NCBI RefSeq assembly: GCF_002259705.1
Contig: NZ_MWWT01000008.1
Span: forward strand, 1 to 64,000
Length of the DNA stretch: 64,000 nucleotides
Direction of reading: 5' to 3'
DNA from: Alloscardovia macacae
Lineage (GTDB): Bacteria > Actinomycetota > Actinomycetes > Actinomycetales > Bifidobacteriaceae
In this document: positions 1 to 64,000 of the stretch, in pieces
Layout of the letters: each line of letters begins with the position of its first letter
How positions within the stretch are numbered: the first letter of the stretch is position 1
Position numbers and translations under genes: made by a program
The notes under the pieces: model-generated
Told to the model about the DNA's origin: nothing
The model's input: only the letters and a program-made list of their open reading frames with translations
Databases searched by the model: none

Positions 1-160
1 TTGGGCAGAAACATGTCTCATACCTTCTATGACACACCCACAAGGTATCAGAAGAAAACCTCAACACGCCCTAACACCAAGAAACACAACGCCTAACACA
101 AACTTAAGCAATAACTTTAGTTCCTATATGCCGGCTTTCACCGTCACCACACCGCAAAAC
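1..160. other. Left edge, no gene seen
   Basis: I find no convincing coding region or RNA here. Open frames crossing it on either strand run into the tRNA-Ala gene and have no ribosome binding site, so I treat them as chance. A short inverted repeat (ATACCTT/AAGGTAT) lies near 20-50 but has no T-tract. Confidence 0.5.
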
Positions 161-192
161 AAAAAAGACCTCGGCTTTCCAGCCGAGGTCTT
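161..192 (-). terminator. Rho-independent terminator after tRNA-Ala
   Basis: A 10-bp perfect stem (GACCTCGGCT / AGCCGAGGTC) with a 4-nt loop is followed on the minus strand by a run of T. It lies directly downstream of the tRNA-Ala gene. Confidence 0.85.
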
Positions 193-198
193 GCTTCG

Positions 199-271
199 TG
201 GAGCTAACGGGATTCGAACCCGTGACCCCCTGCATGCCATGCAGATGCGCTACCAGCTGCGCCATAGCCCC
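199..271 (-). tRNA. tRNA-Ala (anticodon GGC)
   Basis: Read on the minus strand, the sequence folds as a full cloverleaf. The acceptor pairs GGGGCTA with TAGCTCC (one G-U pair), the T arm is ACGGG-TTCGAAT-CCCGT, and the anticodon stem TCTGC/GCAGG carries the loop ATGGCAT. The anticodon is therefore GGC, reading the alanine codons GCC/GCU. CCA is not encoded: the genome continues CGAAG after A73. It is a single gene between its own promoter and terminator. Confidence 0.95.
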
Positions 272-283
272 GAAGACTTTTTT

Positions 284-312
284 ACTATACATGAGTTTTT
301 TCTCTCATGCAA
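284..312 (-). promoter_or_regulatory. Promoter of tRNA-Ala
   Basis: On the minus strand a -35 box TTGCAT (307-312) and a -10 box TATAGT (284-289) are separated by exactly 17 nt. Predicted transcription start is about 6 nt before the tRNA 5' end. Confidence 0.65.
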
Positions 313-394
313 ATCGTGTCGCGGATTTCGCTGTAAGGATTTCCTCCAGAGGGCTTTTCCGCTGAGGAGATTCCGCCGAGGCGATTCCCAGCCC

Positions 395-1192
395 CTACAC
401 CTCCGGATTATCCCAGTCCTGCGTATACGCAGCCACAGGACCATGCGCATAGTCCACGAGGCGGTAGCGTTCAGATCCATCAGGCATATCGAAGAGCATG
501 AGCCTAGTCCAGAACGCGTTGCGCATGCTCACGAGGTCAGCGAAATCTGAGTGGAATTCGCTCCAGCCCATGAGAGTATTCACTACCTGGTTTATCCACG
601 CACCATGCGAGAAGACGAAGAGCTGCGTATCCGAGTCTACGGTATGTGCCCACTCATTCACCGCCTCGGCTCCACGACGACCTACCTCAGCCTTTGGCTC
701 TGCCCCATGAGAGAGCTCACCGTCGCCGAAGTTTCGCCAGCTTTCGAAGTCTTCTGGCCAGCGCTTCTGCATTTCCGTCACCGGCATGCCTTCCAGCTCA
801 CCGAAGCCGCGTTCCTTCACACGGTCATCCACGTGCACAGGAACGCCGAGGGCATCTGCGAAGGCATGTGCGGTCTCCTGAGCGCGGCCAAGCGTCGAGG
901 TGACCACGAGCGGCTTCTCCTGACACTTCTCCTGCTGCCCTTCTTCAGCATTCAGGCCAGAAACCGCCCCGTCCTCAGTCCAGCCGCCCACATACAGCCG
1001 CCGCAGTTCCGCAGCGGTCTGCTGGATCTGCCAGCGCCCCACCTCGTCGAGCGGGATGTCTATCTGCCCCTGGAGGCGGTTTTCTGCGTTATAGCGCGTG
1101 CGCCCGTGACGAACGAGCGTGATGAAGCGCGCATGGTTCGTCTTTCCCTGCGAGGTGGAGGTAATGTCGTTCAGTGGAGCCGTGGTCGTCAT
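395..1192 (-). CDS. Histidine phosphatase (phosphoglycerate mutase-like)
   Basis: This encodes a 265-residue cytoplasmic histidine phosphatase. The signature TLVRHGRTRYN near residue 25 holds the catalytic RHG, and FSHGAW near residue 205 holds the second histidine. I chose the ATG at 1192 because it follows GAGAAAG and starts just after the rsfS stop; a longer frame up to 1375 would lie inside rsfS. In mycobacteria the gene after rsfS is the glucosyl-3-phosphoglycerate phosphatase gpgP, so that activity is possible, but the family is broad (cobalamin phosphatases, sugar-phosphate phosphatases) and the substrate cannot be read from sequence. It is last in the glmU-rsfS group, about 120 bases before the tRNA-Ala promoter. 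Confidence 0.85.
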   Translation of the reverse strand: MTTTAPLNDITSTSQGKTNHARFITLVRHGRTRYNAENRLQGQIDIPLDEVGRWQIQQTAAELRRLYVGGWTEDGAVSGLNAEEGQQEKCQEKPLVVTSTLGRAQETAHAFADALGVPVHVDDRVKERGFGELEGMPVTEMQKRWPEDFESWRNFGDGELSHGAEPKAEVGRRGAEAVNEWAHTVDSDTQLFVFSHGAWINQVVNTLMGWSEFHSDFADLVSMRNAFWTRLMLFDMPDGSERYRLVDYAHGPVAAYTQDWDNPEV

Positions 1193-1202
1193 ACTTTCTC
1201 GC

Positions 1203-1673
1203 TTACTCCGCGTCTTCGAATTCCGCGTCGTCTGCACCGTCACCCTCCGCGTCCTCGAATTCGTCCGCGTCTGCACCGTCCTCCTCAGAGACACCCTCAG
1301 ACTCACCGCGCTCCGGCAGCTGCAGATCCGTGCGTGGGCAGTCCTTCCACAAGCGCTCGAGGTCGTAGAAGTCACGCGAATCCTGATCCATGATGTGTAC
1401 CACGATGTCGCCGAAGTCCAGCAGAACCCACTGGCCTTCTTCGAGTCCTTCGCGTTCGCGTGGATTCAGCCCATGCTTGAGGTAGAGCTGCTTTTCCACT
1501 TCTTCTGCGATGGACAGGACGTGGCGTGGCGACGAGCCCGTGGCTATAAGGAACATGTCCGTCAGCCCCAGTGGCTCGGACACGTCGAATGCCACGATGT
1601 CTTCGCCCTTCATCTCGTCTGCAGCCAGTGCTGCTGTGCGTGCCATCTGTATCGATTCGTCAAATGCTGCCAT
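1203..1673 (-). CDS. rsfS: Ribosomal silencing factor RsfS
   Basis: A 156-residue member of the RsfS/Iojap (DUF143) family. Members bind ribosomal protein L14 on the 50S subunit and block subunit joining when nutrients are low. The conserved core runs from about residue 5 to 115 (segments KGEDIVAFDV, FLIATGSS and WVLLDFGDIVVHIM). After that comes an unusual tail of about 40 residues made almost only of Glu, Asp, Gly and Ala, probably disordered. Usual length is 105-130, so the tail is lineage-specific. The gene lies 57 nt after glmU and 10 nt before the phosphatase. In many actinobacteria nadD precedes rsfS; here nadD is about 4 kb upstream. Confidence 0.93.
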   Translation of the reverse strand: MAAFDESIQMARTAALAADEMKGEDIVAFDVSEPLGLTDMFLIATGSSPRHVLSIAEEVEKQLYLKHGLNPREREGLEEGQWVLLDFGDIVVHIMDQDSRDFYDLERLWKDCPRTDLQLPERGESEGVSEEDGADADEFEDAEGDGADDAEFEDAE

Positions 1674-1730
1674 ACTAAAAATCCGTTCCCCTCTTAAGCC
1701 CTTTCAGGCCCCGATAAAAAATCAAAAAAA

Positions 1731-3116
1731 TTACTCGCGTTCCCAGGCTGGCTTCCAGCCTTCGACCACGTGCTGTGTGTTCTCGGAGTACACCATGGAG
1801 TCTGCAGGCACGTCGTGACGTACCACCGAGCCCGACCCTGTCGTGACGTTCTCCCCCACGGTCACTGGAGCCACGAACATGTTCCCTGCACCGATGTGCG
1901 AGTGTGCGCCTATCTCCGTGTGGAGCTTATGCACGCCGTCGTAGTTCGCCGTAATGGTTCCGCCGCCTATGTTCGTGTGGTGGTGGATATGTGCATCGCC
2001 GATGTAGCTCAGGTGAGGCACCTTCGTGCCTTCGTCGATGACGGCCTTCTTCATCTCCACGAATGCTCCCGCCTTCGTGCCCTTACCCAGTTCATTTCCT
2101 GGGCGCAGGTACGTCCACGGGCCGATGGTCGCCTCTTGTCCGATCCTCGTGGACTCCACGCGCGAGCGTTCTACCGTAGCCCCGCGCTCCACACGCGCAT
2201 TAATCAGCGTCGTATCTGGCCCCACTACTGCTTCAGCCGCCACAAAGGTACTTCCCTGCAGGTAGGAGCCTGGCAGGATGACGGCGTCAGCTTCGAGGAC
2301 CACGTCATCTTCTATCCACGTGGTCTCAGGGTCGAGAATGGTCACGCCTTCGCGCATCCAGTACTCGCAAATCTCCTGATTATGCGCTTTCGCCAGCTTC
2401 GCGAGCTGCACGCGGTCGTTCACGCCTTCCACACGTAGTGGATTCGAGACGGTGACGAGTCCCACGTTCCCCAGCTCATGTGCGTTCGCCAGAGCGTCGG
2501 TGAGGTAGAACTCACCCTGGGCATTCGAAGAATTGAGCTTTTCGATGGACTGAGCGAGCACGGACGCGTCAAACGCATAGACGGACGTGTTCACCTCGTG
2601 GACAGCCAGCTCGCTATCCGAGCCGTCCTTCTGCTCCACGATGCGCACGAAGCCGCCCGCCGAGTCGCGGATGATGCGTCCGTATCCGAACGGATTATCC
2701 AGCAGACACGTGAGGATAGTGGCCACGTTCCCGCTTTCCTCGTGTTCGTGCACGAGTGAGCGCAGGGTGGCGCCGTCCAGCATAGGCATGTCGCCCGCTA
2801 CGACGAGCACCGTTCCGCTGAGGCTTCCTTCTGCTGTCAACTCGTCCATAGCGCACTGCACGGCCCTACCCGTGCCCGGGATGTCATCCTGATGCACGAT
2901 GAGCGCCTGCTCGTTATAGCTCGTCGCAGCGGCGGCCACGCGTTCGGCCTGGTTTCGCACGACCACGGCGACCGCCTGTGGCTCCGTTCCGCCCACGGCC
3001 AGCATGACGCGCTGGAGGAAGGTCTTTCCGGCTATGGAGTGCAGCACTTTCGGCGTGCTCGACTTCATGCGCGTTCCCTCGCCTGCTGCTAGAACGATAG
3101 CTGCTGTAATGCTCAT
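1731..3116 (-). CDS. glmU: Bifunctional GlmU (GlcN-1-P acetyltransferase / GlcNAc-1-P uridylyltransferase)
   Basis: This 461-residue enzyme makes UDP-N-acetylglucosamine for peptidoglycan in two steps. The N-terminal nucleotidyltransferase opens with LAAGEGTRMKS (residues 10-20), with GTGRAVQCA and VVAGDMPML further on. From about residue 250 the left-handed beta-helix acetyltransferase shows hexapeptide repeats and the motif GGGTITANYDG. Length fits the family (450-490). The ATG at 3116 follows GAGGAC at good spacing. It lies 38 nt downstream of the HAD phosphatase gene and probably shares its transcript. Confidence 0.97.
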   Translation of the reverse strand: MSITAAIVLAAGEGTRMKSSTPKVLHSIAGKTFLQRVMLAVGGTEPQAVAVVVRNQAERVAAAATSYNEQALIVHQDDIPGTGRAVQCAMDELTAEGSLSGTVLVVAGDMPMLDGATLRSLVHEHEESGNVATILTCLLDNPFGYGRIIRDSAGGFVRIVEQKDGSDSELAVHEVNTSVYAFDASVLAQSIEKLNSSNAQGEFYLTDALANAHELGNVGLVTVSNPLRVEGVNDRVQLAKLAKAHNQEICEYWMREGVTILDPETTWIEDDVVLEADAVILPGSYLQGSTFVAAEAVVGPDTTLINARVERGATVERSRVESTRIGQEATIGPWTYLRPGNELGKGTKAGAFVEMKKAVIDEGTKVPHLSYIGDAHIHHHTNIGGGTITANYDGVHKLHTEIGAHSHIGAGNMFVAPVTVGENVTTGSGSVVRHDVPADSMVYSENTQHVVEGWKPAWERE

Positions 3117-3154
3117 CTGGTAGTCCTCGTGCTCCTTTTTTTCCTGTGGCCAAT

Positions 3155-3952
3155 TTACTCTTCGACTTCGCCGCTCTGAGCGATGGAGATGAGGTCTCCG
3201 ATGGAGTCCACCACGTGGCTCGGGCGGTATGGGAAGGCCTCGACCTGATCCTTCGCGGTCACACCCGTGAGCGTGAGGAAGGTGTGCAGACCTGCTTCCA
3301 CACCAGCGATAATGTCTGTATCCATACGGTCGCCAATCATGGCCGTGGTGGCCGAGTGTGCGCCGAGGCGGTTCAGAGCCGTGCGGAACATGATAGGGTT
3401 CGGCTTACCGATGAAGTATGGTTCGCGGCCGGTCGCATTCGTAATGAGTGCTGCCACAGCACCCGTGGATGGCAGAATGCCCTGGTCGCTCGGACCCGCA
3501 TTATCCGGGTTCGTAGAGATGAAGCGTGCACCGTTCAGAATGAGGCGCACTGCCGTGGTAATGGCTTCAAACGAGTAGTTACGCGTCTCACCGAGGATGA
3601 CGTAATCCGGGTTCCTGTCCGAAAGAATGTATCCAGCCTCGTGCAGAGCCGTGGTGAGGCCTGCCTCACCGATGACGTATGCCGAGCCACCTGGGATGGT
3701 CTGGGAGACGAACTGAGCCGTGGCCAGAGCCGAGGTCCAGATGTGATCTTCTGGAATGTCTATGCCGCTCAGGCGCAGACGTGCCGAAAGGTCACGCGGG
3801 GTGTACATAGGGTTATTCGTCAGAACGAGGAACTTACGGTCATTATCCCGGAGAGCCTGAATGAATTCTGCTGCTCCTGGAAGAGCACGCTGCTCGTGCA
3901 CGAGCACGCCGTCCATGTCTGTCAGCCATGTGTCTATCTGATGTGTGGTCAT
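3155..3952 (-). CDS. HAD-IIA family phosphatase (NagD-like)
   Basis: A 265-residue haloacid-dehalogenase phosphatase. Motif I is LTDMDGVLV (nucleophile Asp near residue 10), LTNNP gives the motif II Thr, GKPNP the motif III Lys and GDRMDTDI motif IV. The long cap between motifs II and III is the type found in NagD, p-nitrophenyl phosphatase and glycerol-phosphate phosphatases. It lies upstream of glmU, and a NagD-like role in amino-sugar phosphate turnover would fit, but this is inference. A second paralogue of the same subfamily is at 13359-14441. Confidence 0.85.
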   Translation of the reverse strand: MTTHQIDTWLTDMDGVLVHEQRALPGAAEFIQALRDNDRKFLVLTNNPMYTPRDLSARLRLSGIDIPEDHIWTSALATAQFVSQTIPGGSAYVIGEAGLTTALHEAGYILSDRNPDYVILGETRNYSFEAITTAVRLILNGARFISTNPDNAGPSDQGILPSTGAVAALITNATGREPYFIGKPNPIMFRTALNRLGAHSATTAMIGDRMDTDIIAGVEAGLHTFLTLTGVTAKDQVEAFPYRPSHVVDSIGDLISIAQSGEVEE

Positions 3953-4079
3953 AGTGATCCACCTTTCTTTTCACGCTCCCTGTGAGCGCTTTCCTTCGTA
4001 TAGCTACTTACTATAATATCCGTACGGCTCTATCGTATCAGGTCTTCCTGAGTGTTCGCTGAGAATGCTAAGAATAGGA

Positions 4080-4115
4080 AAGGCTGGCGCATCGCTTTCG
4101 CAGAGCGCCAGCCTT
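4080..4115 (-). terminator. Hairpin after tRNA-Gln
   Basis: An 11-bp perfect stem (AAGGCTGGCGC / GCGCCAGCCTT) with a 14-nt loop follows the tRNA-Gln gene on the minus strand. The T-tract after it is short (TTCC), so termination may be partial. Confidence 0.6.
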
Positions 4116-4124
4116 TCTGATGAG

Positions 4125-4195
4125 TTCCCCCACCTGGACTCGAACCAAGACAAAGGGTTCCAAAGACCCGTGTGCTGCCATTACACCATGGGGGA
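4125..4195 (-). tRNA. tRNA-Gln (anticodon TTG)
   Basis: On the minus strand the acceptor TCCCCCA pairs with TGGGGGA, the T arm is CTTGG-TTCGAGT-CCAGG, and the anticodon loop CTTTGGA gives anticodon TTG (glutamine CAA/CAG). CCA is not encoded. A TAGAGT -10-like box lies near 4209-4214. It sits between prs and the HAD phosphatase gene. Confidence 0.93.
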
Positions 4196-4281
4196 ATGTC
4201 CTCTAGAGCACTCTACCACATATGCGTCACGTGTGCGACACGGGCAGATGTGCTCGAGGAAGAATTGGGCTTTTAAAAAAA

Positions 4282-5295
4282 CTAGCCGAACTGGAACGTC
4301 CCCTGATGGTGCGTCGGATAGTTATCGAAGACCTTCGCCATGGAGGTGTCCTCGAAGACCGCGCGAATGCCGGATGCCAGCAGCGGGGCGATGCTCAGGA
4401 CGGTCAGACCATCCCAGCGCTTCTCAGCAGGAATAGGCACAGTATCCGTAATGACGACCTCGCGCGCACCGCACTTCTGCAGACGCTCGATAGCAGGACC
4501 AGAGAAGACGCCATGCGTAGCCACGACAGTCACCGACTTCGCGCCGGCCGCCATGATAACGTGGCATGCCTCAGCGATGGTGCCGCCGGTGTCGATGAGA
4601 TCATCCACGAGCACGCAGTCCTTACCTTCGACGTCACCCACGACGCGGTTCGCCACAGCGTGGTTCGGGCGCGTGATGTCACGCGTCTTATGCACAAAGG
4701 ACAGAGGAGCGCCCCCCAGACGCTGAGCCCACTGCTCTGCCACCTTGATGCGTCCAGCATCTGGGGAGACCACAGCCACGTTACTCAGGTCCAGGCAGTC
4801 CCGCACGTAATCTACGAGCACTGGCATGGCCTGCAGGTGGTCCACTGGGCCGTCGAAGAAGCCCTGGGACTGTGCTGCGTGCAGGTCCACAGACATGATG
4901 CGGTCTGCGCCTGCAGTGTGCAGAAGGTCGAAGACCAGACGCGAGGAGATAGGCTCGCGGCCCTGATGCTTCTTATCCTGACGCGAATATGGCATCAGAG
5001 GGCACACAGCGGTGATGGAATTCGCCGATGCACGCTTCAGCGCGTCTATCATGATGAGGTGCTCCATGATGAACTTATTCGTAGGCTGGGTAGCCGTCTG
5101 CAGAACAAATACATCCGCACCGCGCACCGACTGCGTATAACGGACATACATCTCGCCATTCGCAAAGTCATACTGCGTCGTTTCTAGAACATCTACACCT
5201 AATGCCTTCGCTACATCCGCTGCCAGCTTCGGATGAGAACGACCTGTAACCAGAATAAGATTCTTATCAGGTTTGCCTTCGAGGACTGCACTCAC
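4282..5295 (-). CDS. prs: Ribose-phosphate pyrophosphokinase (PRPP synthase)
   Basis: This 337-residue enzyme makes PRPP from ribose-5-phosphate and ATP for nucleotide, His, Trp and NAD synthesis. Visible motifs are the ATP flexible-loop region PYSRQDKKH, the class I signature DLHAAQSQGFF, and the ribose-phosphate loop VLVDDLIDTGGT. I chose the GTG at 5295 because the protein then starts SAVLEGKPDKNL like its relatives and GGAG lies 5 nt before it. The same frame stays open to 5487 but that extension has no family similarity I recognise. It probably forms its own unit ahead of tRNA-Gln. Confidence 0.94.
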   Translation of the reverse strand: MSAVLEGKPDKNLILVTGRSHPKLAADVAKALGVDVLETTQYDFANGEMYVRYTQSVRGADVFVLQTATQPTNKFIMEHLIMIDALKRASANSITAVCPLMPYSRQDKKHQGREPISSRLVFDLLHTAGADRIMSVDLHAAQSQGFFDGPVDHLQAMPVLVDYVRDCLDLSNVAVVSPDAGRIKVAEQWAQRLGGAPLSFVHKTRDITRPNHAVANRVVGDVEGKDCVLVDDLIDTGGTIAEACHVIMAAGAKSVTVVATHGVFSGPAIERLQKCGAREVVITDTVPIPAEKRWDGLTVLSIAPLLASGIRAVFEDTSMAKVFDNYPTHHQGTFQFG

Positions 5296-5624
5296 AGTAA
5301 CTCCAAACAGTAAATGAACATCGTTACCTGATATTCTATCGGGGAAGTGTGACAGTGGGGCGCGTGGCGTGTGGGGTGCGTGTGGGGTGGAGCGCGGCGT
5401 GAGACGATGTGCAGTTTTCTTCGCAGCGAAATATACGATGCTGAAAAAAATGGCGACTTTTCTTGAGGTTCGTCGAAAAAGTGCCACTCACATCATGATT
5501 TTTTTTCAACAGACTTCAAGAAAAGTCGCCATTTTTTCACCATCGGCCCGCCCAGCCGCAGCCACAACCGCAGCCAGCCCAGCCAGCCCAGCCGGCCGCA
5601 GTCACAACACAGCCCAGTCCAGCC
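5296..5624. other. Repeat-rich spacer between nadD and prs
   Basis: No gene is supported in these 329 bases. They hold, from left to right: a G/T-rich stretch with repeated GTGTGGGG-type words (about 5340-5400), a 98-bp inverted-repeat element (5442-5539), and a run of degenerate CAGCC-type repeats (about 5548-5632) that ends at the nadD stop codon. The prs promoter must lie in the first part. Confidence 0.6.
5442..5539. repeat. Long inverted repeat, 98 bp
   Basis: The two arms (5442-5469 and 5513-5539) are reverse complements over about 27 nt, with one substitution and one length difference in the A/T run. The arm core reads ATGGCGACTTTTCTTGA. A third partial copy (CGAAAAAGTGCCACT) lies near 5473-5488 in the loop. 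On either strand the stem ends in an A/T run, so it could be a two-way terminator or a small non-autonomous element. Confidence 0.75.
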
Positions 5625-6368
5625 CTACACCCCCAGCCCGGCATACAGCCCGTGCTTCGAGATGTACTGCACCACGCCGTCGGGCACGAGATACCATACT
5701 GGCTCGCCAGCATGCGACCTGCGACGGATATCCGTAGACGAGATGGCCAGTGCAGGGATTTCCAGCACATCCACCGCATCCGACGGAACTTCGGACGGCA
5801 CATCGAGACTGCCGGTATCCATGGCATAGCCCGGCCTGGTCACACCCACGAAATGCGCGAGCGACCACATCTCATCCGCATCTTTCCACTTCATGATCTC
5901 TGCGAGCGCGTCTGCGCCTGTGATAAAGAAGAGGTCCGCGTCTGGGCGAGCCGCGCGAATATCGCGCAAGGTATCGATGGTATACGTGATTCCCGGCCGC
6001 TCGATATCCACGCGCGAGACAGAAAAACGCGGATTTGCAGCCGTGGCTATGACCGTCATGAGGTAGCGGTCTTCCGGGTTCGTCACCACTTTATTCTGCT
6101 TAAACACTGGCCGTCCGGTCGGCACGAAGATGACTTCGTCGAGGTCATAGACCCACGCCACCTCGGATGCAGCCACGAGGTGGCCGTTATGGATAGGGTC
6201 GAATGTGCCACCCATGATGCCTATGCGCGGTCGATCATGCACGTGACCGCGCGCGGATCGGCGTTTCGCGGAGAGTGCGGATGGGTCGTTCGCCGCGTTT
6301 GTGACAGTAACGTTTGTGACAGTACCGTTTGTGACAGTACCGTTTGTGACAGTAGGATTTTCGCTCAC
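5625..6368 (-). CDS. nadD: Nicotinate-nucleotide adenylyltransferase NadD
   Basis: This enzyme joins ATP to nicotinate mononucleotide in NAD synthesis. It is a 247-residue HIGH-type nucleotidyltransferase with [12 protein letters not shown] (near residues 51-62), FITGADAL in the middle and the ISSTDIR signature near residue 218. I chose the GTG at 6368, which overlaps the stop of the upstream gene by 4 nt (GTGA). The first 50 residues are an added, low-complexity leader that includes four near-identical [10 protein letters not shown] units encoded by a 15-bp tandem repeat; NadD normally begins at the GGTFDP strand. It is the last gene of the proA group. Confidence 0.94.
6300..6359. repeat. 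15-bp tandem repeat, four copies, in nadD
   Basis: Four units of TGTGACAGTACCGTT (+ strand) start at 6300, 6315, 6330 and 6345; units 2 and 3 are identical. The unit is a multiple of 3, so copy-number changes keep the nadD frame. Confidence 0.9.
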
Positions 6369-6841
6369 GCACCCTCCCCCGACTCCGCAGGCTCCTGCAT
6401 CTCCTCCTCCCACTGCTGCTGCACGTAGCGGCGGATTTCCGCATACGTCGGCAGGAGGAATTTCGGCTGGTAGGCTTTGCGCACGCGCGCCACGTATTCG
6501 CTGATGCGGATGAGCGTATCTGCCATGGTCTCCACGTCGTTTTCGCGTTCGGCCGCGCGGAAGACGTCGATGCGCTTTTCGAGCTCGACGAGGAAGTCCG
6601 CTACCTCGTTTGGCGCTTCGGCGTCACGCACGTCTGGCGCGTCCATGTCTGGCCATCCGAGCAGCACTGCGTCCGAATATTCGAGTGCACTGCGCTGGGT
6701 GACGTTCGCGATTCCGTCTTCTATGGCGACCACGAAGACGTACCGCACCGTGCTCAGGCGCTCGGAGGCGATGCGCAGCAGCGTGCGCGGTTCGAGTTCT
6801 TCCGCGGCGAGCGCGTCCGCGTACAGGTTCTGTGAGGTCAT
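6365..6841 (-). CDS. Conserved small protein between proA and nadD, unknown function
   Basis: A 158-residue acidic cytoplasmic protein with no family I recognise. It has no signal peptide or membrane segment, is mostly predicted helix, and has hydrophobic segments [12 protein letters not shown] and [12 protein letters not shown]. The ATG at 6841 overlaps the proA stop (ATGA), and its own stop overlaps the nadD start (GTGA), so the three genes are probably translationally coupled. A longer frame start at 6874 lies inside proA and is not needed. Position suggests housekeeping, but no function can be assigned. Confidence 0.8.
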
Positions 6842-8118
6842 GCGCGTACCTGTCCTGTTCCGTATCCTACCCAATGCGTCGTGGTCAGTTCCGCGAGTCC
6901 CATCGGCCCGCGTGCGTGCAGTTTCTGCGTGGAGATGCCGAGTTCTGCTCCGAATCCGAACTGACTTCCGTCCGTGAAGCGCGTGGATGCGTTTACCATG
7001 ATGACCGCGCTTTCCACGTCGCGTGTGAAGCGTTCGACGGCGCTGTAGTCTTCGCTCAGGATGGCTTCCGTGTGCTTCGTGGAGTGCGCGTTGATATGGT
7101 CAATCGCCCCCTCCAGCGAATCGACCACCTTCACGCCGAGGATGTAATCTAGGTACTCGGTATCCCAGTCGTCCTCGCTCGCACGCACGGCCGGGAAGCC
7201 TGCAGCAGCGAGGATCTCGTACGCGCGCTCGTCGGCACGCAGCTCGACGTTCTTCTCAGCGAGGACAGCAGCGACGCGTGGCAGGAAATCAGCCGCCACG
7301 TCCGCGTGGACGAGAAGCTTCTCAGCCGCATTACACACACTGATGCGCTGCGTCTTCGCATTCATAATGACCGGCACAGCTTTCTCGAAGTCTGCCGCCT
7401 TATCCACGTAGATGTGCACGTTCCCCGCACCCGTCTCGATGAACGGTACGCGGGCATGCTCAGCCACATACTGGATGAGGCGCGCACTTCCGCGTGGCAC
7501 GAGCAGATCCACGTATCCGCGCGCTTCCATGAGAGCCTGCGCGCCCTCACGTCCGAGCGGATCTACCGTGCTGACGAGGTCAGGATTCATACCGTGCGCT
7601 TCGAGAGTCTCGCGCACGATGCTCACAGTGGCTGCATTCGTCTTCTCTGCAGCATGACCGCCGCGCACGATGACGGCATTCCCGGACTTCAAAGTCAGAG
7701 CGAGGACATCCACTGTCACATTCGGGCGTGCTTCGTAAATCATGGCTACCACGCCCATCGGCACGCGCGACTGGACCAGGCGCATACCGTTTTCCATGGT
7801 CATACCACGAACCACTTCGCCCACTGGGTCATGCAGTGCTGCCACGTCGCGCATACCCTGCACACTGGCCTTCACGCGCTCGGCAGTAAAGAGCAGGCGG
7901 TCCAAAGTACCCTGCGGCATGCCGTCCTCGCGAGCGCGCTCCATGTCCAGCGCATTCGCTGCTTCTATCTCACTCGCACGGCTTTCGAGAGCGTCTGCCA
8001 CAGCGCGTACGAGAGCTGTACGTTCAGCACTCGTGAGAGCCTCTAAGGCGCGCTGTGCCACCTTCGCAGCTAATGCCTGCTGCTGTACTTGAGTCATCAC
8101 TTCTGTCATACGTCTCAT
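6838..8118 (-). CDS. proA: Gamma-glutamyl phosphate reductase ProA
   Basis: This 426-residue enzyme reduces glutamyl-5-phosphate to the semialdehyde, the second step of proline synthesis. Diagnostic segments are [19 protein letters not shown], and the catalytic-cysteine region [14 protein letters not shown]. The C-terminal segment [18 protein letters not shown] is typical of ProA. The ATG at 8118 has GGAG six nt before it; two further ATGs follow within 22 residues. It is the first gene of a three-gene overlapping group and is divergent from thrC. Confidence 0.95.
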
Positions 8119-8196
8119 TCTAAGCTCCGAGGGGCACATTTAGGCGTGTTTCACGCTAAGATGAGGATTACATAGTACAGAGCGGAAAGGGCGAGC

Positions 8197-9732
8197 ATGG
8201 AACTTTTTCACAGCACACGCAGCACAGATATCCAGGTCACTGCGAAACAGGCCATACGTCAGGGCATAGCAGATGATGGTGGTCTCTTCGTCAGTGACAG
8301 CCTCGGTGAGCGCACTCTGGATGTGGAAAGTCTTCCAGGAAAGAGCTACCAGGAGATAGCTCTCGAGGTTCTACGCCTTCTGCTGCCTGATTTTAGCGAT
8401 GACGAGCTGCGCGAGTGCATCGAGGGGGCCTATAGCTCCTTTAAGGATGAGGACGTGACGCCGCTGAAGTCTCTGGGCATGAATTATGTGCTTGAGCTCT
8501 TCCACGGCCCTACCTCAGCATTTAAGGATGTGGCTTTGCAGGCACTTCCACGCTTCATGGCGCACACGCACGTGAAGGAGGGCGAGGCGCAGTCACAGGA
8601 AGAATTGGCAGAAGGAAAAGAGCGCGTCCTCATCCTCACGGCCACGAGCGGCGACACCGGAAAGGCGGCGCTCGACGGCTTCGCGGACGTGGACTCTACG
8701 GGCATCGTGGTCTTCTACCCAGCCGGGCAGGTCAGCGAGGTCCAGCGCATGCAGATGATCACGCAGAGCGGTCAGAACGTGGGCGTCGTGGCGGTGCACG
8801 GGAATTTCGACGACGCGCAGAGTAAGGTGAAGGCCATCTTCGGCGACGCCGCTCTCGCCGCAGATCTCGAGGAAAACGCACACACGCGTCTGTCCAGCGC
8901 GAACTCCATAAACGTGGGACGCCTCGTGCCTCAGGTCGTCTACTACTGCGCGGCATACGCTCAGCTGCTCTTCACTCAGGAGATAAATTTCGGTGACGAG
9001 GTGGACTTCCTCGTGCCGACCGGAAACTTCGGCGACATCCTCGCCGGATACTATGCCAAGCGCCTCGGGCTGCCGGTGGGTAAGCTCGTCGTGGCCTCGG
9101 ATAAAAATAACGTGCTCTACGACTTCCTCACGACCGGCGTGTACGACCGCAACCGCGAATTCTTCACGACCATCTCCCCGAGCATGGATATCCTCATTTC
9201 GTCGAATCTCGAACGCATGCTGTACTACTTCAGCGACGGGGACACCGAGCTCATCTCGCGCCTCATGAACGATCTCGCGGAAACGGGACGCTACGAAGTG
9301 CCGTCGGGCGTGATGCGCAAGATTCGTGAAGTCTTCGACTGCGCGTGGGCGGACGAAGACCAGGTGCGCGCGGCCATCCGCGACTGCTGGGACGAGAACG
9401 GCTACGTCATCGACCCCCACACAGCCTGCGCGTATCACGCTCTCAGCGTCACTGAGGGGACACCGACGGCTCCACGCGTGGTGCTGTCTACCGCGTCGCC
9501 GTATAAGTTCCCACGCGCTGTGCTGTCTGCTCTGGGAGTGGCCGCGCCGGAAAGCGACTTCGCGTGCATGGATGCGCTGGCTGATCTCAGTGGTGTGCCG
9601 GCGCCGACTGCGCTGCGCTCGCTGGAAGGACAGCTGCCACGCTTTACGGATGAGATAGACGTGGACGAGATGCCGGCGTATGTGCGGACTATGGCGGCGA
9701 AGTTCGCTGGGGCTTCGGGGGCGGCTGCGTAG
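8197..9732 (+). CDS. thrC: Threonine synthase ThrC
   Basis: This PLP enzyme converts O-phosphohomoserine to threonine. The protein is 511 residues, the long (fungal/E. coli-like) class. The PLP lysine is in FHGPTSAFKDVALQ near residue 113, and the phosphate-binding loop is PTGNFGDILAGYYAKRLG. TATSGDTGKAAL is also diagnostic. The ATG follows GGAAAGGG, with TAAGAT near 8157 as a possible -10. It stands alone: neighbours are on the other strand and a terminator follows. Confidence 0.96.
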   Translation: MELFHSTRSTDIQVTAKQAIRQGIADDGGLFVSDSLGERTLDVESLPGKSYQEIALEVLRLLLPDFSDDELRECIEGAYSSFKDEDVTPLKSLGMNYVLELFHGPTSAFKDVALQALPRFMAHTHVKEGEAQSQEELAEGKERVLILTATSGDTGKAALDGFADVDSTGIVVFYPAGQVSEVQRMQMITQSGQNVGVVAVHGNFDDAQSKVKAIFGDAALAADLEENAHTRLSSANSINVGRLVPQVVYYCAAYAQLLFTQEINFGDEVDFLVPTGNFGDILAGYYAKRLGLPVGKLVVASDKNNVLYDFLTTGVYDRNREFFTTISPSMDILISSNLERMLYYFSDGDTELISRLMNDLAETGRYEVPSGVMRKIREVFDCAWADEDQVRAAIRDCWDENGYVIDPHTACAYHALSVTEGTPTAPRVVLSTASPYKFPRAVLSALGVAAPESDFACMDALADLSGVPAPTALRSLEGQLPRFTDEIDVDEMPAYVRTMAAKFAGASGAAA

Positions 9733-9769
9733 GGGCTGGCCGGCTCGGCTGGCGCTGTACGTCTGCGTG

Positions 9770-9823
9770 TGCGACTTTTCGGGCAGTTCGTTGATTTTTC
9801 GATGGGCTTCTCGAAAAGCCGCA
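9770..9823. repeat. Small inverted repeat like the 5.4-kb element
   Basis: The arms TGCGACTTTTCG (9770-9781) and CGAAAAGCCGCA (9812-9823) match in 11 of 12 positions. They share the core GCGACTTTTC with the arms of the 98-bp repeat at 5442-5539. It lies just after the thrC stop. Confidence 0.6.
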
Positions 9824-9850
9824 TTTTATATTAACTACCCATACGAGAAC

Positions 9851-9891
9851 GGGCTCCTCCGGCACACAGCCAGAGGAGCCCGCCTCTTTTT
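9851..9891 (+). terminator. Terminator of thrC
   Basis: A 9-bp perfect stem (GGGCTCCTC / GAGGAGCCC) is followed by GCCTCTTTTT on the plus strand. Its tail overlaps the recN stop codon on the other strand. Confidence 0.8.
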
Positions 9892-11623
9892 AACCCTCTA
9901 TACGCAAGGTACATTCTTCTATCAGCTCAGCCGCATGCTGAAGTGACATGTCTGACTGAGACCCGGAGAGCATGCGCGCTATCTCAGCGACGCGCTCCTC
10001 CTTATCCACGTGTGTGACGGTGGTATATGCCCCATCACGAGTTTTTTCCTTCGCGACGACGAACTGTTTATTCGCCCATGCAGCTACCTGCGGCAGATGC
10101 GTGACCACGATAATCTGCGCACCACGTGCCAGCAGAGCTAAGCGCTTACCGAGTTCAGCCGCGGCTTTTCCGCCCACACCTGCATCGATTTCGTCGAAGA
10201 TGAGAGTAGGCACGGAGCCACGCGGTGCGTTTTCATCCGCATCGCCTTCTCGCGCATGTTTTTTCTCGAAGGATACTAATTCTAGCGCGAGCATAAGACG
10301 GCTAAGCTCACCGCCCGAAGCACTCTTCCCCAAAGGAAGCCGCGGCGACCCTGGGAATGGAACAAACTCGAAGGTTACGCTATCCGCTCCGAAGCTATCC
10401 AGCTCGTCTCGCGACGTGACGCTGATGTGCAGCTCAGAGCCTTCCATGGCCAAGGACTTGAGCTCCTCGGTCACACGCGAGCCCAGCTCCTCAGCTGCAG
10501 CTACGCGCGTGGCAGTCAGTGTCCGAGCAGCATCCTTCGCCTTTTCGAGACTCTTCTCAAGCTCCTTTTCGAGTTCCTGAATCCGCTCCGGAGAGGCATC
10601 GAGATCCTCTAGGTCGAACTGTGCTTTTTCTTTCCACGCCAGCACATCATCGAGGCTCGGCCCCCAGCGCTTCATCAGCTCGTCGAGGTCATGAATGCGT
10701 TCATTAATAGTGTCGAGGTCCTGCGGGCTGATGTCATCATCTGCATCCTGGCTCAGTGCGTAGACGATGTCCTGAATCTCGTCGCTCGCCGCTTCGAGTC
10801 TGGAGACGAGAGCCCCCATTTTTTCTATGTGCTCCACGCTGCGCAACGCATGAATGGCTCGTGCGAGAAGCTCGGAGACGCTCGGCTCATCCGCCTCTCC
10901 CGCAGATGCATCCAGCGCCATTAACGCCCCACCGCGTGCCAGAGCTATCTCTGTGGCACTTTCTATATAGTCTCGCTGAGCTTTCAGCTCCTCATCCTCA
11001 CCCACGTGAGGGTCTACGGTCTCTATCCGAGAGATGGCATCGCGCAGGTAGTCTATCTGTGCCACTGCATCGGACTGCGCGTGGCGCAGCTTATCGAGCT
11101 TTTCTTTCAGCGCACTGTACTGCGTATACGCCTGAGAATACGCGGAGCGAGCAGAAGAATTGGCAGCGAAAGAATCGAGAAACTCACGCTGCTTCACGGC
11201 ATTCGCTATCTTCAGCTGCTCGGACTGACCATGAATGGTCACCAGCTGTGACGTCATATTTTTTAAAACGCCACGCGGCACGCTCCGCCCGTTCAGAACC
11301 GAGCGCGAACGGCCGGACTTCGGCACGGTACGCGTGATGAACAGCTGATCATCCTCGCACTCGCTGCCCGCCTCGTCTGCGAGCTGGAGCACGCGGTCAT
11401 TCCCCGAGACGTCGAATATGGCCTGAACCCAGGACTGATCCGCGTCCACGCCCACGCGAGCAGGCTGGGACTGCGCGCCCGAAATGAGCTCGATGGCGTT
11501 CAGCAGCATGGATTTACCCGCACCCGTCTCACCGGTGATGGCATTCATCCCAGCGTGTGGGGCGAGCATAATGCGCGCCTGCTGAATAGGCCCCAGAGCG
11601 CGAATCTCTAACTCTTCGAGCAC
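9890..11623 (-). CDS. recN: DNA repair protein RecN
   Basis: An SMC-like ATPase of 577 residues that acts early in double-strand break repair. Walker A is ITGETGAGKSM near residue 31. A long coiled-coil middle runs from about residue 150 to 400. The C-terminal half holds the ABC signature region ASGGELSRLMLAL and Walker B TLIFDEIDAGVGG, then VVTHLPQVAA. Translation starts at GTG (11623), the base after the nadK stop, so the two genes are coupled. The order tlyA-nadK-recN is widely conserved in Gram-positives. Confidence 0.96.
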   Translation of the reverse strand: MLEELEIRALGPIQQARIMLAPHAGMNAITGETGAGKSMLLNAIELISGAQSQPARVGVDADQSWVQAIFDVSGNDRVLQLADEAGSECEDDQLFITRTVPKSGRSRSVLNGRSVPRGVLKNMTSQLVTIHGQSEQLKIANAVKQREFLDSFAANSSARSAYSQAYTQYSALKEKLDKLRHAQSDAVAQIDYLRDAISRIETVDPHVGEDEELKAQRDYIESATEIALARGGALMALDASAGEADEPSVSELLARAIHALRSVEHIEKMGALVSRLEAASDEIQDIVYALSQDADDDISPQDLDTINERIHDLDELMKRWGPSLDDVLAWKEKAQFDLEDLDASPERIQELEKELEKSLEKAKDAARTLTATRVAAAEELGSRVTEELKSLAMEGSELHISVTSRDELDSFGADSVTFEFVPFPGSPRLPLGKSASGGELSRLMLALELVSFEKKHAREGDADENAPRGSVPTLIFDEIDAGVGGKAAAELGKRLALLARGAQIIVVTHLPQVAAWANKQFVVAKEKTRDGAYTTVTHVDKEERVAEIARMLSGSQSDMSLQHAAELIEECTLRIEG

Positions 11624-12535
11624 TTACTTCACATGTCCTTTCTTTTCTAACGCCGTCTCACGCCATCCGCGCACAGGAAGGTCGAACTTTCGAACCAGCC
11701 TGTTTGTAAAGTTCGCCTCGCCCAGCCGCGCGAGCCTGAGCACGCTGGCCGACTGGCGCACACGCACACGCGAGCCTTTCGGAATAACCTTCTGCCGCCG
11801 TCCGTCACAGCATATCCAGCCATCCGAGCCCGAAGCTTCCAGCACACGCAGGTCAAAGGTAGAAGTGGAACCGATGATAAGCGGGTGCGTAAAGAGCGCG
11901 TGCGCCGCTATAGGAGTCAGCTCGAGCGCTTCTACCCCAGGCCAGATAACGGGACTTCCCGCGGAAAATGCATACGCTGTAGAGCCCGTAGGCGTGGATA
12001 CCACGATACCGTCGCAGCCGAAGGAACTCGTGGCCACATCATCTACGCTCACGCCTATCTCCACCATGCGCGAGCGGTCTTCCGCCTTGAGAAGTACGTC
12101 GTTCAGCGCCCAGTCACACAGGCCACTCGGACTGCCGTCTGGATTATACAGCTCGACGGCTGCTATCATGCGTTCTTCGATGGTGTACTCGTGGCGCGCT
12201 ATGCGGCGCATAGCCTCAGACAGCTCCGAGCTTTCGAACTCGGCGAGGAAGCCCACATGCCCGGTGTTTATACCCACGATGGGGACGTCCGTGCCTTTCA
12301 CGAGCTCAGCCGCGCGAAGAATGGTGCCGTCGCCCCCGAGGACCACCACTATCTCCACGTCCTCACTCACCGGCTCAGCGTGATGTCCGAACTCCTGCAC
12401 GTCAGGGATGTCATCGCGCACCTGAACGCTAAATCCGAGATTTTCGAGCTGCGCTACGGCATCACTCACCGTCGAGTTCTGGCGCAAGGCAGCATGGGTA
12501 ACGATGACGGCCGTGCGCTGCATGTCCTCACTCAT
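11624..12535 (-). CDS. nadK: NAD kinase
   Basis: This 303-residue enzyme phosphorylates NAD to NADP. The catalytic GGDGTILRAAE is near residue 70 and the NE/D-like motif is LNDVLLK; the glycine-rich substrate region STPTGSTAYAFSAGSP is near residue 180. The last 25 residues after the domain are basic and variable. The ATG at 12535 follows a GGTGGGA stretch. It lies between tlyA (75-nt gap) and recN (no gap). Confidence 0.96.
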   Translation of the reverse strand: MSEDMQRTAVIVTHAALRQNSTVSDAVAQLENLGFSVQVRDDIPDVQEFGHHAEPVSEDVEIVVVLGGDGTILRAAELVKGTDVPIVGINTGHVGFLAEFESSELSEAMRRIARHEYTIEERMIAAVELYNPDGSPSGLCDWALNDVLLKAEDRSRMVEIGVSVDDVATSSFGCDGIVVSTPTGSTAYAFSAGSPVIWPGVEALELTPIAAHALFTHPLIIGSTSTFDLRVLEASGSDGWICCDGRRQKVIPKGSRVRVRQSASVLRLARLGEANFTNRLVRKFDLPVRGWRETALEKKGHVK

Positions 12536-12609
12536 GTCGTTCCCACCCCTTTTTTCTTAAAATACGTGTAATCATTCTACCGTGTCGGGGGGTCAATTAA
12601 GCTCTATGC

Positions 12610-13359
12610 CTACCTTTCGAGCCACACGAGATATTCCTGATTCCCGTGCGTTCCCGTAATGGCTGAAGGCGTCAGTCCACGCACACTAAAACCGCATTCT
12701 TCGGCGCAGCTGACCACACGCTCCACGGCCTCCTGACGGTACTCCTCGCGCGTGACTATGCCGCCTTTGCCGAGCTTCGAGCGGCCCACTTCGAATTGGG
12801 GTTTAATCAGCAGAACGGCATGCGCGGCCGGACGCATAACCGCGGCCAGCACGGGCAGCACGTAGGTCAGCGAGATGAAGGAGACGTCCGAGACGACGAG
12901 GTCAGGCGCGTACGGCAGGTCGCCCGGCTCGACGGCGCGCACATTCACGCCGCTCATGTCCGTAACGCGCGGGTCGTGCGCGATGAGCGGGTCGAGCTGA
13001 CCGTGGCCCACGTCGAGCGCGAGCACGTGCGCGGCGCCCGCTTCGAGCAGAACTTGCGTAAATCCGCCGGTCGATGCGCCCACGTCGAGGCAATGCGTCC
13101 CCGTCACGCTCGGCAGGCCGTCTTTCGAAAAGATGTCGAGCGCTTCGACGAGTTTGATAGCGCCGCGCGAGACGTACTTCCCGCTCGAGCGCACGTCCTC
13201 CTGCAATTCCAGCGTATCCGCATCGCTCACCTTCAGCGAGGCTTTCGCGCGATCCGCGCTGCCGTTCACAAGGACGGCGCCCGAGTCGATGAGCTGCTGG
13301 GCGCGCGACCGGCTCGGAGCGAGTCCGCGCGCTACGAGCGCGAGATCGAGGCGCTGCAT
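12610..13359 (-). CDS. tlyA: TlyA family rRNA 2'-O-methyltransferase / hemolysin-like protein
   Basis: This 249-residue protein has an N-terminal S4 RNA-binding domain (MQRLDLALVARG to about residue 60) and an FtsJ-like methyltransferase domain. The SAM-binding motif is CLDVGASTGGFTQ near residue 89; LLIKPQFEVG carries a catalytic lysine. Mycobacterial TlyA methylates 16S C1409 and 23S C1920 and confers capreomycin sensitivity; that activity is likely but not proven here. Its ATG overlaps the stop of the upstream HAD gene by one base. Confidence 0.92.
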   Translation of the reverse strand: MQRLDLALVARGLAPSRSRAQQLIDSGAVLVNGSADRAKASLKVSDADTLELQEDVRSSGKYVSRGAIKLVEALDIFSKDGLPSVTGTHCLDVGASTGGFTQVLLEAGAAHVLALDVGHGQLDPLIAHDPRVTDMSGVNVRAVEPGDLPYAPDLVVSDVSFISLTYVLPVLAAVMRPAAHAVLLIKPQFEVGRSKLGKGGIVTREEYRQEAVERVVSCAEECGFSVRGLTPSAITGTHGNQEYLVWLER

Positions 13360-14441
13360 TAGACGAGAGTCCGCGCGAATTTCGGCAGAATGCGTACGCT
13401 TTCGCCCGCATCTGCTGCTGCCCAGGCCGCGCTGGCAGCCGCGCGCAGAGCGTTCAGACTGCGTATCTCGTCTTCTGGGCCAATTTTTTCGCCATCAACC
13501 TCGACATGCAGCGTCTCGTCAGTCACCCACGCGCGAGCGTTTTCGCAGAGGAAGTTACGGGTGTCGCTACCGTTCTCACTCGTCGTCACTGCCGGCTGAG
13601 GCTGACTCAGGCCGAGAAGGTCTGCGCAGATGTACGTAGGACGCAGGATAGGCTTCGCGAGGATAATCTGCTCAGCGTCTGCTACGCCCGTAAGGACCAC
13701 AGCACTGTCATATCCGCCACGGTTCGCTGCTTCGATGTCTGTGTCGAGACGGTCTCCCACTGGCAGGCAGCGCTCCGTGGTCACCATCTCGTCTGTCGGG
13801 CTGAAGAGGTGACGAGCCTGATGATACATGGCTGCTTCTGGCTTTCCGGCAGAAGCTTGAGGCTGCTGGCCCGTCGCTTCGATGACAGGAATCTGGAGCG
13901 CTCCGTTTCCAGGAGCGATGCCGCCTTCGCGCGGGATGGTGAGGTCTCTGTTCGTCACGAAATACTGGGCGCCCTGCTCGATGGCATATGCCGCTTCTGC
14001 GAGATGAGCCCAGCCTATCTCAGGGAACCAGGACTGAATAACAGCATCCGGATGGTCGGTATGGGATTCGACGACTGTGAGGCCAGCCTTCGTCAGCTCA
14101 TCTTTCAGATGGTCTTTTCCGATGACGAGGACCTTCGCGCCTTCAGGGAGCTTCTGTGAGAGCATGGCCGCAGAGACCATGGCTGAGGTGATCACGTCTT
14201 CGGCGTGAGCATCGATGCCGAAGCTGCTAATCTGCTCGGCGACGACGTGCGGGAAACGCGACGGATTATTCGTGGTATACGCTATGCGCATCCCGAGTGC
14301 TGCGGCCTGGCGGATGCCATCGGCCGCATACACCACAGGATTCGCACCGAGGTACACTACCCCATCGAGATCCAGTAAGGCCAGCTCATAACGCTGTGCC
14401 AGTGGTGTGCTACTTCCCTGAATCATAGTGGGATAGGTCAC
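13359..14441 (-). CDS. HAD-IIA phosphatase with C-terminal extension
   Basis: A 360-residue HAD phosphatase. Motifs: LLDLDGVVYLGA near residue 24, TTNNPSR (motif II), SAGKPEAAMY (motif III) and GDRLDTDIEAANRGG (motif IV). The usual enzyme is about 270 residues; the extra 90 at the C-terminus (VDGEKIGPEDEIRSLNALRAA) look like a small separate domain seen in actinobacterial homologues next to tlyA. Substrate unknown; related enzymes act on p-nitrophenyl phosphate, phosphoglycolate or glycerol-3-phosphate. It overlaps tlyA by one base and follows the TPR gene by 5 nt. Confidence 0.85.
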   Translation of the reverse strand: MTYPTMIQGSSTPLAQRYELALLDLDGVVYLGANPVVYAADGIRQAAALGMRIAYTTNNPSRFPHVVAEQISSFGIDAHAEDVITSAMVSAAMLSQKLPEGAKVLVIGKDHLKDELTKAGLTVVESHTDHPDAVIQSWFPEIGWAHLAEAAYAIEQGAQYFVTNRDLTIPREGGIAPGNGALQIPVIEATGQQPQASAGKPEAAMYHQARHLFSPTDEMVTTERCLPVGDRLDTDIEAANRGGYDSAVVLTGVADAEQIILAKPILRPTYICADLLGLSQPQPAVTTSENGSDTRNFLCENARAWVTDETLHVEVDGEKIGPEDEIRSLNALRAAASAAWAAADAGESVRILPKFARTLV

Positions 14442-14446
14442 GTGTG

Positions 14447-16003
14447 TTACTCCTCGGTCTGTTCTTCTTCGGTTTCTTCTGTTTCTTCGGTTTCTGGCTC
14501 TGCTTCTTCAGCTGGAGACTCGTCAGCAGGCTCTTCAGACTCTTCGTCGGATTCTTCGGAGTCTTCGGAGTCTTCAGCCGCATCCGGCTGCTGAGCATCC
14601 AGATATGCAGCCATCTCGCGTGGGTCTATGCCGAGGCCTTCGAGCATGGCTTCGTCTACGACTTCGAGGTCATTATCCACGTAGACGTCATCCTCGTCGA
14701 GGTCATCTGCATCTGCGTACTGATTCTCCAGGCTGTCCAGCAGGTCGTTCAGTGCTTCTGCTTCCTCACTGCGTCCAGCCAGCTCGAGGAAGTTCTGCTC
14801 AGCCTGAACAGCGCGCATGCGGTATGCACCGCCCACGCCCTTCGCATGCGAGATGGTGTGTACTATCTCTACAGCTTTATCAAAGAGGTCGAGGTCAGCG
14901 AGTGCTCCAGCGTACACGAGGAAGAGCTCTGCCTTCGCTTCACCATGCAGACGCTTCGCATCATCCGACAGGGCTATGTCCACAGCCTTCTGTGGGTTAC
15001 CCAGACCACGTTCGCAGTCTGCCATGAATGGCAGGTAGTCTCCGTAGCCGTTCATACGGAATGCGGTACGGAACTCACGCAGGGCGAGCTTATAATTGCC
15101 CTGACGATACGCGACGAAAGCCAGCGTCTCACGGGTCACGTCCACGCGCGACGCCTGACGAGCCACCCACTGTGCATGCTCCATAGCGAGCTGAGGGTCA
15201 TCCTCTTCCAGCGCGTACGCAGCCAGCATGTGCAAGCCGATGTTCTCCGCATGCTCCTTCGACAGACCGCGCAGACGCTCCTTCTCATCCTTCGAGAGCA
15301 TGGACCATTCGAGGCCCTTCGGCATCTTCGGCTCGCCCGGACGACGGTCGGTATACGGATTCTGCGATGGGAAGCTCAGCGTGCCATCCGAATTACGGCG
15401 TGGCTTATCATAGTTCGCCGACGACTGACGACCCTGATGGTTACCGCGCTGGTTACTAAAGCTACGACGGTCTCCACGGCCATCTGCGCGGCCTTCGAAC
15501 TGACGCTCGTCGTGGTTTGGACGGTTCTCGTCGAAACGACGGTTCTCGCGACGGTCATCCCTACGGTCATCACGCTCGTAGCGTGGGTTACGGCGCTCAC
15601 CATCACGGCGCTCACCACGGCGATTATCTCTGCGGTCATCGCGACGGTCGAAACGACGCTCGCCGTCCCGCTCGAAGCGGCGCTGGCCACCACGGCGCTC
15701 CCCGTCGCGACGATCATCGCGGCGGTCGTCCCTACGGTCGTCACGGCGATCAAAACGCTTACCGCCGTCGCGCTGCTCCTGGCGGTCATGACGGTCGAAA
15801 CGACGCTCCTCGCCATCCTCACGACGACGATCCGAGCGGTAGCCGCCGAACTTCCCGCCGGAATGCCCGCCACCGTTTCCACGGCGTGCGCCGAACTTTC
15901 CTCCGCGAGATCCGCTCCCACCACGCGATCCGCCGTTACCAGCGCCACCACGACGCGCAGAACCATTACCGCCGAAGCGGCGTCCACCTTGATTTTCAGC
16001 CAT
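14447..16003 (-). CDS. Three-part RGG / TPR / acidic-tail protein, unknown function
   Basis: This 518-residue protein has three very different parts. Residues 1 to about 210 are low complexity: first RGG/GGR-rich, then Arg-Asp repeats of the RRDD and DGERR type. About 220-435 is folded and helical, with TPR-like repeats (YALEEDDPQLAMEHAQWVA; AYRQGNYKLALREFRTAF). About 440-518 is almost all Glu, Asp, Ser, Thr and Pro. Opposite charge at the ends suggests RNA binding and possibly self-association (inference). A 522-residue frame on the other strand over the same bases is a codon-bias shadow. It lies between tyrS (2-nt gap) and the HAD gene, so it is probably cotranscribed with translation genes. 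Confidence 0.85.
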   Translation of the reverse strand: MAENQGGRRFGGNGSARRGGAGNGGSRGGSGSRGGKFGARRGNGGGHSGGKFGGYRSDRRREDGEERRFDRHDRQEQRDGGKRFDRRDDRRDDRRDDRRDGERRGGQRRFERDGERRFDRRDDRRDNRRGERRDGERRNPRYERDDRRDDRRENRRFDENRPNHDERQFEGRADGRGDRRSFSNQRGNHQGRQSSANYDKPRRNSDGTLSFPSQNPYTDRRPGEPKMPKGLEWSMLSKDEKERLRGLSKEHAENIGLHMLAAYALEEDDPQLAMEHAQWVARQASRVDVTRETLAFVAYRQGNYKLALREFRTAFRMNGYGDYLPFMADCERGLGNPQKAVDIALSDDAKRLHGEAKAELFLVYAGALADLDLFDKAVEIVHTISHAKGVGGAYRMRAVQAEQNFLELAGRSEEAEALNDLLDSLENQYADADDLDEDDVYVDNDLEVVDEAMLEGLGIDPREMAAYLDAQQPDAAEDSEDSEESDEESEEPADESPAEEAEPETEETEETEEEQTEE

Positions 16004-16005
16004 TC

Positions 16006-17325
16006 TTACTGAGCCTCCACAGCACCAAGTGCCTTCTTGCCTCGACGAACGAGAGCGAAACGATTAAAGAGGAAATCTTCGCTGCTTAAGACAGCGTCAG
16101 CGTCCTCTACACGCTGATTATTCACATACACACCACCGCCAGCGATGGTCTTGCGTGCCTCAGACAGAGACTTAAAGAGGCCGGATGCCACGCCTGCTTC
16201 TGCTACGCGCATGCCTGCTTCACCTGCGGCGAAGACCTTCTGACCGTTCTCATCGTCCACTTTCACGCCTTCGAGCGCCGCCTCGAGAGTCTCCTCGTCG
16301 AGATCGGTGAGCTCGCCACGACCAAAGAGTGCTGCAGATGCATCGATGGCAGACTGAGCTGCCTTCTCACCACGTACGAAGCTCGTCACTTCCCACGCGA
16401 GAGTGCGCTGTGCTTCACGAGCACCAGGATTCGTCTCTACTTCCTTTTCGAGACGCTCTATCTCGTCCTTCGGCAGGAAGGTGAAGTACTTCAGCAGCTT
16501 CACTACTTCACTGTCTGGCTGGTTAAACCAGAACTGGTAGAACTTATATGTGCTGAACATGGTAGGGTCGAGCCAGATGGCGCCACCCTCAGACTTACCG
16601 AACTTCTTCCCCTGAGAGTCCGTGATAATAGGAGAAGTGAGCACATTCACCGACTCACCACGTACTTTACGAATGAGGTCGAGGCCAGAGGTGAGGTTAC
16701 CCCACTGATCTGCGCCACCGGTCTGGAGGGTGACTCCATAGTGGTCGAAGAGGTAGAGGAAGTCATGGCCCTGAAGTACCTGATAGCTGAACTCCGTGAA
16801 GGAGATGCCCTCATCCGAATTCAGACGGCGAGCCACGGTATCCTTCGCCAGCATAGTGCCGAGGCGGAAGTTCTTACCGACGTCACGCAGGAAGTCGATG
16901 ACGTTCATCTGCGCGGTCCAGTCATAGTTCGAGACAAAGCGCACTGGGTTATCCCCATCGGTGACGAGGTAGCGGGATATCTGCTCACGCAGACGCTCCG
17001 TCCACTGTGCCACGATGTCCTTCGAGTTCAGCACACGCTCACCACTCTGGCGAGGGTCACCGATAAGACCAGTGGCTCCACCTACGAGAGCGATAGGATG
17101 ATGGCCTGCTTCCTGCAGGTGACGCAGCATAAGGACCTGAACGAGGTTTCCGATGTGGATAGATGGTGCGGTAGGGTCGAATCCGCAATAATACGTAATA
17201 GGTTCTCCGCCCAGAGCCGCAGCAAGCTGCTCGCGATCAGTAGACTGGTTTATCAAACCACGCCATTCCAGTTCTTCAAGGAGCGAGTTAAACCCTGCTT
17301 CCTTGTAGTTCCTTACCTGAGCCAT
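16006..17325 (-). CDS. tyrS: Tyrosyl-tRNA synthetase
   Basis: A class I aminoacyl-tRNA synthetase of 439 residues. The HIGH-like motif is [11 protein letters not shown] near residue 45 and the KMSKS-like motif is [10 protein letters not shown] near residue 235; the C-terminal S4 domain ([19 protein letters not shown]) binds tRNA. I prefer the ATG at 17325 (MAQVRNYKE): a strong GGAGGAAA lies 10-11 nt before it, and the earlier in-frame ATG at 17343 overlaps that site. I see no T-box leader. Confidence 0.96.
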
Positions 17326-17436
17326 CGGAAAACTTTCCTCCATACTTAGCTATGTCAGTGAAAACAATTTTTCATTTCAGTTTCCCATGTGAGCGCGACT
17401 TTTAGCCCCGGGCGGTGTTCCTTTAGAGTTCCTCCC

Positions 17437-17733
17437 CTACTTCTGGAATTTCGCCGTCTTTTCTTCGCTCGTGAGGATCTGCCCGTACGCTATCTTCGCA
17501 TTCACGATGATATCATCACTACCCTCTTCCGCAGCGATAAGCGCACACTGGCGCAGAGCATCCATGCATTCCTCATACTCTCCCTCGATAACCGTCTCGA
17601 ATGGCGTCACCCGCGCATCCGGGAAGTGCTCCTGGAGGTAATAAATAACGCGGTCGATGTCTGGGATGTAATCCGCTACCTTCATCGGTAAGACCTGTAT
17701 GGCTATGCTGCAGTTATTCATCTGTACGCTCAT
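17437..17733 (-). CDS. MTH1187/YkoF-type thiamine-binding protein
   Basis: A 98-residue protein of the thiamine-binding (PF01910, formerly DUF77) family. It matches the family layout: IAIQVLPMKV at the start, ARVTPFETVIEGEYEECMDAL in the middle and VNAKIAYG near the end. Members bind thiamine or its pyrimidine part in the cytoplasm; YkoF of Bacillus works with the YkoEDC transporter. The frame is open to 17937 but the upstream part is the riboswitch, so I start at the ATG at 17733, after AAGGAAAGGAT. The TPP riboswitch directly upstream supports the assignment independently. Confidence 0.88.
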   Translation of the reverse strand: MSVQMNNCSIAIQVLPMKVADYIPDIDRVIYYLQEHFPDARVTPFETVIEGEYEECMDALRQCALIAAEEGSDDIIVNAKIAYGQILTSEEKTAKFQK

Positions 17734-17745
17734 CTTCTGAGTATC

Positions 17746-17829
17746 CTTTCCTTCCGCTGGCATGATCCAGATCAAGTACGGTCGAAGCTCCGTGCTTCCT
17801 CTCAGCCCCGCTGGGACTCCCGTGGTTCC
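17746..17829 (-). promoter_or_regulatory. TPP riboswitch (THI element)
   Basis: On the minus strand the conserved blocks are in order: ACGGGAGTCCC, GCGGGGCTGAGAGG (the pyrimidine-sensing CTGAGA), a facultative hairpin GAAGCACGGAGCTTC, then ACTTGATCTGGATCATGCC and AGCGGAAGGAAAG (the pyrophosphate-sensing half). P2 is ACGG/CCGT. The purine-rich 3' edge is also the ribosome binding site of the next gene, so control by direct occlusion is likely. Confidence 0.92.
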
Positions 17830-17913
17830 TAGTGTAGCGCGAGGGGTGGTGAGCTCGGATCCCGCCCGCCACCCGCGGCACGACCTGCAAAAAACTTCTG
17901 GGGAGCAGATACG

Positions 17914-17946
17914 AAAAGGGTCATGCGCTTCAAGCACATGACCCTT
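17914..17946 (-). terminator. Terminator of the argG-argH unit
   Basis: A stem AAGGGTCATG / CATGACCCTT with a loop of about 11 nt is followed on the minus strand by TTCG. It lies 40 bases after the argH stop and separates it from the riboswitch gene. Confidence 0.7.
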
Positions 17947-17986
17947 CCCTCTCTCAGTTCTCTGTTCTCAGTTCTTCTTAAAACTC

Positions 17987-19459
17987 TTAGAAGCTTCCTG
18001 GAGCCTTATACGCACTTCCGTCACTCGTGGACTGAGCGAACTGGGCAAGCGGAATGACTGTCTCTTCAGCGGCAGCCATCTGCTCGACCACGCGCTCGTA
18101 GGCCGTGCCGCCCTTGCCGAGGCGAGAATTGACACTACCTAAAGTGGACAGAACGGACCGTACGCCTGACGCTACCGAAGCATCGAGGAAGTCAGCGAAA
18201 ATGCTCACGTAATCCTCGTCTGTCAGATCCCACAGCTCCACGCCGCGCTCTTCCGCTACGCGGACGCACTCGCCGCTGAGCTCGTGCGCATGACGGAACG
18301 GAACCTTCTGCTTGACGAGCCATTCGGCGATGTCCGTGGCCAGAGCGAAACCAGTCGGTGCCTCGGCCTCCATACGCTCGAAGTTAAACTGCATGGTGGC
18401 CACCATGCCGGTAAAGGCAGGCAGCAGAACCAAAAGCGTATCCACCTGGTCGAAGACAGCTTCCTTATCTTCCTGCAGGTCGCGGGCATAAGCAGTAGGA
18501 AGACCCTTGAGAGTCGCGAGCAGACCAGTCAGGTCACCGATGAGACGCCCTGCCTTACCACGAGCCAGCTCAGCGATGTCCGGATTCTTCTTCTGCGGCA
18601 TGATGGACGAGCCCGTGGAGTACGCGTCATCCAGGCGTACGAAGGCGAATTCCTGCGTGTTCCAGATGATGATCTCTTCGGAAAGGCGCGAGATATCCAC
18701 TCCGAGCATGGCAGCGACGAAGGAGAACTCTGCCACGAGGTCGCGCGAAGCTGTACCATCGATGGAATTCTCCGTCACATCGCTAAAGCCGAGCTCGAGA
18801 GCCACTGCATGAGGGTCGAGTCCCAGCGTGTTCCCTGCCAGAGCACCCGAACCATACGGAGAAAAAGCTGCACGCGCATCCCAGTCCACGAGACGCTGGA
18901 TGTCTCGCATAAGCGGCCACGCGTGCGCCATAAGCTGGTGCGCCACGAGCACAGGCTGCGCGTGCTGCATGTGGGTGCGCCCTGGCATCACAGCACGGTC
19001 AGCTGCCTTCGACTGCTCGATGATGGCACGCACGAGGTCGAGCACGTCCGCCGCGATGAAGCGCGCCTGGCGGCGCAGCCACATACGGATAAGCGTGGCT
19101 ATCTGGTCATTACGCGAGCGACCAGCACGCAGCTTACCGCCGAGCTCATCTCCAGCTATAGCCAGCAGACCGCGCTCGAGAGCTGTAGCCTCATCCTCGT
19201 CGCTCTCCTGAGGAGCGAAAGCCCCCGAATCGACCTGACGCTGGAGCTCGTCGAGCGCATCTTCCATGCGCTCGAGCTCGTCAGCACTGAGGTGACCAGC
19301 GCGACCGAGAGCACGTGCATGAGCACGCGAGCCAGCGATGTCATCATCTGCCAGACGCCAGTCGAACTGAGTGGACTTACTCAGGCGTGCCAGAGCTTCG
19401 GACGGACCGGAGGTAAAACGGCCACCCCAGAGGGCGATGCCCTCGGAAGCGTGAGTCAT
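17987..19459 (-). CDS. argH: Argininosuccinate lyase
   Basis: The last arginine enzyme, splitting argininosuccinate to arginine and fumarate. It is 490 residues and of the fumarase/aspartase superfamily. The signature [11 protein letters not shown] is near residue 290; [18 protein letters not shown] opens the protein and [10 protein letters not shown] is present. The ATG follows AAAGGAG. The 78-nt spacer to argG contains a run of degenerate GCGAAAA repeats. Confidence 0.97.
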
Positions 19460-19537
19460 GTGTATCTCCTTTATATGAGAGGACGAGGGAAAATGGACCG
19501 TGCGCGAAAACGCGAAAAGCGAAAAACGCGAAAGCGC

Positions 19538-20776
19538 TTACTGCACGTCCTGAGACGGAACTTCTACAGCGTTTCCGAACTTCACGTCGCGTGCTGCAGC
19601 CACCTTCGTAGGCAGGCCGTAAATCTCGATGAAGCCGTTCGAGGCGTTCTGGTCGAACGAATCACCGGACTCGTACGTCGCGAGGTTATAGTCATACAGT
19701 GAAGACTCGGAACGGCGGCCCACGACCACTGCGCGACCACCGTGCAGAACCATGCGGATCTCACCGGAGACGTACTGCTGCGTGTCCTCGATGAACGCAT
19801 TCAGCGACTTCACTGCAGGCGAGAACCACTGAGCGTCATAGACGAGCTCAGCCCAGCGCTTATCGATGTCCCGCTTAATGCGGTGCTGTTCGCGCTCGAG
19901 GCAGAAGTTCTCCAGCTCCTGGTGCGCGGTGATGAGCGTCACAGCACCAGGTGCTTCGTACAGCTCACGCGACTTAATGCCCACGAGGCGGTCTTCGATG
20001 AGGTCGATGCGGCCGATGCCCTGTGCGCCTGCACGACGGTTCATCTCTTCGATGGCCTGCAGAGGCGTGACGTCACGACCGTCTATCTTCACAGGAACGC
20101 CCTGCTTAAACTCGATGGTCACTTCGTCTGCCACTGGAGGGAAGGCTGGATCATCCGTGTACGAGTACACGTCCTTCGTAGGAGCATTCCATGGATCTTC
20201 GAGGTAGCCGGTCTCGATGGCGCGACCCCACACGTTCTGGTCGATGGAGTACGGGCTCTTCTCGGTCTGCTCGATAGGCAGCTTATGATTCTTCGCGTAC
20301 GCGATCTCCACGTCACGAGTCAAAGACAGGTCGCGGATAGGGCTGATGGCAGACAGGGTCGGGTCGATGGACTGAATGGAGACCTCGAAACGCACCTGGT
20401 CGTTCCCCTTACCGGTGCAGCCGTGGGCTATGGTATCTGCGCCGAACTGATGTGCGGCACGCACGAGATGCTTCGTGATGAGCGGACGCGAGATGGCAGA
20501 AACCAGTGGGTACACGCCTTCATACATGGCATTCGCCTTCAGAGCGCGCATGCAGTACTCGTCTGCAAACTCGTCGCGCGCATCTACGATGTACGACTCG
20601 ACTGCGCCACATGCCAGTGCACGTGCGCGGATGGCTTCGAGACGCTCGCCACCCTGGCCTACGTCGAGGGATACGGCCACGACGTCCTTACCCGTGCGGT
20701 CTTTCAGGAACGGGATGGCCACAGAGGTGTCCAGGCCACCGGAGTAAGCCAGAACGATGCGGTTCTTATCAGACAT
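19538..20776 (-). CDS. argG: Argininosuccinate synthase
   Basis: This 412-residue enzyme ligates citrulline and aspartate with ATP. The PP-loop is [12 protein letters not shown] near residue 9, followed by [14 protein letters not shown]. Length is typical. The ATG follows GAAAGGG. It is separated from argR by 227 nt of repeat-rich sequence, so it may have its own promoter; TTTATAGATTTACATAAA about 20 nt upstream is AT-rich and partly palindromic. Confidence 0.97.
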
Positions 20777-20820
20777 AACTGCCCTTTCTTCTGTTTTATG
20801 TAAATCTATAAATCTTTAGG

Positions 20821-20897
20821 TTTTCGCGCGGTTTTTTTCGCACGGTTTTTACGCGCGGTTTTACACGCGGTGTATGCGGGTATACGCGCGGTTTTGC
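20821..20897. repeat. Degenerate CGCGCGGTTTT repeats, argG-argR spacer
   Basis: Five imperfect copies of C(G/A)CGCGGTTTT(T/A), 12-21 nt apart, fill the spacer between argR and argG. The bases on either side of each copy vary. Confidence 0.7.
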
Positions 20898-21003
20898 GTG
20901 AACGCGAGAGGTCCATTCTTCCTCTGCTGAACCAGTTCTTCTCTGGTTCTATTCTACGCTCACCACGGTATGTACCGGCTCGTCGGAATCGACCGTTCCG
21001 CGT

Positions 21004-21648
21004 CTACTTCTCCGCGCCCACCATGCTCATAAGCCAGTCCATCTTTTCCTGCGCAGCAGCATTATCCGTGGTTATCATCATAACGGTGTCATCCCCCGCT
21101 ATAGTGCCCGCCACATGGTCGATGGGGTACTTATCTATGGCGCTGGCCACATACTGTGCAGCTCCTGGAGGCGTGTGGATGACCACGAGGTTCTGCGCGC
21201 ATACCACTTTCGTAATGAGCGAGCCTATGACCTTCGCCAGCTGAGTATGCCGACGCGCCACCGGAGTAAAAATATCCACATGCTGAGATGCCCGAGCCCC
21301 CGCACCAGCTCTCGAACCTGCCCGAGCCCCCACGCCAGCGCCCGCTCCAGCGCCCGCTCCATGCGCTGCGCTGTTACGGCGGTCCTGCTCACACGTTATC
21401 TCGTCGAGCATAACCTTCTCAAGAGGACTTTGCGTAGGAACAGCGTAGGCGAAGTCTCCTTCCTGCGTGCGCACTTTACTCGCACGCAGGTCATCGAGGT
21501 CACGGCTGAGCGTGGCCTGAGTTACCTGGATACCTTCTTCTGCGAGCAAGCTCACGAGCTGCTGCTGAGACTTGACGACATACTGTCCCAGTAGCTGCTC
21601 GATAACGCTCAGGCGCGCTGTCCGTGTGGACGGTATTCCTGCATTCAT
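21004..21648 (-). CDS. argR: Arginine repressor ArgR with inserted Gly/Ala linker
   Basis: This 214-residue regulator senses arginine and represses the pathway. The N-terminal winged helix spans about residues 10-75 (QQLVSLLAEEGIQVTQATLSRDLDDL). The C-terminal hexamer/arginine domain (AKVIGSLITKVV, TPPGAAQYVASAID, GTIAGDDTVMMIT) starts near residue 130. Between them lies a roughly 29-residue insert of Gly, Ala, Arg and Ser that ordinary ArgR (150-170 residues) lacks. I chose the ATG at 21648 (GGAG ten nt before); the longer frame overlaps argF. Confidence 0.94.
   Translation of the reverse strand: MNAGIPSTRTARLSVIEQLLGQYVVKSQQQLVSLLAEEGIQVTQATLSRDLDDLRASKVRTQEGDFAYAVPTQSPLEKVMLDEITCEQDRRNSAAHGAGAGAGAGVGARAGSRAGAGARASQHVDIFTPVARRHTQLAKVIGSLITKVVCAQNLVVIHTPPGAAQYVASAIDKYPIDHVAGTIAGDDTVMMITTDNAAAQEKMDWLMSMVGAEK
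21286..21372. repeat. Low-complexity linker repeat in argR
   Basis: On the plus strand this stretch is made of imperfect copies of GCCCGAGCCCCC and GCGCCCGCTCCA words, encoding the GAGAGA/ARAGSRAG linker of ArgR. Confidence 0.7.
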
Positions 21649-21679
21649 AACGTCTGCACTCCGCTCTGTTCCTGCCGGC

Positions 21680-22660
21680 TTACTGCGCGTCCACGCCTGC
21701 AAGCAGGCTCATATCCCCACGCTGCTGAGCGATGAGCCAAGTGAGCAGAGCCTTCTGCGCGTGCAGACGGTTTTCTGCCTCGTCCCAGACCACGGACTGT
21801 GGTCCGTCGATGACGCTCGCAGTTACTTCCTTACCACGGTATGCTGGCAGGCAGTGCTGGAAGAGCGCATCTGGCTTTGCTGCTGCCATGAGTTCGTCGT
21901 TCACCTGGTACTTCCAGAATGGCTTCGAGCGCAGCTCATACTGTGCTTCCTCACCCATGGAGACCCACGTGTCGGTGAAGATGCAGTCTGCATCCTTCAC
22001 TGCCTCATACGGGTCTGTAGTGACGAGGATAGATCCGCCATTTTCTGCGGCGATACGCTCGGCATCCGCCACGATGTCTGGGCGTGGAAGGAAGCCCTGC
22101 GGACCCGCCACGCGCACGTGCATGCCCGCCACAGCGCCTGCCAGAAGGTAGGAGTGAGACATGTTATTCGCCGCGTCTCCCACGTAGGCGATGGTCATGC
22201 CCTCGAGCGCGTCCACACCACCCTTATGCTGGGCGAGTGTGAGGAAGTCCGCGAGCACCTGGCACGGATGGAAATCATCCGTAAGCGCGTTTATCACAGG
22301 AACGGTGGCGTAGCGTGCCATTTCTTCCACGCGGTCCTGCCCGAAAGTACGCCACACGAGCGCGGAGGTCATGCGCGTGAGCACGCGTGTGGTATCCGCC
22401 ACTGGCTCGCCGCGTCCGAGCTGAGAACCGTTCTTATCGATGACGAGTGGGTATCCGCCCAGCTCCGCCACACCCGTGGAGAAGCTAGCGCGCGTGCGCG
22501 TGCTCGGCTTATCGAAAATGATAGATACGCCCTGTGGCCCTTCAAAAGGGCGAGCCAGGAAGCGGTTCTTCTGGAATGCGAGGCCCAGCTTGAGGATGGT
22601 TTTCTGCTCGTCATGCGAGATGTCGTCATCGCGCAGCATGTGGCGCAGCTGTCCGGTCAT
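21680..22660 (-). CDS. argF: Ornithine carbamoyltransferase
   Basis: This 326-residue enzyme makes citrulline from ornithine and carbamoyl phosphate. The carbamoyl-phosphate site FDKPSTRTRASF is near residue 52 and HCLPAYRG near residue 268. The ATG follows AGGAGACACGC. It is the fifth gene of argCJBDFR. The next gene, argR, starts 31 nt after its stop. It could in principle be a catabolic arcB, but the biosynthetic context argues for argF. Confidence 0.96.
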   Translation of the reverse strand: MTGQLRHMLRDDDISHDEQKTILKLGLAFQKNRFLARPFEGPQGVSIIFDKPSTRTRASFSTGVAELGGYPLVIDKNGSQLGRGEPVADTTRVLTRMTSALVWRTFGQDRVEEMARYATVPVINALTDDFHPCQVLADFLTLAQHKGGVDALEGMTIAYVGDAANNMSHSYLLAGAVAGMHVRVAGPQGFLPRPDIVADAERIAAENGGSILVTTDPYEAVKDADCIFTDTWVSMGEEAQYELRSKPFWKYQVNDELMAAAKPDALFQHCLPAYRGKEVTASVIDGPQSVVWDEAENRLHAQKALLTWLIAQQRGDMSLLAGVDAQ

Positions 22661-22704
22661 GCGTGTCTCCTTCTGTTTTCTCTGCGTTTTTGTATATATC
22701 CAAT

Positions 22705-23952
22705 TTAATCGTTCGGCAGGTCATCTGGCACCTGCATGAGGATAGCACATCCTTCGCGTACTTCGTCTTCGCTCACGTTCAGAGGTGGCGCCATACGAAT
22801 GGCATTCGGTGCTACTGCGTTCACGATGAGGCCATGCTCGAGTGCCCAGTCCGCCACTGCATGCGCGCACGGATGGGAAAGCTCTACAGCGTTTAAGAGT
22901 CCTGCTCCACGCACCGAGACGAAGAGCGGATTCTCGCTCTGCGCGAGAGTGTCTCGCAGCTGCTGGCCGCGAGCGCGCGTATTCTCGAGCAGATTCTCGT
23001 CTTCGATGATGCTCACGGTGGCCATGCCCGCTGCTGTGGCCAGAGGATTTCCCGCGAAGGTGGATCCGTGCGAGCCTGGGGTGAAGAGCGAGGATACTTT
23101 TTCTCCGAAGCTGATGAGTCCGCCCATAGGGAAGCCTCCTGCCACACCCTTCGCGAAGGAGATGGCGTCTGGAGTGACCCCACCACTGAGTGTCTCATCC
23201 TGGAAGGCGAACCAGTGTCCCGTGCGTCCCATTCCCGTCTGAACTTCATCGATAACGAGGAGTGCATCATGCTCGTCGCACAGTGCTCGTGCTGCCTTCA
23301 CGAAGTCCGCTCCCACAGGAAGTACGCCTGCTTCACCCTGGATGAGCTCCATAATGATGCCCGCTACAGGACCACGTTCGAAAGCCTCTGTGAGTGCATC
23401 CACATTCCCCGCTTCGACGAACTCCACATTCGGAAGCAGTGGGTTATAGGGTTCGCGGATGACTGGCTTCCATGTCACGCTGAGCGCTCCGAGGGTGCGT
23501 CCGTGGAAGCTATGTGTAAGCGCGAGGATACGGGCCGACTCACCCACTCCACGCGCATCGGCATGAAGCTTCATGAGCTTGAGCGCTGCCTCGTTTCCTT
23601 CTGTACCCGAGTTACCGAAGTAGACACGAGAGCCTTCTGGAGCTCCTGCGAGTTCGATGAGCTTCGTGGCGAGGCTTATCTGAGGAACGGTAGCGAAGTA
23701 ATTCGAGGTATGAGCTATCTTTGCCGCTTGTTCAGCTACAGCCTGTGCCCATACTGGGTGATTATATCCCACGGAATTCACGGCTATGCCCGCGAGGAAG
23801 TCGAGGTATTTCTTTCCTTCTACATCCCACACATGCGAGCCCTGACCGTGGTCGAGGACACGCAGTGGTGTGCCGAACACATTCATATGATGCTCGCTAT
23901 ACGCGTGCAGAAGCTCGTCTTCGTTCTGATTCGAGTATGTCGTATCTGTCAT
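22705..23952 (-). CDS. argD: Acetylornithine aminotransferase
   Basis: A class III PLP aminotransferase of 415 residues that converts N-acetylglutamate semialdehyde to N-acetylornithine. PLP-binding segments are NSGTEGNEAALKL, LVIDEVQTGMGRTG, and the lysine in AISFAKGVAGGFPMGG near residue 255. Its ATG shares one base with the argB stop (TAATG), so the genes are coupled. Members can also serve in lysine synthesis. Confidence 0.96.
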   Translation of the reverse strand: MTDTTYSNQNEDELLHAYSEHHMNVFGTPLRVLDHGQGSHVWDVEGKKYLDFLAGIAVNSVGYNHPVWAQAVAEQAAKIAHTSNYFATVPQISLATKLIELAGAPEGSRVYFGNSGTEGNEAALKLMKLHADARGVGESARILALTHSFHGRTLGALSVTWKPVIREPYNPLLPNVEFVEAGNVDALTEAFERGPVAGIIMELIQGEAGVLPVGADFVKAARALCDEHDALLVIDEVQTGMGRTGHWFAFQDETLSGGVTPDAISFAKGVAGGFPMGGLISFGEKVSSLFTPGSHGSTFAGNPLATAAGMATVSIIEDENLLENTRARGQQLRDTLAQSENPLFVSVRGAGLLNAVELSHPCAHAVADWALEHGLIVNAVAPNAIRMAPPLNVSEDEVREGCAILMQVPDDLPND

Positions 23953-24911
23953 TATGCTTTACTCCTCCTGCTCATGCCTTCACCCTCGACCACCATCGTG
24001 CCTATGCCTGCCGTGGTGAATATCTCGTTTAAGATGGAATGCTTCTTTCGTCCATCGATGATGTGAGCCTGCTTCACTCCCCCGTCGAGAGCGCGGATGC
24101 ACGCCTCCATCTTCGGGCGCATCCCGCTTTCGAGCTGCGGAAGCAGCTCACGGAGTGTCTCCACGCCTATCTCTTTGACCAGAGAAGTCTTATCTGGCCA
24201 GTTCGAGTAGAGCCCCTCCACGTCGGTCAGAATGATGAGCTTTCGCGCCCCCAGTGCCACAGCGAGCGCGGCAGCCGCTGTATCTGCGTTCACATTCAGC
24301 ACCTGCGTCGGATCATCTTCATCCGGCGCTACAGAGGACACCACAGGAATGCGATTCGAGGCGATAAGGTCTTCGACAGCGCTGGCATCCACGCTGACTA
24401 CGTCTCCCACAAAGCCCACGTCCACGCGTTCGCCATCCACTATGGGCATACGCTGAGCAGCGGAGAAGAGTCCTCCGTCTTCACCGGACAAGCCCACAGC
24501 ATAGGGACCATACGAGTTAATCAGACCTACGAGTTCACGGGAGACTTTTCCCGTAAGCACCATACGCACGATGTCCATGGTTTCTTCGTTCGTCACACGC
24601 AGTCCGCCACGGAACTGTGGCGTGATGCCTACAGTGCTGAGCATCTCATTTATCTGAGGACCGCCACCGTGCACCACCACAGGATGCAGACCGAGCTGAC
24701 GCAGGAAGACCATATCTTCAGCAAAAGCTTCTCGCAGTTCATCGCTGACCATGGCGTTTCCACCATATTTGACCACCACGAGGGAATCTGTGAATTTCTG
24801 CAGCCACGGAAGCATCTCGAGGAGCACTTCTGCTTTCTGACTATCCGTGAGATCCTCATGAACGTCAAAGGCATGAAAAGGTTCGTTTGTATTTTCTCGT
24901 ATTTCCACCAT
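23952..24911 (-). CDS. argB: Acetylglutamate kinase
   Basis: This 319-residue amino-acid kinase phosphorylates N-acetylglutamate, usually the feedback-controlled step. Visible are [10 protein letters not shown] near residue 45, [10 protein letters not shown] near residue 80 and [13 protein letters not shown] in the second half. The extended N-terminal helix before KYGGN is the feature that allows the hexameric, arginine-inhibited form (known for the family; inference here). The ATG follows GAGGAA. Confidence 0.96.
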
Positions 24912-24925
24912 ATGTCTCGTTCCTC

Positions 24926-26104
24926 TTAAGACTCGTAGTCAGCATTAATATGCACGTAGTCGAGAGTCAAGTCATCAGTCCATACTGTCGCTTCAGCGGT
25001 GCCGGAAGTGCCGAGGTCGATATCGATGTGCACTTCGCGCTCCGCCATGGACACGAGTTCACGGCTCTGCCCTGGCTTTCCGCCATCACACACGCGAATC
25101 CCGTTTATATCCACGGTGACGTTATTCGGATCAAATGCAGCCACATCTTCTGGCACAGTACCGAGAGACGAGACTACACGTCCCCAGTTCGGATCATTTC
25201 CATAAATGGCACACTTGAGCAGGTTCGACGCAGACACTGCGCGTCCACAGGCCAGCGCAGCCTCGTAGCTTTCTGCTCCCGTCACACGAACGCGGATGTC
25301 ATGCGAAGAGCCTTCTCCATCGCCTATAATCTGCCGTGCCAGGCTCGCACACGCCTGAGCCACGAGAGCTTTAAACTCGTCCACGTCTGGCTCTACTCCA
25401 CTGGCTCCCGAAGCGAGAAGAATGACAGTATCATTCGTGGACATGCATCCATCCACATCGATGCAGTCGAAGCTCGTGCTCGTTCCCGTTTTCAGAGCCT
25501 CCTGAGCGAGTTCAGAGCTTACCACAGCATCCGTGGTAATGACACTAATCATGGTGGCCAGCTGTGGGGCTATCATGCCCGAGCCTTTTACCATACCACC
25601 CATACGGTATCCCGTACCATCCAGGGTGACGGTCTTCGGCTTTGTATCCGTGGTCATAATGGCCTCAGCAGCAGCCTGACCGGCAGCTTCATCTGAAGCC
25701 AGAGCCCCTGCAGCCTTCGTCACACCAGCAAACACAGCGTCTAAAGGAAGCAGCTCACCGATAAGACCAGTGGACGCCACGAGGACATCCTCGCTCGCGA
25801 AGTCCGAGCCCAGAACTGAGGCTGCATGAGCAGCAGTCTCGTATACCTGGGCGAGTCCTGTCTCGCCCGTACACGCATTCGCTCCACCGGAGTTAATCAC
25901 CATAGCCTTCGCGCGTCCAGACGCTACCACTCCACGCGAGTACTGGACTGGAGCTGCCGCGAAGCGATTCGCCGTAAAAACGCCAGCCGCCACGAAAAGC
26001 GGCCCCTCATTCACGACGAGCGTTACATCCTTTTTCCCTGGTACGGAAGATATACCTCCGCGCACTCCTGCAGTGCTAAATCCTTGCGCATAGACGACGC
26101 TCAT
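24926..26104 (-). CDS. argJ: Glutamate N-acetyltransferase / amino-acid acetyltransferase ArgJ
   Basis: This 392-residue protein moves the acetyl group from acetylornithine back to glutamate, closing the acetyl cycle. It self-cleaves before the Thr of [12 protein letters not shown] (near residue 184). [15 protein letters not shown] and [10 protein letters not shown] are family landmarks. The ATG overlaps the argC stop (ATGA). Whether it also uses acetyl-CoA cannot be decided from sequence; no separate argA is in the window. Confidence 0.96.
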
Positions 26105-27201
26105 GGTGCCACTCCTATCACTGTCAGTCCCGCATCTTCTGGTAAGCCGAGAGCTATGTTCAGGGACTGAATGGCCTGGCCAGCCGTCCCTCGATTCAGA
26201 TTATCTATGGCGCTGAACGCATAGAGCAGTCCCGCGCGCTCATCCACAGCCACCTGGATATGTGCTGCATTCGAACCGAGCACATTCCCCGTAGCAGGCA
26301 GCTGTCCTGCCGGCAGCACCTGCATAAACATCTGGTCTGCATACACACGTTCATACAGCGCGCGAATGCTCTCTTCACCGAGCTCACGCCCCGCATCCGT
26401 CAGAGGGGCGCTCACGGTGGCCATAATGCCCCGTGCCATAGGCGCGAGTACCGGCGTGAACCCGAGACTAAAAGAGTCTGCTCCAGTCCCACCACTAAGT
26501 CCGCACGCGTGGGCGAAGTTCTGCTTAATCTCAGGAATATGGCGGTGTGTACCACCCACACCATACGCCACAGCGGATCCCAAAGCCTCAGACGCCAGTA
26601 GGTTCACTCGCCCGAGCTTCTTTCCTGCTCCGGAGTACCCCACCACGAGGTTCGCCACGACGTCATGCGTCACAAGTCCTGCAGCCAGTGCCGGCTGCAT
26701 GGCGAGCGTGGTGGCTGTAACATTACATCCTGGACCTGCGATGCGCGTGGCCCCTGCAAGTTCCGAGCGCTGGAAATCATGCCCAGACACCCCCGTCATG
26801 AGCTCTGGCATACCATACGTCCAGTGGGAGAAATACTGACCACCATAATATGCATCCCAGTCTTCCTGAGACTCCAGACGGTGGTCCGCTCCGAGGTCTA
26901 CCACCACCTGAACATCGTGAAGTTCAGCTGCCAGAGCGCCGGAAGCACCATGCGGAAGAGCGAGGATAACCACATCATGACCGCTGAGCACTTCAGCAGT
27001 GGTGTCCTCGATAACGAGTCCAGCAAGGGATGGAATATGCGGCGCCCACTTACCGAGCGTATCCCCTACAGACGAGTGCCCTGTGACGCACGTGACAGTA
27101 AAATTCGGGTGCATGGCCAGAATGCGCAGGGCTTCTCCCCCTGCGTACCCCGTCGCGCCTGCCACCGCGACTGTATAGGTATGATCCACTTCCGTATGCA
27201 T
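26101..27201 (-). CDS. argC: N-acetyl-gamma-glutamyl-phosphate reductase
   Basis: This 366-residue NADPH enzyme makes N-acetylglutamate semialdehyde. The nucleotide fold begins VAVAGATGYAGGEALRIL near residue 12, and the active-site cysteine is in RIAGPGCNVTAT near residue 158. It is the first gene of the argCJBDFR operon. The ATG follows AGCAGGTG in a short leader, with an ARG-box-like palindrome over the -10 element. Confidence 0.96.
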   Translation of the reverse strand: MHTEVDHTYTVAVAGATGYAGGEALRILAMHPNFTVTCVTGHSSVGDTLGKWAPHIPSLAGLVIEDTTAEVLSGHDVVILALPHGASGALAAELHDVQVVVDLGADHRLESQEDWDAYYGGQYFSHWTYGMPELMTGVSGHDFQRSELAGATRIAGPGCNVTATTLAMQPALAAGLVTHDVVANLVVGYSGAGKKLGRVNLLASEALGSAVAYGVGGTHRHIPEIKQNFAHACGLSGGTGADSFSLGFTPVLAPMARGIMATVSAPLTDAGRELGEESIRALYERVYADQMFMQVLPAGQLPATGNVLGSNAAHIQVAVDERAGLLYAFSAIDNLNRGTAGQAIQSLNIALGLPEDAGLTVIGVAP

Positions 27202-27210
27202 AATTACACC

Positions 27211-27240
27211 TGCTTATTCATCGTATTGTATAAGTATGCA
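27211..27240 (-). promoter_or_regulatory. argC promoter with ARG-box-like operator
   Basis: The minus strand reads TGCATACTTATACA (27227-27240), a palindrome of TGCATA and TATACA like known ARG boxes. It overlaps a TACAAT -10 element (27225-27230). A second half-site TGAATAAGCA lies 7 nt downstream, the usual pairing for an ArgR hexamer. This places ArgR repression directly on the promoter. Confidence 0.65.
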
Positions 27241-27281
27241 CTCTATGCACGACGACGACACGCGGACTTCAGCCAGCATAG

Positions 27282-27319
27282 AAAAAGGGCGGTAGAGAAT
27301 CCGAAGACCCCTACCGCCC
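27282..27319 (-). terminator. Terminator after the pheS-pheT-membrane protein unit
   Basis: A 9-bp perfect stem (GGGCGGTAG / CTACCGCCC) with a 15-nt loop is followed by TTTTTC on the minus strand. It separates the phe genes from the argC promoter. Confidence 0.85.
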
Positions 27320-27353
27320 CGTATAAGACACTGACCGCGACTTCGCTCGGGAG

Positions 27354-27965
27354 CTACGCCTGCAGAGACTGTAATTGCCCCTGAGCCCACTCAAGCAGCA
27401 TCCGCGCGAACTCCACCTCGGTCGTATTCGTCACCATAAGATAGATGTACAGGCCTATCTGCGCCGCACACAGCACAAGCGCGACGATGGCCAGCGCCCG
27501 GCCTTTCATGTGCAGACGGCGCGTGCGGCCGAGCGAGAGGATGCCGAAGAACAGCGCGAGCGGTGCCGTGGCCGAGAAGAACGCGCCGATGAACGCGAGA
27601 ACTGCATAAAAGTCCCAGCGTCCATACAGCGGATTCTTCTTCGGGTCGTCCGGGTCGAACTCCTGAATAGGCAGCGGCTGACCGTTCATGTTATAGAACT
27701 GAATGCCCGGCGCCTGCTGATTCTGCGCATTCTGCTCGTCCGAGTCCACCGGCGCGTTCTGGCGAGCCGAGTCCGGCTGAGCGTCTGGCGCGAACGGATT
27801 GCGCGCGCCACGACGGGCTTTGCGCTCGTCGTCTGCCTTACGCTCTTCCGGCTTCCCATACACGTACGGATCCCAGCCCGGGAATTCCGCGCGCATACGG
27901 CCGTACGCCTTTCCGTTATCCACGGTCTGAGCGTCATCCTTCTTTTCGGTCAATTCATCCGTCAC
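27354..27965 (-). CDS. Small membrane protein with disordered N-terminus (DUF4190-like)
   Basis: A 203-residue protein. The first 110 residues are hydrophilic and rich in Asp, Gln, Asn and Arg. Two to three membrane segments follow (FYAVLAFIGAFFSATAPLALFFGIL; ALAIVALVLCAAQIGLYIYLMV), with a GILSLGRTRR loop between them, as in DUF4190-type proteins of actinobacteria. The ORF start is GTG at 27965, 16 nt after the pheT stop, with GGGAG six nt before it; earlier ATGs lie in pheT. Function unknown. Confidence 0.78.
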   Translation of the reverse strand: MTDELTEKKDDAQTVDNGKAYGRMRAEFPGWDPYVYGKPEERKADDERKARRGARNPFAPDAQPDSARQNAPVDSDEQNAQNQQAPGIQFYNMNGQPLPIQEFDPDDPKKNPLYGRWDFYAVLAFIGAFFSATAPLALFFGILSLGRTRRLHMKGRALAIVALVLCAAQIGLYIYLMVTNTTEVEFARMLLEWAQGQLQSLQA

Positions 27966-27981
27966 CTTCAGCTCCCTTCCT

Positions 27982-30624
27982 CTAGGCGCGCAGGACAGCA
28001 CCTACAGCTTCTGCAGCAGCGATAATCTGCGCACGAACGGCCTCCGTATCCGAGGCATCCAGTGTGCGGTCCTGAGCGCGGAACGTCACCGCATACGCCA
28101 GAGACTTCTTACCGAGGCCTACGCCTGGTCCTACGAAGACATCGAAGAGATCGATGGATTCCAGGAGGTCTCCTGCAGCCTTACGCACGACGGTACTCAT
28201 CTCCTCCGAGGTCATCTCCACAGGTACGATGAATGCGAAGTCCTGGTGCACTGGAGGGTACGTGGACACTGGCTTCGCCTGCAGAGGCTGGTACTTTACC
28301 GCTGCGAAGAGAGCGTCGAGGTCCAGTTCGAAAGCTGCCGTGTGTGATGGAAGTCCGAGGGACTCGATGACGTGCGGATGCAGCTCGCCCACGCGACCCA
28401 CGGTCACGTCGCCGGCACCTTCTGCCACCTTCACGTACGCGAAGCGTCCTGGATGCCAGGTCGCTGGCACGTCCTCGCCGAAGACCTGCGTGAGGCTCAG
28501 GTGTGCTGCCAGGCGCTCGGAGATGCGCGTCACTGCTTCCACAGCATCCGTCCAGTCGGCCGTACGCTTTTCACCCATCCAGCCGGTCTCCTGGACGGTG
28601 CCCGTAAAGACTGCTGCCACGTGGAGCGGCTGCTTCGGCAGGCCTGCGTCCAGAGCTGCGAGTTCTTCGTCGCTCGGGCGCACTCCACCAGGAAGTGCTG
28701 GGATGGCTGGAGCCTGAGGATCCCACTCGAAGACGTGGCCCAGTTCGTAGGAGCTGGCCTGGAGGTTACCACGGCGGAAGTTACGCTGAACAGTGCGCAT
28801 GAGCGTGAGCAGTACGTCACGGCGCAGATATGGGCGGTCTCCTGCCAGTGGATTTTCGAGCTCCACACTCACTGGGATAATCTCCTCAGCGTTCAGAGCG
28901 AAGTCCTTAAAGTCTTCCTCGCCCACGAATGGGTAACTGATGGTCTCCGTGAGGCCATACTCGGCGAGGGTATCTGCCACCTGACGGCGGCGCAGCTGCG
29001 AGTCCGTCAGACCCGAGTGGCCTGCAGCCGAGGCTGGCACTGCTGGTACCGTGACCGCTATCTGGTCGTAGCCCACGAGGCGAGCCACTTCTTCCACGAG
29101 GTCGCATGGCTCGGTGATGTCTGGGCGCCAGGTCGGAGGGGTGACGCGGAAGGTGTCCACCTCGCCGTCGCCAGCAGCCTCCCCTGCCTCCACCGTGCAG
29201 CCCACATCTTCGAGAATACGCTGAATCTCCTCAGCAGAGGTATCCAGACCCGTCAGGCGTGCCACTTCCGAGGTGCGGAAGGTGATGGCTTCTGGAGCAC
29301 TCGTCGCATCGATATCCGTAGGGTACGAGGATGCAAGTCCGCCGCACACACTCGTGAGCATCTCGGCAGCTTCATACACGGCTGCTGCCTGCAGCTTCGT
29401 GTCTACGCCACGCTCGAAGCGTCGGCTGGCCTCAGATGGAATCTTATGGCGGCGAGCAGAGCGCGCTATGGAGATAGGGTCGAAGTGTGCACCTTCGAGC
29501 AGCACATTCGTGGTCTCAGCGGTCACTTCACCGTAGAGGCCACCCATCACACCGGCGATGCCGAGGATGCGCGAGCCCTTTTCACCGTTTGGCGAGTCCG
29601 TGATGAGCAGGTCTTCTGAGACGAGCTCATGCTCTTTACCATCCAGCGTGGTGAGCTTTTCGCCATCCACGGCGCGGCGCACCACGATAGGCTGCTCTAT
29701 CTTATCGAGATCATACGCGTGCAGCGGCTGACCCACGTCCAGCATGACATAATTGGTCACATCCACAGCAGCAGACAGCGGACGCATGCCCGAACGCAGC
29801 AAGCGCTGACGCACGAGCGAGCTCGACTGCGCGGACGCATTAATACCACGCACCGTGCGCGCATAGTAGCGGTCGCAGCCTGGAACGCCGTGGATAGGAT
29901 TCGTATCCTCGATGATGACCTGCACTTCCGAACCTTCCGAACCATCCGAAGCCGAAAGCTCCTCAGCGCATGCAGCATACTCGAGCGCCTTATCCGTAAA
30001 AGGAGCGCCCGTCGAATGATGGAACTCGCGCGCCACGCCACGGTAGCTGAAGGCATACCCGCGGTCTGGAGTAATGTTTATCTCCAGGGTAGGCTCATGC
30101 AGTCCGAGGATCTCCATAGCATCCTGACCAGGCTCGAGCGCGTCATACTGCTCCTGAGTCAGGCCATACTGGCTGAACAGGATGATGCCGTTGTGGTCAG
30201 ACCCCAGTCCCAGCTCACGCTCCGAAGCGCACATACCGTTCGAGATGTGGCCGTAGGTCTTACGCGGCTCTATCTTAAAATCTCCAGGAAGGACAGCGCC
30301 TGGCAGGGTCACGACCACCTTCTCGCCAGCCTTAATGTTCGGTGCGCCGCAGACGATGCCGCGTGGCACCTTATGTCCGTCTTCGTCGAGGACGTTATGC
30401 TCGCCCACGTCCACCTGACACCAGTTGATAACCTTACCGTTCTTCTGTGGCTCAGGAACGAGTTCCTTCACGTAGCCCACCACGATAGGTCCGGTCACCT
30501 GCGAGGTGTGAATCTCTTCTTCTTCCAGGCCCACCTTCACGAGGTCAGCGGCGAGCTGATGGTATGTTTCACTGTCTGGCACGGCCACATGGTCGCGCAG
30601 CCAATTCATATCGAGTAATGGCAT
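27982..30624 (-). CDS. pheT: Phenylalanyl-tRNA synthetase beta subunit
   Basis: The 880-residue beta chain of PheRS, which forms the tetramer with PheS. It has the N-terminal tRNA-binding/EMAP-like domain (IVVGYVKELVPEPQ to GMCASERELGLG, residues 45-160), B3/B4 editing domain, B5 domain and the C-terminal anticodon-binding ferredoxin-like domain (STYPPVHQDFAFIVP, near residue 790). It is somewhat longer than the typical 800. An internal ATG five codons later is an alternative start. It follows pheS by 90 nt of tandem repeat-bearing spacer. Confidence 0.96.
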   Translation of the reverse strand: MPLLDMNWLRDHVAVPDSETYHQLAADLVKVGLEEEEIHTSQVTGPIVVGYVKELVPEPQKNGKVINWCQVDVGEHNVLDEDGHKVPRGIVCGAPNIKAGEKVVVTLPGAVLPGDFKIEPRKTYGHISNGMCASERELGLGSDHNGIILFSQYGLTQEQYDALEPGQDAMEILGLHEPTLEINITPDRGYAFSYRGVAREFHHSTGAPFTDKALEYAACAEELSASDGSEGSEVQVIIEDTNPIHGVPGCDRYYARTVRGINASAQSSSLVRQRLLRSGMRPLSAAVDVTNYVMLDVGQPLHAYDLDKIEQPIVVRRAVDGEKLTTLDGKEHELVSEDLLITDSPNGEKGSRILGIAGVMGGLYGEVTAETTNVLLEGAHFDPISIARSARRHKIPSEASRRFERGVDTKLQAAAVYEAAEMLTSVCGGLASSYPTDIDATSAPEAITFRTSEVARLTGLDTSAEEIQRILEDVGCTVEAGEAAGDGEVDTFRVTPPTWRPDITEPCDLVEEVARLVGYDQIAVTVPAVPASAAGHSGLTDSQLRRRQVADTLAEYGLTETISYPFVGEEDFKDFALNAEEIIPVSVELENPLAGDRPYLRRDVLLTLMRTVQRNFRRGNLQASSYELGHVFEWDPQAPAIPALPGGVRPSDEELAALDAGLPKQPLHVAAVFTGTVQETGWMGEKRTADWTDAVEAVTRISERLAAHLSLTQVFGEDVPATWHPGRFAYVKVAEGAGDVTVGRVGELHPHVIESLGLPSHTAAFELDLDALFAAVKYQPLQAKPVSTYPPVHQDFAFIVPVEMTSEEMSTVVRKAAGDLLESIDLFDVFVGPGVGLGKKSLAYAVTFRAQDRTLDASDTEAVRAQIIAAAEAVGAVLRA

Positions 30625-30639
30625 GTTTTACGTTTCTTT

Positions 30640-30672
30640 CTGTACGTGTGCTGTACGTGTGCTGTACGTGTG
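30640..30672. repeat. 11-bp tandem repeat in the pheS-pheT spacer
   Basis: Three perfect copies of CTGTACGTGTG, plus a partial fourth ending at 30677, lie in the intra-operon spacer. Confidence 0.9.
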
Positions 30673-30714
30673 CTGTAAGTCCGTCTGTCCGCTTATCCGC
30701 GCTGAATGTCAGCT

Positions 30715-31782
30715 CTACTCGCCCATGGCGAACTGCTGGCTAAAGCGCACGTCGCCTTCTACGAGATCATGCATATCATTAATGTCGTGGCGCAGCAGCA
30801 GTGTGCGCTCCATACCCACGCCGAACGCGAATCCGGAGTACACCTCAGGGTCGATACCAGCCGAGCGAAGCACATTCGGGTTCACCATGCCGCAGCCGCC
30901 CCACTCTATCCAGCCTGGACCGCCCTTCTTATCCGGGAACCACAGGTCCAGCTCAGCGCTTGGCTCTGTGAATGGGAAGTAGCTCGGACGCAGGCGCGTC
31001 TTCGCATCCGGACCGAACATGGCCACAGCGAGCTTATCGAGCACACCCTTCAGGTCTGCCATGGTCAGGCCCTTATCCACGGCCAGAGCTTCGCACTGGT
31101 GGAAGACTGGCGTATGCGTGGCGTCGAGCTCGTCGGTACGGAACACGCGCCCTGGGCACGCGATGTACAGTGGCACACCACGGCTGAGCAGCGAGCGCGC
31201 CTGCACTGGCGAGGTATGCGTGCGCATCACCATGTTCGACCCCACGAAGCCTGCGGAGTCTTTCGCCTGGTTTCCCTTAATGTAGAAGGTGTCCTGCATC
31301 TGACGTGCTGGATGGTCTGGACCGAAGTTCAGCGCGTCGAAGTCATGCCATTCCGTCTCCACTTCTGGGCCTTCTGCTATCTGCCAGCCCATGGATACGA
31401 AGAAGTCTTCCACATCTTCGAGCAGCTTCGGCAGCGGGTGGCGTGCGCCCAGAGGCTGACGCTTCACTGGCTGGGTCATATCCACGGTTTCTGCGGCGAG
31501 AGCTGCCTTTTCGAGTGCTTCTTTAATCTGGCTTTCATGCTCGGCGAAGGCGCGGCCGAAGTCTGCACGCAGCTTTCCTACGACTTTTCCGGCTTCCTTT
31601 TTGCGTTCTGCAGCGAGCGCGCCGATGGCCTTACTCGCCTGCGCCATCACCGAGCTGCCTCCTGCGTACTCGCTGCGCAGGGCCTTCAGCTCGTCGAGCG
31701 TCTTTACTGTCTTCAGTTTTTCTATGCCTTCGCGGACGGCGTTTTCCACCGCTTGAGCGTCGAACTGGATATCCTCAGCCAC
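30715..31782 (-). CDS. pheS: Phenylalanyl-tRNA synthetase alpha subunit
   Basis: The 355-residue catalytic subunit of PheRS. It has an N-terminal coiled-coil that binds tRNA (residues 1-100) and a class II catalytic core: HPLPKLLEDVEDFFVSMGW, motif 2 VFRTDELDATHTPVFHQCE, and motif 3 GFAFGVGMERTLLLRH near residue 325. Length is normal. It is the first gene of the phe operon. The upstream 141-nt gap holds a short palindrome (AGACTTTAGGTCT) near 31857. Confidence 0.96.
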   Translation of the reverse strand: MAEDIQFDAQAVENAVREGIEKLKTVKTLDELKALRSEYAGGSSVMAQASKAIGALAAERKKEAGKVVGKLRADFGRAFAEHESQIKEALEKAALAAETVDMTQPVKRQPLGARHPLPKLLEDVEDFFVSMGWQIAEGPEVETEWHDFDALNFGPDHPARQMQDTFYIKGNQAKDSAGFVGSNMVMRTHTSPVQARSLLSRGVPLYIACPGRVFRTDELDATHTPVFHQCEALAVDKGLTMADLKGVLDKLAVAMFGPDAKTRLRPSYFPFTEPSAELDLWFPDKKGGPGWIEWGGCGMVNPNVLRSAGIDPEVYSGFAFGVGMERTLLLRHDINDMHDLVEGDVRFSQQFAMGE

Positions 31783-31923
31783 GTTTACCTTCCTTCATAC
31801 CTTCCGTAGAGCGCCGTGAGAGCGCGCGGGAACTGTATGCCATTTTTCCTTCTGGGTTAGACTTTAGGTCTATCTTTCCTCCCCGCGTGTGATTCGCGAC
31901 GGGAACGGAAGAATTGACCTCAG

Positions 31924-32763
31924 CTAAGCGTGCGCACGCAGCGCAAACGCGTACAGCAGAATAGACGCGCTCATGGCCACGTTCAGAGACTCGGCCTGAC
32001 CATAGAGCGGAATGACAGCCGCGCGATTACACGCGTCCACAAGCTCAGGCTCTAGCCCGCGCGCCTCGTTCCCGAACAGCACCACTTGCGAGCGGCGGAA
32101 GTCCGTCTGGTCGAGCACCGTATTCAGCTCCATAACCTGCGTATTTGTCGTCCCATACACGTCAGCGGCTGTGAGCACAGCCTGAATGCGCTCGCACCAC
32201 TCGAAGAACTGCTCCTCACTCATGCTCACCACAGGAACGTGGAAGAGCGAGCCGGCGGTGGAGCGGATGACCTTCGGATTCAGCACGTCCACGCAGTCTC
32301 CCACGAGGACCACTGCCCCACAGCCAGCCGCATCTGCCGCACGGATGATAGTGCCCGCATTCCCTGGATCGCGCAGCTGCCAGCAAGCCGCCACGAGCGA
32401 ACCATTCTTCACATAAAAGTCTTCCGGATCCCTCTCCACAGCCTCAGCACGCGCCACCGCCACGATACCCTGGCAGTCCTTACTCATGGCCAGCAGCACC
32501 TCATCTGTGGCCTTATGCACGTAAATGCCTGCGAGCATGGCCTCGTTCGCCAGGTCCTTGAGTACAGGTGCATCCTCATACTGCTCATGAATGTAGAGGT
32601 CGCGCACGTCCGAGGGTGCGAAGCGGATCAGCTCACGCACAGACTGCGGACCTTCTACGAGAAAAAGTCCCGTCTTCTTCCTCGCTTTGCGCGCGGACAG
32701 CTCCGCGACGTGACGCACGCGTGTGGCGCGAGGATTATCCATGACTTCGTTCTGCAGTGGCAT
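31924..32763 (-). CDS. SpoU/TrmH family RNA 2'-O-methyltransferase
   Basis: A 279-residue SPOUT methyltransferase. The N-terminal substrate-binding domain has GLFLVEGPQSVREL, and the SPOUT knot shows WQLRDPGNAGTIIRAADAAG, VVLFGNEARGLEPELV and ESLNVAMSASILLYAF in order. Such proteins methylate tRNA or 23S rRNA; the exact target cannot be read. An ATG seven codons later is an alternative start. The spacer upstream carries 10-12 bp tandem repeats. Confidence 0.92.
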   Translation of the reverse strand: MPLQNEVMDNPRATRVRHVAELSARKARKKTGLFLVEGPQSVRELIRFAPSDVRDLYIHEQYEDAPVLKDLANEAMLAGIYVHKATDEVLLAMSKDCQGIVAVARAEAVERDPEDFYVKNGSLVAACWQLRDPGNAGTIIRAADAAGCGAVVLVGDCVDVLNPKVIRSTAGSLFHVPVVSMSEEQFFEWCERIQAVLTAADVYGTTNTQVMELNTVLDQTDFRRSQVVLFGNEARGLEPELVDACNRAAVIPLYGQAESLNVAMSASILLYAFALRAHA

Positions 32764-32794
32764 AAGGTCCGCTTTCTGTGTGGTTCGGCGTGAT

Positions 32795-32827
32795 TCTGAG
32801 TACGCGCGAGTACGCGTAGAGTACGCA
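32795..32827. repeat. GAGTACGCG tandem repeats in spacer
   Basis: Three imperfect units, GAGTACGCGC, GAGTACGCGTA and GAGTACGCAGT, fill the spacer between the ECF transporter gene and the methyltransferase gene. Confidence 0.75.
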
Positions 32828-32834
32828 GTAGCTC

Positions 32835-34985
32835 TTAGATGAGGTTACCGAATAAATTCATACTGCCACTATAATACGCCACACCCAGCGATAGGAGTGG
32901 AATGGCTACGGCGAGCGCGTATGCGAACCAGTCCAGAGCGCTCGTGCGCGAGATGCGCACGAGCGTGCGCTGCACATCCGCGCCAAAACCGCGCGCCTGC
33001 ATGACGAGCGACAGTGTGGTGGAGCGGCGCACCGCCAGAATGAGGATGCTCAGCGCATCGCTGAACAGCTGACGGAACTTCGAGCGCGTGTGCAGCCCTC
33101 GAATGGTGCGCGCCTGGTGGATGCACTCGAGGTCTTCTTTCAGCAGTGGCAGCAGGCGGAATCCGGCCAGCGCCGCGTACACGAAGCGGTCCGAAAGATG
33201 GAGCTTCTGGACGAAGGCGTCCGCGAGGTCTGTAGGGTCTATGCCCATAACGAGCACCACGGCAGGCGCACTCATGGCCAGCACGCGGATGGCGGTGGCT
33301 GAGGCGAGCACCGGATCATGCTGTGCGTTATGAATGATGACGGTGAGGAAGGACCCTGCCGCTCCGATGAGCATAGGCCACGTGTAGAGCGCCAGCTTTT
33401 TCGGACTAAAGCCGAGTGCGAGGAGCACGACGAGTATGGCACCGAGCGCTACACTCGCGGATACCACGTCCAGCGAGATGATGAGCGGCAGCCCCACGAG
33501 AAGTCCTGTAAAGAATCGCGTGAGCGGGTTTAGCCGCGCCACGATGCGAGACGGACTGTCCACGCGCGTGTCCTTATCCTCGTGATTCTCGTCATACGTG
33601 CGCGCGGGGATGACGAGTTCGCGTGCGCCGAGCGCGTCGATGAACGCGCGGTCGTGCGTGACGGTGATGACGCAGGTGCCCTCGTCTCTGAGCTTCGCGA
33701 ACATTTTTACGAGCGTGAGCCATGTGCGCGGATCCTGACCGTAGGTCGGCTCGTCTACGAGGAGAATTTTCGGTTTCGCTTCGATGGCGCACGCGACCGT
33801 GAGCCTGCGCTTCTGGCCGCCGCTCAGCGAGTACGGGTTCTGCGCCTGCTGCTCGGCGAGGTCATAGTAGGCGAGCCGTTCTTTCGCCTTGTATGCCAAT
33901 TCCTCCTCATCCTTCGCTAGTTCGGGATGCGAGATGCGCAGTGCACTTTCCATCTCCCCCAGTACCGTGTTTGTGACGAACTGATGCTCCGGATTCTGGA
34001 AGACGTACTGGATGCGCTCGGCGAGCTGATGGCTGTCCCAGTCGGAGGGGTGTGCGCTCGGCAGGTCTGCTCGGATGGCGTCGCTAACGCGTACTTCTCC
34101 TGCCAGAGCGGGAAGCAGACCAGCGAGAGTGAGAGACAGCGTGGTCTTTCCTGCACCATTCACTCCCGTAATAGCCGTCACTTCGTGTGTATGGAAGTGG
34201 GTCGTGAGCGGGTAGGACAGCGGCTCTCCTGCATAGCCGAAGCTGAGGTTCTGTGCTTCGAGTGCTTTCGGACCATGTGGTCTCGTGGAAGCGTACCGAC
34301 CTGCATAATCCTCGAAGTCCACCTGCTCTCCGAGAGCTATGCGGCGCTCGACGATGCCATCCCACGCCTGCACGTTATGATCCACGACCAAAAGCGTGGC
34401 TCCCGTCTGACGTGCTGCATCGGCTATGGCATCCACCACACACTGAACGCCATCCGGGTCGAGGTTCGCCGTCGGCTCGTCACAGATAATGACGTCGGGG
34501 CGCATCACCATGATGCTCGCTATGGCCAGCCTCTGTGTCTGGCCGCCCGAGAGGTGCTGCGCGAGACGCTGGGGAGATATCCCATGCTCGGCGTCGAGGT
34601 CCACAGTGTGGAGAGCTTCTTCAGTTCGCGTGAGAATTTCCTCGCGCTCTACCCCAAGGTTCTCCCCACCAAACGTGGCATTATCCTGGACGCGCGCGAA
34701 AATGACCTGGCTTTCTGGATTCTGCAGAATAAGTCCCACGCGACCGCGCGCCTGGAGGGCTGGAGTATCATCTATAGTGATACTTCCGCGGGATTCGCCT
34801 CCTTCATCTGCAGAGCCGAGGATGCCAGCTATGGCCTGAAGTACTGTACTTTTCCCCCAGCCGGAGCGGCCGGTGAGAAGAACCTTCTCTCCAGCCGCCA
34901 CATTCAGGGTGAGGTCCTCCACTGCCCACGCATCATTCAGCGGGTAGCGGTAGGACCAGTTCTTTATCTCTATGCGAGAGCCCAC
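32835..34985 (-). CDS. ECF transporter fusion: two ATPases plus T-component (YkoD-YkoC type)
   Basis: A 716-residue fusion of the whole energising module of an ECF vitamin transporter. ATPase 1 (1-235): Walker A GRSGWGKST, LSGGQ, DEPTANLD. ATPase 2 (about 245-470): Walker A GVNGAGKTT, LSGGQKRRL, DEPTYGQD; the Walker B position lacks the usual Asn-Leu. T-component (about 485-716): five or so membrane segments and the coupling motifs IHQARTIRG and VMQARGFG. It starts with GTG directly after the ykoE stop. The substrate, inferred from YkoE and the TPP riboswitch, is thiamine or its pyrimidine HMP. Confidence 0.9.
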   Translation of the reverse strand: MGSRIEIKNWSYRYPLNDAWAVEDLTLNVAAGEKVLLTGRSGWGKSTVLQAIAGILGSADEGGESRGSITIDDTPALQARGRVGLILQNPESQVIFARVQDNATFGGENLGVEREEILTRTEEALHTVDLDAEHGISPQRLAQHLSGGQTQRLAIASIMVMRPDVIICDEPTANLDPDGVQCVVDAIADAARQTGATLLVVDHNVQAWDGIVERRIALGEQVDFEDYAGRYASTRPHGPKALEAQNLSFGYAGEPLSYPLTTHFHTHEVTAITGVNGAGKTTLSLTLAGLLPALAGEVRVSDAIRADLPSAHPSDWDSHQLAERIQYVFQNPEHQFVTNTVLGEMESALRISHPELAKDEEELAYKAKERLAYYDLAEQQAQNPYSLSGGQKRRLTVACAIEAKPKILLVDEPTYGQDPRTWLTLVKMFAKLRDEGTCVITVTHDRAFIDALGARELVIPARTYDENHEDKDTRVDSPSRIVARLNPLTRFFTGLLVGLPLIISLDVVSASVALGAILVVLLALGFSPKKLALYTWPMLIGAAGSFLTVIIHNAQHDPVLASATAIRVLAMSAPAVVLVMGIDPTDLADAFVQKLHLSDRFVYAALAGFRLLPLLKEDLECIHQARTIRGLHTRSKFRQLFSDALSILILAVRRSTTLSLVMQARGFGADVQRTLVRISRTSALDWFAYALAVAIPLLSLGVAYYSGSMNLFGNLI

Positions 34986-35639
34986 TTATGCGCGCTCCCT
35001 TGTGGCTCCAGTAGCCTTAGCGCGCACATCGCGTCCCGACTCGAAGTGGTCGAGAGCACCCGTCTGCGCGATGCCGAGATATAGCCACCACACGAAGAAT
35101 CCCGCGAAGACAGCGCCAGAGATGAGCGTGGTGATGAGGTTCATCGCTCCGTACGGACCATTCCAGTCGATGGCCTGCAGGTTCGTGAAGAAGGTGTATC
35201 CCCAGCATGCGAGCCCTGCTACCGTTCCCGACAGGACAGTAATCCACAGATTCCACACCTTATAGGCCACCGCGAGGAAAACGACCTCGGCCGCGATGCC
35301 CTGGACGAGACCTGTGAGGAAGGTGGCCGTACCGCCCCACGAGTTTCCGAGGAGAGACTCGAGGATAGCCGCCACGACCTCTGCGTAAATGGCAGCGCCA
35401 GGCTTGCGCACGATGATGAGCGCCAGAGGAGCAGCGAAAAGCCACAGACCATTAATCACACCCCAGAGTCCTGGAATAAAGGAATCCAGCACAGAGATAG
35501 GTCCATACGCGAGGGCTGCCAGCCAGTAAATGAGCGAGCTCGCCACGCCTATGACGCTGGCTACAGTGATATCCACGACGCGCCACTTCAGGCTCCGCGT
35601 GGTCGCAGCAGATGCAGTTACAGGTGAAGAAGTGTTCAT
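34986..35639 (-). CDS. ykoE: YkoE-type S-component, thiamine/HMP ECF transporter
   Basis: The 217-residue substrate-binding membrane subunit. About six membrane segments can be seen, for example ITVASVIGVASSLIYWLAAL, GVINGLWLFAAPLALIIV and LWITVLSGTVAGLACWGY. EVVAAILESLLGNSWGG is characteristic of the YkoE family. The ATG at 35639 follows AGGAGGCACTT, and that Shine-Dalgarno can be sequestered by the leader (see the riboswitch entry). The energising subunits follow without a gap. Confidence 0.88.
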   Translation of the reverse strand: MNTSSPVTASAATTRSLKWRVVDITVASVIGVASSLIYWLAALAYGPISVLDSFIPGLWGVINGLWLFAAPLALIIVRKPGAAIYAEVVAAILESLLGNSWGGTATFLTGLVQGIAAEVVFLAVAYKVWNLWITVLSGTVAGLACWGYTFFTNLQAIDWNGPYGAMNLITTLISGAVFAGFFVWWLYLGIAQTGALDHFESGRDVRAKATGATRERA

Positions 35640-35701
35640 AAGTGCCTCCTATGATCGTTCGGTCATCACACACCACCATGATGTGCGTGAGGCACGGGTT
35701 T

Positions 35702-35848
35702 CATGACGTCCGTGCGCCGGCATTACCCGGTATACGTTCTATCGGTCAGAAGATGGGGACGAATCCGCCTCATTCAGACGAACTCCGTCCCACACTTCAT
35801 ATCTCAGCTCGCATAACTCTTCAGCGTTACTCGAGCACCCGTGTCAGT
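35702..35848 (-). promoter_or_regulatory. TPP riboswitch of ykoE, translational
   Basis: On the minus strand: ACGGGTGCTCG, a P3 stem (GCTCG/CGAGC with inner TAAC/GTTA), then CTGAGA (35802-35807), an inserted hairpin GGGACG/CGTCCC (35756-35791), then GAACGTATACCGGGTAATGCC and GGCGCACGGACG. P4 is CGT/ACG, a covariant of the common CCT/AGG. Downstream, CCGTGCCTC can pair either with GCACGG of the aptamer or, through GTGCCTC, with GAGGCAC of the ribosome site. A TATACT -10 box lies at 35853-35858. Confidence 0.85.
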
Positions 35849-35891
35849 TTTTAGTATAGAGGAAGGGGTGGTTTTCCCCACTGTGCCAGAC

Positions 35892-36143
35892 TTAGATGGG
35901 AAAGAACCAGCGGATAATCCATGCGACTACGAACATACTTCCTAAAGATACTATCCACTTATACGGAAGTTCGTTCGTCTCTAGATAGCGTAGAAGTAGT
36001 CCCGTGGTAAGAAACATAAGTATCCACAAGCCAGCCACAGCTGTCTCTTTGTTAGGATACGCTCCCACTGCCACTCTAAAACCGATAAGATACATCACTC
36101 CCACCATGGCGAGACGAACGTATGCCCAGATGATTTTCATCAT
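35892..36143 (-). CDS. Small membrane protein, 83 residues
   Basis: An 83-residue hydrophobic protein with three likely membrane segments (VRLAMVGVMYLIGFRVAVG; VAGLWILMFLTTGLLLRY; WIVSLGSMFVVAWIIRWFF). The codon and base use is AT-richer than the neighbours. It starts 9 nt after the stop of the secreted protein upstream, with only a weak ribosome site (TAGGT), so it is probably coupled to it. No family recognised. Position and topology would fit an immunity or export partner (speculative). Confidence 0.6.
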   Translation of the reverse strand: MMKIIWAYVRLAMVGVMYLIGFRVAVGAYPNKETAVAGLWILMFLTTGLLLRYLETNELPYKWIVSLGSMFVVAWIIRWFFPI

Positions 36144-36152
36144 ACGTGTTAC

Positions 36153-36683
36153 CTACAAAAGTAATTCAAAAGCAGCACGTACTACTGGCCCTGCTATCCA
36201 TTCAGGCACACCAACCATAGAAAGCCCCTTGGTAAGAAAATCTTCACCCATGCCTTGAAGATTAATACCGATATTTATGGCTCTGAACAGGATATCATAT
36301 CCCAAAAATCTTTTAACCTGCACAGGCAGAGGAAGCTTATTAATCGTGGCATCCCAGCTCCTCTTCCCTATATGTTTAAGTGTTTTAAGGGCAGCTTTAA
36401 GAGCAGCTTTCGCTGCAAGCGACTTAGGCCCCCTCTCCTGCTTCAGTGAAGCATGCAAGTCCCGGACCTCTTGAATTTCATCAAGATAACCACGTGACTG
36501 CATCTGAGCATCAAAGACACGCTTAACCTCTGACCAGTTAACTTTTTCTAGTTCCTGCATAGTCCGCGAATTCGTAGAATTTTCTGCAGCCACTGCAGAG
36601 ACAGGATTATATACTGCTAACCCCATCATCAGTGCTAACACTGCACAAATAGAAACTAAAACTTTATGCATGTGATAACGCAT
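36153..36683 (-). CDS. Secreted cationic helical protein, unknown family
   Basis: A 176-residue protein with a signal peptide (HKVLVSICAVLALMMGLAVYNPVSAVAA, cleavage after about residue 32). The mature part has an acidic/coiled section (EIQEVRDLHASLKQERG), then a Lys/Ala-rich amphipathic stretch (AAKAALKAALKTLKHIGKR), then a mildly hydrophobic C-terminus ending WIAGPVVRAAFELLL. GGGAG six nt before the ATG supports the start. The region is clearly AT-richer than its surroundings, suggesting acquisition. I do not recognise the family; a membrane-active or antibacterial role is one possibility. Confidence 0.75.
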   Translation of the reverse strand: MRYHMHKVLVSICAVLALMMGLAVYNPVSAVAAENSTNSRTMQELEKVNWSEVKRVFDAQMQSRGYLDEIQEVRDLHASLKQERGPKSLAAKAALKAALKTLKHIGKRSWDATINKLPLPVQVKRFLGYDILFRAINIGINLQGMGEDFLTKGLSMVGVPEWIAGPVVRAAFELLL

Positions 36684-36855
36684 AAACGACTCCCTTGTTT
36701 CATAATTCTCTCGTCAAGAATTCTTTTGTTTTTATGCGCTCTCTCATCCACACTTGAGTGAACAGTTTTCATAGTATCATCAGACAAATTATTTAGTCAA
36801 GCATACTTACGTAATAATGAAGGGCAGAATTTACTCCCTAATCTACTCCCTATAC

Positions 36856-36895
36856 GAAAGGCTGCACACCCGCTTTTCAGCACGGTGCACAGCCT
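36856..36895 (-). terminator. Hairpin after the M20 peptidase gene
   Basis: Arms AGGCTGCACACC (36859-36870) and GGTGCACAGCCT (36884-36895) pair over 12 positions with two mismatches; TTTCG follows on the minus strand. Confidence 0.6.
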
Positions 36896-36951
36896 CTCTC
36901 AGCATGTTCCAGACTGGTCTGGAATGAGCTAAACGCGCCCTACTTTCGCGT

Positions 36952-38325
36952 CTACTTCCCCGCAGCCAGTCCCTGCAGGATGAGCGCCTCAGTCACCACG
37001 TTATTCTTCAGCGCTGGCAGGCTGATGGATTCGTTTGGCGAGTGCGCGTTTGCCTTCGGATCTTCTGGACCTGTGACGAGCACTTGAGCATGAGGGAAGA
37101 TGCGCTGGAGTTCTGGGATGAATGGGATGGATCCACCCTCACCCTTATTCACAGGCGAGACGTCGAATGCGGACTCCATAGCAGCTTCCGCCACGGCCAC
37201 AGCCGTCGAGTCTGGGTTCATAGCCCAGCCCTGACCGTTTTCACCCGGCTCCACCGTCACTTCTGCACCGAATGGCGCATGAGCGACGAGGAAGTCTGCC
37301 AGTGCCTTCTGTGCTTCAGCTGGCTTCTGGTTCGGAGCCGTACGCAGCGACAGGCGGAAGCGAGCAGAATCCGCTATGACATTAAACGAGCCCTCGACCG
37401 GATGAGCATCGAAACCGATGACGGTAATGCTCGGCTTCGTCCACATGCGCGCAGCGAGCGAGCCCGTACCAGCGAACTGATATCCTTCCACCACAGCAGC
37501 ATCACGGCGCACAGTAGCCTCATCCATGTCGCGCTGCAGACCGCCGATAGGCTCTTCCGCCAGCACGCCAGGAACCGCCACATCCCCATTCTCGTCATAC
37601 AGAGATGAGATGAGCATGGCAGCAAGCGTATTCGCATCGAGGATAGGACCACCGAACTGACCGGAGTGCACAGGATGTCCGAGCACGCGCACAGTCACAT
37701 CCATGTCCGTATTACCACGCAGAGACGTGGTCAGGCTCGGAATGGTATCCGACCAGTTTCCCGAATCTGCCACGATGATGACGTCCGACTCAAACTCATC
37801 CTTATGCTTTTCCACGAAAGGAATGAAGCTCGGCGAGCCCATCTCTTCTTCACCCTCGATGAAGATGCGGATATTCACAGCCAGGTCGTCGCCGAGAGCA
37901 TGCAGCGCGCCCGAATGAATTGCTATTCCGCCGCCGTCATCCGCAGCACCGCGTCCATACAGACGTCCGTCCTTCTCGGTCGCTTCGAATGCAGGCGTCT
38001 CCCATGCGGACTCGTCCGGCACAGGCTGCACGTCATGATGCGCATACAGCAGAACGGTCGGCGCAGAAGGATCCACTATCTTCGAGCCGATCACTTCCCA
38101 CGCACCCGGCGTTCCGTCCGGATTCGTGGACTGCACCACGCGCGCGTCTATACCCTGAGCGCGCATCTCTTCGGCCACGAACTCAGCCGACGCCTTCATA
38201 TGGTCCGCCGTAATGCCCTTCGCAGACACTGCACCGAGCGCTATCTTCTGGGAGAGCACGTCTACCACGCGTGTCCAGTCGGACTCCACGCGAGCGCGGA
38301 TTTCTTCTAATGACAGTTCAGCCAT
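36952..38325 (-). CDS. M20 family metallopeptidase (dipeptidase/CNDP-like)
   Basis: A 457-residue zinc peptidase of the M20 family. Metal ligands are visible in LLYAHHDVQPVP near residue 90, GRGAADDGGG near residue 124, and EGEEEMGSPSF near residue 158; the dimerisation (lid) domain VTVRVLGHPVHSGQFGG follows. No signal peptide. The frame is open to 38427 but AAAGGA lies just before the ATG at 38325. Substrate is probably di- or tripeptides (inference); DapE-type activity is less likely because the lid and length match carnosinase-like dipeptidases. Confidence 0.88.
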   Translation of the reverse strand: MAELSLEEIRARVESDWTRVVDVLSQKIALGAVSAKGITADHMKASAEFVAEEMRAQGIDARVVQSTNPDGTPGAWEVIGSKIVDPSAPTVLLYAHHDVQPVPDESAWETPAFEATEKDGRLYGRGAADDGGGIAIHSGALHALGDDLAVNIRIFIEGEEEMGSPSFIPFVEKHKDEFESDVIIVADSGNWSDTIPSLTTSLRGNTDMDVTVRVLGHPVHSGQFGGPILDANTLAAMLISSLYDENGDVAVPGVLAEEPIGGLQRDMDEATVRRDAAVVEGYQFAGTGSLAARMWTKPSITVIGFDAHPVEGSFNVIADSARFRLSLRTAPNQKPAEAQKALADFLVAHAPFGAEVTVEPGENGQGWAMNPDSTAVAVAEAAMESAFDVSPVNKGEGGSIPFIPELQRIFPHAQVLVTGPEDPKANAHSPNESISLPALKNNVVTEALILQGLAAGK

Positions 38326-38450
38326 GAATATCCTTTCTTTATGTGTATGCAAGTTCATACAGTACCTACGCACGACCTTAGCCCATGCAGTGCACATCGC
38401 CGCGCGCTCTCCTCGCGCCTGCCTCATTCCCCGAGGTCTAGGCTCTTTCC

Positions 38451-38465
38451 TACTCTAAAAGAATG
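38451..38465 (+). promoter_or_regulatory. Leaderless-type -10 box before the DUF3043 gene
   Basis: TACTCT (38451-38456) ends 6 nt before the ATG, and no ribosome binding site is seen. Transcription would start at or next to the first codon. Confidence 0.45.
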
Positions 38466-39095
38466 AACTGGAATCCATTGAATCGTAAAAATAAGGACGA
38501 GGAGCAGTCCTCCGCTGCCAGCGCTGGCGCGGGACAGACCGCTTCTGCTTCCACTGGCTCGGAGAAGAAGGGTCGTCCTACTCCGAAGCGTCGTGATGCT
38601 GAGAACGCACGCATGACTCCTCTGGCGCCGAAGGACCGTAAGGCGCAGCGTAAGGCCGCAAACGCCCGCCGCCGCGAGCGCGAGAACAGCGAGTATGAGG
38701 CTATGCGCACGGGCGACCTCAGGAACATGCCGAAGAGTGAGCAGCTTCCGTGGCGCGTGTACATTCGCGATTACGTGGATGCGCGCTTTAACATCGGCGA
38801 GTATTTTATGATCGTGGTCGTGGCGCTTCTGGTCGTCTCGCTCGTGGCCAGCTACGTGTATCCGCAGGCTTCGCTCGTCATCCTCGTGCTCATGTACGTA
38901 TATCTGTTCGCCATCATCATCGACTGCTGGCTCATGTGGCGCGGTTTGAAGAAGAAGCTCGTGGAGAAGTTCGGCGAGCGCGCTGTGGCTCGCGGTATGC
39001 GTTCGGGCTACTACGCGTGGAGCCGCGCTCTGCAGATTCGCCCGTGGCGTCTGCCGAAGCCGCGCTCGAAGAAGCATGGCGTCTGGCCGAAGTAA
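38463..39095 (+). CDS. DUF3043 membrane protein
   Basis: A 210-residue actinobacterial protein of the DUF3043 family. Residues 1-85 are charged and disordered (KKGRPTPKRRDAENARMTPLAPKDRKAQRK is the typical conserved basic part). Two membrane segments follow (IGEYFMIVVVALLVVSLVASYV; LVILVLMYVYLFAIIIDCWLMW), then a basic C-terminal tail. Function unknown. It is divergent from the M20 peptidase gene and followed by a terminator. Confidence 0.85.
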   Translation: MNWNPLNRKNKDEEQSSAASAGAGQTASASTGSEKKGRPTPKRRDAENARMTPLAPKDRKAQRKAANARRRERENSEYEAMRTGDLRNMPKSEQLPWRVYIRDYVDARFNIGEYFMIVVVALLVVSLVASYVYPQASLVILVLMYVYLFAIIIDCWLMWRGLKKKLVEKFGERAVARGMRSGYYAWSRALQIRPWRLPKPRSKKHGVWPK

Positions 39096-39112
39096 GGCTT
39101 TCGGCTTTTCTG

Positions 39113-39144
39113 AGCGCGCTCGTGTCGTACGGGCGCGCTTTTTT
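39113..39144 (+). terminator. Terminator of the DUF3043 gene
   Basis: Stem AGCGCGC / GCGCGCT followed by TTTTT on the plus strand. Confidence 0.75.
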
Positions 39145-39187
39145 CATGCCAATTTATCCGCTACTAACGAACTGCGCACCCTCGCGG

Positions 39188-39203
39188 TAGAATAAGCCCT
39201 ATG
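39188..39203 (+). promoter_or_regulatory. Leaderless-type promoter of lpd
   Basis: TAGAAT (39188-39193) ends 7 nt before the lpd ATG, and there is no purine-rich ribosome site. TAACGA, 17 nt further upstream, is a weak -35. Confidence 0.5.
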
Positions 39204-40631
39204 AGTTTTGATTATGATGTCATCGTGATAGGTTCTGGCCCTGGTGGCTACGCTACGGCTCTGCGCACGAGCGAGCTGGGCCTCCACACTGCTGTGATAG
39301 AGATGCGTGATGAGGTGGGCGGCACCTGCCTGAATCGCGGCTGCATTCCTACGAAAGCATATCTGACTGCTGCACATACTCTCCATGACGCGAAGCGTGC
39401 GCATGTCTGGGGTCTGGATATCTCCGTGAATGCTGTGGATATGTCTGCTCTGAAAGCGGCGAAGGATAAGACCGTCACTGGCGTGGTGAAGGGTCTCACC
39501 CAGCATATGAAGGCGCGTTCCATCGATATCATTCACGGCGAAGGCTCTCTGCTGGCGCCCCACCAGGTGCGCGTGGTCGATGGCGAGGATGCGCGTGAGC
39601 TCTCCGCTCAGCATGTGGTACTGGCCACGGGGTCGCGTCCGGCTGAACTGGACGGCTTCCCTGTGGATGGCGAGCGCATTCTCTCCTCGGACGAAGCACT
39701 CGACCTCACTGAGCAGCCAGAAAGCGTGGTCATCGTGGGAGCAGGAGCCATCGCGCTCGAATTCGCCACCTTCTGGAATTCTCTGGGGACTCAGGTCACC
39801 GTACTTCTGCGGAAAGACGCTCCCCTGTCCCGATGGGACAGCCACGTCAGCTCCGTAATCATGCGCACCATGAAGCGCGAAGGTGTCCACTTCGAGACGC
39901 ACAGCCACATCACCTCCGTGGCTGAGGACGGTACTGTCACCTATGCTGTAGCGAATGCAAAGACAGGCGACGAGACCGAGAAAACCGTCTCGGCAGATAA
40001 GGTACTCATCGCCATCGGTCGCGTGCCAAATACGCAGGCGGACTGGTTTGCTGGAGCAGGAATTGACCTCGATGAGCGCGGATTCATCCGCACGGACGCG
40101 TACGGACGCACGAATCTCGAGGACGTGTGGGCGGTGGGAGACGCTACAGGCGGACTCCTGCTCGCACACGAGGCCTTCGAGCAAGCACTCACCGTCTCGG
40201 AAAGCATAGCCGGACGCTCCACGCACGTCGTGGACACGCGCACCATTCCTCAGGTGGTCTACGGCATCATCGACGCCGTCAGCATAGGATACACGGCTCA
40301 GCAAGCTGAAGACGCGGGATTCGAAGGCGTGGAGGAAACGGTCGTACCGCAGCTGTCGAACCCACGCGTGGCCATGCTCGGCGCGAACGGAACGACCGTA
40401 CTCGTCACCGCGCTGTCCGACGGCTCAGATGAGAAGGCCGCGCGCATCGTCGTGGGCGTGCACATGGCCGGACCGAGCGCGTCCGAGCTCGCCGGAGCCG
40501 CGCGCGAAATCATTCAGAACCGCATACCACTCACCGACGCTGCAAACGCTCTGTTCGCGCATCCAACCTTAAGCGAAACGCTCGGCGAAACGCTCCTCAA
40601 GGCAGACGGCAGGCCACTGAACGTACGGTAA
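39201..40631 (+). CDS. lpd: Dihydrolipoamide dehydrogenase
   Basis: A 476-residue FAD disulfide oxidoreductase. FAD fold IGSGPGGYATALRTSELG near residue 11; redox pair in GGTCLNRGCIPTKA (near residues 41-54); NAD fold VVIVGAGAIALEFATFW; second FAD motif LEDVWAVGDATGG; C-terminal catalytic His-Glu in HPTLSETLGET. It is complete and probably active. There is no E1 or E2 gene near it, and bifidobacteria are known to lack a pyruvate dehydrogenase complex, so the partner (glycine cleavage, another lipoyl protein) is unclear. Confidence 0.94.
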   Translation: MSFDYDVIVIGSGPGGYATALRTSELGLHTAVIEMRDEVGGTCLNRGCIPTKAYLTAAHTLHDAKRAHVWGLDISVNAVDMSALKAAKDKTVTGVVKGLTQHMKARSIDIIHGEGSLLAPHQVRVVDGEDARELSAQHVVLATGSRPAELDGFPVDGERILSSDEALDLTEQPESVVIVGAGAIALEFATFWNSLGTQVTVLLRKDAPLSRWDSHVSSVIMRTMKREGVHFETHSHITSVAEDGTVTYAVANAKTGDETEKTVSADKVLIAIGRVPNTQADWFAGAGIDLDERGFIRTDAYGRTNLEDVWAVGDATGGLLLAHEAFEQALTVSESIAGRSTHVVDTRTIPQVVYGIIDAVSIGYTAQQAEDAGFEGVEETVVPQLSNPRVAMLGANGTTVLVTALSDGSDEKAARIVVGVHMAGPSASELAGAAREIIQNRIPLTDAANALFAHPTLSETLGETLLKADGRPLNVR

Positions 40632-40706
40632 ATGCCCCGTGCTACAGTAGGGTATCTAGAAACTGTCCAGCGCAGGAAAGCAGGAAGGGCGAGGTTAACG
40701 CACATT

Positions 40707-41432
40707 ATGGCAGACGAACAGAAAAAGCCACGACGTAATAACATATTCCGTCAGATGAAGCAGCTGTATGACTTCACACGGCAGGATGATCCGCAGGTGA
40801 CCGCATGGGTGGCCGGCGCATTCCTCATCCCATTCGTGGTGGTCATTCTGCTGGGTCTGCCGTTCCAGCTCGGCTGGTTCGCGTGGATACTGAACGTCAT
40901 CCTCGCCTTCATGGTGGGTCTTCTGGCTGCTACCTTCGTGCTCTCGCGCCGCTCGGAGACGGTCGGGTATAAGCGCATCGAGGGGAATCCTGGAGCTGCT
41001 GGCGCGGTGCTGCAGTCTCTGAGCAAGCGCATCTATACCTTCGAGGAGCAGCCTGTGTGGGTGGATCCTCGCACGAAGGATATGATTTGGCGCGGTACGA
41101 GCCTGTATGGCGTCTACCTCGTCTCCGAGGGTCCTACGAGCCGCGTGGCGAAGGCTGTGGAGTCCGAGAAGGCGAAGATTCGCCGCGTCACACAGGGCTC
41201 GAACATCCGCATCATCGTCATTAACACGGGTAACGACGAGGGCCAGGTGCGCATCTCCCAGCTGAGTAAGGCTATGCGTAAGCGCTATAAGGGCACGCTC
41301 ACCTCGGATGAGCTCGACCATCTGAACGGCCGTCTGCGCACGCTGCAGCGTATGGCTGGCATGGGCATTCCGGGAGGCATCGACCCGCGCGCTGCTCAGC
41401 ATCAAAGCCGTCGCGCGATGCGTGGACGTTAA
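40707..41432 (+). CDS. DUF4191 membrane protein
   Basis: A 241-residue actinobacterial DUF4191 protein. Two membrane segments near residues 28-75 (VAGAFLIPFVVVILLGLPF; FAWILNVILAFMVGLLAATFVLS) precede a basic cytoplasmic domain (GYKRIEGNPGAAGAVLQSL, TSLYGVYLVSEGP). I start at MADEQKK; GAGG lies 12 nt upstream, a little far. It sits before glnA as in mycobacteria and other actinobacteria, but a terminator intervenes here. Function unknown. Confidence 0.88.
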   Translation: MADEQKKPRRNNIFRQMKQLYDFTRQDDPQVTAWVAGAFLIPFVVVILLGLPFQLGWFAWILNVILAFMVGLLAATFVLSRRSETVGYKRIEGNPGAAGAVLQSLSKRIYTFEEQPVWVDPRTKDMIWRGTSLYGVYLVSEGPTSRVAKAVESEKAKIRRVTQGSNIRIIVINTGNDEGQVRISQLSKAMRKRYKGTLTSDELDHLNGRLRTLQRMAGMGIPGGIDPRAAQHQSRRAMRGR

Positions 41433-41464
41433 GCTTTCTGAGGTCCATTTTGCTTAAGGGCTCA

Positions 41465-41494
41465 GGCTCGTCTCGTTCGCGAGGCGGGCCTTTG
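41465..41494 (+). terminator. Terminator of the DUF4191 gene
   Basis: Stem GGCTCGTCTCG / CGAGGCGGGCC with a TTCG tetraloop, followed by TTTGT. Confidence 0.65.
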
Positions 41495-41519
41495 TCGTAT
41501 AGGACGGCGATCTCGGGGA

Positions 41520-41552
41520 CGGGCAGCGGGCAGCTGGTAGCGGGCAGCTGGC
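41520..41552. repeat. GCGGGCAGCTG repeats upstream of glnA
   Basis: Two copies of GCGGGCAGCTGG, 14 nt apart, preceded by a partial GGGCAGCGGG. The remaining bases up to 41619 show nothing further. Confidence 0.6.
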
Positions 41553-41619
41553 TAAGGCGGCGTTTCGCGCGACACGCCCTGTGTTCCTTCAGCTGGCGTT
41601 AAGCTTTACACGCTCGTAA

Positions 41620-41657
41620 CCTAAATATCTCATTTAGGAAACCCCTTCTCTTAGAAT
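41620..41657 (+). promoter_or_regulatory. glnA promoter with palindromic operator candidate
   Basis: A perfect palindrome CCTAAAT-ATCTC-ATTTAGG (41620-41638) lies where the -35 box of a TAGAAT -10 element (41652-41657) should be. A leader of about 32 nt with GAGAAGG leads to the glnA ATG. Position suggests repressor control of nitrogen assimilation. Confidence 0.5.
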
Positions 41658-41696
41658 AGATACTGTACTCTTAATCGACTAGAGAAGGTATAGCTC

Positions 41697-43130
41697 ATGG
41701 CTCTTTCTACTAAAGAAGACGTAGAAGCTCTCATTAATTCTGAAGGCATCGAATACGTATCCGTACGCTTCACTGACCTCATCGGTGTGCAGCAGCACTT
41801 TAATGTTCCTGCCAGCGAGTTCCTCGATGGTGCTTTCACGGATGGTCTTCCATTCGACGGCTCCTCGGTACAGGGATTCCAGGCCATTAATGAGTCGGAC
41901 ATGAACTTGGTTCCAGACGTCACCACGGCATACATCGACCCATTCCGTAAGCATAAGACGCTGAACGTGGCTTTCTCTATCGTGGATCCTATCACCGGTG
42001 AAGCCTACTCGCGTGATCCTCGTCAGGTAGCAGCAAAGGCTGAAGCTTACCTGAAGTCTACGGGCATCGCAGATACTGCGTCCTTCGCTCCAGAAGCAGA
42101 GTTCTTCGTCTTCGATAAGGTGCGCTTCGAGAACTCCATGCGCACGTCCTTCTACGAGGTAGACTCGGATGAGGCTGGCTGGAACTCGGGGGCAGAGACG
42201 AACATCGACGGCACTCCGAACACTGGCTTTAAGAATCAGGCGAAGCGTGGATACTTCCCTGTTCCACCACTGGATCAGACTGCAGACCTGCGTGACGAAA
42301 TGGTGCATAACCTGCAGAAGGTAGGCCTGACCCTCGAGCGTTCCCACCACGAAGTCGGTGGCGCTGGCCAGGAAGAGATTAACTACCGTTATAACTCTCT
42401 GAAGTACGCAGGCGACGACCTCATGAAGTTCAAGTATGTGGTGCATAACACTGCTGCTCAGTTCGGTAAGGCAGCTACCTTCATGCCGAAGCCTATCGCT
42501 GGGGATAACGGTACGGGTATGCACTGCCACCAGTCCCTGTGGAAGGATGGAAAGCCACTGTTCTACGATGAGAATGGCTACGGTGGACTTTCGGACATCG
42601 CACGCTGGTACATCGGCGGTCTCATCAAGCATGCGGATGCAGTGCTCGCCTTCACGAACCCATCGCTGAACTCGTATAAGCGTCTGGTTCCTGGCTTCGA
42701 AGCTCCAGTAAACCTCGTGTACTCTGCACGTAACCGTTCTGCAGCTATCCGCATCCCACTGGCTGGTACGTCTCCAGCAGCTAAGCGCATCGAGTTCCGT
42801 GCTCCAGATCCTAGCTCGAACCCATTCCTCGCCTTCTCTGCTCAGCTCATGGCAGGCATCGACGGTATCCTGAACCGCATCGAGCCACCAGCGCCAGTAG
42901 ATAAGGATCTCTACGAGCTGCCACCAGAAGAAATGGTAGGCATCAAGACCGTTCCAGGCTCGCTGGACGAAGCTCTGAAGGCTCTGGAAGAAGACCATGA
43001 CTTCCTCACCGCAGGAAACGTCTTCACGGAGGATCTCATCGAGACCTGGATAGACCTGAAGAAGCAGGAGATAGACGCAGCACGCCTGCAGCCTACCCCA
43101 CTGGAGTACCAGCTGTACTTCCATATTTAA
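41697..43130 (+). CDS. glnA: Glutamine synthetase type I
   Basis: The 477-residue main ammonia-assimilating enzyme. Signatures: [10 protein letters not shown] near residue 56, [26 protein letters not shown] near residue 264, and [11 protein letters not shown]. The adenylylation site is kept: DLYELPPEE carries the target Tyr near residue 405, so control by GlnE is expected. GAGAAGG lies before the ATG. It is a single-gene unit with its own promoter and a strong terminator. Confidence 0.97.
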
Positions 43131-43158
43131 GGGTGTCTATCGTTAGATAGTTTCTTCG

Positions 43159-43205
43159 TAGGGGGTGTGTACTGAATGTGATTCGGTACACACCCCTACT
43201 TTTTG
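43159..43205 (+). terminator. Terminator of glnA
   Basis: Stem TAGGGG(G)TGTGTAC / GTACACACCCCTA with a 13-nt loop, then CTTTTTG. Confidence 0.85.
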
Positions 43206-43493
43206 CTCATCGGCTCATTTTCTTCATCACCCTCTTCATAAAATGCGCCGATAAGCAAAAAATAAAATCGAACAGTGGAGTATGGGATTTGACGCCATTA
43301 CTAGAGATAGCTGTTTGCAACTTCATTCGTTTTACGAATCGCTGAAGTAGATATTCCAGAAAAATGAGTACGCATGCGAACGGATTTACACACAACTGGC
43401 CTGACTGTTGACGAGGTGGAGGGCTTTCGCTGTACATCACATGTATTCTCAGCAGTGGTAAAGGTTTATAGCGTGAGCATTTTGAAAAGAAAG

Positions 43494-43552
43494 AACCCCC
43501 AGGTTTGAGCACTCTCACATAAGCTGTGACAGGAGGCTTAGGGGGCTGCTGT
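43494..43552 (-). terminator. Terminator-like structure after the Panacea gene
   Basis: On the minus strand AGCCCCC pairs with GGGGGTT around an inner hairpin TCACA-GCTTA-TGTGA, and TTCTTTCTTTT follows. Confidence 0.5.
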
Positions 43553-43566
43553 TATTGGTTACTTTA

Positions 43567-44115
43567 TCAGAACGCTCTGACACCGTATGCCAAGCGCATG
43601 TATTCTTCTATTTGTTCATAATCATTTTCGCTAATAAAAGACCTCACTGAGATATCCGCAAGATAAGGCCGTGGCATACTCTTTTCCACTCCAGGATCTG
43701 CATCAAGCTGTGAGAAGTAGTAAAGAATACTGTCATGACTGATGATCTGCACAGTCTCTATACCCGACCAGCTCTCACCTAGAGAAGGCTTCTCGCCGCT
43801 GTAGTCCTCGTAGATACGCAGCACTCTTTCCACGAGCATTCGTTCCACGGTAGTAAGCCCTACTGCTTCATCCCCATCCCCTTCAGAGACGAGACATTCA
43901 CGACGAAGGCTATTCATCTGTGTTTCTATTTCGCGTACGATAGGCCCTCTCTTATCCGCCAGAATACCTTCAGGAAAGAGTGGACAGTCTCGCGCCACGA
44001 GCATCCATCCCTGGCAGATGTACAGAAGTCCCTGCAGCATATCAGGGCTAGTCCTCAGGTTTTTCCGCCGCCTCGCTGAAAGAATAAAACGAGCTACATC
44101 CACTACTCCAGCCAT
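43567..44115 (-). CDS. Panacea-domain (DUF4065/SocA-like) protein
   Basis: A 182-residue cytoplasmic protein. Residues 1-110 match the Panacea fold: a start VVDVARFIL, then DMLQGLLYICQGWMLVARDCPLFPEGILADKRGPIVREI, the conserved LQ..LYI.QGW and GP-hydrophobic pattern of DUF4065. Proteins of this family are antitoxins of two-gene toxin-antitoxin pairs (PanA) or proteolytic adaptors like SocA. Here no toxin gene is evident on either side. I start at the ATG at 44115, with GGGGAG nine nt before it; the frame upstream begins only with TTG. Confidence 0.78.
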   Translation of the reverse strand: MAGVVDVARFILSARRRKNLRTSPDMLQGLLYICQGWMLVARDCPLFPEGILADKRGPIVREIETQMNSLRRECLVSEGDGDEAVGLTTVERMLVERVLRIYEDYSGEKPSLGESWSGIETVQIISHDSILYYFSQLDADPGVEKSMPRPYLADISVRSFISENDYEQIEEYMRLAYGVRAF

Positions 44116-44159
44116 GCTCAGCTTCTCCCCTCTCAAACCTGTTTCACTCTTCTCCTCTC

Positions 44160-44190
44160 AGTATAACTTCCCCCACCCCGCGTATACTAT
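44160..44190. promoter_or_regulatory. Mirrored divergent promoters
   Basis: AGTATA (44160-44165, the minus-strand -10 TATACT) and TATACT/TACTAT (44183-44190, plus strand) face away from each other in a symmetrical AGTATA...TATACT pair. The plus promoter ends 7 nt before the hydrolase ATG. The two polymerase footprints would overlap. Confidence 0.55.
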
Positions 44191-44197
44191 AACCACT

Positions 44198-45157
44198 ATG
44201 AAAAAGGTGATACGTCGTGCTCTCATCCTGCTCGTCGCCCTCGCTCTCGTGCTCGGCGGCGCTTTTTTCGCGCTGAAAACACTCTTCCCGGATCTTGAGC
44301 TCACCCCACAGACCATCACGAACATCACGGGTCAGATAGATAAGATCAGCCAGCAGAATAAGGCCTCGAAGCATATCATCAGCCACGACACCACCATCCG
44401 CCGCACCACCGCGGACGGCCAGACCATAAACCTTTACGGTAAGGTCTATGCTCCGTCGAATTACCAGCGCTTGAAGCTTCCCGTGATGATTCTCGCGCAC
44501 GGATATAATTCGAATGCAGACTTCGCAGACTCTCTGGCCCCGAAAGTAGCTGAGCAGGGGTACGTGGTCTACGCGTTTGACTTTTATGGCGGCTCCACAA
44601 ATTCGCGCAGTGGAGACCGTGACATGCTGGACATGTCCATTCAGACTGAGAAGGCTGATCTCGAAGCCGTGCTCGCCCACTGGCATCAGCAGACGTACGT
44701 GGACACAGGTCACATTTATCTCACCGGCATCAGCCATGGCGGTCTCATTTCTACCATGGTCGCCGCCGCCCACCCGAAAGACGTCCGCGCGCTCATTCTT
44801 CTCGCTCCGGCGTATAACGTACCAGACCTCGTGAAGGATGGTTACCAGAAGCTCGGCTTTACGAGCGAGGATCAGATTCCGCCGTCTGTCACGTATGAGA
44901 ATCGTACCATCGGCCGCCGCTACGTCCTCGACGCGCTCCATTATGACCCCACTGCGGACCAGAAAGCGTATACGGGACCCGTTCTTATCATCCACGGCAC
45001 GGCGGATGAGCTCGTTCCCTATAGCTACAGCGAGGCTGCGGTGAAGAATTTCGCGCATGCTCAGCTCGTTCCGCTCGAGGGGACAGGTCATACGGCAGAT
45101 GCGCAGGCCATCTCGAGCGCTCTACCGCAGCTCGCCGCGTTCCTGCTTCAGAATTAA
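44198..45157 (+). CDS. Membrane-anchored alpha/beta hydrolase
   Basis: A 319-residue serine hydrolase. An N-terminal membrane segment (VIRRALILLVALALVLGGAFFAL, residues 4-26) anchors it; there is no clear cleavage site. The alpha/beta core begins LPVMILAHGYNSN, with nucleophile in LTGISHGG near residue 188, the Asp in IIHGTADELVPY and the His in GTGHT near residue 303. Substrate unknown: esterase or acyl-peptidase are options. The ATG is 7 nt after a -10 box, so the mRNA is probably leaderless. Its 3' end overlaps the convergent SGNH gene by 36 nt. Confidence 0.85.
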   Translation: MKKVIRRALILLVALALVLGGAFFALKTLFPDLELTPQTITNITGQIDKISQQNKASKHIISHDTTIRRTTADGQTINLYGKVYAPSNYQRLKLPVMILAHGYNSNADFADSLAPKVAEQGYVVYAFDFYGGSTNSRSGDRDMLDMSIQTEKADLEAVLAHWHQQTYVDTGHIYLTGISHGGLISTMVAAAHPKDVRALILLAPAYNVPDLVKDGYQKLGFTSEDQIPPSVTYENRTIGRRYVLDALHYDPTADQKAYTGPVLIIHGTADELVPYSYSEAAVKNFAHAQLVPLEGTGHTADAQAISSALPQLAAFLLQN

Positions 45158-45752
45158 CTGCCGTTCCACTTCAGGCGCCCACCACCGGACGTATCCGGCG
45201 CGAGTAGGATGGATGGCGTCTGCCATATACAGTTCGAGATGCTCCGGTTCGAGAGAGTGCCAGAGGTCTATCGTGGGAAAATTGGCCTGAAGAACGGCGT
45301 CCACCATCCGCCCGTACAGCGCGCTGCCATACCGCGTATTCGTGTAGACGACCACCGGCGCGTTCCACCTGCGCCGTACGTACGCGCGGATCGTCTCGAG
45401 CGCGGCGAGGACGGCGCGGACCGGACGGTCGTGCGTCGCGTCGTTTGTGGACAATTGCACCACGACCAGATCATACGTCTCCTCGCGCCGCTGAAGTCGC
45501 GCGACGTACGTATCCGAGTCGTCGCCAGATAGCGTCGTCCCGTTCACCGCCTCCTTCGTCACGCGCATACGAAAGCGGGCAGCCAGATACTCGCCGAGCG
45601 CCTGACCGCCGGACGCATACCCCCACGTCACGGAGGAGCCGAGCATGAGCACGCGCGCACCCGTCAGGCCATCCACCGCCGAGCGAGCAGACACGTGCGA
45701 GACGTCATACTCCGCACCGTTCCCCGGTAAGGACTCCCAGCCAGTCAGAAAA

Positions 45753-45760
<8 letters not shown>
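45122..45760 (-). CDS. SGNH/GDSL-family hydrolase
   Basis: A 212-residue esterase-like protein. Block I is VLMLGSSVTWGYASGG (catalytic Ser near residue 42), block III VVVQLSTNDATHD (Asn of the oxyanion hole), block V ADAIHPTRAGY (Asp and His near residues 183-186). No signal peptide, so it acts in the cytoplasm or is a domain acting on carbohydrate esters; substrate unknown. The GTG at 45760 has GGAG seven nt before it and overlaps the mrp stop; a GTG at 45766 is less well placed. Confidence 0.83.
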
Positions 45761-49591
<3,831 letters not shown>

Positions 49592-49614
49592 TTATCATCA
49601 CCTCGTCGAAAGTG

Positions 49615-52600
49615 CTATGCGTTCAGGGAACGGAGGAATTGAGCCTGCTCGAGAGCGCTCATCTGGCCATCCTCGCCATCCAGCGACTCCCTGACCGCCT
49701 GAATGCGCGCTGCAGCTACAGCCAGCGTACGCCCGGCCACGAAAAGGTCGGAATCTACAGAAGCCTGCGCAGCCGCATCCATCAGATCAGCAGCCTGCGT
49801 AAACGGCCACATGTCGATGCCGAAGTATTCGAGCGCGTCGGACGCCTCGTCCAGGTTCTCCGGCAGCGCGATGTCCTGCGAGCGCGCACGGTCCATGAGC
49901 TCGTCGAGCTCCTGACGCGCGCCCGGCACGGTAGACTCGCTGATGGCCATGGCGAACATGTAGCACGCGGCTGCCTCTTCGAACCTATCCTGCATCCACG
50001 CCGCAAACGCCATACGGTAGTACGCGTACGCAGCATCGTCTTTATCCAGCGCCACCCTCAGAGCGTTACTGGCCGCCGCGAAGGAGGACTCCCAGTCTTC
50101 AGCCTCCGCGAGCATCACGGACAAACGCAGATGCGGCAGCGGATACACCGGAGCATAACGCACCGCAGCATTCAGATGCTTCAGCGCTGCCTCACGCTCA
50201 CCCATATGACTGAGCACTTCCACCATCTCCATATGGCACTGGAAAAGCGTGTCCGGGATGAGCACGAGCTTTTCGCCCGGCGTGATGAAGAACTGGTTAT
50301 ACACCACGCGTTCGGCGTACGAGTTAAAGTACAGCGGCACGCGCCCGTCCGCGCTGAAAAGTGCGTCGAGGCTCTCGAGCTTCTCGTTCATCGCGGCGAG
50401 AGCTTCTGACGGTTTTCCGCTCATAAACGTCTCGCGCGAGCTCGTGCGCACGTCCTCGAGCTCCTGCTGAAGCGTGAAGCGCGTGCGGTCTATGCTCTGC
50501 CCATCGATGACGTTCGTCACGTACGCGTCCTTATGGCCGCTGAGCTCCGGGTCGTGCAGATCATCTATATACTGTGCGATGGCCTGTGCGCGCTCGGGGA
50601 CGCTGAGCGCCGGACCCTCGGCCAGCTGCGCGATGTCCTCCTGGGCGCGTTCCAGAACGTCCGAGCGCTGGATAGCCAGATCCGTGATGCTCTCCGCGCC
50701 GAGGAAGGCCGCGGCTTGCTTCGTGAGTACCGCGCGCGAGATTTCCGGCTCGTCCTGAGCGCCGGCCGGCGTGAACGCCGCGTCGCGCAGGTCGAGCGTC
50801 GTGGTGATCTGCGAGAGGATGCCGTTTTCGTCCGGCTTCACGTTCGCATCGAAGGCCGCGTAGAAGCTGTACGGGTCGGTGAGGCCTTCTTTTTTGGCCA
50901 ATTCTACAAACGTCTCGCGGTCGAACTCCACCGCTGCGACGGTGGTATTCAGAGCGGTCTTCCGGATGAGGTCGAGAGGGTCTCCTGGTCCCGAGAAGAT
51001 GCTCATCTGGATGCCGTCGGCCACCTGAACGCTCGGCATGAGATCATCCTCAGGATGCTGACTGCTTTCTGCTCCGAGCATTTGCCCGAACGCTTCATTC
51101 ACTTCCTCATCGCTCATCCGGTTCGGTTCGTCCGCAGCGCGGAAGGCATCTATCTCCTCTTCAGAGAAATCTGCCGACCGCATGATGTCCATAAACTGTG
51201 CCATCTCATACGTATCTTCTTTATCCTGCGCGTCCACGCCCGAGGTGGCATCCTTCGGCTTCGCGTGGCCCCGGCCTGGTACGGTGTTTTGCTCAGAATG
51301 CACAGAAGAACTGGCGGAGCTCGCATCCTCGCTACTGGCGCTCGGATGCTGGCGCTGCTCGACTCCCATCTGATTCAGAGCACGAAGAAGCAGAGAGAAG
51401 ACTGTAGGATCGCGGTCTTGAATGTCTTCAGCACCATCCAGCGTGTCGATGCGCACAGCCACTTTCTCTATCTCCTCGCTCGCTCCGAAAGCCAGAGCTG
51501 CGAGCATAATGCCCACACGCAGGTTATACCGAGCACTCATCTGAGCGCGCTCGAGGGGAGAAATATCCACCCATTCGAGTTTCTGTGGGTCGTAGCGACG
51601 CTCAGGCATGCCTGTGGAGGCCAGCGACGTAAAGTCGATGATGGCCTGATGACTCCCCTTCACATCGGCACGAAAGTCGATGTCACTGCGGATAGGCAGG
51701 CGAATGTGTGCGAAAAGCGTGGCCAGCGTCTGGCGGTAGAGCCACTGGCTGGATGGGCGTTCTTTTTTCACTACTCCCGAGTGTCTGCCGAGTCGCTGAG
51801 CTGTCTGATGTGCAGCCTTCATCAATGGGTATACGGCATTTATCTCTGCTATGTTTTCTAAGCGAAGTGCAGCGTTCTGTCCATCCTGGTGACGGCGCTG
51901 CTCAGCGTAGAATTGGCCTAACCATGCAGAGGCAAACGAGGTCTCCTCCGTCACGCGACCGTCCGCATGCTCGAAACGCAGCATCGGGAACGCATCCGGA
52001 TCATCCACGCCATTCGTGGGAAGCGTGCTCAGTGCGTCGAAAGCCGGATTCTCGAGCAGATCAGCACTGAGCTTCGCCACGTACGGCAGCGAAATCATGT
52101 CCTCCGTAGGCGTGAAATCATAATGATAATTATTCTCTATCACGCTACTAACCGCAGTAAAACGGTTCAGATTCGTCTCGATACGCAGCGTCTTCAGCGC
52201 AGTCTGGAAGTCCACGCCGTTACGCGAATGGAGGTAGTACAGGTGCGAGCGCGGATTCGTCATGAGCTCGAGATTCTCCTGCGCATGCTTCGCCTCGAGA
52301 CGCGGAATGCGTTCGAGCGCTCCCGACTCACGCATCATGTGCGTAAAGTACTCTTCGAGTCCAGTGACCCTCAGCCCCGCCGCACGCGCGCGCTCCGAGT
52401 CCGCCACGGAACGACGGATAGCACTCAGTGGCGCCTGCTGACGAAGCCGGCGGTAGATGTTCGACGTGCCGAAACCCATGACACTAATCACGTCTGCGGC
52501 CAGAGTAGGCTGCGCGTACGCCACGAAGTATGCGAGAACCATGGCGTCCTTATACTCGAGGTTCGCACTGGCCTGAGGACTGAGCGCATTCGAGCGTAAC

Positions 52601-53172
52601 TGCTCGAAGGTGTAGCGCGAGGTGTGACGCGTGGCGCGTGCGAGGCTCTGAAGAGTCTTCTGCGCAGAAGACTCTTTCGGTGATGATGCTTCAGAGAGAA
52701 GCTCATCCTCCACGCGCATCCACGAGGACAGCCAGCGCAAGCGCCCATCCTCACTGCGCGCGATGACCGAGCCGTGGTAGACGGGCAGAAGGAACGAATT
52801 CGTCTCGCTCGGGCTCGCCTTCAGGAAACGATACGCATGAACGTGTCCGTCTCCCTCGCTGACTACACGCACACGCGGCTCCGCGTTCGTCAAGTCATCC
52901 TCGATGTGCGCCGTCTCGTAGATGGCACCAAACATACTGGCCACTGCCACTGGCACGAAAGTATCTTCCGGCGTGAAGATGCCGAGGGCCACGCGGTTCT
53001 TCGTCATGCGCAGCGGGTCATGCATCCATCCCACGCGGAAGGTATGCTCCCCGAGCTTCACTTCGGTGAGCATGTGACGCGCGGTAAAGAACCTCACGGG
53101 GTGTTCCTCGTGAGCCCACGGAAATGTCTCAGTAATACGGGGCATCAGTGCAGTAGTTTTTCGGTCAGGCAT
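49615..53172 (-). CDS. Very large TPR-like protein, unknown function
   Basis: A protein of about 1,185 residues without signal peptide or membrane segment. The N-terminal 630 residues are mixed helix/strand with no motif I know. A Ser/Asp/Glu-rich, probably disordered part (about 640-690) joins them to a helical C-terminal half whose last 250 residues form TPR-like repeats (ALKHLNAAVRYAPVYPLPHLRLSVMLAEAEDW; AYYRMAFAAWMQDRFEEAAACYMFAMAI). It follows the ligA start by 26 nt and is likely transcribed with it. The start is uncertain: GAGGT touches the ATG at 53172, and a GTG at 53208 has no ribosome site. Confidence 0.8.
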   Translation of the reverse strand: MPDRKTTALMPRITETFPWAHEEHPVRFFTARHMLTEVKLGEHTFRVGWMHDPLRMTKNRVALGIFTPEDTFVPVAVASMFGAIYETAHIEDDLTNAEPRVRVVSEGDGHVHAYRFLKASPSETNSFLLPVYHGSVIARSEDGRLRWLSSWMRVEDELLSEASSPKESSAQKTLQSLARATRHTSRYTFEQLRSNALSPQASANLEYKDAMVLAYFVAYAQPTLAADVISVMGFGTSNIYRRLRQQAPLSAIRRSVADSERARAAGLRVTGLEEYFTHMMRESGALERIPRLEAKHAQENLELMTNPRSHLYYLHSRNGVDFQTALKTLRIETNLNRFTAVSSVIENNYHYDFTPTEDMISLPYVAKLSADLLENPAFDALSTLPTNGVDDPDAFPMLRFEHADGRVTEETSFASAWLGQFYAEQRRHQDGQNAALRLENIAEINAVYPLMKAAHQTAQRLGRHSGVVKKERPSSQWLYRQTLATLFAHIRLPIRSDIDFRADVKGSHQAIIDFTSLASTGMPERRYDPQKLEWVDISPLERAQMSARYNLRVGIMLAALAFGASEEIEKVAVRIDTLDGAEDIQDRDPTVFSLLLRALNQMGVEQRQHPSASSEDASSASSSVHSEQNTVPGRGHAKPKDATSGVDAQDKEDTYEMAQFMDIMRSADFSEEEIDAFRAADEPNRMSDEEVNEAFGQMLGAESSQHPEDDLMPSVQVADGIQMSIFSGPGDPLDLIRKTALNTTVAAVEFDRETFVELAKKEGLTDPYSFYAAFDANVKPDENGILSQITTTLDLRDAAFTPAGAQDEPEISRAVLTKQAAAFLGAESITDLAIQRSDVLERAQEDIAQLAEGPALSVPERAQAIAQYIDDLHDPELSGHKDAYVTNVIDGQSIDRTRFTLQQELEDVRTSSRETFMSGKPSEALAAMNEKLESLDALFSADGRVPLYFNSYAERVVYNQFFITPGEKLVLIPDTLFQCHMEMVEVLSHMGEREAALKHLNAAVRYAPVYPLPHLRLSVMLAEAEDWESSFAAASNALRVALDKDDAAYAYYRMAFAAWMQDRFEEAAACYMFAMAISESTVPGARQELDELMDRARSQDIALPENLDEASDALEYFGIDMWPFTQAADLMDAAAQASVDSDLFVAGRTLAVAAARIQAVRESLDGEDGQMSALEQAQFLRSLNA

Positions 53173-53311
53173 ACCTCTAGTGTCCCAAATCTGCATGACA
53201 TGCGCCACGCAGTGTGCTGGGAGAAAAAGTGGCGGCAGGAAGGGCTCAGGGAGCGCGGGAGAGGCTCATGAGCCGTGCCGACGCCGCTGCTCATTCTTCC
53301 ACTCGTCGCCA

Positions 53312-53327
53312 TAAAATACTTCCTATG
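53312..53327 (+). promoter_or_regulatory. Leaderless-type -10 box
   Basis: TAAAAT (53312-53317) ends 7 nt before the ATG at 53325. Confidence 0.45.
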
Positions 53328-55490
53328 ACCAGCAGCAGGAACCGGACAGCGCTTTTCGCACTCGTATGCGCCATCATCCTCGTCACACTCGAGGTGGCCG
53401 TCTTTAACATAGGCACATGGCTCTCCCCTGCTGCGAATGCGGCGGTGACCTGCCAGCTGAGTGAGCTCAGCAGCCGCACCAGCACGCAGTCCAGCCACAG
53501 CTCCTGCACCTCCACCCTCGACGGCGCGAGCCTGAACGACGGTATCCTCACCATACACGACTTCGGCGCCACGCTCACGCTCACCGTGCCGAAAGACGCC
53601 GCCGACCGCGGTATCCGTACGCTGTCGTTCACTCCTGGACAGCCGGGACAAAACACTACGAGAAGCGGCACCTCCTCATCGTCGGAAAAGACTGCCTCAT
53701 CCTTCTTCTCCTCCCTGACTATCGGCGAAAAAACCGTAACCTTACGCGCAGACCGCCCCACCTTCGTCTTCCTCCCCGAGACTGTCACGAACCAGATCCG
53801 CCAGAGTGGCCATCTCACTCTTCACTTCCTCAGCGGGTCGCAGAGCACACCGTCCCTGGACCAGAACACCCCCACGCGCATTCCGCTGAGCTCCATCACG
53901 CTGAACGCGCGCAAGCCCTTTCACATCAGTCTCACGCGTCTGACGCTCCTCGCCATCATCGCTGCCCTCGTCTGGGCTCTGCGCCCACGCTCACGGCTTC
54001 ACGCCACCGTCCTCGACCCGAGCTCGAGAGTTCAGAAGCTCGCTTTCTGGCTGCTCTTCGCGGCGCCCATCGCCATCCTGAGCCTCGTTCAAGTGGCAAA
54101 TAACGGCTTCTTCGTCGGCACTGACCAGTGGCACGATACGCATAATTACATCTACTCCTACCGCCACTATATCCTCGTGGCGGAAAGCATTCTCGAAGGC
54201 CACCCGTGGGTGAACCTCCCTGTCGATCCCGCGTTTGACGCCCTCGCGAACCCCTATGATCCGCAGCTGAGGAATACCATTCTCGCTCAGGATCCTACGC
54301 CGCACATCTACTGGGATTTCGCGTTTTATAACCATCACTGGTATTCGTACTTCGGTGTCCTTCCTGCCCTCGCCTTTTATCTGCCATTCCATGCCATCTT
54401 CGACCAGTGGCCGTCCATTTTTACCATTATTCTGCCGCTCATGGCCGCGTCCATCATCCTCCTGAGCGCTACCACCATCCGCTTTATTCATCGCTACTTC
54501 CCGGAGGCGAGCGTAGCGCATAGCATTATCGCGATTATCACGCTGCTCATCGGGCTGAATTTCCTGCCGCTCGTAGCAGCCACCACTATCTATGTGGTCG
54601 CGTTTTCGAGCGCTCTGTTCGTCTCCTCACTGGGACTGTTTATCTGGATGCGCGTCTCGCCGGAGCGTTCGAAGCGCGAGAACCGCATCCGCATGGCCGC
54701 CGGCTCGCTCCTCCTCGCGCTGAGCGTGGCCTGCCGCCCCACCTTCATCTTCATGGCCATCCTCGTGCTGCCTATCTTCCTCGAGCTCGTCTGGGGTACG
54801 CGCCTGCTCGACGTCGCGCGCGAGGCTCTCGTCTGCATTCTTCCGGCTGTGCTCGGGCTTCTGCCTGCGCTCTGGTATAACGTCTGGCGTTTTGGTTCTG
54901 TGTTCAATTTCGGCGCACAGTACCAGATCACCGTCACCGACATGCGTCACCTCCACCCCACCTGGCTCGCCACACTCGAAGGCATGGGATACTACCTCTT
55001 TACGCCTCTGCACTTTAACCCGAATGCGCCCTACCTCGAAACGCCACACATCCTCACAAGTACGTGGATTCACCGAGAGACCATCATCGCAGGCTTCTTC
55101 GTCTTTACTCCCGTGGTCTTCGTAGCACTGCTCAGTGTGCTCCTGCCATCTGTGCGACGCGCACTGAAGCCTCGATTCCTGTGGCTCTATCCTGTGTGTG
55201 GCACGCTCATGGGACTGTTCCTGTGCATGTTCATCACACGCAGCGGAGGCCTCGCCTGGAGATACTACATCGATTTCTCCTGGGCCTTCGTCTTCGGATC
55301 CTTCGCTCCGCTGATGGCGCTCCTCGTTCAGAAGAAAAAGCGTAGCACGTGGCTCTTCGCGGGGCTTACCATCTACCAGGTGCTTGTCCTTCTCCTCACC
55401 GTGTTCATAGGAAATCGATTTGACACGCTGACCCAGTATGCGCCGAGCATCTGGTCTAGTGTGACGGATGCTCTGACTCTTCTTCCTTAG
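53325..55490 (+). CDS. Large polytopic membrane protein, GT-C glycosyltransferase-like
   Basis: A 721-residue membrane protein. After an N-terminal anchor (ALFALVCAIILVTLEVAVF) comes an outside region of about 190 residues, rich in Ser/Thr, then about ten membrane segments. The layout, and the loop after the third membrane segment with DPTPHIYWDFAFYNHHWYSYFG, resemble GT-C glycosyltransferases that use polyprenyl-phosphate sugars; no exact family is recognised. I chose the ATG at 53325 on the -10 spacing; an ATG at 53268 preceded by GGGAGAGG is a serious alternative (19 residues longer). Its end overlaps the convergent FUSC gene by 35 nt. Confidence 0.78.
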   Translation: MTSSRNRTALFALVCAIILVTLEVAVFNIGTWLSPAANAAVTCQLSELSSRTSTQSSHSSCTSTLDGASLNDGILTIHDFGATLTLTVPKDAADRGIRTLSFTPGQPGQNTTRSGTSSSSEKTASSFFSSLTIGEKTVTLRADRPTFVFLPETVTNQIRQSGHLTLHFLSGSQSTPSLDQNTPTRIPLSSITLNARKPFHISLTRLTLLAIIAALVWALRPRSRLHATVLDPSSRVQKLAFWLLFAAPIAILSLVQVANNGFFVGTDQWHDTHNYIYSYRHYILVAESILEGHPWVNLPVDPAFDALANPYDPQLRNTILAQDPTPHIYWDFAFYNHHWYSYFGVLPALAFYLPFHAIFDQWPSIFTIILPLMAASIILLSATTIRFIHRYFPEASVAHSIIAIITLLIGLNFLPLVAATTIYVVAFSSALFVSSLGLFIWMRVSPERSKRENRIRMAAGSLLLALSVACRPTFIFMAILVLPIFLELVWGTRLLDVAREALVCILPAVLGLLPALWYNVWRFGSVFNFGAQYQITVTDMRHLHPTWLATLEGMGYYLFTPLHFNPNAPYLETPHILTSTWIHRETIIAGFFVFTPVVFVALLSVLLPSVRRALKPRFLWLYPVCGTLMGLFLCMFITRSGGLAWRYYIDFSWAFVFGSFAPLMALLVQKKKRSTWLFAGLTIYQVLVLLLTVFIGNRFDTLTQYAPSIWSSVTDALTLLP

Positions 55491-56067
55491 CTTCAGCGAG
55501 CTTTCTCTGCTCGCGGTAAGATTCTATGGCCATCTCCGTGTGTGCCCAGAGCGTGGTGATGACCACGCTGAGGAGGACTCCAGCCACAGTGCCCAGCAGG
55601 CGGAAGATAGCGTAGAGGACGCGGTCTTCGCCGAACTGGACGAGCATGACGAGAGCCAGAGAGATCATGGTTATCTTCCACGAACCCGATGGCAGCTTAA
55701 AGACATAAAAGAGCGAGCCGATGAGGATAATGGCAGTGAATGCGAGGCCCACGAAGATGTACGGGTTTCCGCCGAAGTGGTCATCGATGATGACCACGAG
55801 CAGTCCAGACAAGCCACCGAACATCGTGCCTATGAGACGACGCCATCCGAGCTTGCGCGCTTCCTTTCGGTCTATCTGCGTGCACACCACCACTGCGGTA
55901 GCCATGGGGGTGGTGAAGTAATGGATGGTGAAAAGCGAGACCACCGCTACGATGGCTATGCCCACAGCCACTTCTATCTCCAGCGTGGTGACGCGAGGAC
56001 GGTGGACATGGTCGGTCAGCTTATCCAAGTAGCCGAGAATGCGGTTTCGGATGGTGGGCTCACTCAT
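55456..56067 (-). CDS. FUSC-family (aromatic acid exporter-like) membrane protein
   Basis: A 203-residue membrane protein with about five to six segments (LEIEVAVGIAIVAVVSLFTIHYF; LIGTMFGGLSGLLVVIID; IFVGLAFTAIILIGSLFYVF). The motif ARKLGWRRLIGTMFGG is typical of FUSC/DUF939 proteins (R.IGT..GG). It ends in a charged tail. It is a single half-domain rather than the long exporter; function unknown. It follows the aminotransferase-ppgK unit by 2 nt. Confidence 0.82.
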   Translation of the reverse strand: MSEPTIRNRILGYLDKLTDHVHRPRVTTLEIEVAVGIAIVAVVSLFTIHYFTTPMATAVVVCTQIDRKEARKLGWRRLIGTMFGGLSGLLVVIIDDHFGGNPYIFVGLAFTAIILIGSLFYVFKLPSGSWKITMISLALVMLVQFGEDRVLYAIFRLLGTVAGVLLSVVITTLWAHTEMAIESYREQRKLAEAKEEESEHPSH

Positions 56068-56069
56068 AA

Positions 56070-57245
56070 TCAGAAGAGAAGACTTTCTAGGACGCGGAGA
56101 GTTTCTTCCATCATATACCGGAAAGAGGAAGATTCTGGCAGAAGGGACACAGCCATATACCCTGGCGTCTCGAAGTCGAAGAAGTATCCCGGAGCACTCA
56201 TGGCATGAGCCTGCTCGAGAAGAGCTAACCCAAGCTCGTCATCATCGATGCTCGCCGGATAGCGCAGGAGCGCACTCCATCCGCCCTCAGTGCGTAGTAC
56301 AGAGACCACACCGGAGGTATCCGAGACGAGATAATTCTGCAGCCACGCGAGGTTCTCCGCACAGCGCTGGCGAATGCGAGCAGTCTGAGCATCTGCCTGC
56401 TGAAGCAGCGGCGGAATCTCTCGCGAAACGAGCGAGGACATGGGCAGGAAGTCATCCGCTATCATGTCGAGACGTCTCTGCGCTTCAGTCACCTCCGCAG
56501 AAGGCCCACTCACATAAATCCAGCCCACTTTCACATCCGGAGCGCCCAGCATCTTCGAGAACCCATCGAGTGCGAAGGTGAGAACGCGGCTCTCTCCCAC
56601 GAAACGCGAGCGACCGGGAAAAGCGTCGAGAGGAAAATCATAAAAGACCTCATCAGCGATGATGGCCACCCCATACTTCTCACACAGGTCCAGAATCCGC
56701 GCACGCTCTTCGGCTTTCACATACGACTGAGTCGGATTATTCGGATTAATGAGAACGATAGCCTTCACCGGATGAGGCGTGTCGTAGTAGCGGGAGAATT
56801 GGCCTTCGATGTCTGCATAATCGATGGTCCACGAGCCGTCGTAGCGCAGACGGTACGGCACAGCCTCAGCCGCCGTCAGCGCGCAAATCGACTCGATGAG
56901 CGGGTAGCCGGGCTGCGGAAAAAGCACGCGGTCACCCGCGTCGCACAGCAGCATGGTCAGCCACGCGTAGGCCTGCGAGGTCGAATCCAGCAGATACAGC
57001 CGCTCAGCGTCCACCACACGCCCGTAGCGCACACTCAAAAACGAGGCCAGCGCACGGCGAGCCTCCTCAGAGCCGCGAGCGCGCGCAGCATAGCGAAAGT
57101 CCGCTCCATGCACGCTGAGGCCCGCATGCGTGGGATTCGAATCATTCAGAGCATGCACACGAACGCCCTGAACTGCGAGCTGCTCAGAGCGCGCAGTCAG
57201 GGCATTCAGCGTCATATCTCCCGTACGGTGAGAAAAATGGTACAT
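56070..57245 (-). CDS. Class I/II PLP aminotransferase
   Basis: A 391-residue fold-type I aminotransferase. Landmarks: VLFPQPGYPLIES near residue 107, LINPNNPTQSYV (NNPTG-like; here Gln replaces Gly), IIADEVFYDFPL, and the PLP lysine in LDGFSKMLGAPDVKVGWI near residue 232. Substrate cannot be assigned; similar proteins are annotated as alanine/aspartate-type aminotransferases. Only one nt separates it from ppgK, so they are cotranscribed. It has no leader peptide. Confidence 0.87.
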   Translation of the reverse strand: MYHFSHRTGDMTLNALTARSEQLAVQGVRVHALNDSNPTHAGLSVHGADFRYAARARGSEEARRALASFLSVRYGRVVDAERLYLLDSTSQAYAWLTMLLCDAGDRVLFPQPGYPLIESICALTAAEAVPYRLRYDGSWTIDYADIEGQFSRYYDTPHPVKAIVLINPNNPTQSYVKAEERARILDLCEKYGVAIIADEVFYDFPLDAFPGRSRFVGESRVLTFALDGFSKMLGAPDVKVGWIYVSGPSAEVTEAQRRLDMIADDFLPMSSLVSREIPPLLQQADAQTARIRQRCAENLAWLQNYLVSDTSGVVSVLRTEGGWSALLRYPASIDDDELGLALLEQAHAMSAPGYFFDFETPGYMAVSLLPESSSFRYMMEETLRVLESLLF

Positions 57246-57246
57246 T

Positions 57247-58005
57247 TTACTCCTGGACGGACGCGTAATATGCCGCGCCCACGATGCCCGCGTCGTTCAA
57301 AAGCGCGGCCGGAACGATAGGCGTCTGAATGTTTATAAACTCGAAGAACTTCTCGCTCTTCTTCGACACACCGCCGCCGACCACGAAGACGTCCGGACTG
57401 AAAAGCTTCTCCATAGTGGAGTAATACTTCGTCAGACGCTTACCCCACTTCTTCCACGTCAGCTCGTTCGCCGAACGGGCAGAATCCGCAGCATACTTTT
57501 CCGCATCCTTACCCTCAAGCTCGATGTGTCCGAGCTCAGTATTCGGCACAAGCACGCCATTCATAATGAGCGCCGTGCCGATGCCCGTGCCGAGCGTGGT
57601 AGCGATGACCAGGCCCTTCGTGTCCTTCGCTGCACCGAACTGGGCTTCGGCCAGGCCCGCCGCGTCCGCGTCATTCACCACATGCACGCGCCGACCCACA
57701 TGCTCGCTCATGAACGCATTCAAGTCCACGCCTATCCACGACTGGTCGAGATTCGCTATCCAGTCCAGCTTCTTTCCACGCTTGACCGGCGCTGGGAAGG
57801 CGATGCCCACTGGCGTGCCGTCGGAGACCTCATAATGGTCGAGAATCTGCTTTACGATGTCTGCTACCGCTTCTGGCGTGGAGACCTCTGGGGTAGGAAT
57901 GCGCAGGCGTTCGTCTGCGAACTTTCCATTTATGAGGTCCACGGGCGCTCCCTTAATGCCCGATCCGCCGATGTCTATGCCGAAAGCCTGTGCCGTCTCT
58001 ATCAT
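57247..58005 (-). CDS. ppgK: Polyphosphate/ATP glucokinase
   Basis: A 252-residue ROK-fold kinase that phosphorylates glucose with polyphosphate or ATP. The phosphate loop is FGIDIGGSGIKGAPVD (residues 8-23), the catalytic region VVNDADAAGLAE near residue 107, TTLGTGIGTALIMNG near residue 134, and HIELEGK. SANELTWKKWGKRL is a PPGK-specific segment. The ATG at 58005 has weakly defined upstream signals. It feeds glucose into the fructose-6-phosphate shunt. Confidence 0.94.
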   Translation of the reverse strand: MIETAQAFGIDIGGSGIKGAPVDLINGKFADERLRIPTPEVSTPEAVADIVKQILDHYEVSDGTPVGIAFPAPVKRGKKLDWIANLDQSWIGVDLNAFMSEHVGRRVHVVNDADAAGLAEAQFGAAKDTKGLVIATTLGTGIGTALIMNGVLVPNTELGHIELEGKDAEKYAADSARSANELTWKKWGKRLTKYYSTMEKLFSPDVFVVGGGVSKKSEKFFEFINIQTPIVPAALLNDAGIVGAAYYASVQE

Positions 58006-58119
58006 GAGGCACCTCCTCGAATTATTCGAATCTTCATCTCTGTTTGCTTCGTACTGTGCTTTTCCTCACACAGTGTTATCTTCCGCGCTCACCTCAGCCA
58101 GCGCTTCTGCCTTTATCAG

Positions 58120-58134
58120 TATAATGCAAGTATG
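58120..58134 (+). promoter_or_regulatory. Consensus -10 box, leaderless start
   Basis: A perfect TATAAT (58120-58125) ends 6 nt before the ATG at 58132; no ribosome site. Confidence 0.6.
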
Positions 58135-58980
58135 AGTACTACGCATTCACAAGTCATCGATGCCATTAATGTTCGTATCTCGAATCGCATCTACAGTCCA
58201 GACCTCATCGAAGAGGGTCTGCTCAGCCAGCTCACCCAGACCATGGATGCCATGAGCCTGCTGTCTGGTGTCCGCTTCACCTTCCTGGAGAACCATCCCG
58301 AGCTTTTCGCGCGCGTGGTCGAGGAGAAGGGCGAGTTCGTGGGAGCCGCGCACGTTATCCTCCTGAGCGGTCCGGCTGGGGATAAGGAAGCGCTGGAAAA
58401 GGCCGGTTTTTACGGCGAGCGGCTCGTGCTGGCCGCCACGCTCATGGGGCTGGCGACGAGCTGGATAGATAACAGTATCGATCTGGAGGGCGCGGCGCGG
58501 CTGGCTGGGCTGGGCGAGTCGGACGGCTCGTCGGACGGCTCGTCGGACGGCTCGTCGGAGGACGGCGCGGAAGTTCCGTATGCGGGCATCGTCGTGGGAT
58601 ATTTCGAGGACCAGGATCACGTGCTGAAGCTTTCGTACGAAGCACGCGCTCAGCTGCAGGCCACCCATCGCGGCGGTCAGAATCTGTCTGCCCTCGGCGG
58701 CGTCACGCCAGAGAGCCCGTCCTGGTACGTCAGCGCTATTACGGCTGTGACGAAGGCCCCGTTCCCCGCGCATAAGCAGCCTATCCGCTTCCTCCTCGCC
58801 GACGACGCGCGCTCGGTCCGCGCGTTCATCGACCCGGACTTTTCGCTTGGCGTCACGCGCGACTACCTCATCATGGGCATCGATAAGCTGCACGCTCAGA
58901 TAGGCGCGCACTCGGATGTCAATTCTTCCGTCTCCGGCGAGTGGTCCTGGGGAAATGGCGGAGCGTTTACTCTGAAGTAG
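58132..58980 (+). CDS. Nitroreductase-family protein (TM1586-like)
   Basis: A 282-residue protein in the nitroreductase superfamily, most like the FMN-free or atypical TM1586 group. It has two repeated halves: INVRISNRIYSPDLIEEGLL at the start, then GFYGERLVLAATLMGLATSWIDNS (typical helix), and in the second half VTPESPSWYVSAITAVTKAPFPAHKQP and GIDKLHAQIGAHS. A Ser/Asp/Gly-rich insert near residue 130-142 comes from a 12-bp tandem repeat. The frame is open far upstream, but the TATAAT 6 nt before 58132 and homology fix the start. Enzymatic role unknown. Confidence 0.82.
   Translation: MSTTHSQVIDAINVRISNRIYSPDLIEEGLLSQLTQTMDAMSLLSGVRFTFLENHPELFARVVEEKGEFVGAAHVILLSGPAGDKEALEKAGFYGERLVLAATLMGLATSWIDNSIDLEGAARLAGLGESDGSSDGSSDGSSEDGAEVPYAGIVVGYFEDQDHVLKLSYEARAQLQATHRGGQNLSALGGVTPESPSWYVSAITAVTKAPFPAHKQPIRFLLADDARSVRAFIDPDFSLGVTRDYLIMGIDKLHAQIGAHSDVNSSVSGEWSWGNGGAFTLK
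58519..58554. repeat. 12-bp tandem repeat in nitroreductase gene
   Basis: Three perfect copies of TCGGACGGCTCG, followed by a partial TCGGA; encodes repeated SDGS. Copy changes keep the frame. Confidence 0.9.
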
Positions 58981-58995
58981 GTGTCACGCTAGAAA

Positions 58996-59031
58996 AAGAG
59001 GGAGCTTCCGGGTGGAAGCTCCCTCTTTTTT
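58996..59031. terminator. Two-way terminator
   Basis: Stem AGAGGGAGCTTCC / GGAAGCTCCCTCT with a GGGT loop; T-runs on both strands (TTTTTT plus, CTTTTTC minus). It ends the nitroreductase gene and the adhesin gene. Confidence 0.9.
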
Positions 59032-59044
59032 CGTCCCCGAGGAC

Positions 59045-59099
59045 TCTGCGCGTGTTCTGCGTGTGTTCTGCGCGTGCTCTACACGTGGTCTACGAAGAA
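59045..59099. repeat. 11-bp tandem repeat after the adhesin gene
   Basis: Five degenerate units of TCTGCGCGTGT, phased at exactly 11 nt from 59045, lie between the terminator and the adhesin stop codon. Confidence 0.8.
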
Positions 59100-59101
59100 C
59101 T

Positions 59102-62100
59102 CTACGAACGGCGACGCAGTCTCAGCGCTACTCCTGCAGCTGCAGCTGCGAGAGCTGCGATGAGCGCGGGCAGAATAGCTGACCCCGTCTTCGCAAGTCC
59201 CGGCTTAGCTGGCTCGCCTGGAGTGTTCGGAACGGTAGGCACCACCTTCGTATTCGTGATAACGAATGCGTAGGCATTCTGCGCATCCTGCTCGATGTGG
59301 CTGGTGTAGCCTGATACAGCATCTTCGGATACGGAGTATTCTATCTTGTCTCCATTCTCATTTATCACTGGAAGCTTCTCGAAGACGTGCCTCCAGCCAT
59401 TCTGCTCAGTGAGCGTGACGCGCTGAACTGGCTTTCCGCTAGCCAGGAGAGTCACTGTGATGTCCTGAGGCCTTGTGTTCAGGGACTTCTCGTCTCCCTT
59501 CCAGACCTTCCTCACTGTGACCTTCGTCTTCTCTACCGTAGGCTCTTCAGGCGTGCGTGGCTCGTCTGTCTCCAGAGGCATGTTATACACGGTAAAGCCT
59601 TCTACCTGAGAGCCATCTACTTTCACTGCATAGTCTGTACCATCGAAGGTAGCCTTCGAATCTGCTTCACCCACTTCGTGGACTGTGTAGGTGGCGTTCG
59701 TCTCGAGGTCTATATTCTCGAAGCGGCTCGTGAAGTTATTCGCACTATTCAGCTCGAGAGACCGGCCCGTAGATGTGCCATTCTTCAGCAGCTCCACCGT
59801 TACTGGGGTGGTCTTCTGCGTATCTGGCTCGCCCTTCGCCGTTAGCCACACCTTCTTTACTGGGATATCGAGGAAGGACTTCGGATTTGTAATGGTGAAG
59901 CCATCCTTTTCATTCCCGCTATATTCCGGCGCGTTATATCCTGGCACTGCCTCTTCTGAGACGGTGTAGGTTATCTTCTGCCCCTGCGCACCGACCACAG
60001 GCAGCTTCTCGAAGGTGTGCTTCCAGGAGTCCTGCGCAGTCAGGGTGGCAGACTGGACTGGGCTTCGATTTGCGAGAAGTGTGACGGTAATGCTCTGCGG
60101 ACGCTGCTTCGCTACATCATTACGGTCATCCCAGACCTTCGTCACTGGGATATTTACCCTCTCAGCGGTAGGCACATCTGGAGTACGCGGCTCATCCGTC
60201 TCGAGTGGCATGTTATAGACAGTGAAGCCTTCGACCTGAGAACCATATACTCTCACTGCGTAGTCTGTGCCATCGAAGGTAGCCTTCGAATCCTGCTCTC
60301 CCACCTCGTGGACGTTATACGTGGCATCCGTCTCTAGCTCGATGTTCTCGAACTTTCCGGAGAATTTATTCTGCGCGTTCAGTTTCACAGTCTGCCCGGT
60401 AGGAGTGTCATTCTTCACAAGCTCCACAGTCACAGGCGTCGTCTTCTGAGTATCCGGTTCACCCTTCGCATCCAGCCACACCTTCTTCACCGGAATGTCG
60501 ATGAACGACTTCGGATTCGTAATGGTAAATCCATCCGTCGCATTCCCCGAGTACTGAGGAGTACCGTAGCCTGGAACAGCATCTTCAGACACGGTATACG
60601 TTATCTTTTCACCCTGTGCATCGGCCACTGGCAGGTTTTCGAAGGTATGCTTCCACGAGTTTTCAGCATTCAGGGTGGTGCTCTGTACAGCTTCGCCGTT
60701 AGCGAGCAGATGGATGGTTACGCTCTGCGGACGCTTCTTCGCCACATCATTACGGTCATCCCAGACCTTCGTCACAGGAATATCCAGGAACTGCTTAGGA
60801 TTCGTAATAGTGAAACCATCCGTCACGTTTCCAGAGTACTGAGGAGCGCCGTAGCCTGATACTGCATCTTCAGAGACGGTATACGCTATCTCATTACCTG
60901 CTTCATCATGCTTCGGGAGACCTTCAAAGGTATGCTTCCATACTCCTGAATCATCTGGCGTGATGTCTGCTTCAGCCACGGTAGCCGTCCCATTCAGGAC
61001 ACGCACATGGATATGGTCTGGACGCGAGTTCGCTGCATTCTCACGGTCGTTCCACACCTTCGTCACCGGTATAGAGACGAGATCCTTCTTTTTATTATCG
61101 ATGGTCAGCGTGTAGTACTTTTTCGCCGGCGTAGGGTCTGGCTGAGGCTCAGGATCTTCGCCACCAGTCACCGTGATATTACGTATCTGGATAGGCTGGT
61201 CAGTATCTGCGGCACCGGCGAGAACCTGAGGAATAAGAATGTATGTCGTATCCGACGCAGTATCTTCGTAAAGGAAGAGATTATACGTGTCACGATAAGG
61301 ATTCCCAGCTTCCGTATCCTCCGTATAGACAGCCTGCACATTCTTCGTCTTCAGAGCGATATCACTGAACTTCAGAGGATTATAGCTCTTCACCCAGCGC
61401 TTGAGATAGGAGTCGTAATGCATCGTCTCTTCCGTCAGAAGATTACTCGTCGTGTAATCATACAGATCATAATTCACCCTAAAGTCGCGGTCTTTATCCG
61501 CGAACTTATCTCCATCCTCAGCGCGTAGCAGCTCGAAGGAGAGCTTACGTTCCGTCGGCTGAACAGGCTGTGGTGAAGGCTGGTCAGGTGTCACCTGCTT
61601 CTCTGCTAGAGGAGAGATAGTCACATCATATCCGTCGTGATTCAGCTCCTTCACGTAGAGAATGTCAGTGGTCTTATGCCCGAAAAGCTCTGCCTGAAGA
61701 TCTGTCACATCATAATGGAAGTTATTCTCCTTCGTGAGCTTCACACGCTGGATGAGCCAGTCTTTTTCCTCACCGCCCACAGTAGCCTTCGCACGAAGCT
61801 CCACCTCCACGTCATGCTTATCTGCATCTGTGACGTTCCCGCTCCACGTCTTATCCATGGAGATATCGATGAGTGGGCTGTTCGGACGACCGAAGACGAC
61901 GTTACCATTTGTGCCTACGCCACCGCCAAAACTCGCAGTATTATTCGTAATCATCAGACTCGAATTTGCGCGAACGAGGTCTTTATCGAAGCCAGAATCA
62001 AGCTGAGTCTTCACGGCCAGGTCCGTATTAATATTTTTTATCTCCACTGGCTCTGCCTGAGCGCTGCCCGTACGTACTGCCCGAGTATCGGTCACATACT

Positions 62101-63664
62101 CCATATAGGCACCCGTATTAGCACGATTTGTCAGAGTAACGGAATAGTCGCTTCCTGTATTCTTACGGGTGCTTACCAGTCCAGATCCTTCATACGAAGC
62201 ATCATTATTATCCCCGATGAACGCACCATGATCCGCATAAAAGACACCTGAACCCGTAGGACAGAACCAGATACCACCACCCGAGCGGCTATACATATTT
62301 ATACCCGTTTCAGAAGTTTCATTTCTGAAGTTCCGTGTCGCTTTATTTCCCTCGATGTACGCATTTTCGAGATGAAGAGTGTAGGGATATGTACTCACAT
62401 AGACACCACCACCCTGCTTTGCAGCAGAGTTTCCATCGATAACACCACCTGTGACATACGCCCCATTCGTCGATACGAAGAGACCGCCACCAGATATCCG
62501 CGAGCGATTATTCGTTATCTTTCCACCCTGCATGTTCAGCGTAACAGGGAAGTACTTACTCCACTCATCCATAAGAACAGCGTAGTTCTTTGGCTGAGCT
62601 ATATCATCACCACTCACAGCCCAGTCAGAAAGGAGCATGCCGCCGCCCTGAATAGCAGCGTTCCCCGTGACTTCCACGGTACTGGTAGCAGGAATGTCTA
62701 TCTTTGCAGCAGTGTGTGCAGCCAGACCCCCACCGTAGAATCCACCGTTAGCACTTATCTTTCCGCCATTGAGTGTGACTGTGGCTATCTTCTGTGTCTT
62801 AAACTGAGCCACGTTCGTAGCTTGGCGGTTTGTGCTATAGGCATCCGCGAAGCCCGCAAGTATGCCACCAGCACCTCCTTTATTTCCGGATATTTCACCG
62901 CCATTCATAGTAAAAGTAGCGCCTGGAGAGACGTTAATGCCACCAGCACCCCAGCTATCCGAGATAACACGACTAATGCCGAAAGACTTCTGATTCGATG
63001 CCTGGTTCCCGGTGATCACGCCACCATTCATGGTCATCTGAGCACCGTCACCGAGGTAGATGCCGCCTGCACCATATGCCGCAGAGAGATCACCATAGTC
63101 ATTATCGCGAATAGTTCCACCATTCATCGTCACTACTGCAGATGTCCCAGTAGCGTAAATCGGTGCATTAAACAGACCACGAGAACGTGCATCGTTCTTA
63201 AACGTTCCACCGTCGAGAGTCAGTGGACCGCGAGTAAAGATAAAACCACCTTCGTTTCTTTCCGAGGAGTCATTTGGCACATTCGCTCCATCGAACGTGA
63301 CACCATCGGTCACCGTAAGCGACGCATCAGCTGCCACATCCAGCATAGTGCTCTTATACGCCGCCGTCTTATACAGCCGTGCTTCTCCTCCCACAGCCGC
63401 CAGCGTCACTTTCTTACCTGTAATGCTCAGCTTCTCGGTCGCTTCATAGTCTCCAGCTGCGAGACCTATCACTACCTCGCTGCGACTGGCATCAGCCAGA
63501 GCATCCTTGAGCTCTGCATAGGAATGTACGGTCACATCCGGGGTATATGTCGGCGTATCCGCTGCGAAAGCGGGGCCACTCACCAGACCACTCACAGGCA
63601 TCAGCACTGCTACCAGTACGGTTATAAGCATGACGGAATAGAGCTTTTTCGCTGCTCGTGACAT
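59102..63664 (-). CDS. Cell-wall-anchored adhesin: beta-helix plus six CnaB domains, LAKTG signal
   Basis: A 1,520-residue surface protein. Signal peptide residues 1-35 (KKLYSVMLITVLVAVLMPVSG...AFA). Residues about 40-600 are a parallel beta-helix with many NGG.I..N repeats (TMNGGTIRDN, TMNGGEISGN). After a linker come six CnaB-type domains (about 862-1473); each has the Lys in VTKVW/VKKVW, the Glu in SEDAV/HEVGE and the Asn in TITNPK/VYNMP for internal isopeptide bonds. The C-terminus is LAKTGS, a hydrophobic segment and RLRRRS, a sortase signal of the LAxTG kind. I chose the ATG at 63664 (AGGGAG before it); an ATG at 63709 is almost at the transcription start. Confidence 0.9.
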   Translation of the reverse strand: MSRAAKKLYSVMLITVLVAVLMPVSGLVSGPAFAADTPTYTPDVTVHSYAELKDALADASRSEVVIGLAAGDYEATEKLSITGKKVTLAAVGGEARLYKTAAYKSTMLDVAADASLTVTDGVTFDGANVPNDSSERNEGGFIFTRGPLTLDGGTFKNDARSRGLFNAPIYATGTSAVVTMNGGTIRDNDYGDLSAAYGAGGIYLGDGAQMTMNGGVITGNQASNQKSFGISRVISDSWGAGGINVSPGATFTMNGGEISGNKGGAGGILAGFADAYSTNRQATNVAQFKTQKIATVTLNGGKISANGGFYGGGLAAHTAAKIDIPATSTVEVTGNAAIQGGGMLLSDWAVSGDDIAQPKNYAVLMDEWSKYFPVTLNMQGGKITNNRSRISGGGLFVSTNGAYVTGGVIDGNSAAKQGGGVYVSTYPYTLHLENAYIEGNKATRNFRNETSETGINMYSRSGGGIWFCPTGSGVFYADHGAFIGDNNDASYEGSGLVSTRKNTGSDYSVTLTNRANTGAYMEYVTDTRAVRTGSAQAEPVEIKNINTDLAVKTQLDSGFDKDLVRANSSLMITNNTASFGGGVGTNGNVVFGRPNSPLIDISMDKTWSGNVTDADKHDVEVELRAKATVGGEEKDWLIQRVKLTKENNFHYDVTDLQAELFGHKTTDILYVKELNHDGYDVTISPLAEKQVTPDQPSPQPVQPTERKLSFELLRAEDGDKFADKDRDFRVNYDLYDYTTSNLLTEETMHYDSYLKRWVKSYNPLKFSDIALKTKNVQAVYTEDTEAGNPYRDTYNLFLYEDTASDTTYILIPQVLAGAADTDQPIQIRNITVTGGEDPEPQPDPTPAKKYYTLTIDNKKKDLVSIPVTKVWNDRENAANSRPDHIHVRVLNGTATVAEADITPDDSGVWKHTFEGLPKHDEAGNEIAYTVSEDAVSGYGAPQYSGNVTDGFTITNPKQFLDIPVTKVWDDRNDVAKKRPQSVTIHLLANGEAVQSTTLNAENSWKHTFENLPVADAQGEKITYTVSEDAVPGYGTPQYSGNATDGFTITNPKSFIDIPVKKVWLDAKGEPDTQKTTPVTVELVKNDTPTGQTVKLNAQNKFSGKFENIELETDATYNVHEVGEQDSKATFDGTDYAVRVYGSQVEGFTVYNMPLETDEPRTPDVPTAERVNIPVTKVWDDRNDVAKQRPQSITVTLLANRSPVQSATLTAQDSWKHTFEKLPVVGAQGQKITYTVSEEAVPGYNAPEYSGNEKDGFTITNPKSFLDIPVKKVWLTAKGEPDTQKTTPVTVELLKNGTSTGRSLELNSANNFTSRFENIDLETNATYTVHEVGEADSKATFDGTDYAVKVDGSQVEGFTVYNMPLETDEPRTPEEPTVEKTKVTVRKVWKGDEKSLNTRPQDITVTLLASGKPVQRVTLTEQNGWRHVFEKLPVINENGDKIEYSVSEDAVSGYTSHIEQDAQNAYAFVITNTKVVPTVPNTPGEPAKPGLAKTGSAILPALIAALAAAAAGVALRLRRRS
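59537..60793 (-). repeat. Tandem duplication of a CnaB domain pair
   Basis: Two copies of about 630 bp (60167-60793 and 59537-60166) encode the same pair of CnaB domains, one of each subtype. Both end in the linker YNMPLETDEPRTP. They differ at scattered positions. Confidence 0.85.
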
Positions 63665-63718
63665 AGTTCTCCCTGAGTGCCTCTCTATATAAAAGAATTT
63701 CTTCTCCATTAGGTGAAT

Positions 63719-63749
63719 ATCATAGCAAAGACTCCCCCCCCCCCAGCAA
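63719..63749 (-). promoter_or_regulatory. Adhesin promoter with poly-G spacer
   Basis: On the minus strand TTGCTG (63744-63749, -35) is followed by a tract of 11 G (63734-63744), AGTCTTTGC and TATGAT (63719-63724, -10). The spacer is 19 nt; 17 is optimal, so loss of two G would strengthen it. Confidence 0.75.
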
Positions 63750-63765
63750 GTGAAGACATACCATC

Positions 63766-63838
63766 ACGCCACTCTGCTACCACATCACTGTGCTACCACA
63801 TCCACCTATCGTCCCATCGTGCTACCCTAGAAGAGTAA
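63766..63838. other. Spacer between adhesin promoter and FMN riboswitch
   Basis: GCTACCACATC occurs twice (about 63776 and 63792), with a third partial GCTACCC near 63821, all about 15-30 nt apart. A TACCCT near 63823 could be the -10 of the riboswitch transcript. Confidence 0.4.
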
Positions 63839-63948
63839 GTTTCAGGGTGAGGTGAAATTCCTCGACTGGCGGTACAGCCCGCGAGCCGCGAAAGCGGTTG
63901 ATTAGGTGAGACTCCTAGGCCAACGGTACAGTCCGGATGAAGAGAAAC
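63839..63948 (+). promoter_or_regulatory. FMN riboswitch (RFN element)
   Basis: The conserved blocks are all present: GAGGTGAAATTCCTC, GACTGGCGGTACAGCCCGCGAGCC, a GCCGCGAAAGCGGT hairpin, AGGTGAGACTCCT, GGCCAACGGTACAGTCCGGATG. P1 is GTTTC (63839-63843) with GAAAC (63944-63948). The ribosome site AAGGAG begins on the next base, so FMN probably blocks translation. Confidence 0.95.
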
Positions 63949-63960
63949 AAGGAGACTACT

Positions 63961-64000
63961 ATGTCTAATTCCACGTCTACTTCGACGTATTGGTCCAGCC
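63961..64000 (+). CDS. Start of an FMN-riboswitch-controlled gene (cut by window end)
   Basis: Thirteen codons are visible (MSNSTSTSTYWSS). AAGGAG lies six nt before the ATG. The riboswitch implies riboflavin uptake (RibU-type S-component) or riboflavin synthesis; the short Ser/Thr-rich start does not decide. Identity is inference from the leader only. Confidence 0.7.
   Translation, partial: MSNSTSTSTYWSS

What the first reader, a model, noticed from the sequence alone, without database searches (positions are those of the whole stretch)
35892..36683. AT-rich islet: secreted cationic protein plus three-helix membrane protein
Seen: two adjacent genes in an AT-rich stretch, one with signal peptide and a Lys/Ala amphipathic helix region, the second 9 nt downstream encoding three membrane helices. 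Neither family is known to me. A secreted membrane-active effector with an immunity partner would have this layout, but so would a cell-envelope regulator. This is the best candidate here for an undescribed pair.
Basis: inference. Interest (0 to 1): 0.65.

Follow-up and report, generated by a model that had tools for sequence, protein, structure and literature searches.

The report
Secreted antibacterial toxin with immunity partner
Two neighbouring genes look like a secreted protein that kills other bacteria and the small membrane protein that protects its maker, and they belong to a widespread family, often on plasmids, that no protein-family library searched here has named.

Summary
Two minus-strand genes 9 nt apart (176 aa with a signal-peptide-like start; 83 aa with three hydrophobic segments) lie in the most AT-rich kilobase of the window, in a gap that is much shorter in three of four sibling species. 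The last ~95 residues of the 176-aa protein are a cationic helical domain. Relatives occur on plasmids of Bacillus, Priestia, Apilactobacillus, Staphylococcus, Enterococcus and Streptococcus, in 16 of 348 and 18 of 345 genomes of two orders of Bacilli and in 6 of 189 genomes of the window's family. A small membrane-protein ORF adjoins 35 of 43 members counted, against 5 of 81 control ORFs. At three loci in two other genomes of the family a response-regulator gene adjoins. No Pfam, NCBIfam, PHROG or PADLOC model covers 33 members. Best reading: a Sec-secreted bacteriocin precursor and its immunity protein, a family without a library model but of a known kind (works like dysgalacticin/DysI or PAMP). 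Killing and immunity are inferred, not shown.

The parts
36153..36683 (-). Secreted bacteriocin-like precursor, 176 aa
   Evidence: ORF; homologues by tblastn; leave-one-out profile 59.5 bits against 7.0 for the best of 2000 shuffles
36585..36683 (-). Sec-type signal peptide, about residues 1-33 (cleavage near AVAA|EN inferred by eye, no signal-peptide program run)
   Evidence: hydrophobic segment of 2.89 (13-residue Kyte-Doolittle mean) at residues 8-20; a hydrophobic segment near the start in 34 of 38 non-redundant members
36441..36584 (-). Pro-region; residues 31-81 have net charge -2
   Evidence: the pro-region is net negative in 31 of 35 non-redundant members of at least 145 aa
36156..36440 (-). 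Cationic C-terminal toxin domain, 95 aa, net +7, predicted all-helical, with the motif ERGP near its start and a hydrophobic end (AFELLL)
   Evidence: alignments A2, A3, A6; AlphaFold2 model of six helices from three sequences, pLDDT 77.5; charge
35892..36143 (-). Candidate immunity protein, 83 aa, three hydrophobic segments
   Evidence: ORF; hydrophobic segments; adjacency of such an ORF conserved in the family
35752..36963 (.). Interval holding the AT-rich islet with the pair, between a TPP-riboswitch-like element with an ECF-transporter gene and an M20 peptidase gene
   Evidence: the flanks align with four sibling genomes; the interval is 182, 322, 270 and 891 bp there against about 1.2 kb here (from the coordinates); GC; flank domains

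Best explanation
The pair is a bacteriocin and its immunity gene. The 176-aa protein is exported by the Sec pathway. Its N-terminal pro-region, acidic in most relatives, keeps the cationic C-terminal domain quiet until a protease, host or environmental, frees the last 75-95 residues near the partly conserved RG(K/P) stretch. The freed helical domain inserts into or opens the membrane of related Gram-positive cells, directly or through a membrane receptor. The 83-aa three-segment membrane protein blocks this in the producer. Shown here: anatomy, domain conservation, conserved kind of partner, plasmid distribution, response regulators beside some relatives. Inferred: killing, membrane target, proteolytic release, immunity.
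For: In genomes: 16 of 348 and 18 of 345 in the orders of Bacillaceae SAS-127 and Apilactobacillus zhangqiuensis, seeds and some weak or broken copies included, and 6 of 189 in the window's family, window included. An adjacent small ORF with at least two hydrophobic segments in 35 of 43 members (31 of 38 non-redundant) against 5 of 81 control ORFs, Fisher p 9e-17 on the 38; an earlier count was 31 of 37 against 8 of 80, and with shuffled flanks a mean of 0.5 and a maximum of 3 of 37 in 100 rounds. The strongest partner similarities lie between close toxin types, e.g. L008/L028, L045/L050, L060/L061, L052/L053/L054. Hydrophobic signal stretch in 34 of 38, pro-region net negative in 31 of 35, last 90 residues net positive in 28 of 35. 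Several carriers are plasmids of 4 to 13 kb; others are of 28 kb to 1.08 Mb. In G112 the order is response regulator, kinase-like protein, toxin, membrane protein; both G124 copies have a response regulator beside them.
Against: No member was found described as a bacteriocin in the listings and passages read; activity is untested. Eight of 43 members (7 of 38 non-redundant) lack a partner by the criterion, and L031 and L033 have acidic C-terminal domains. The window's own partner has no clear homologue, and weak similarities between partners also cross toxin types. Fold searches gave nothing significant: Foldseek best E 0.53, VIA best Z 5.1 to colicin S4, below what counts for helical bundles. 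The full-length model is poor, pLDDT 46. Promoter-like sites are at chance level and no terminator was found. The second G124 copy is a weak match (E 0.0047) without a signal stretch in frame. Many plasmid hits were listed but not fetched, so their partners were not looked for.
Confidence: 0.8

Rival explanations
1. A cell-envelope regulator or signalling pair: the secreted protein is sensed by, or controls, the small membrane protein.
For: Secreted plus membrane protein is also a sensor layout; response regulators adjoin relatives in G112 and G124.
Against: Three partners were scanned and none has a convincing domain match (window; L008; L085). Partners differ widely between clades while the secreted domain is conserved. 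No feature in the annotated plasmid stretches shown is called a histidine kinase or response regulator (one search had no annotation). The cationic domain and hydrophobic C-terminus are toxin-like.
Confidence: 0.08
2. A self-acting cannibalism or plasmid-maintenance toxin of the SdpC/SdpI type (recalled): the secreted toxin mainly kills sibling cells that have lost the pair. This overlaps with the best reading and differs mainly in target.
For: Secreted precursor, membrane partner, several carriers are small plasmids.
Against: The three genes flanking the window pair are an ECF ATPase/CbiQ protein, an ABC_cobalt component and an M20 peptidase, not processing genes such as SdpAB (recalled); the window copy is chromosomal by its conserved flanks.
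Confidence: 0.1
3. A circular bacteriocin: the C-terminal domain is cut out and its ends joined.
For: Cationic, predicted all-helical domain with a hydrophobic C-terminus.
Against: No circular-bacteriocin model matched any of 33 members at E 0.01 in Pfam or NCBIfam. The only ABC genes flanking the pair are those of an ECF transporter, not a maturation cluster. A Sec signal plus long pro-region is not the usual circular-bacteriocin leader (recalled).
Confidence: 0.03
4. A secreted pheromone for a two-component system, with the membrane protein as transporter or protease.
For: Response regulators beside three relatives in two genomes.
Against: A whole 75-95-residue domain is conserved rather than a short peptide; the partner seems too small and variable for a protease or transporter (inference).
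Confidence: 0.04

Closest known systems
Dysgalacticin with DysI, and streptococcin A-M57 (class III, non-lytic; passages of PMC8308785)
   Same: Plasmid-encoded; dysgalacticin is a 220-aa protein with a 28-aa leader for Sec export and an adjacent gene for a membrane-associated immunity factor (DysI); membrane permeabilisation reported.
   Different: Sequence relationship could not be tested, as neither record is in the collections. Dysgalacticin acts on the glucose/mannose PTS; the target here is unknown.
PAMP of Propionibacterium jensenii (passages of PMC5756557)
   Same: 198-aa precursor with a 27-aa signal peptide; the active part is a C-terminal fragment.
Haloarchaeal precursor HFX_0892 cut by halolysin (abstract of PMC12893001)
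   Same: Secreted precursor made into an antagonistic helical fragment by an extracellular protease.
   Different: Active part is N-terminal; archaeal; no sequence link tested.
Pore-forming colicins with membrane immunity proteins (recalled)
   Same: Helical toxin domain with a multi-helix membrane immunity protein; colicin S4 was the top structural row, Z 5.1, rmsd 3.9 over 87 of 95 residues.
   Different: Z is within the range of common helical arrangements; no receptor or translocation domains seen here; Gram-positive, with a Sec-type signal.

Membership tests
Pair family defined here: Sec-exported precursor with this C-terminal domain plus small membrane partner | Homologous C-terminal domain | tested here: met
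   tblastn E 1e-7; 59.5 bits against 7.0 for the best of 2000 shuffles
Pair family defined here: Sec-exported precursor with this C-terminal domain plus small membrane partner | Adjacent small membrane-protein gene | tested here: met
   83 aa, three hydrophobic segments, 9 nt downstream; such an ORF in 35 of 43 members counted
Any named family in Pfam, NCBIfam, PHROGs, PADLOC | Significant match to a library model | tested here: not met
   33 members scanned: no Pfam, NCBIfam or PHROG model matches more than 1 member and no PADLOC model more than 2 at E 0.01; best E 0.00079
Dysgalacticin / streptococcin A-M57 | Sec signal and long secreted precursor | tested here: met
   signal-like stretch and 176 aa, by hydrophobicity only; trait taken from PMC8308785 passages
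Dysgalacticin / streptococcin A-M57 | Sequence homology to DysA or SA-M57 | not testable with these tools
   accessions not held; no S. pyogenes or S. dysgalactiae record among the plasmid hits
Dysgalacticin / streptococcin A-M57 | Inhibition of the glucose/mannose PTS | not testable with these tools
   needs an assay
PAMP | Activation by extracellular protease to a C-terminal fragment | not testable with these tools
   anatomy fits (signal-like start, pro-region, C-terminal domain); needs an assay
Circular bacteriocins | Match to a circular-bacteriocin family model | tested here: not met
   none named in the Pfam and NCBIfam scans of 33 members; that these libraries hold such models is recalled
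Circular bacteriocins | Saposin-like fold | tested here: inconclusive
   six-helix model of moderate confidence; no significant fold match
Pore-forming colicins | Colicin pore-forming fold | tested here: inconclusive
   top row Z 5.1, rmsd 3.9, 87 aligned; below the level that counts for helical bundles
SdpC/SdpI (recalled) | Homology to SdpC and presence of SdpAB | not tested
   no SdpC sequence was compared; the Pfam scan of 33 members named no such family

The most novel reading that the evidence does not exclude
A large, so far unnamed superfamily of Sec-exported, protease-released helical bacteriocins with highly variable small membrane immunity proteins moves on plasmids among Bacilli, has probably entered Bifidobacteriaceae more than once, and has there in part come under response-regulator control. 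The format of one toxin gene plus one immunity gene, with no dedicated transporter or modifying enzyme seen beside the pair, could make it one of the simplest widespread bacteriocin systems, and its immunity genes often go unlisted.
Probability: 0.6. Interest if true: 0.7.

Novelty: new variant of a known kind. Interest (0 to 1): 0.58.

Why it matters
If true, a simple two-gene antibacterial system is hidden among hypothetical proteins of soil, food, bee, skin and gut bacteria, and several partner genes are not in the gene tables at all. Such pairs are easy to express and test, could supply new narrow-spectrum antibacterials, and might explain part of the competition between bifidobacteria and bacilli. 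A conserved toxin with diverging immunity partners also makes toxin-immunity specificity directly testable by swapping partners in laboratory strains.

Tried and rejected
Single-sequence searches first suggested an orphan: no relative in genome contigs and three weak matches in 188 other genomes of the family. Those (L002-L004, E 0.005-0.007) were rejected: 16-17 bits, short pieces of long frames, one with stops. Weak hits to SOCS_box, spectrin, 6-phosphogluconate phosphatase and the like were rejected as chance. The phage records (B. arachidis query) and viral contigs gave none, so a phage cargo gene is not supported. A first profile found nothing in 395 other genomes of the phylum; the wider profile then found 5 more genomes in the window's family, so the early impression of a lone member was wrong. 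The wider profile was not run on the phylum sample.

Promoter-like sites are at chance level and no terminator was found. Repeats in the islet are short and unconvincing. Structure searches gave no significant match. Ten paper searches, of which I saw listings, and passages of PMC9648514, PMC5756557, PMC8308785, PMC10710834 and PMC4573289 and the abstract of PMC12893001, named no member of this family that I recognised. The bifidobacterial clusters listed in the PMC4573289 passages are lantibiotic-like. Papers under other licences are not held, so prior description of single members cannot be excluded.

Rows left out of the counts: fragments, frames with stops or cut contigs (L035, L037, L043, L056); duplicates or near copies (L013, L015, L019-L024, L027, L039, L051, L057, L076, L078) and re-fetches (L001, L077, L082). 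L075 and L079-L081 were replaced by longer stretches of the same places (L085-L088). SAS-127 (L014 = L025) was also left out: its frame lacks a regular start upstream, although a small hydrophobic frame follows it. L010, L017 and L018 count as misses although each has a short hydrophobic frame just downstream. One search used ORFs of 45-110 aa, of 45-125 aa with more members. The tree left out L031, L033, L034, L036, L038, L049, L084 and L087. Its three changes of the family label may be three entries or one gain with losses, and 60 of 500 shuffles were as low.

Full report
What is there. Both genes lie on the minus strand. The first (36683 down to 36153, 176 aa) begins with a signal-peptide-like stretch; the second (36143 down to 35892, 83 aa) follows after 9 nt and has three hydrophobic segments. 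They occupy the lowest-GC kilobase sampled in the window (0.43 against 0.577). The flanking genes are an ECF transporter component with an ABC_cobalt domain, preceded by a TPP riboswitch-like element below its gathering score, and an M20 peptidase. In four genomes of the same genus the same flanks are 182, 322, 270 and 891 bp apart, against about 1.2 kb here, so the pair looks like an insertion into a conserved chromosomal context. In the genome with 891 bp the gap holds another AT-rich small gene of 115 aa with hydrophobic segments and no Pfam match; its protein has a weak similarity to the partner of L032 (E 0.0012).

Relatives. No Pfam or NCBIfam family fits, and single-sequence genome searches looked empty. 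tblastn against plasmids found 15 records, E down to 1e-7, every match reaching the C-terminal end: Priestia, Bacillus and eleven small Apilactobacillus kunkeei plasmids. One of these records carries locus tags with the word TOXIN. In the main text of the paper on those isolates the word occurs twice, in the introduction and the reference list, about other things (PMC9648514). Queries with those relatives extended the family to Staphylococcus, Enterococcus, Streptococcus, Lactococcus, Latilactobacillus and Paraclostridium plasmids. Profiles found it in 16 of 348 and 18 of 345 genomes of the orders of SAS-127 and A. zhangqiuensis, seeds included and with some weak or broken copies; in 3 of 329 of a wider phylum sample, seed included; in 6 of 189 genomes of the window's family, window included; and, with the narrower profile, in none of 395 other genomes of the window's phylum. 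The window protein scores 59.5 bits against a profile of 36 others; the best of 2000 shuffles scores 7.0.

Anatomy. Members share a signal-like start (34 of 38 non-redundant), a pro-region that is net negative in 31 of 35, and a C-terminal domain whose last 90 residues are net positive in 28 of 35. The domain ends in a hydrophobic stretch. Sixteen of the 38 carry an RG(K/P/R) motif near its start, the window among them with KQERGPKSL; it may mark the processing site (inference). A three-sequence AlphaFold2 model of the domain is six helices at pLDDT 77.5. The full-length model is poor. Fold searches gave no significant match; the top VIA row is the pore-forming colicin S4 at Z 5.1, with colicin A lower at 3.3. 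This is only a lead.

The partner. In 35 of 43 members an ORF of 45-125 aa with at least two hydrophobic segments lies within 120 nt. It is same-strand downstream in 27, on the opposite strand downstream in 6, and upstream in 2. Among other ORFs of at least 120 aa in the same loci the figure is 5 of 81; an earlier count gave 31 of 37 against 8 of 80, and shuffled flanks a mean of 0.5 and a maximum of 3 of 37. Of the 8 misses, L010, L017 and L018 have a short hydrophobic frame just downstream, L084 has a membrane ORF further upstream, L031 and L033 have acidic, possibly decayed toxin domains, L088 is followed by a second secreted protein, and L087 has none. The strongest similarities between partners lie between close toxin types; weak ones cross types. 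In several plasmid records the partner is not in the gene table used here, for example B. arachidis, B. smithii, A. kunkeei and S. epidermidis SE456; for plasmids that table is incomplete by its own statement. A conserved secreted domain with a diverging small membrane partner is what a bacteriocin and its immunity gene show.

Regulation in relatives. In G112 the order is response regulator (Response_reg plus GerE), a kinase-like protein (weak HisKA_3, below cut-off), toxin, membrane protein with four hydrophobic segments. In G124 both copies have a response regulator of the same type beside them and a large neighbour; one of these neighbours has a weak HisKA_3 match, the other no Pfam match. 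The second G124 copy is a weak match (E 0.0047) and seems to lack an in-frame signal, so it may be broken. I saw no such genes in the 31-42 kb ORF list of the window, but only three flanking genes were scanned. A tree of 35 domains places the window among the long Bacillus-type domains and three other members from the window's family among the short Enterococcus-type ones, both sets well supported. The family label needs three changes, read most simply as repeated horizontal entry, though one gain with losses is not excluded; the direction is inferred.

How it most likely works. Sec export, release of the cationic helical domain by a protease, membrane permeabilisation of related cells, and self-protection by the three-segment membrane protein. 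Export signal, domain, charge pattern and partner are shown or strongly indicated by sequence; release, killing, target and immunity are inferred. I put 0.8 on bacteriocin plus immunity and about 0.5 on protease release and direct membrane action.

Against the known. None of 33 members falls in a named Pfam, NCBIfam, PHROG or PADLOC family, and no circular-bacteriocin model matched. I therefore file it as a new variant of a known kind. I cannot exclude that a paper outside the library has described single members.

Noticed in passing
L071 603-950 (unnamed sibling genome G008, same chromosomal gap as the islet): A 115-aa AT-rich gene with hydrophobic segments and no Pfam match sits alone in the gap where the window has the pair; it may be an orphan immunity gene, so the gap may be an integration spot.
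   Followed up: partly
window 35691-35852, minus strand: TPP riboswitch-like element, 44.4 bits (gathering 54.3), upstream of the ECF transporter component gene; the islet lies just beyond it.
   Followed up: partly
   Followed up: partly
L088 676-1197: Directly downstream of a toxin-family member lies a second secreted-looking 173-aa protein with an Ala/Lys-rich C-terminal half and no Pfam match, perhaps another bacteriocin-like protein.
   Followed up: no
L016 3414-3692, minus strand; L009 near 5330-5500; L010 after 6303: Small membrane-protein ORFs beside the toxin gene that are missing from the gene tables used here for these plasmids.
   Followed up: partly
L028 766-1803: The toxin domain ends a longer open frame (345 aa) whose middle looks like a fibronectin-type domain (by eye, recalled); it is still followed by a small membrane ORF.
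   Followed up: no
L012, L013 (Apilactobacillus kunkeei plasmids): The same toxin gene on plasmids of 6.3 and 9.75 kb tagged TOXIN1 and UNKNOWN1 by the depositors; eleven A. kunkeei plasmid records carry it.
   Followed up: partly
window 42701-44300 and 61201-63000: Two other AT-rich stretches (GC 0.46 to 0.49 per kb), not examined.
   Followed up: no
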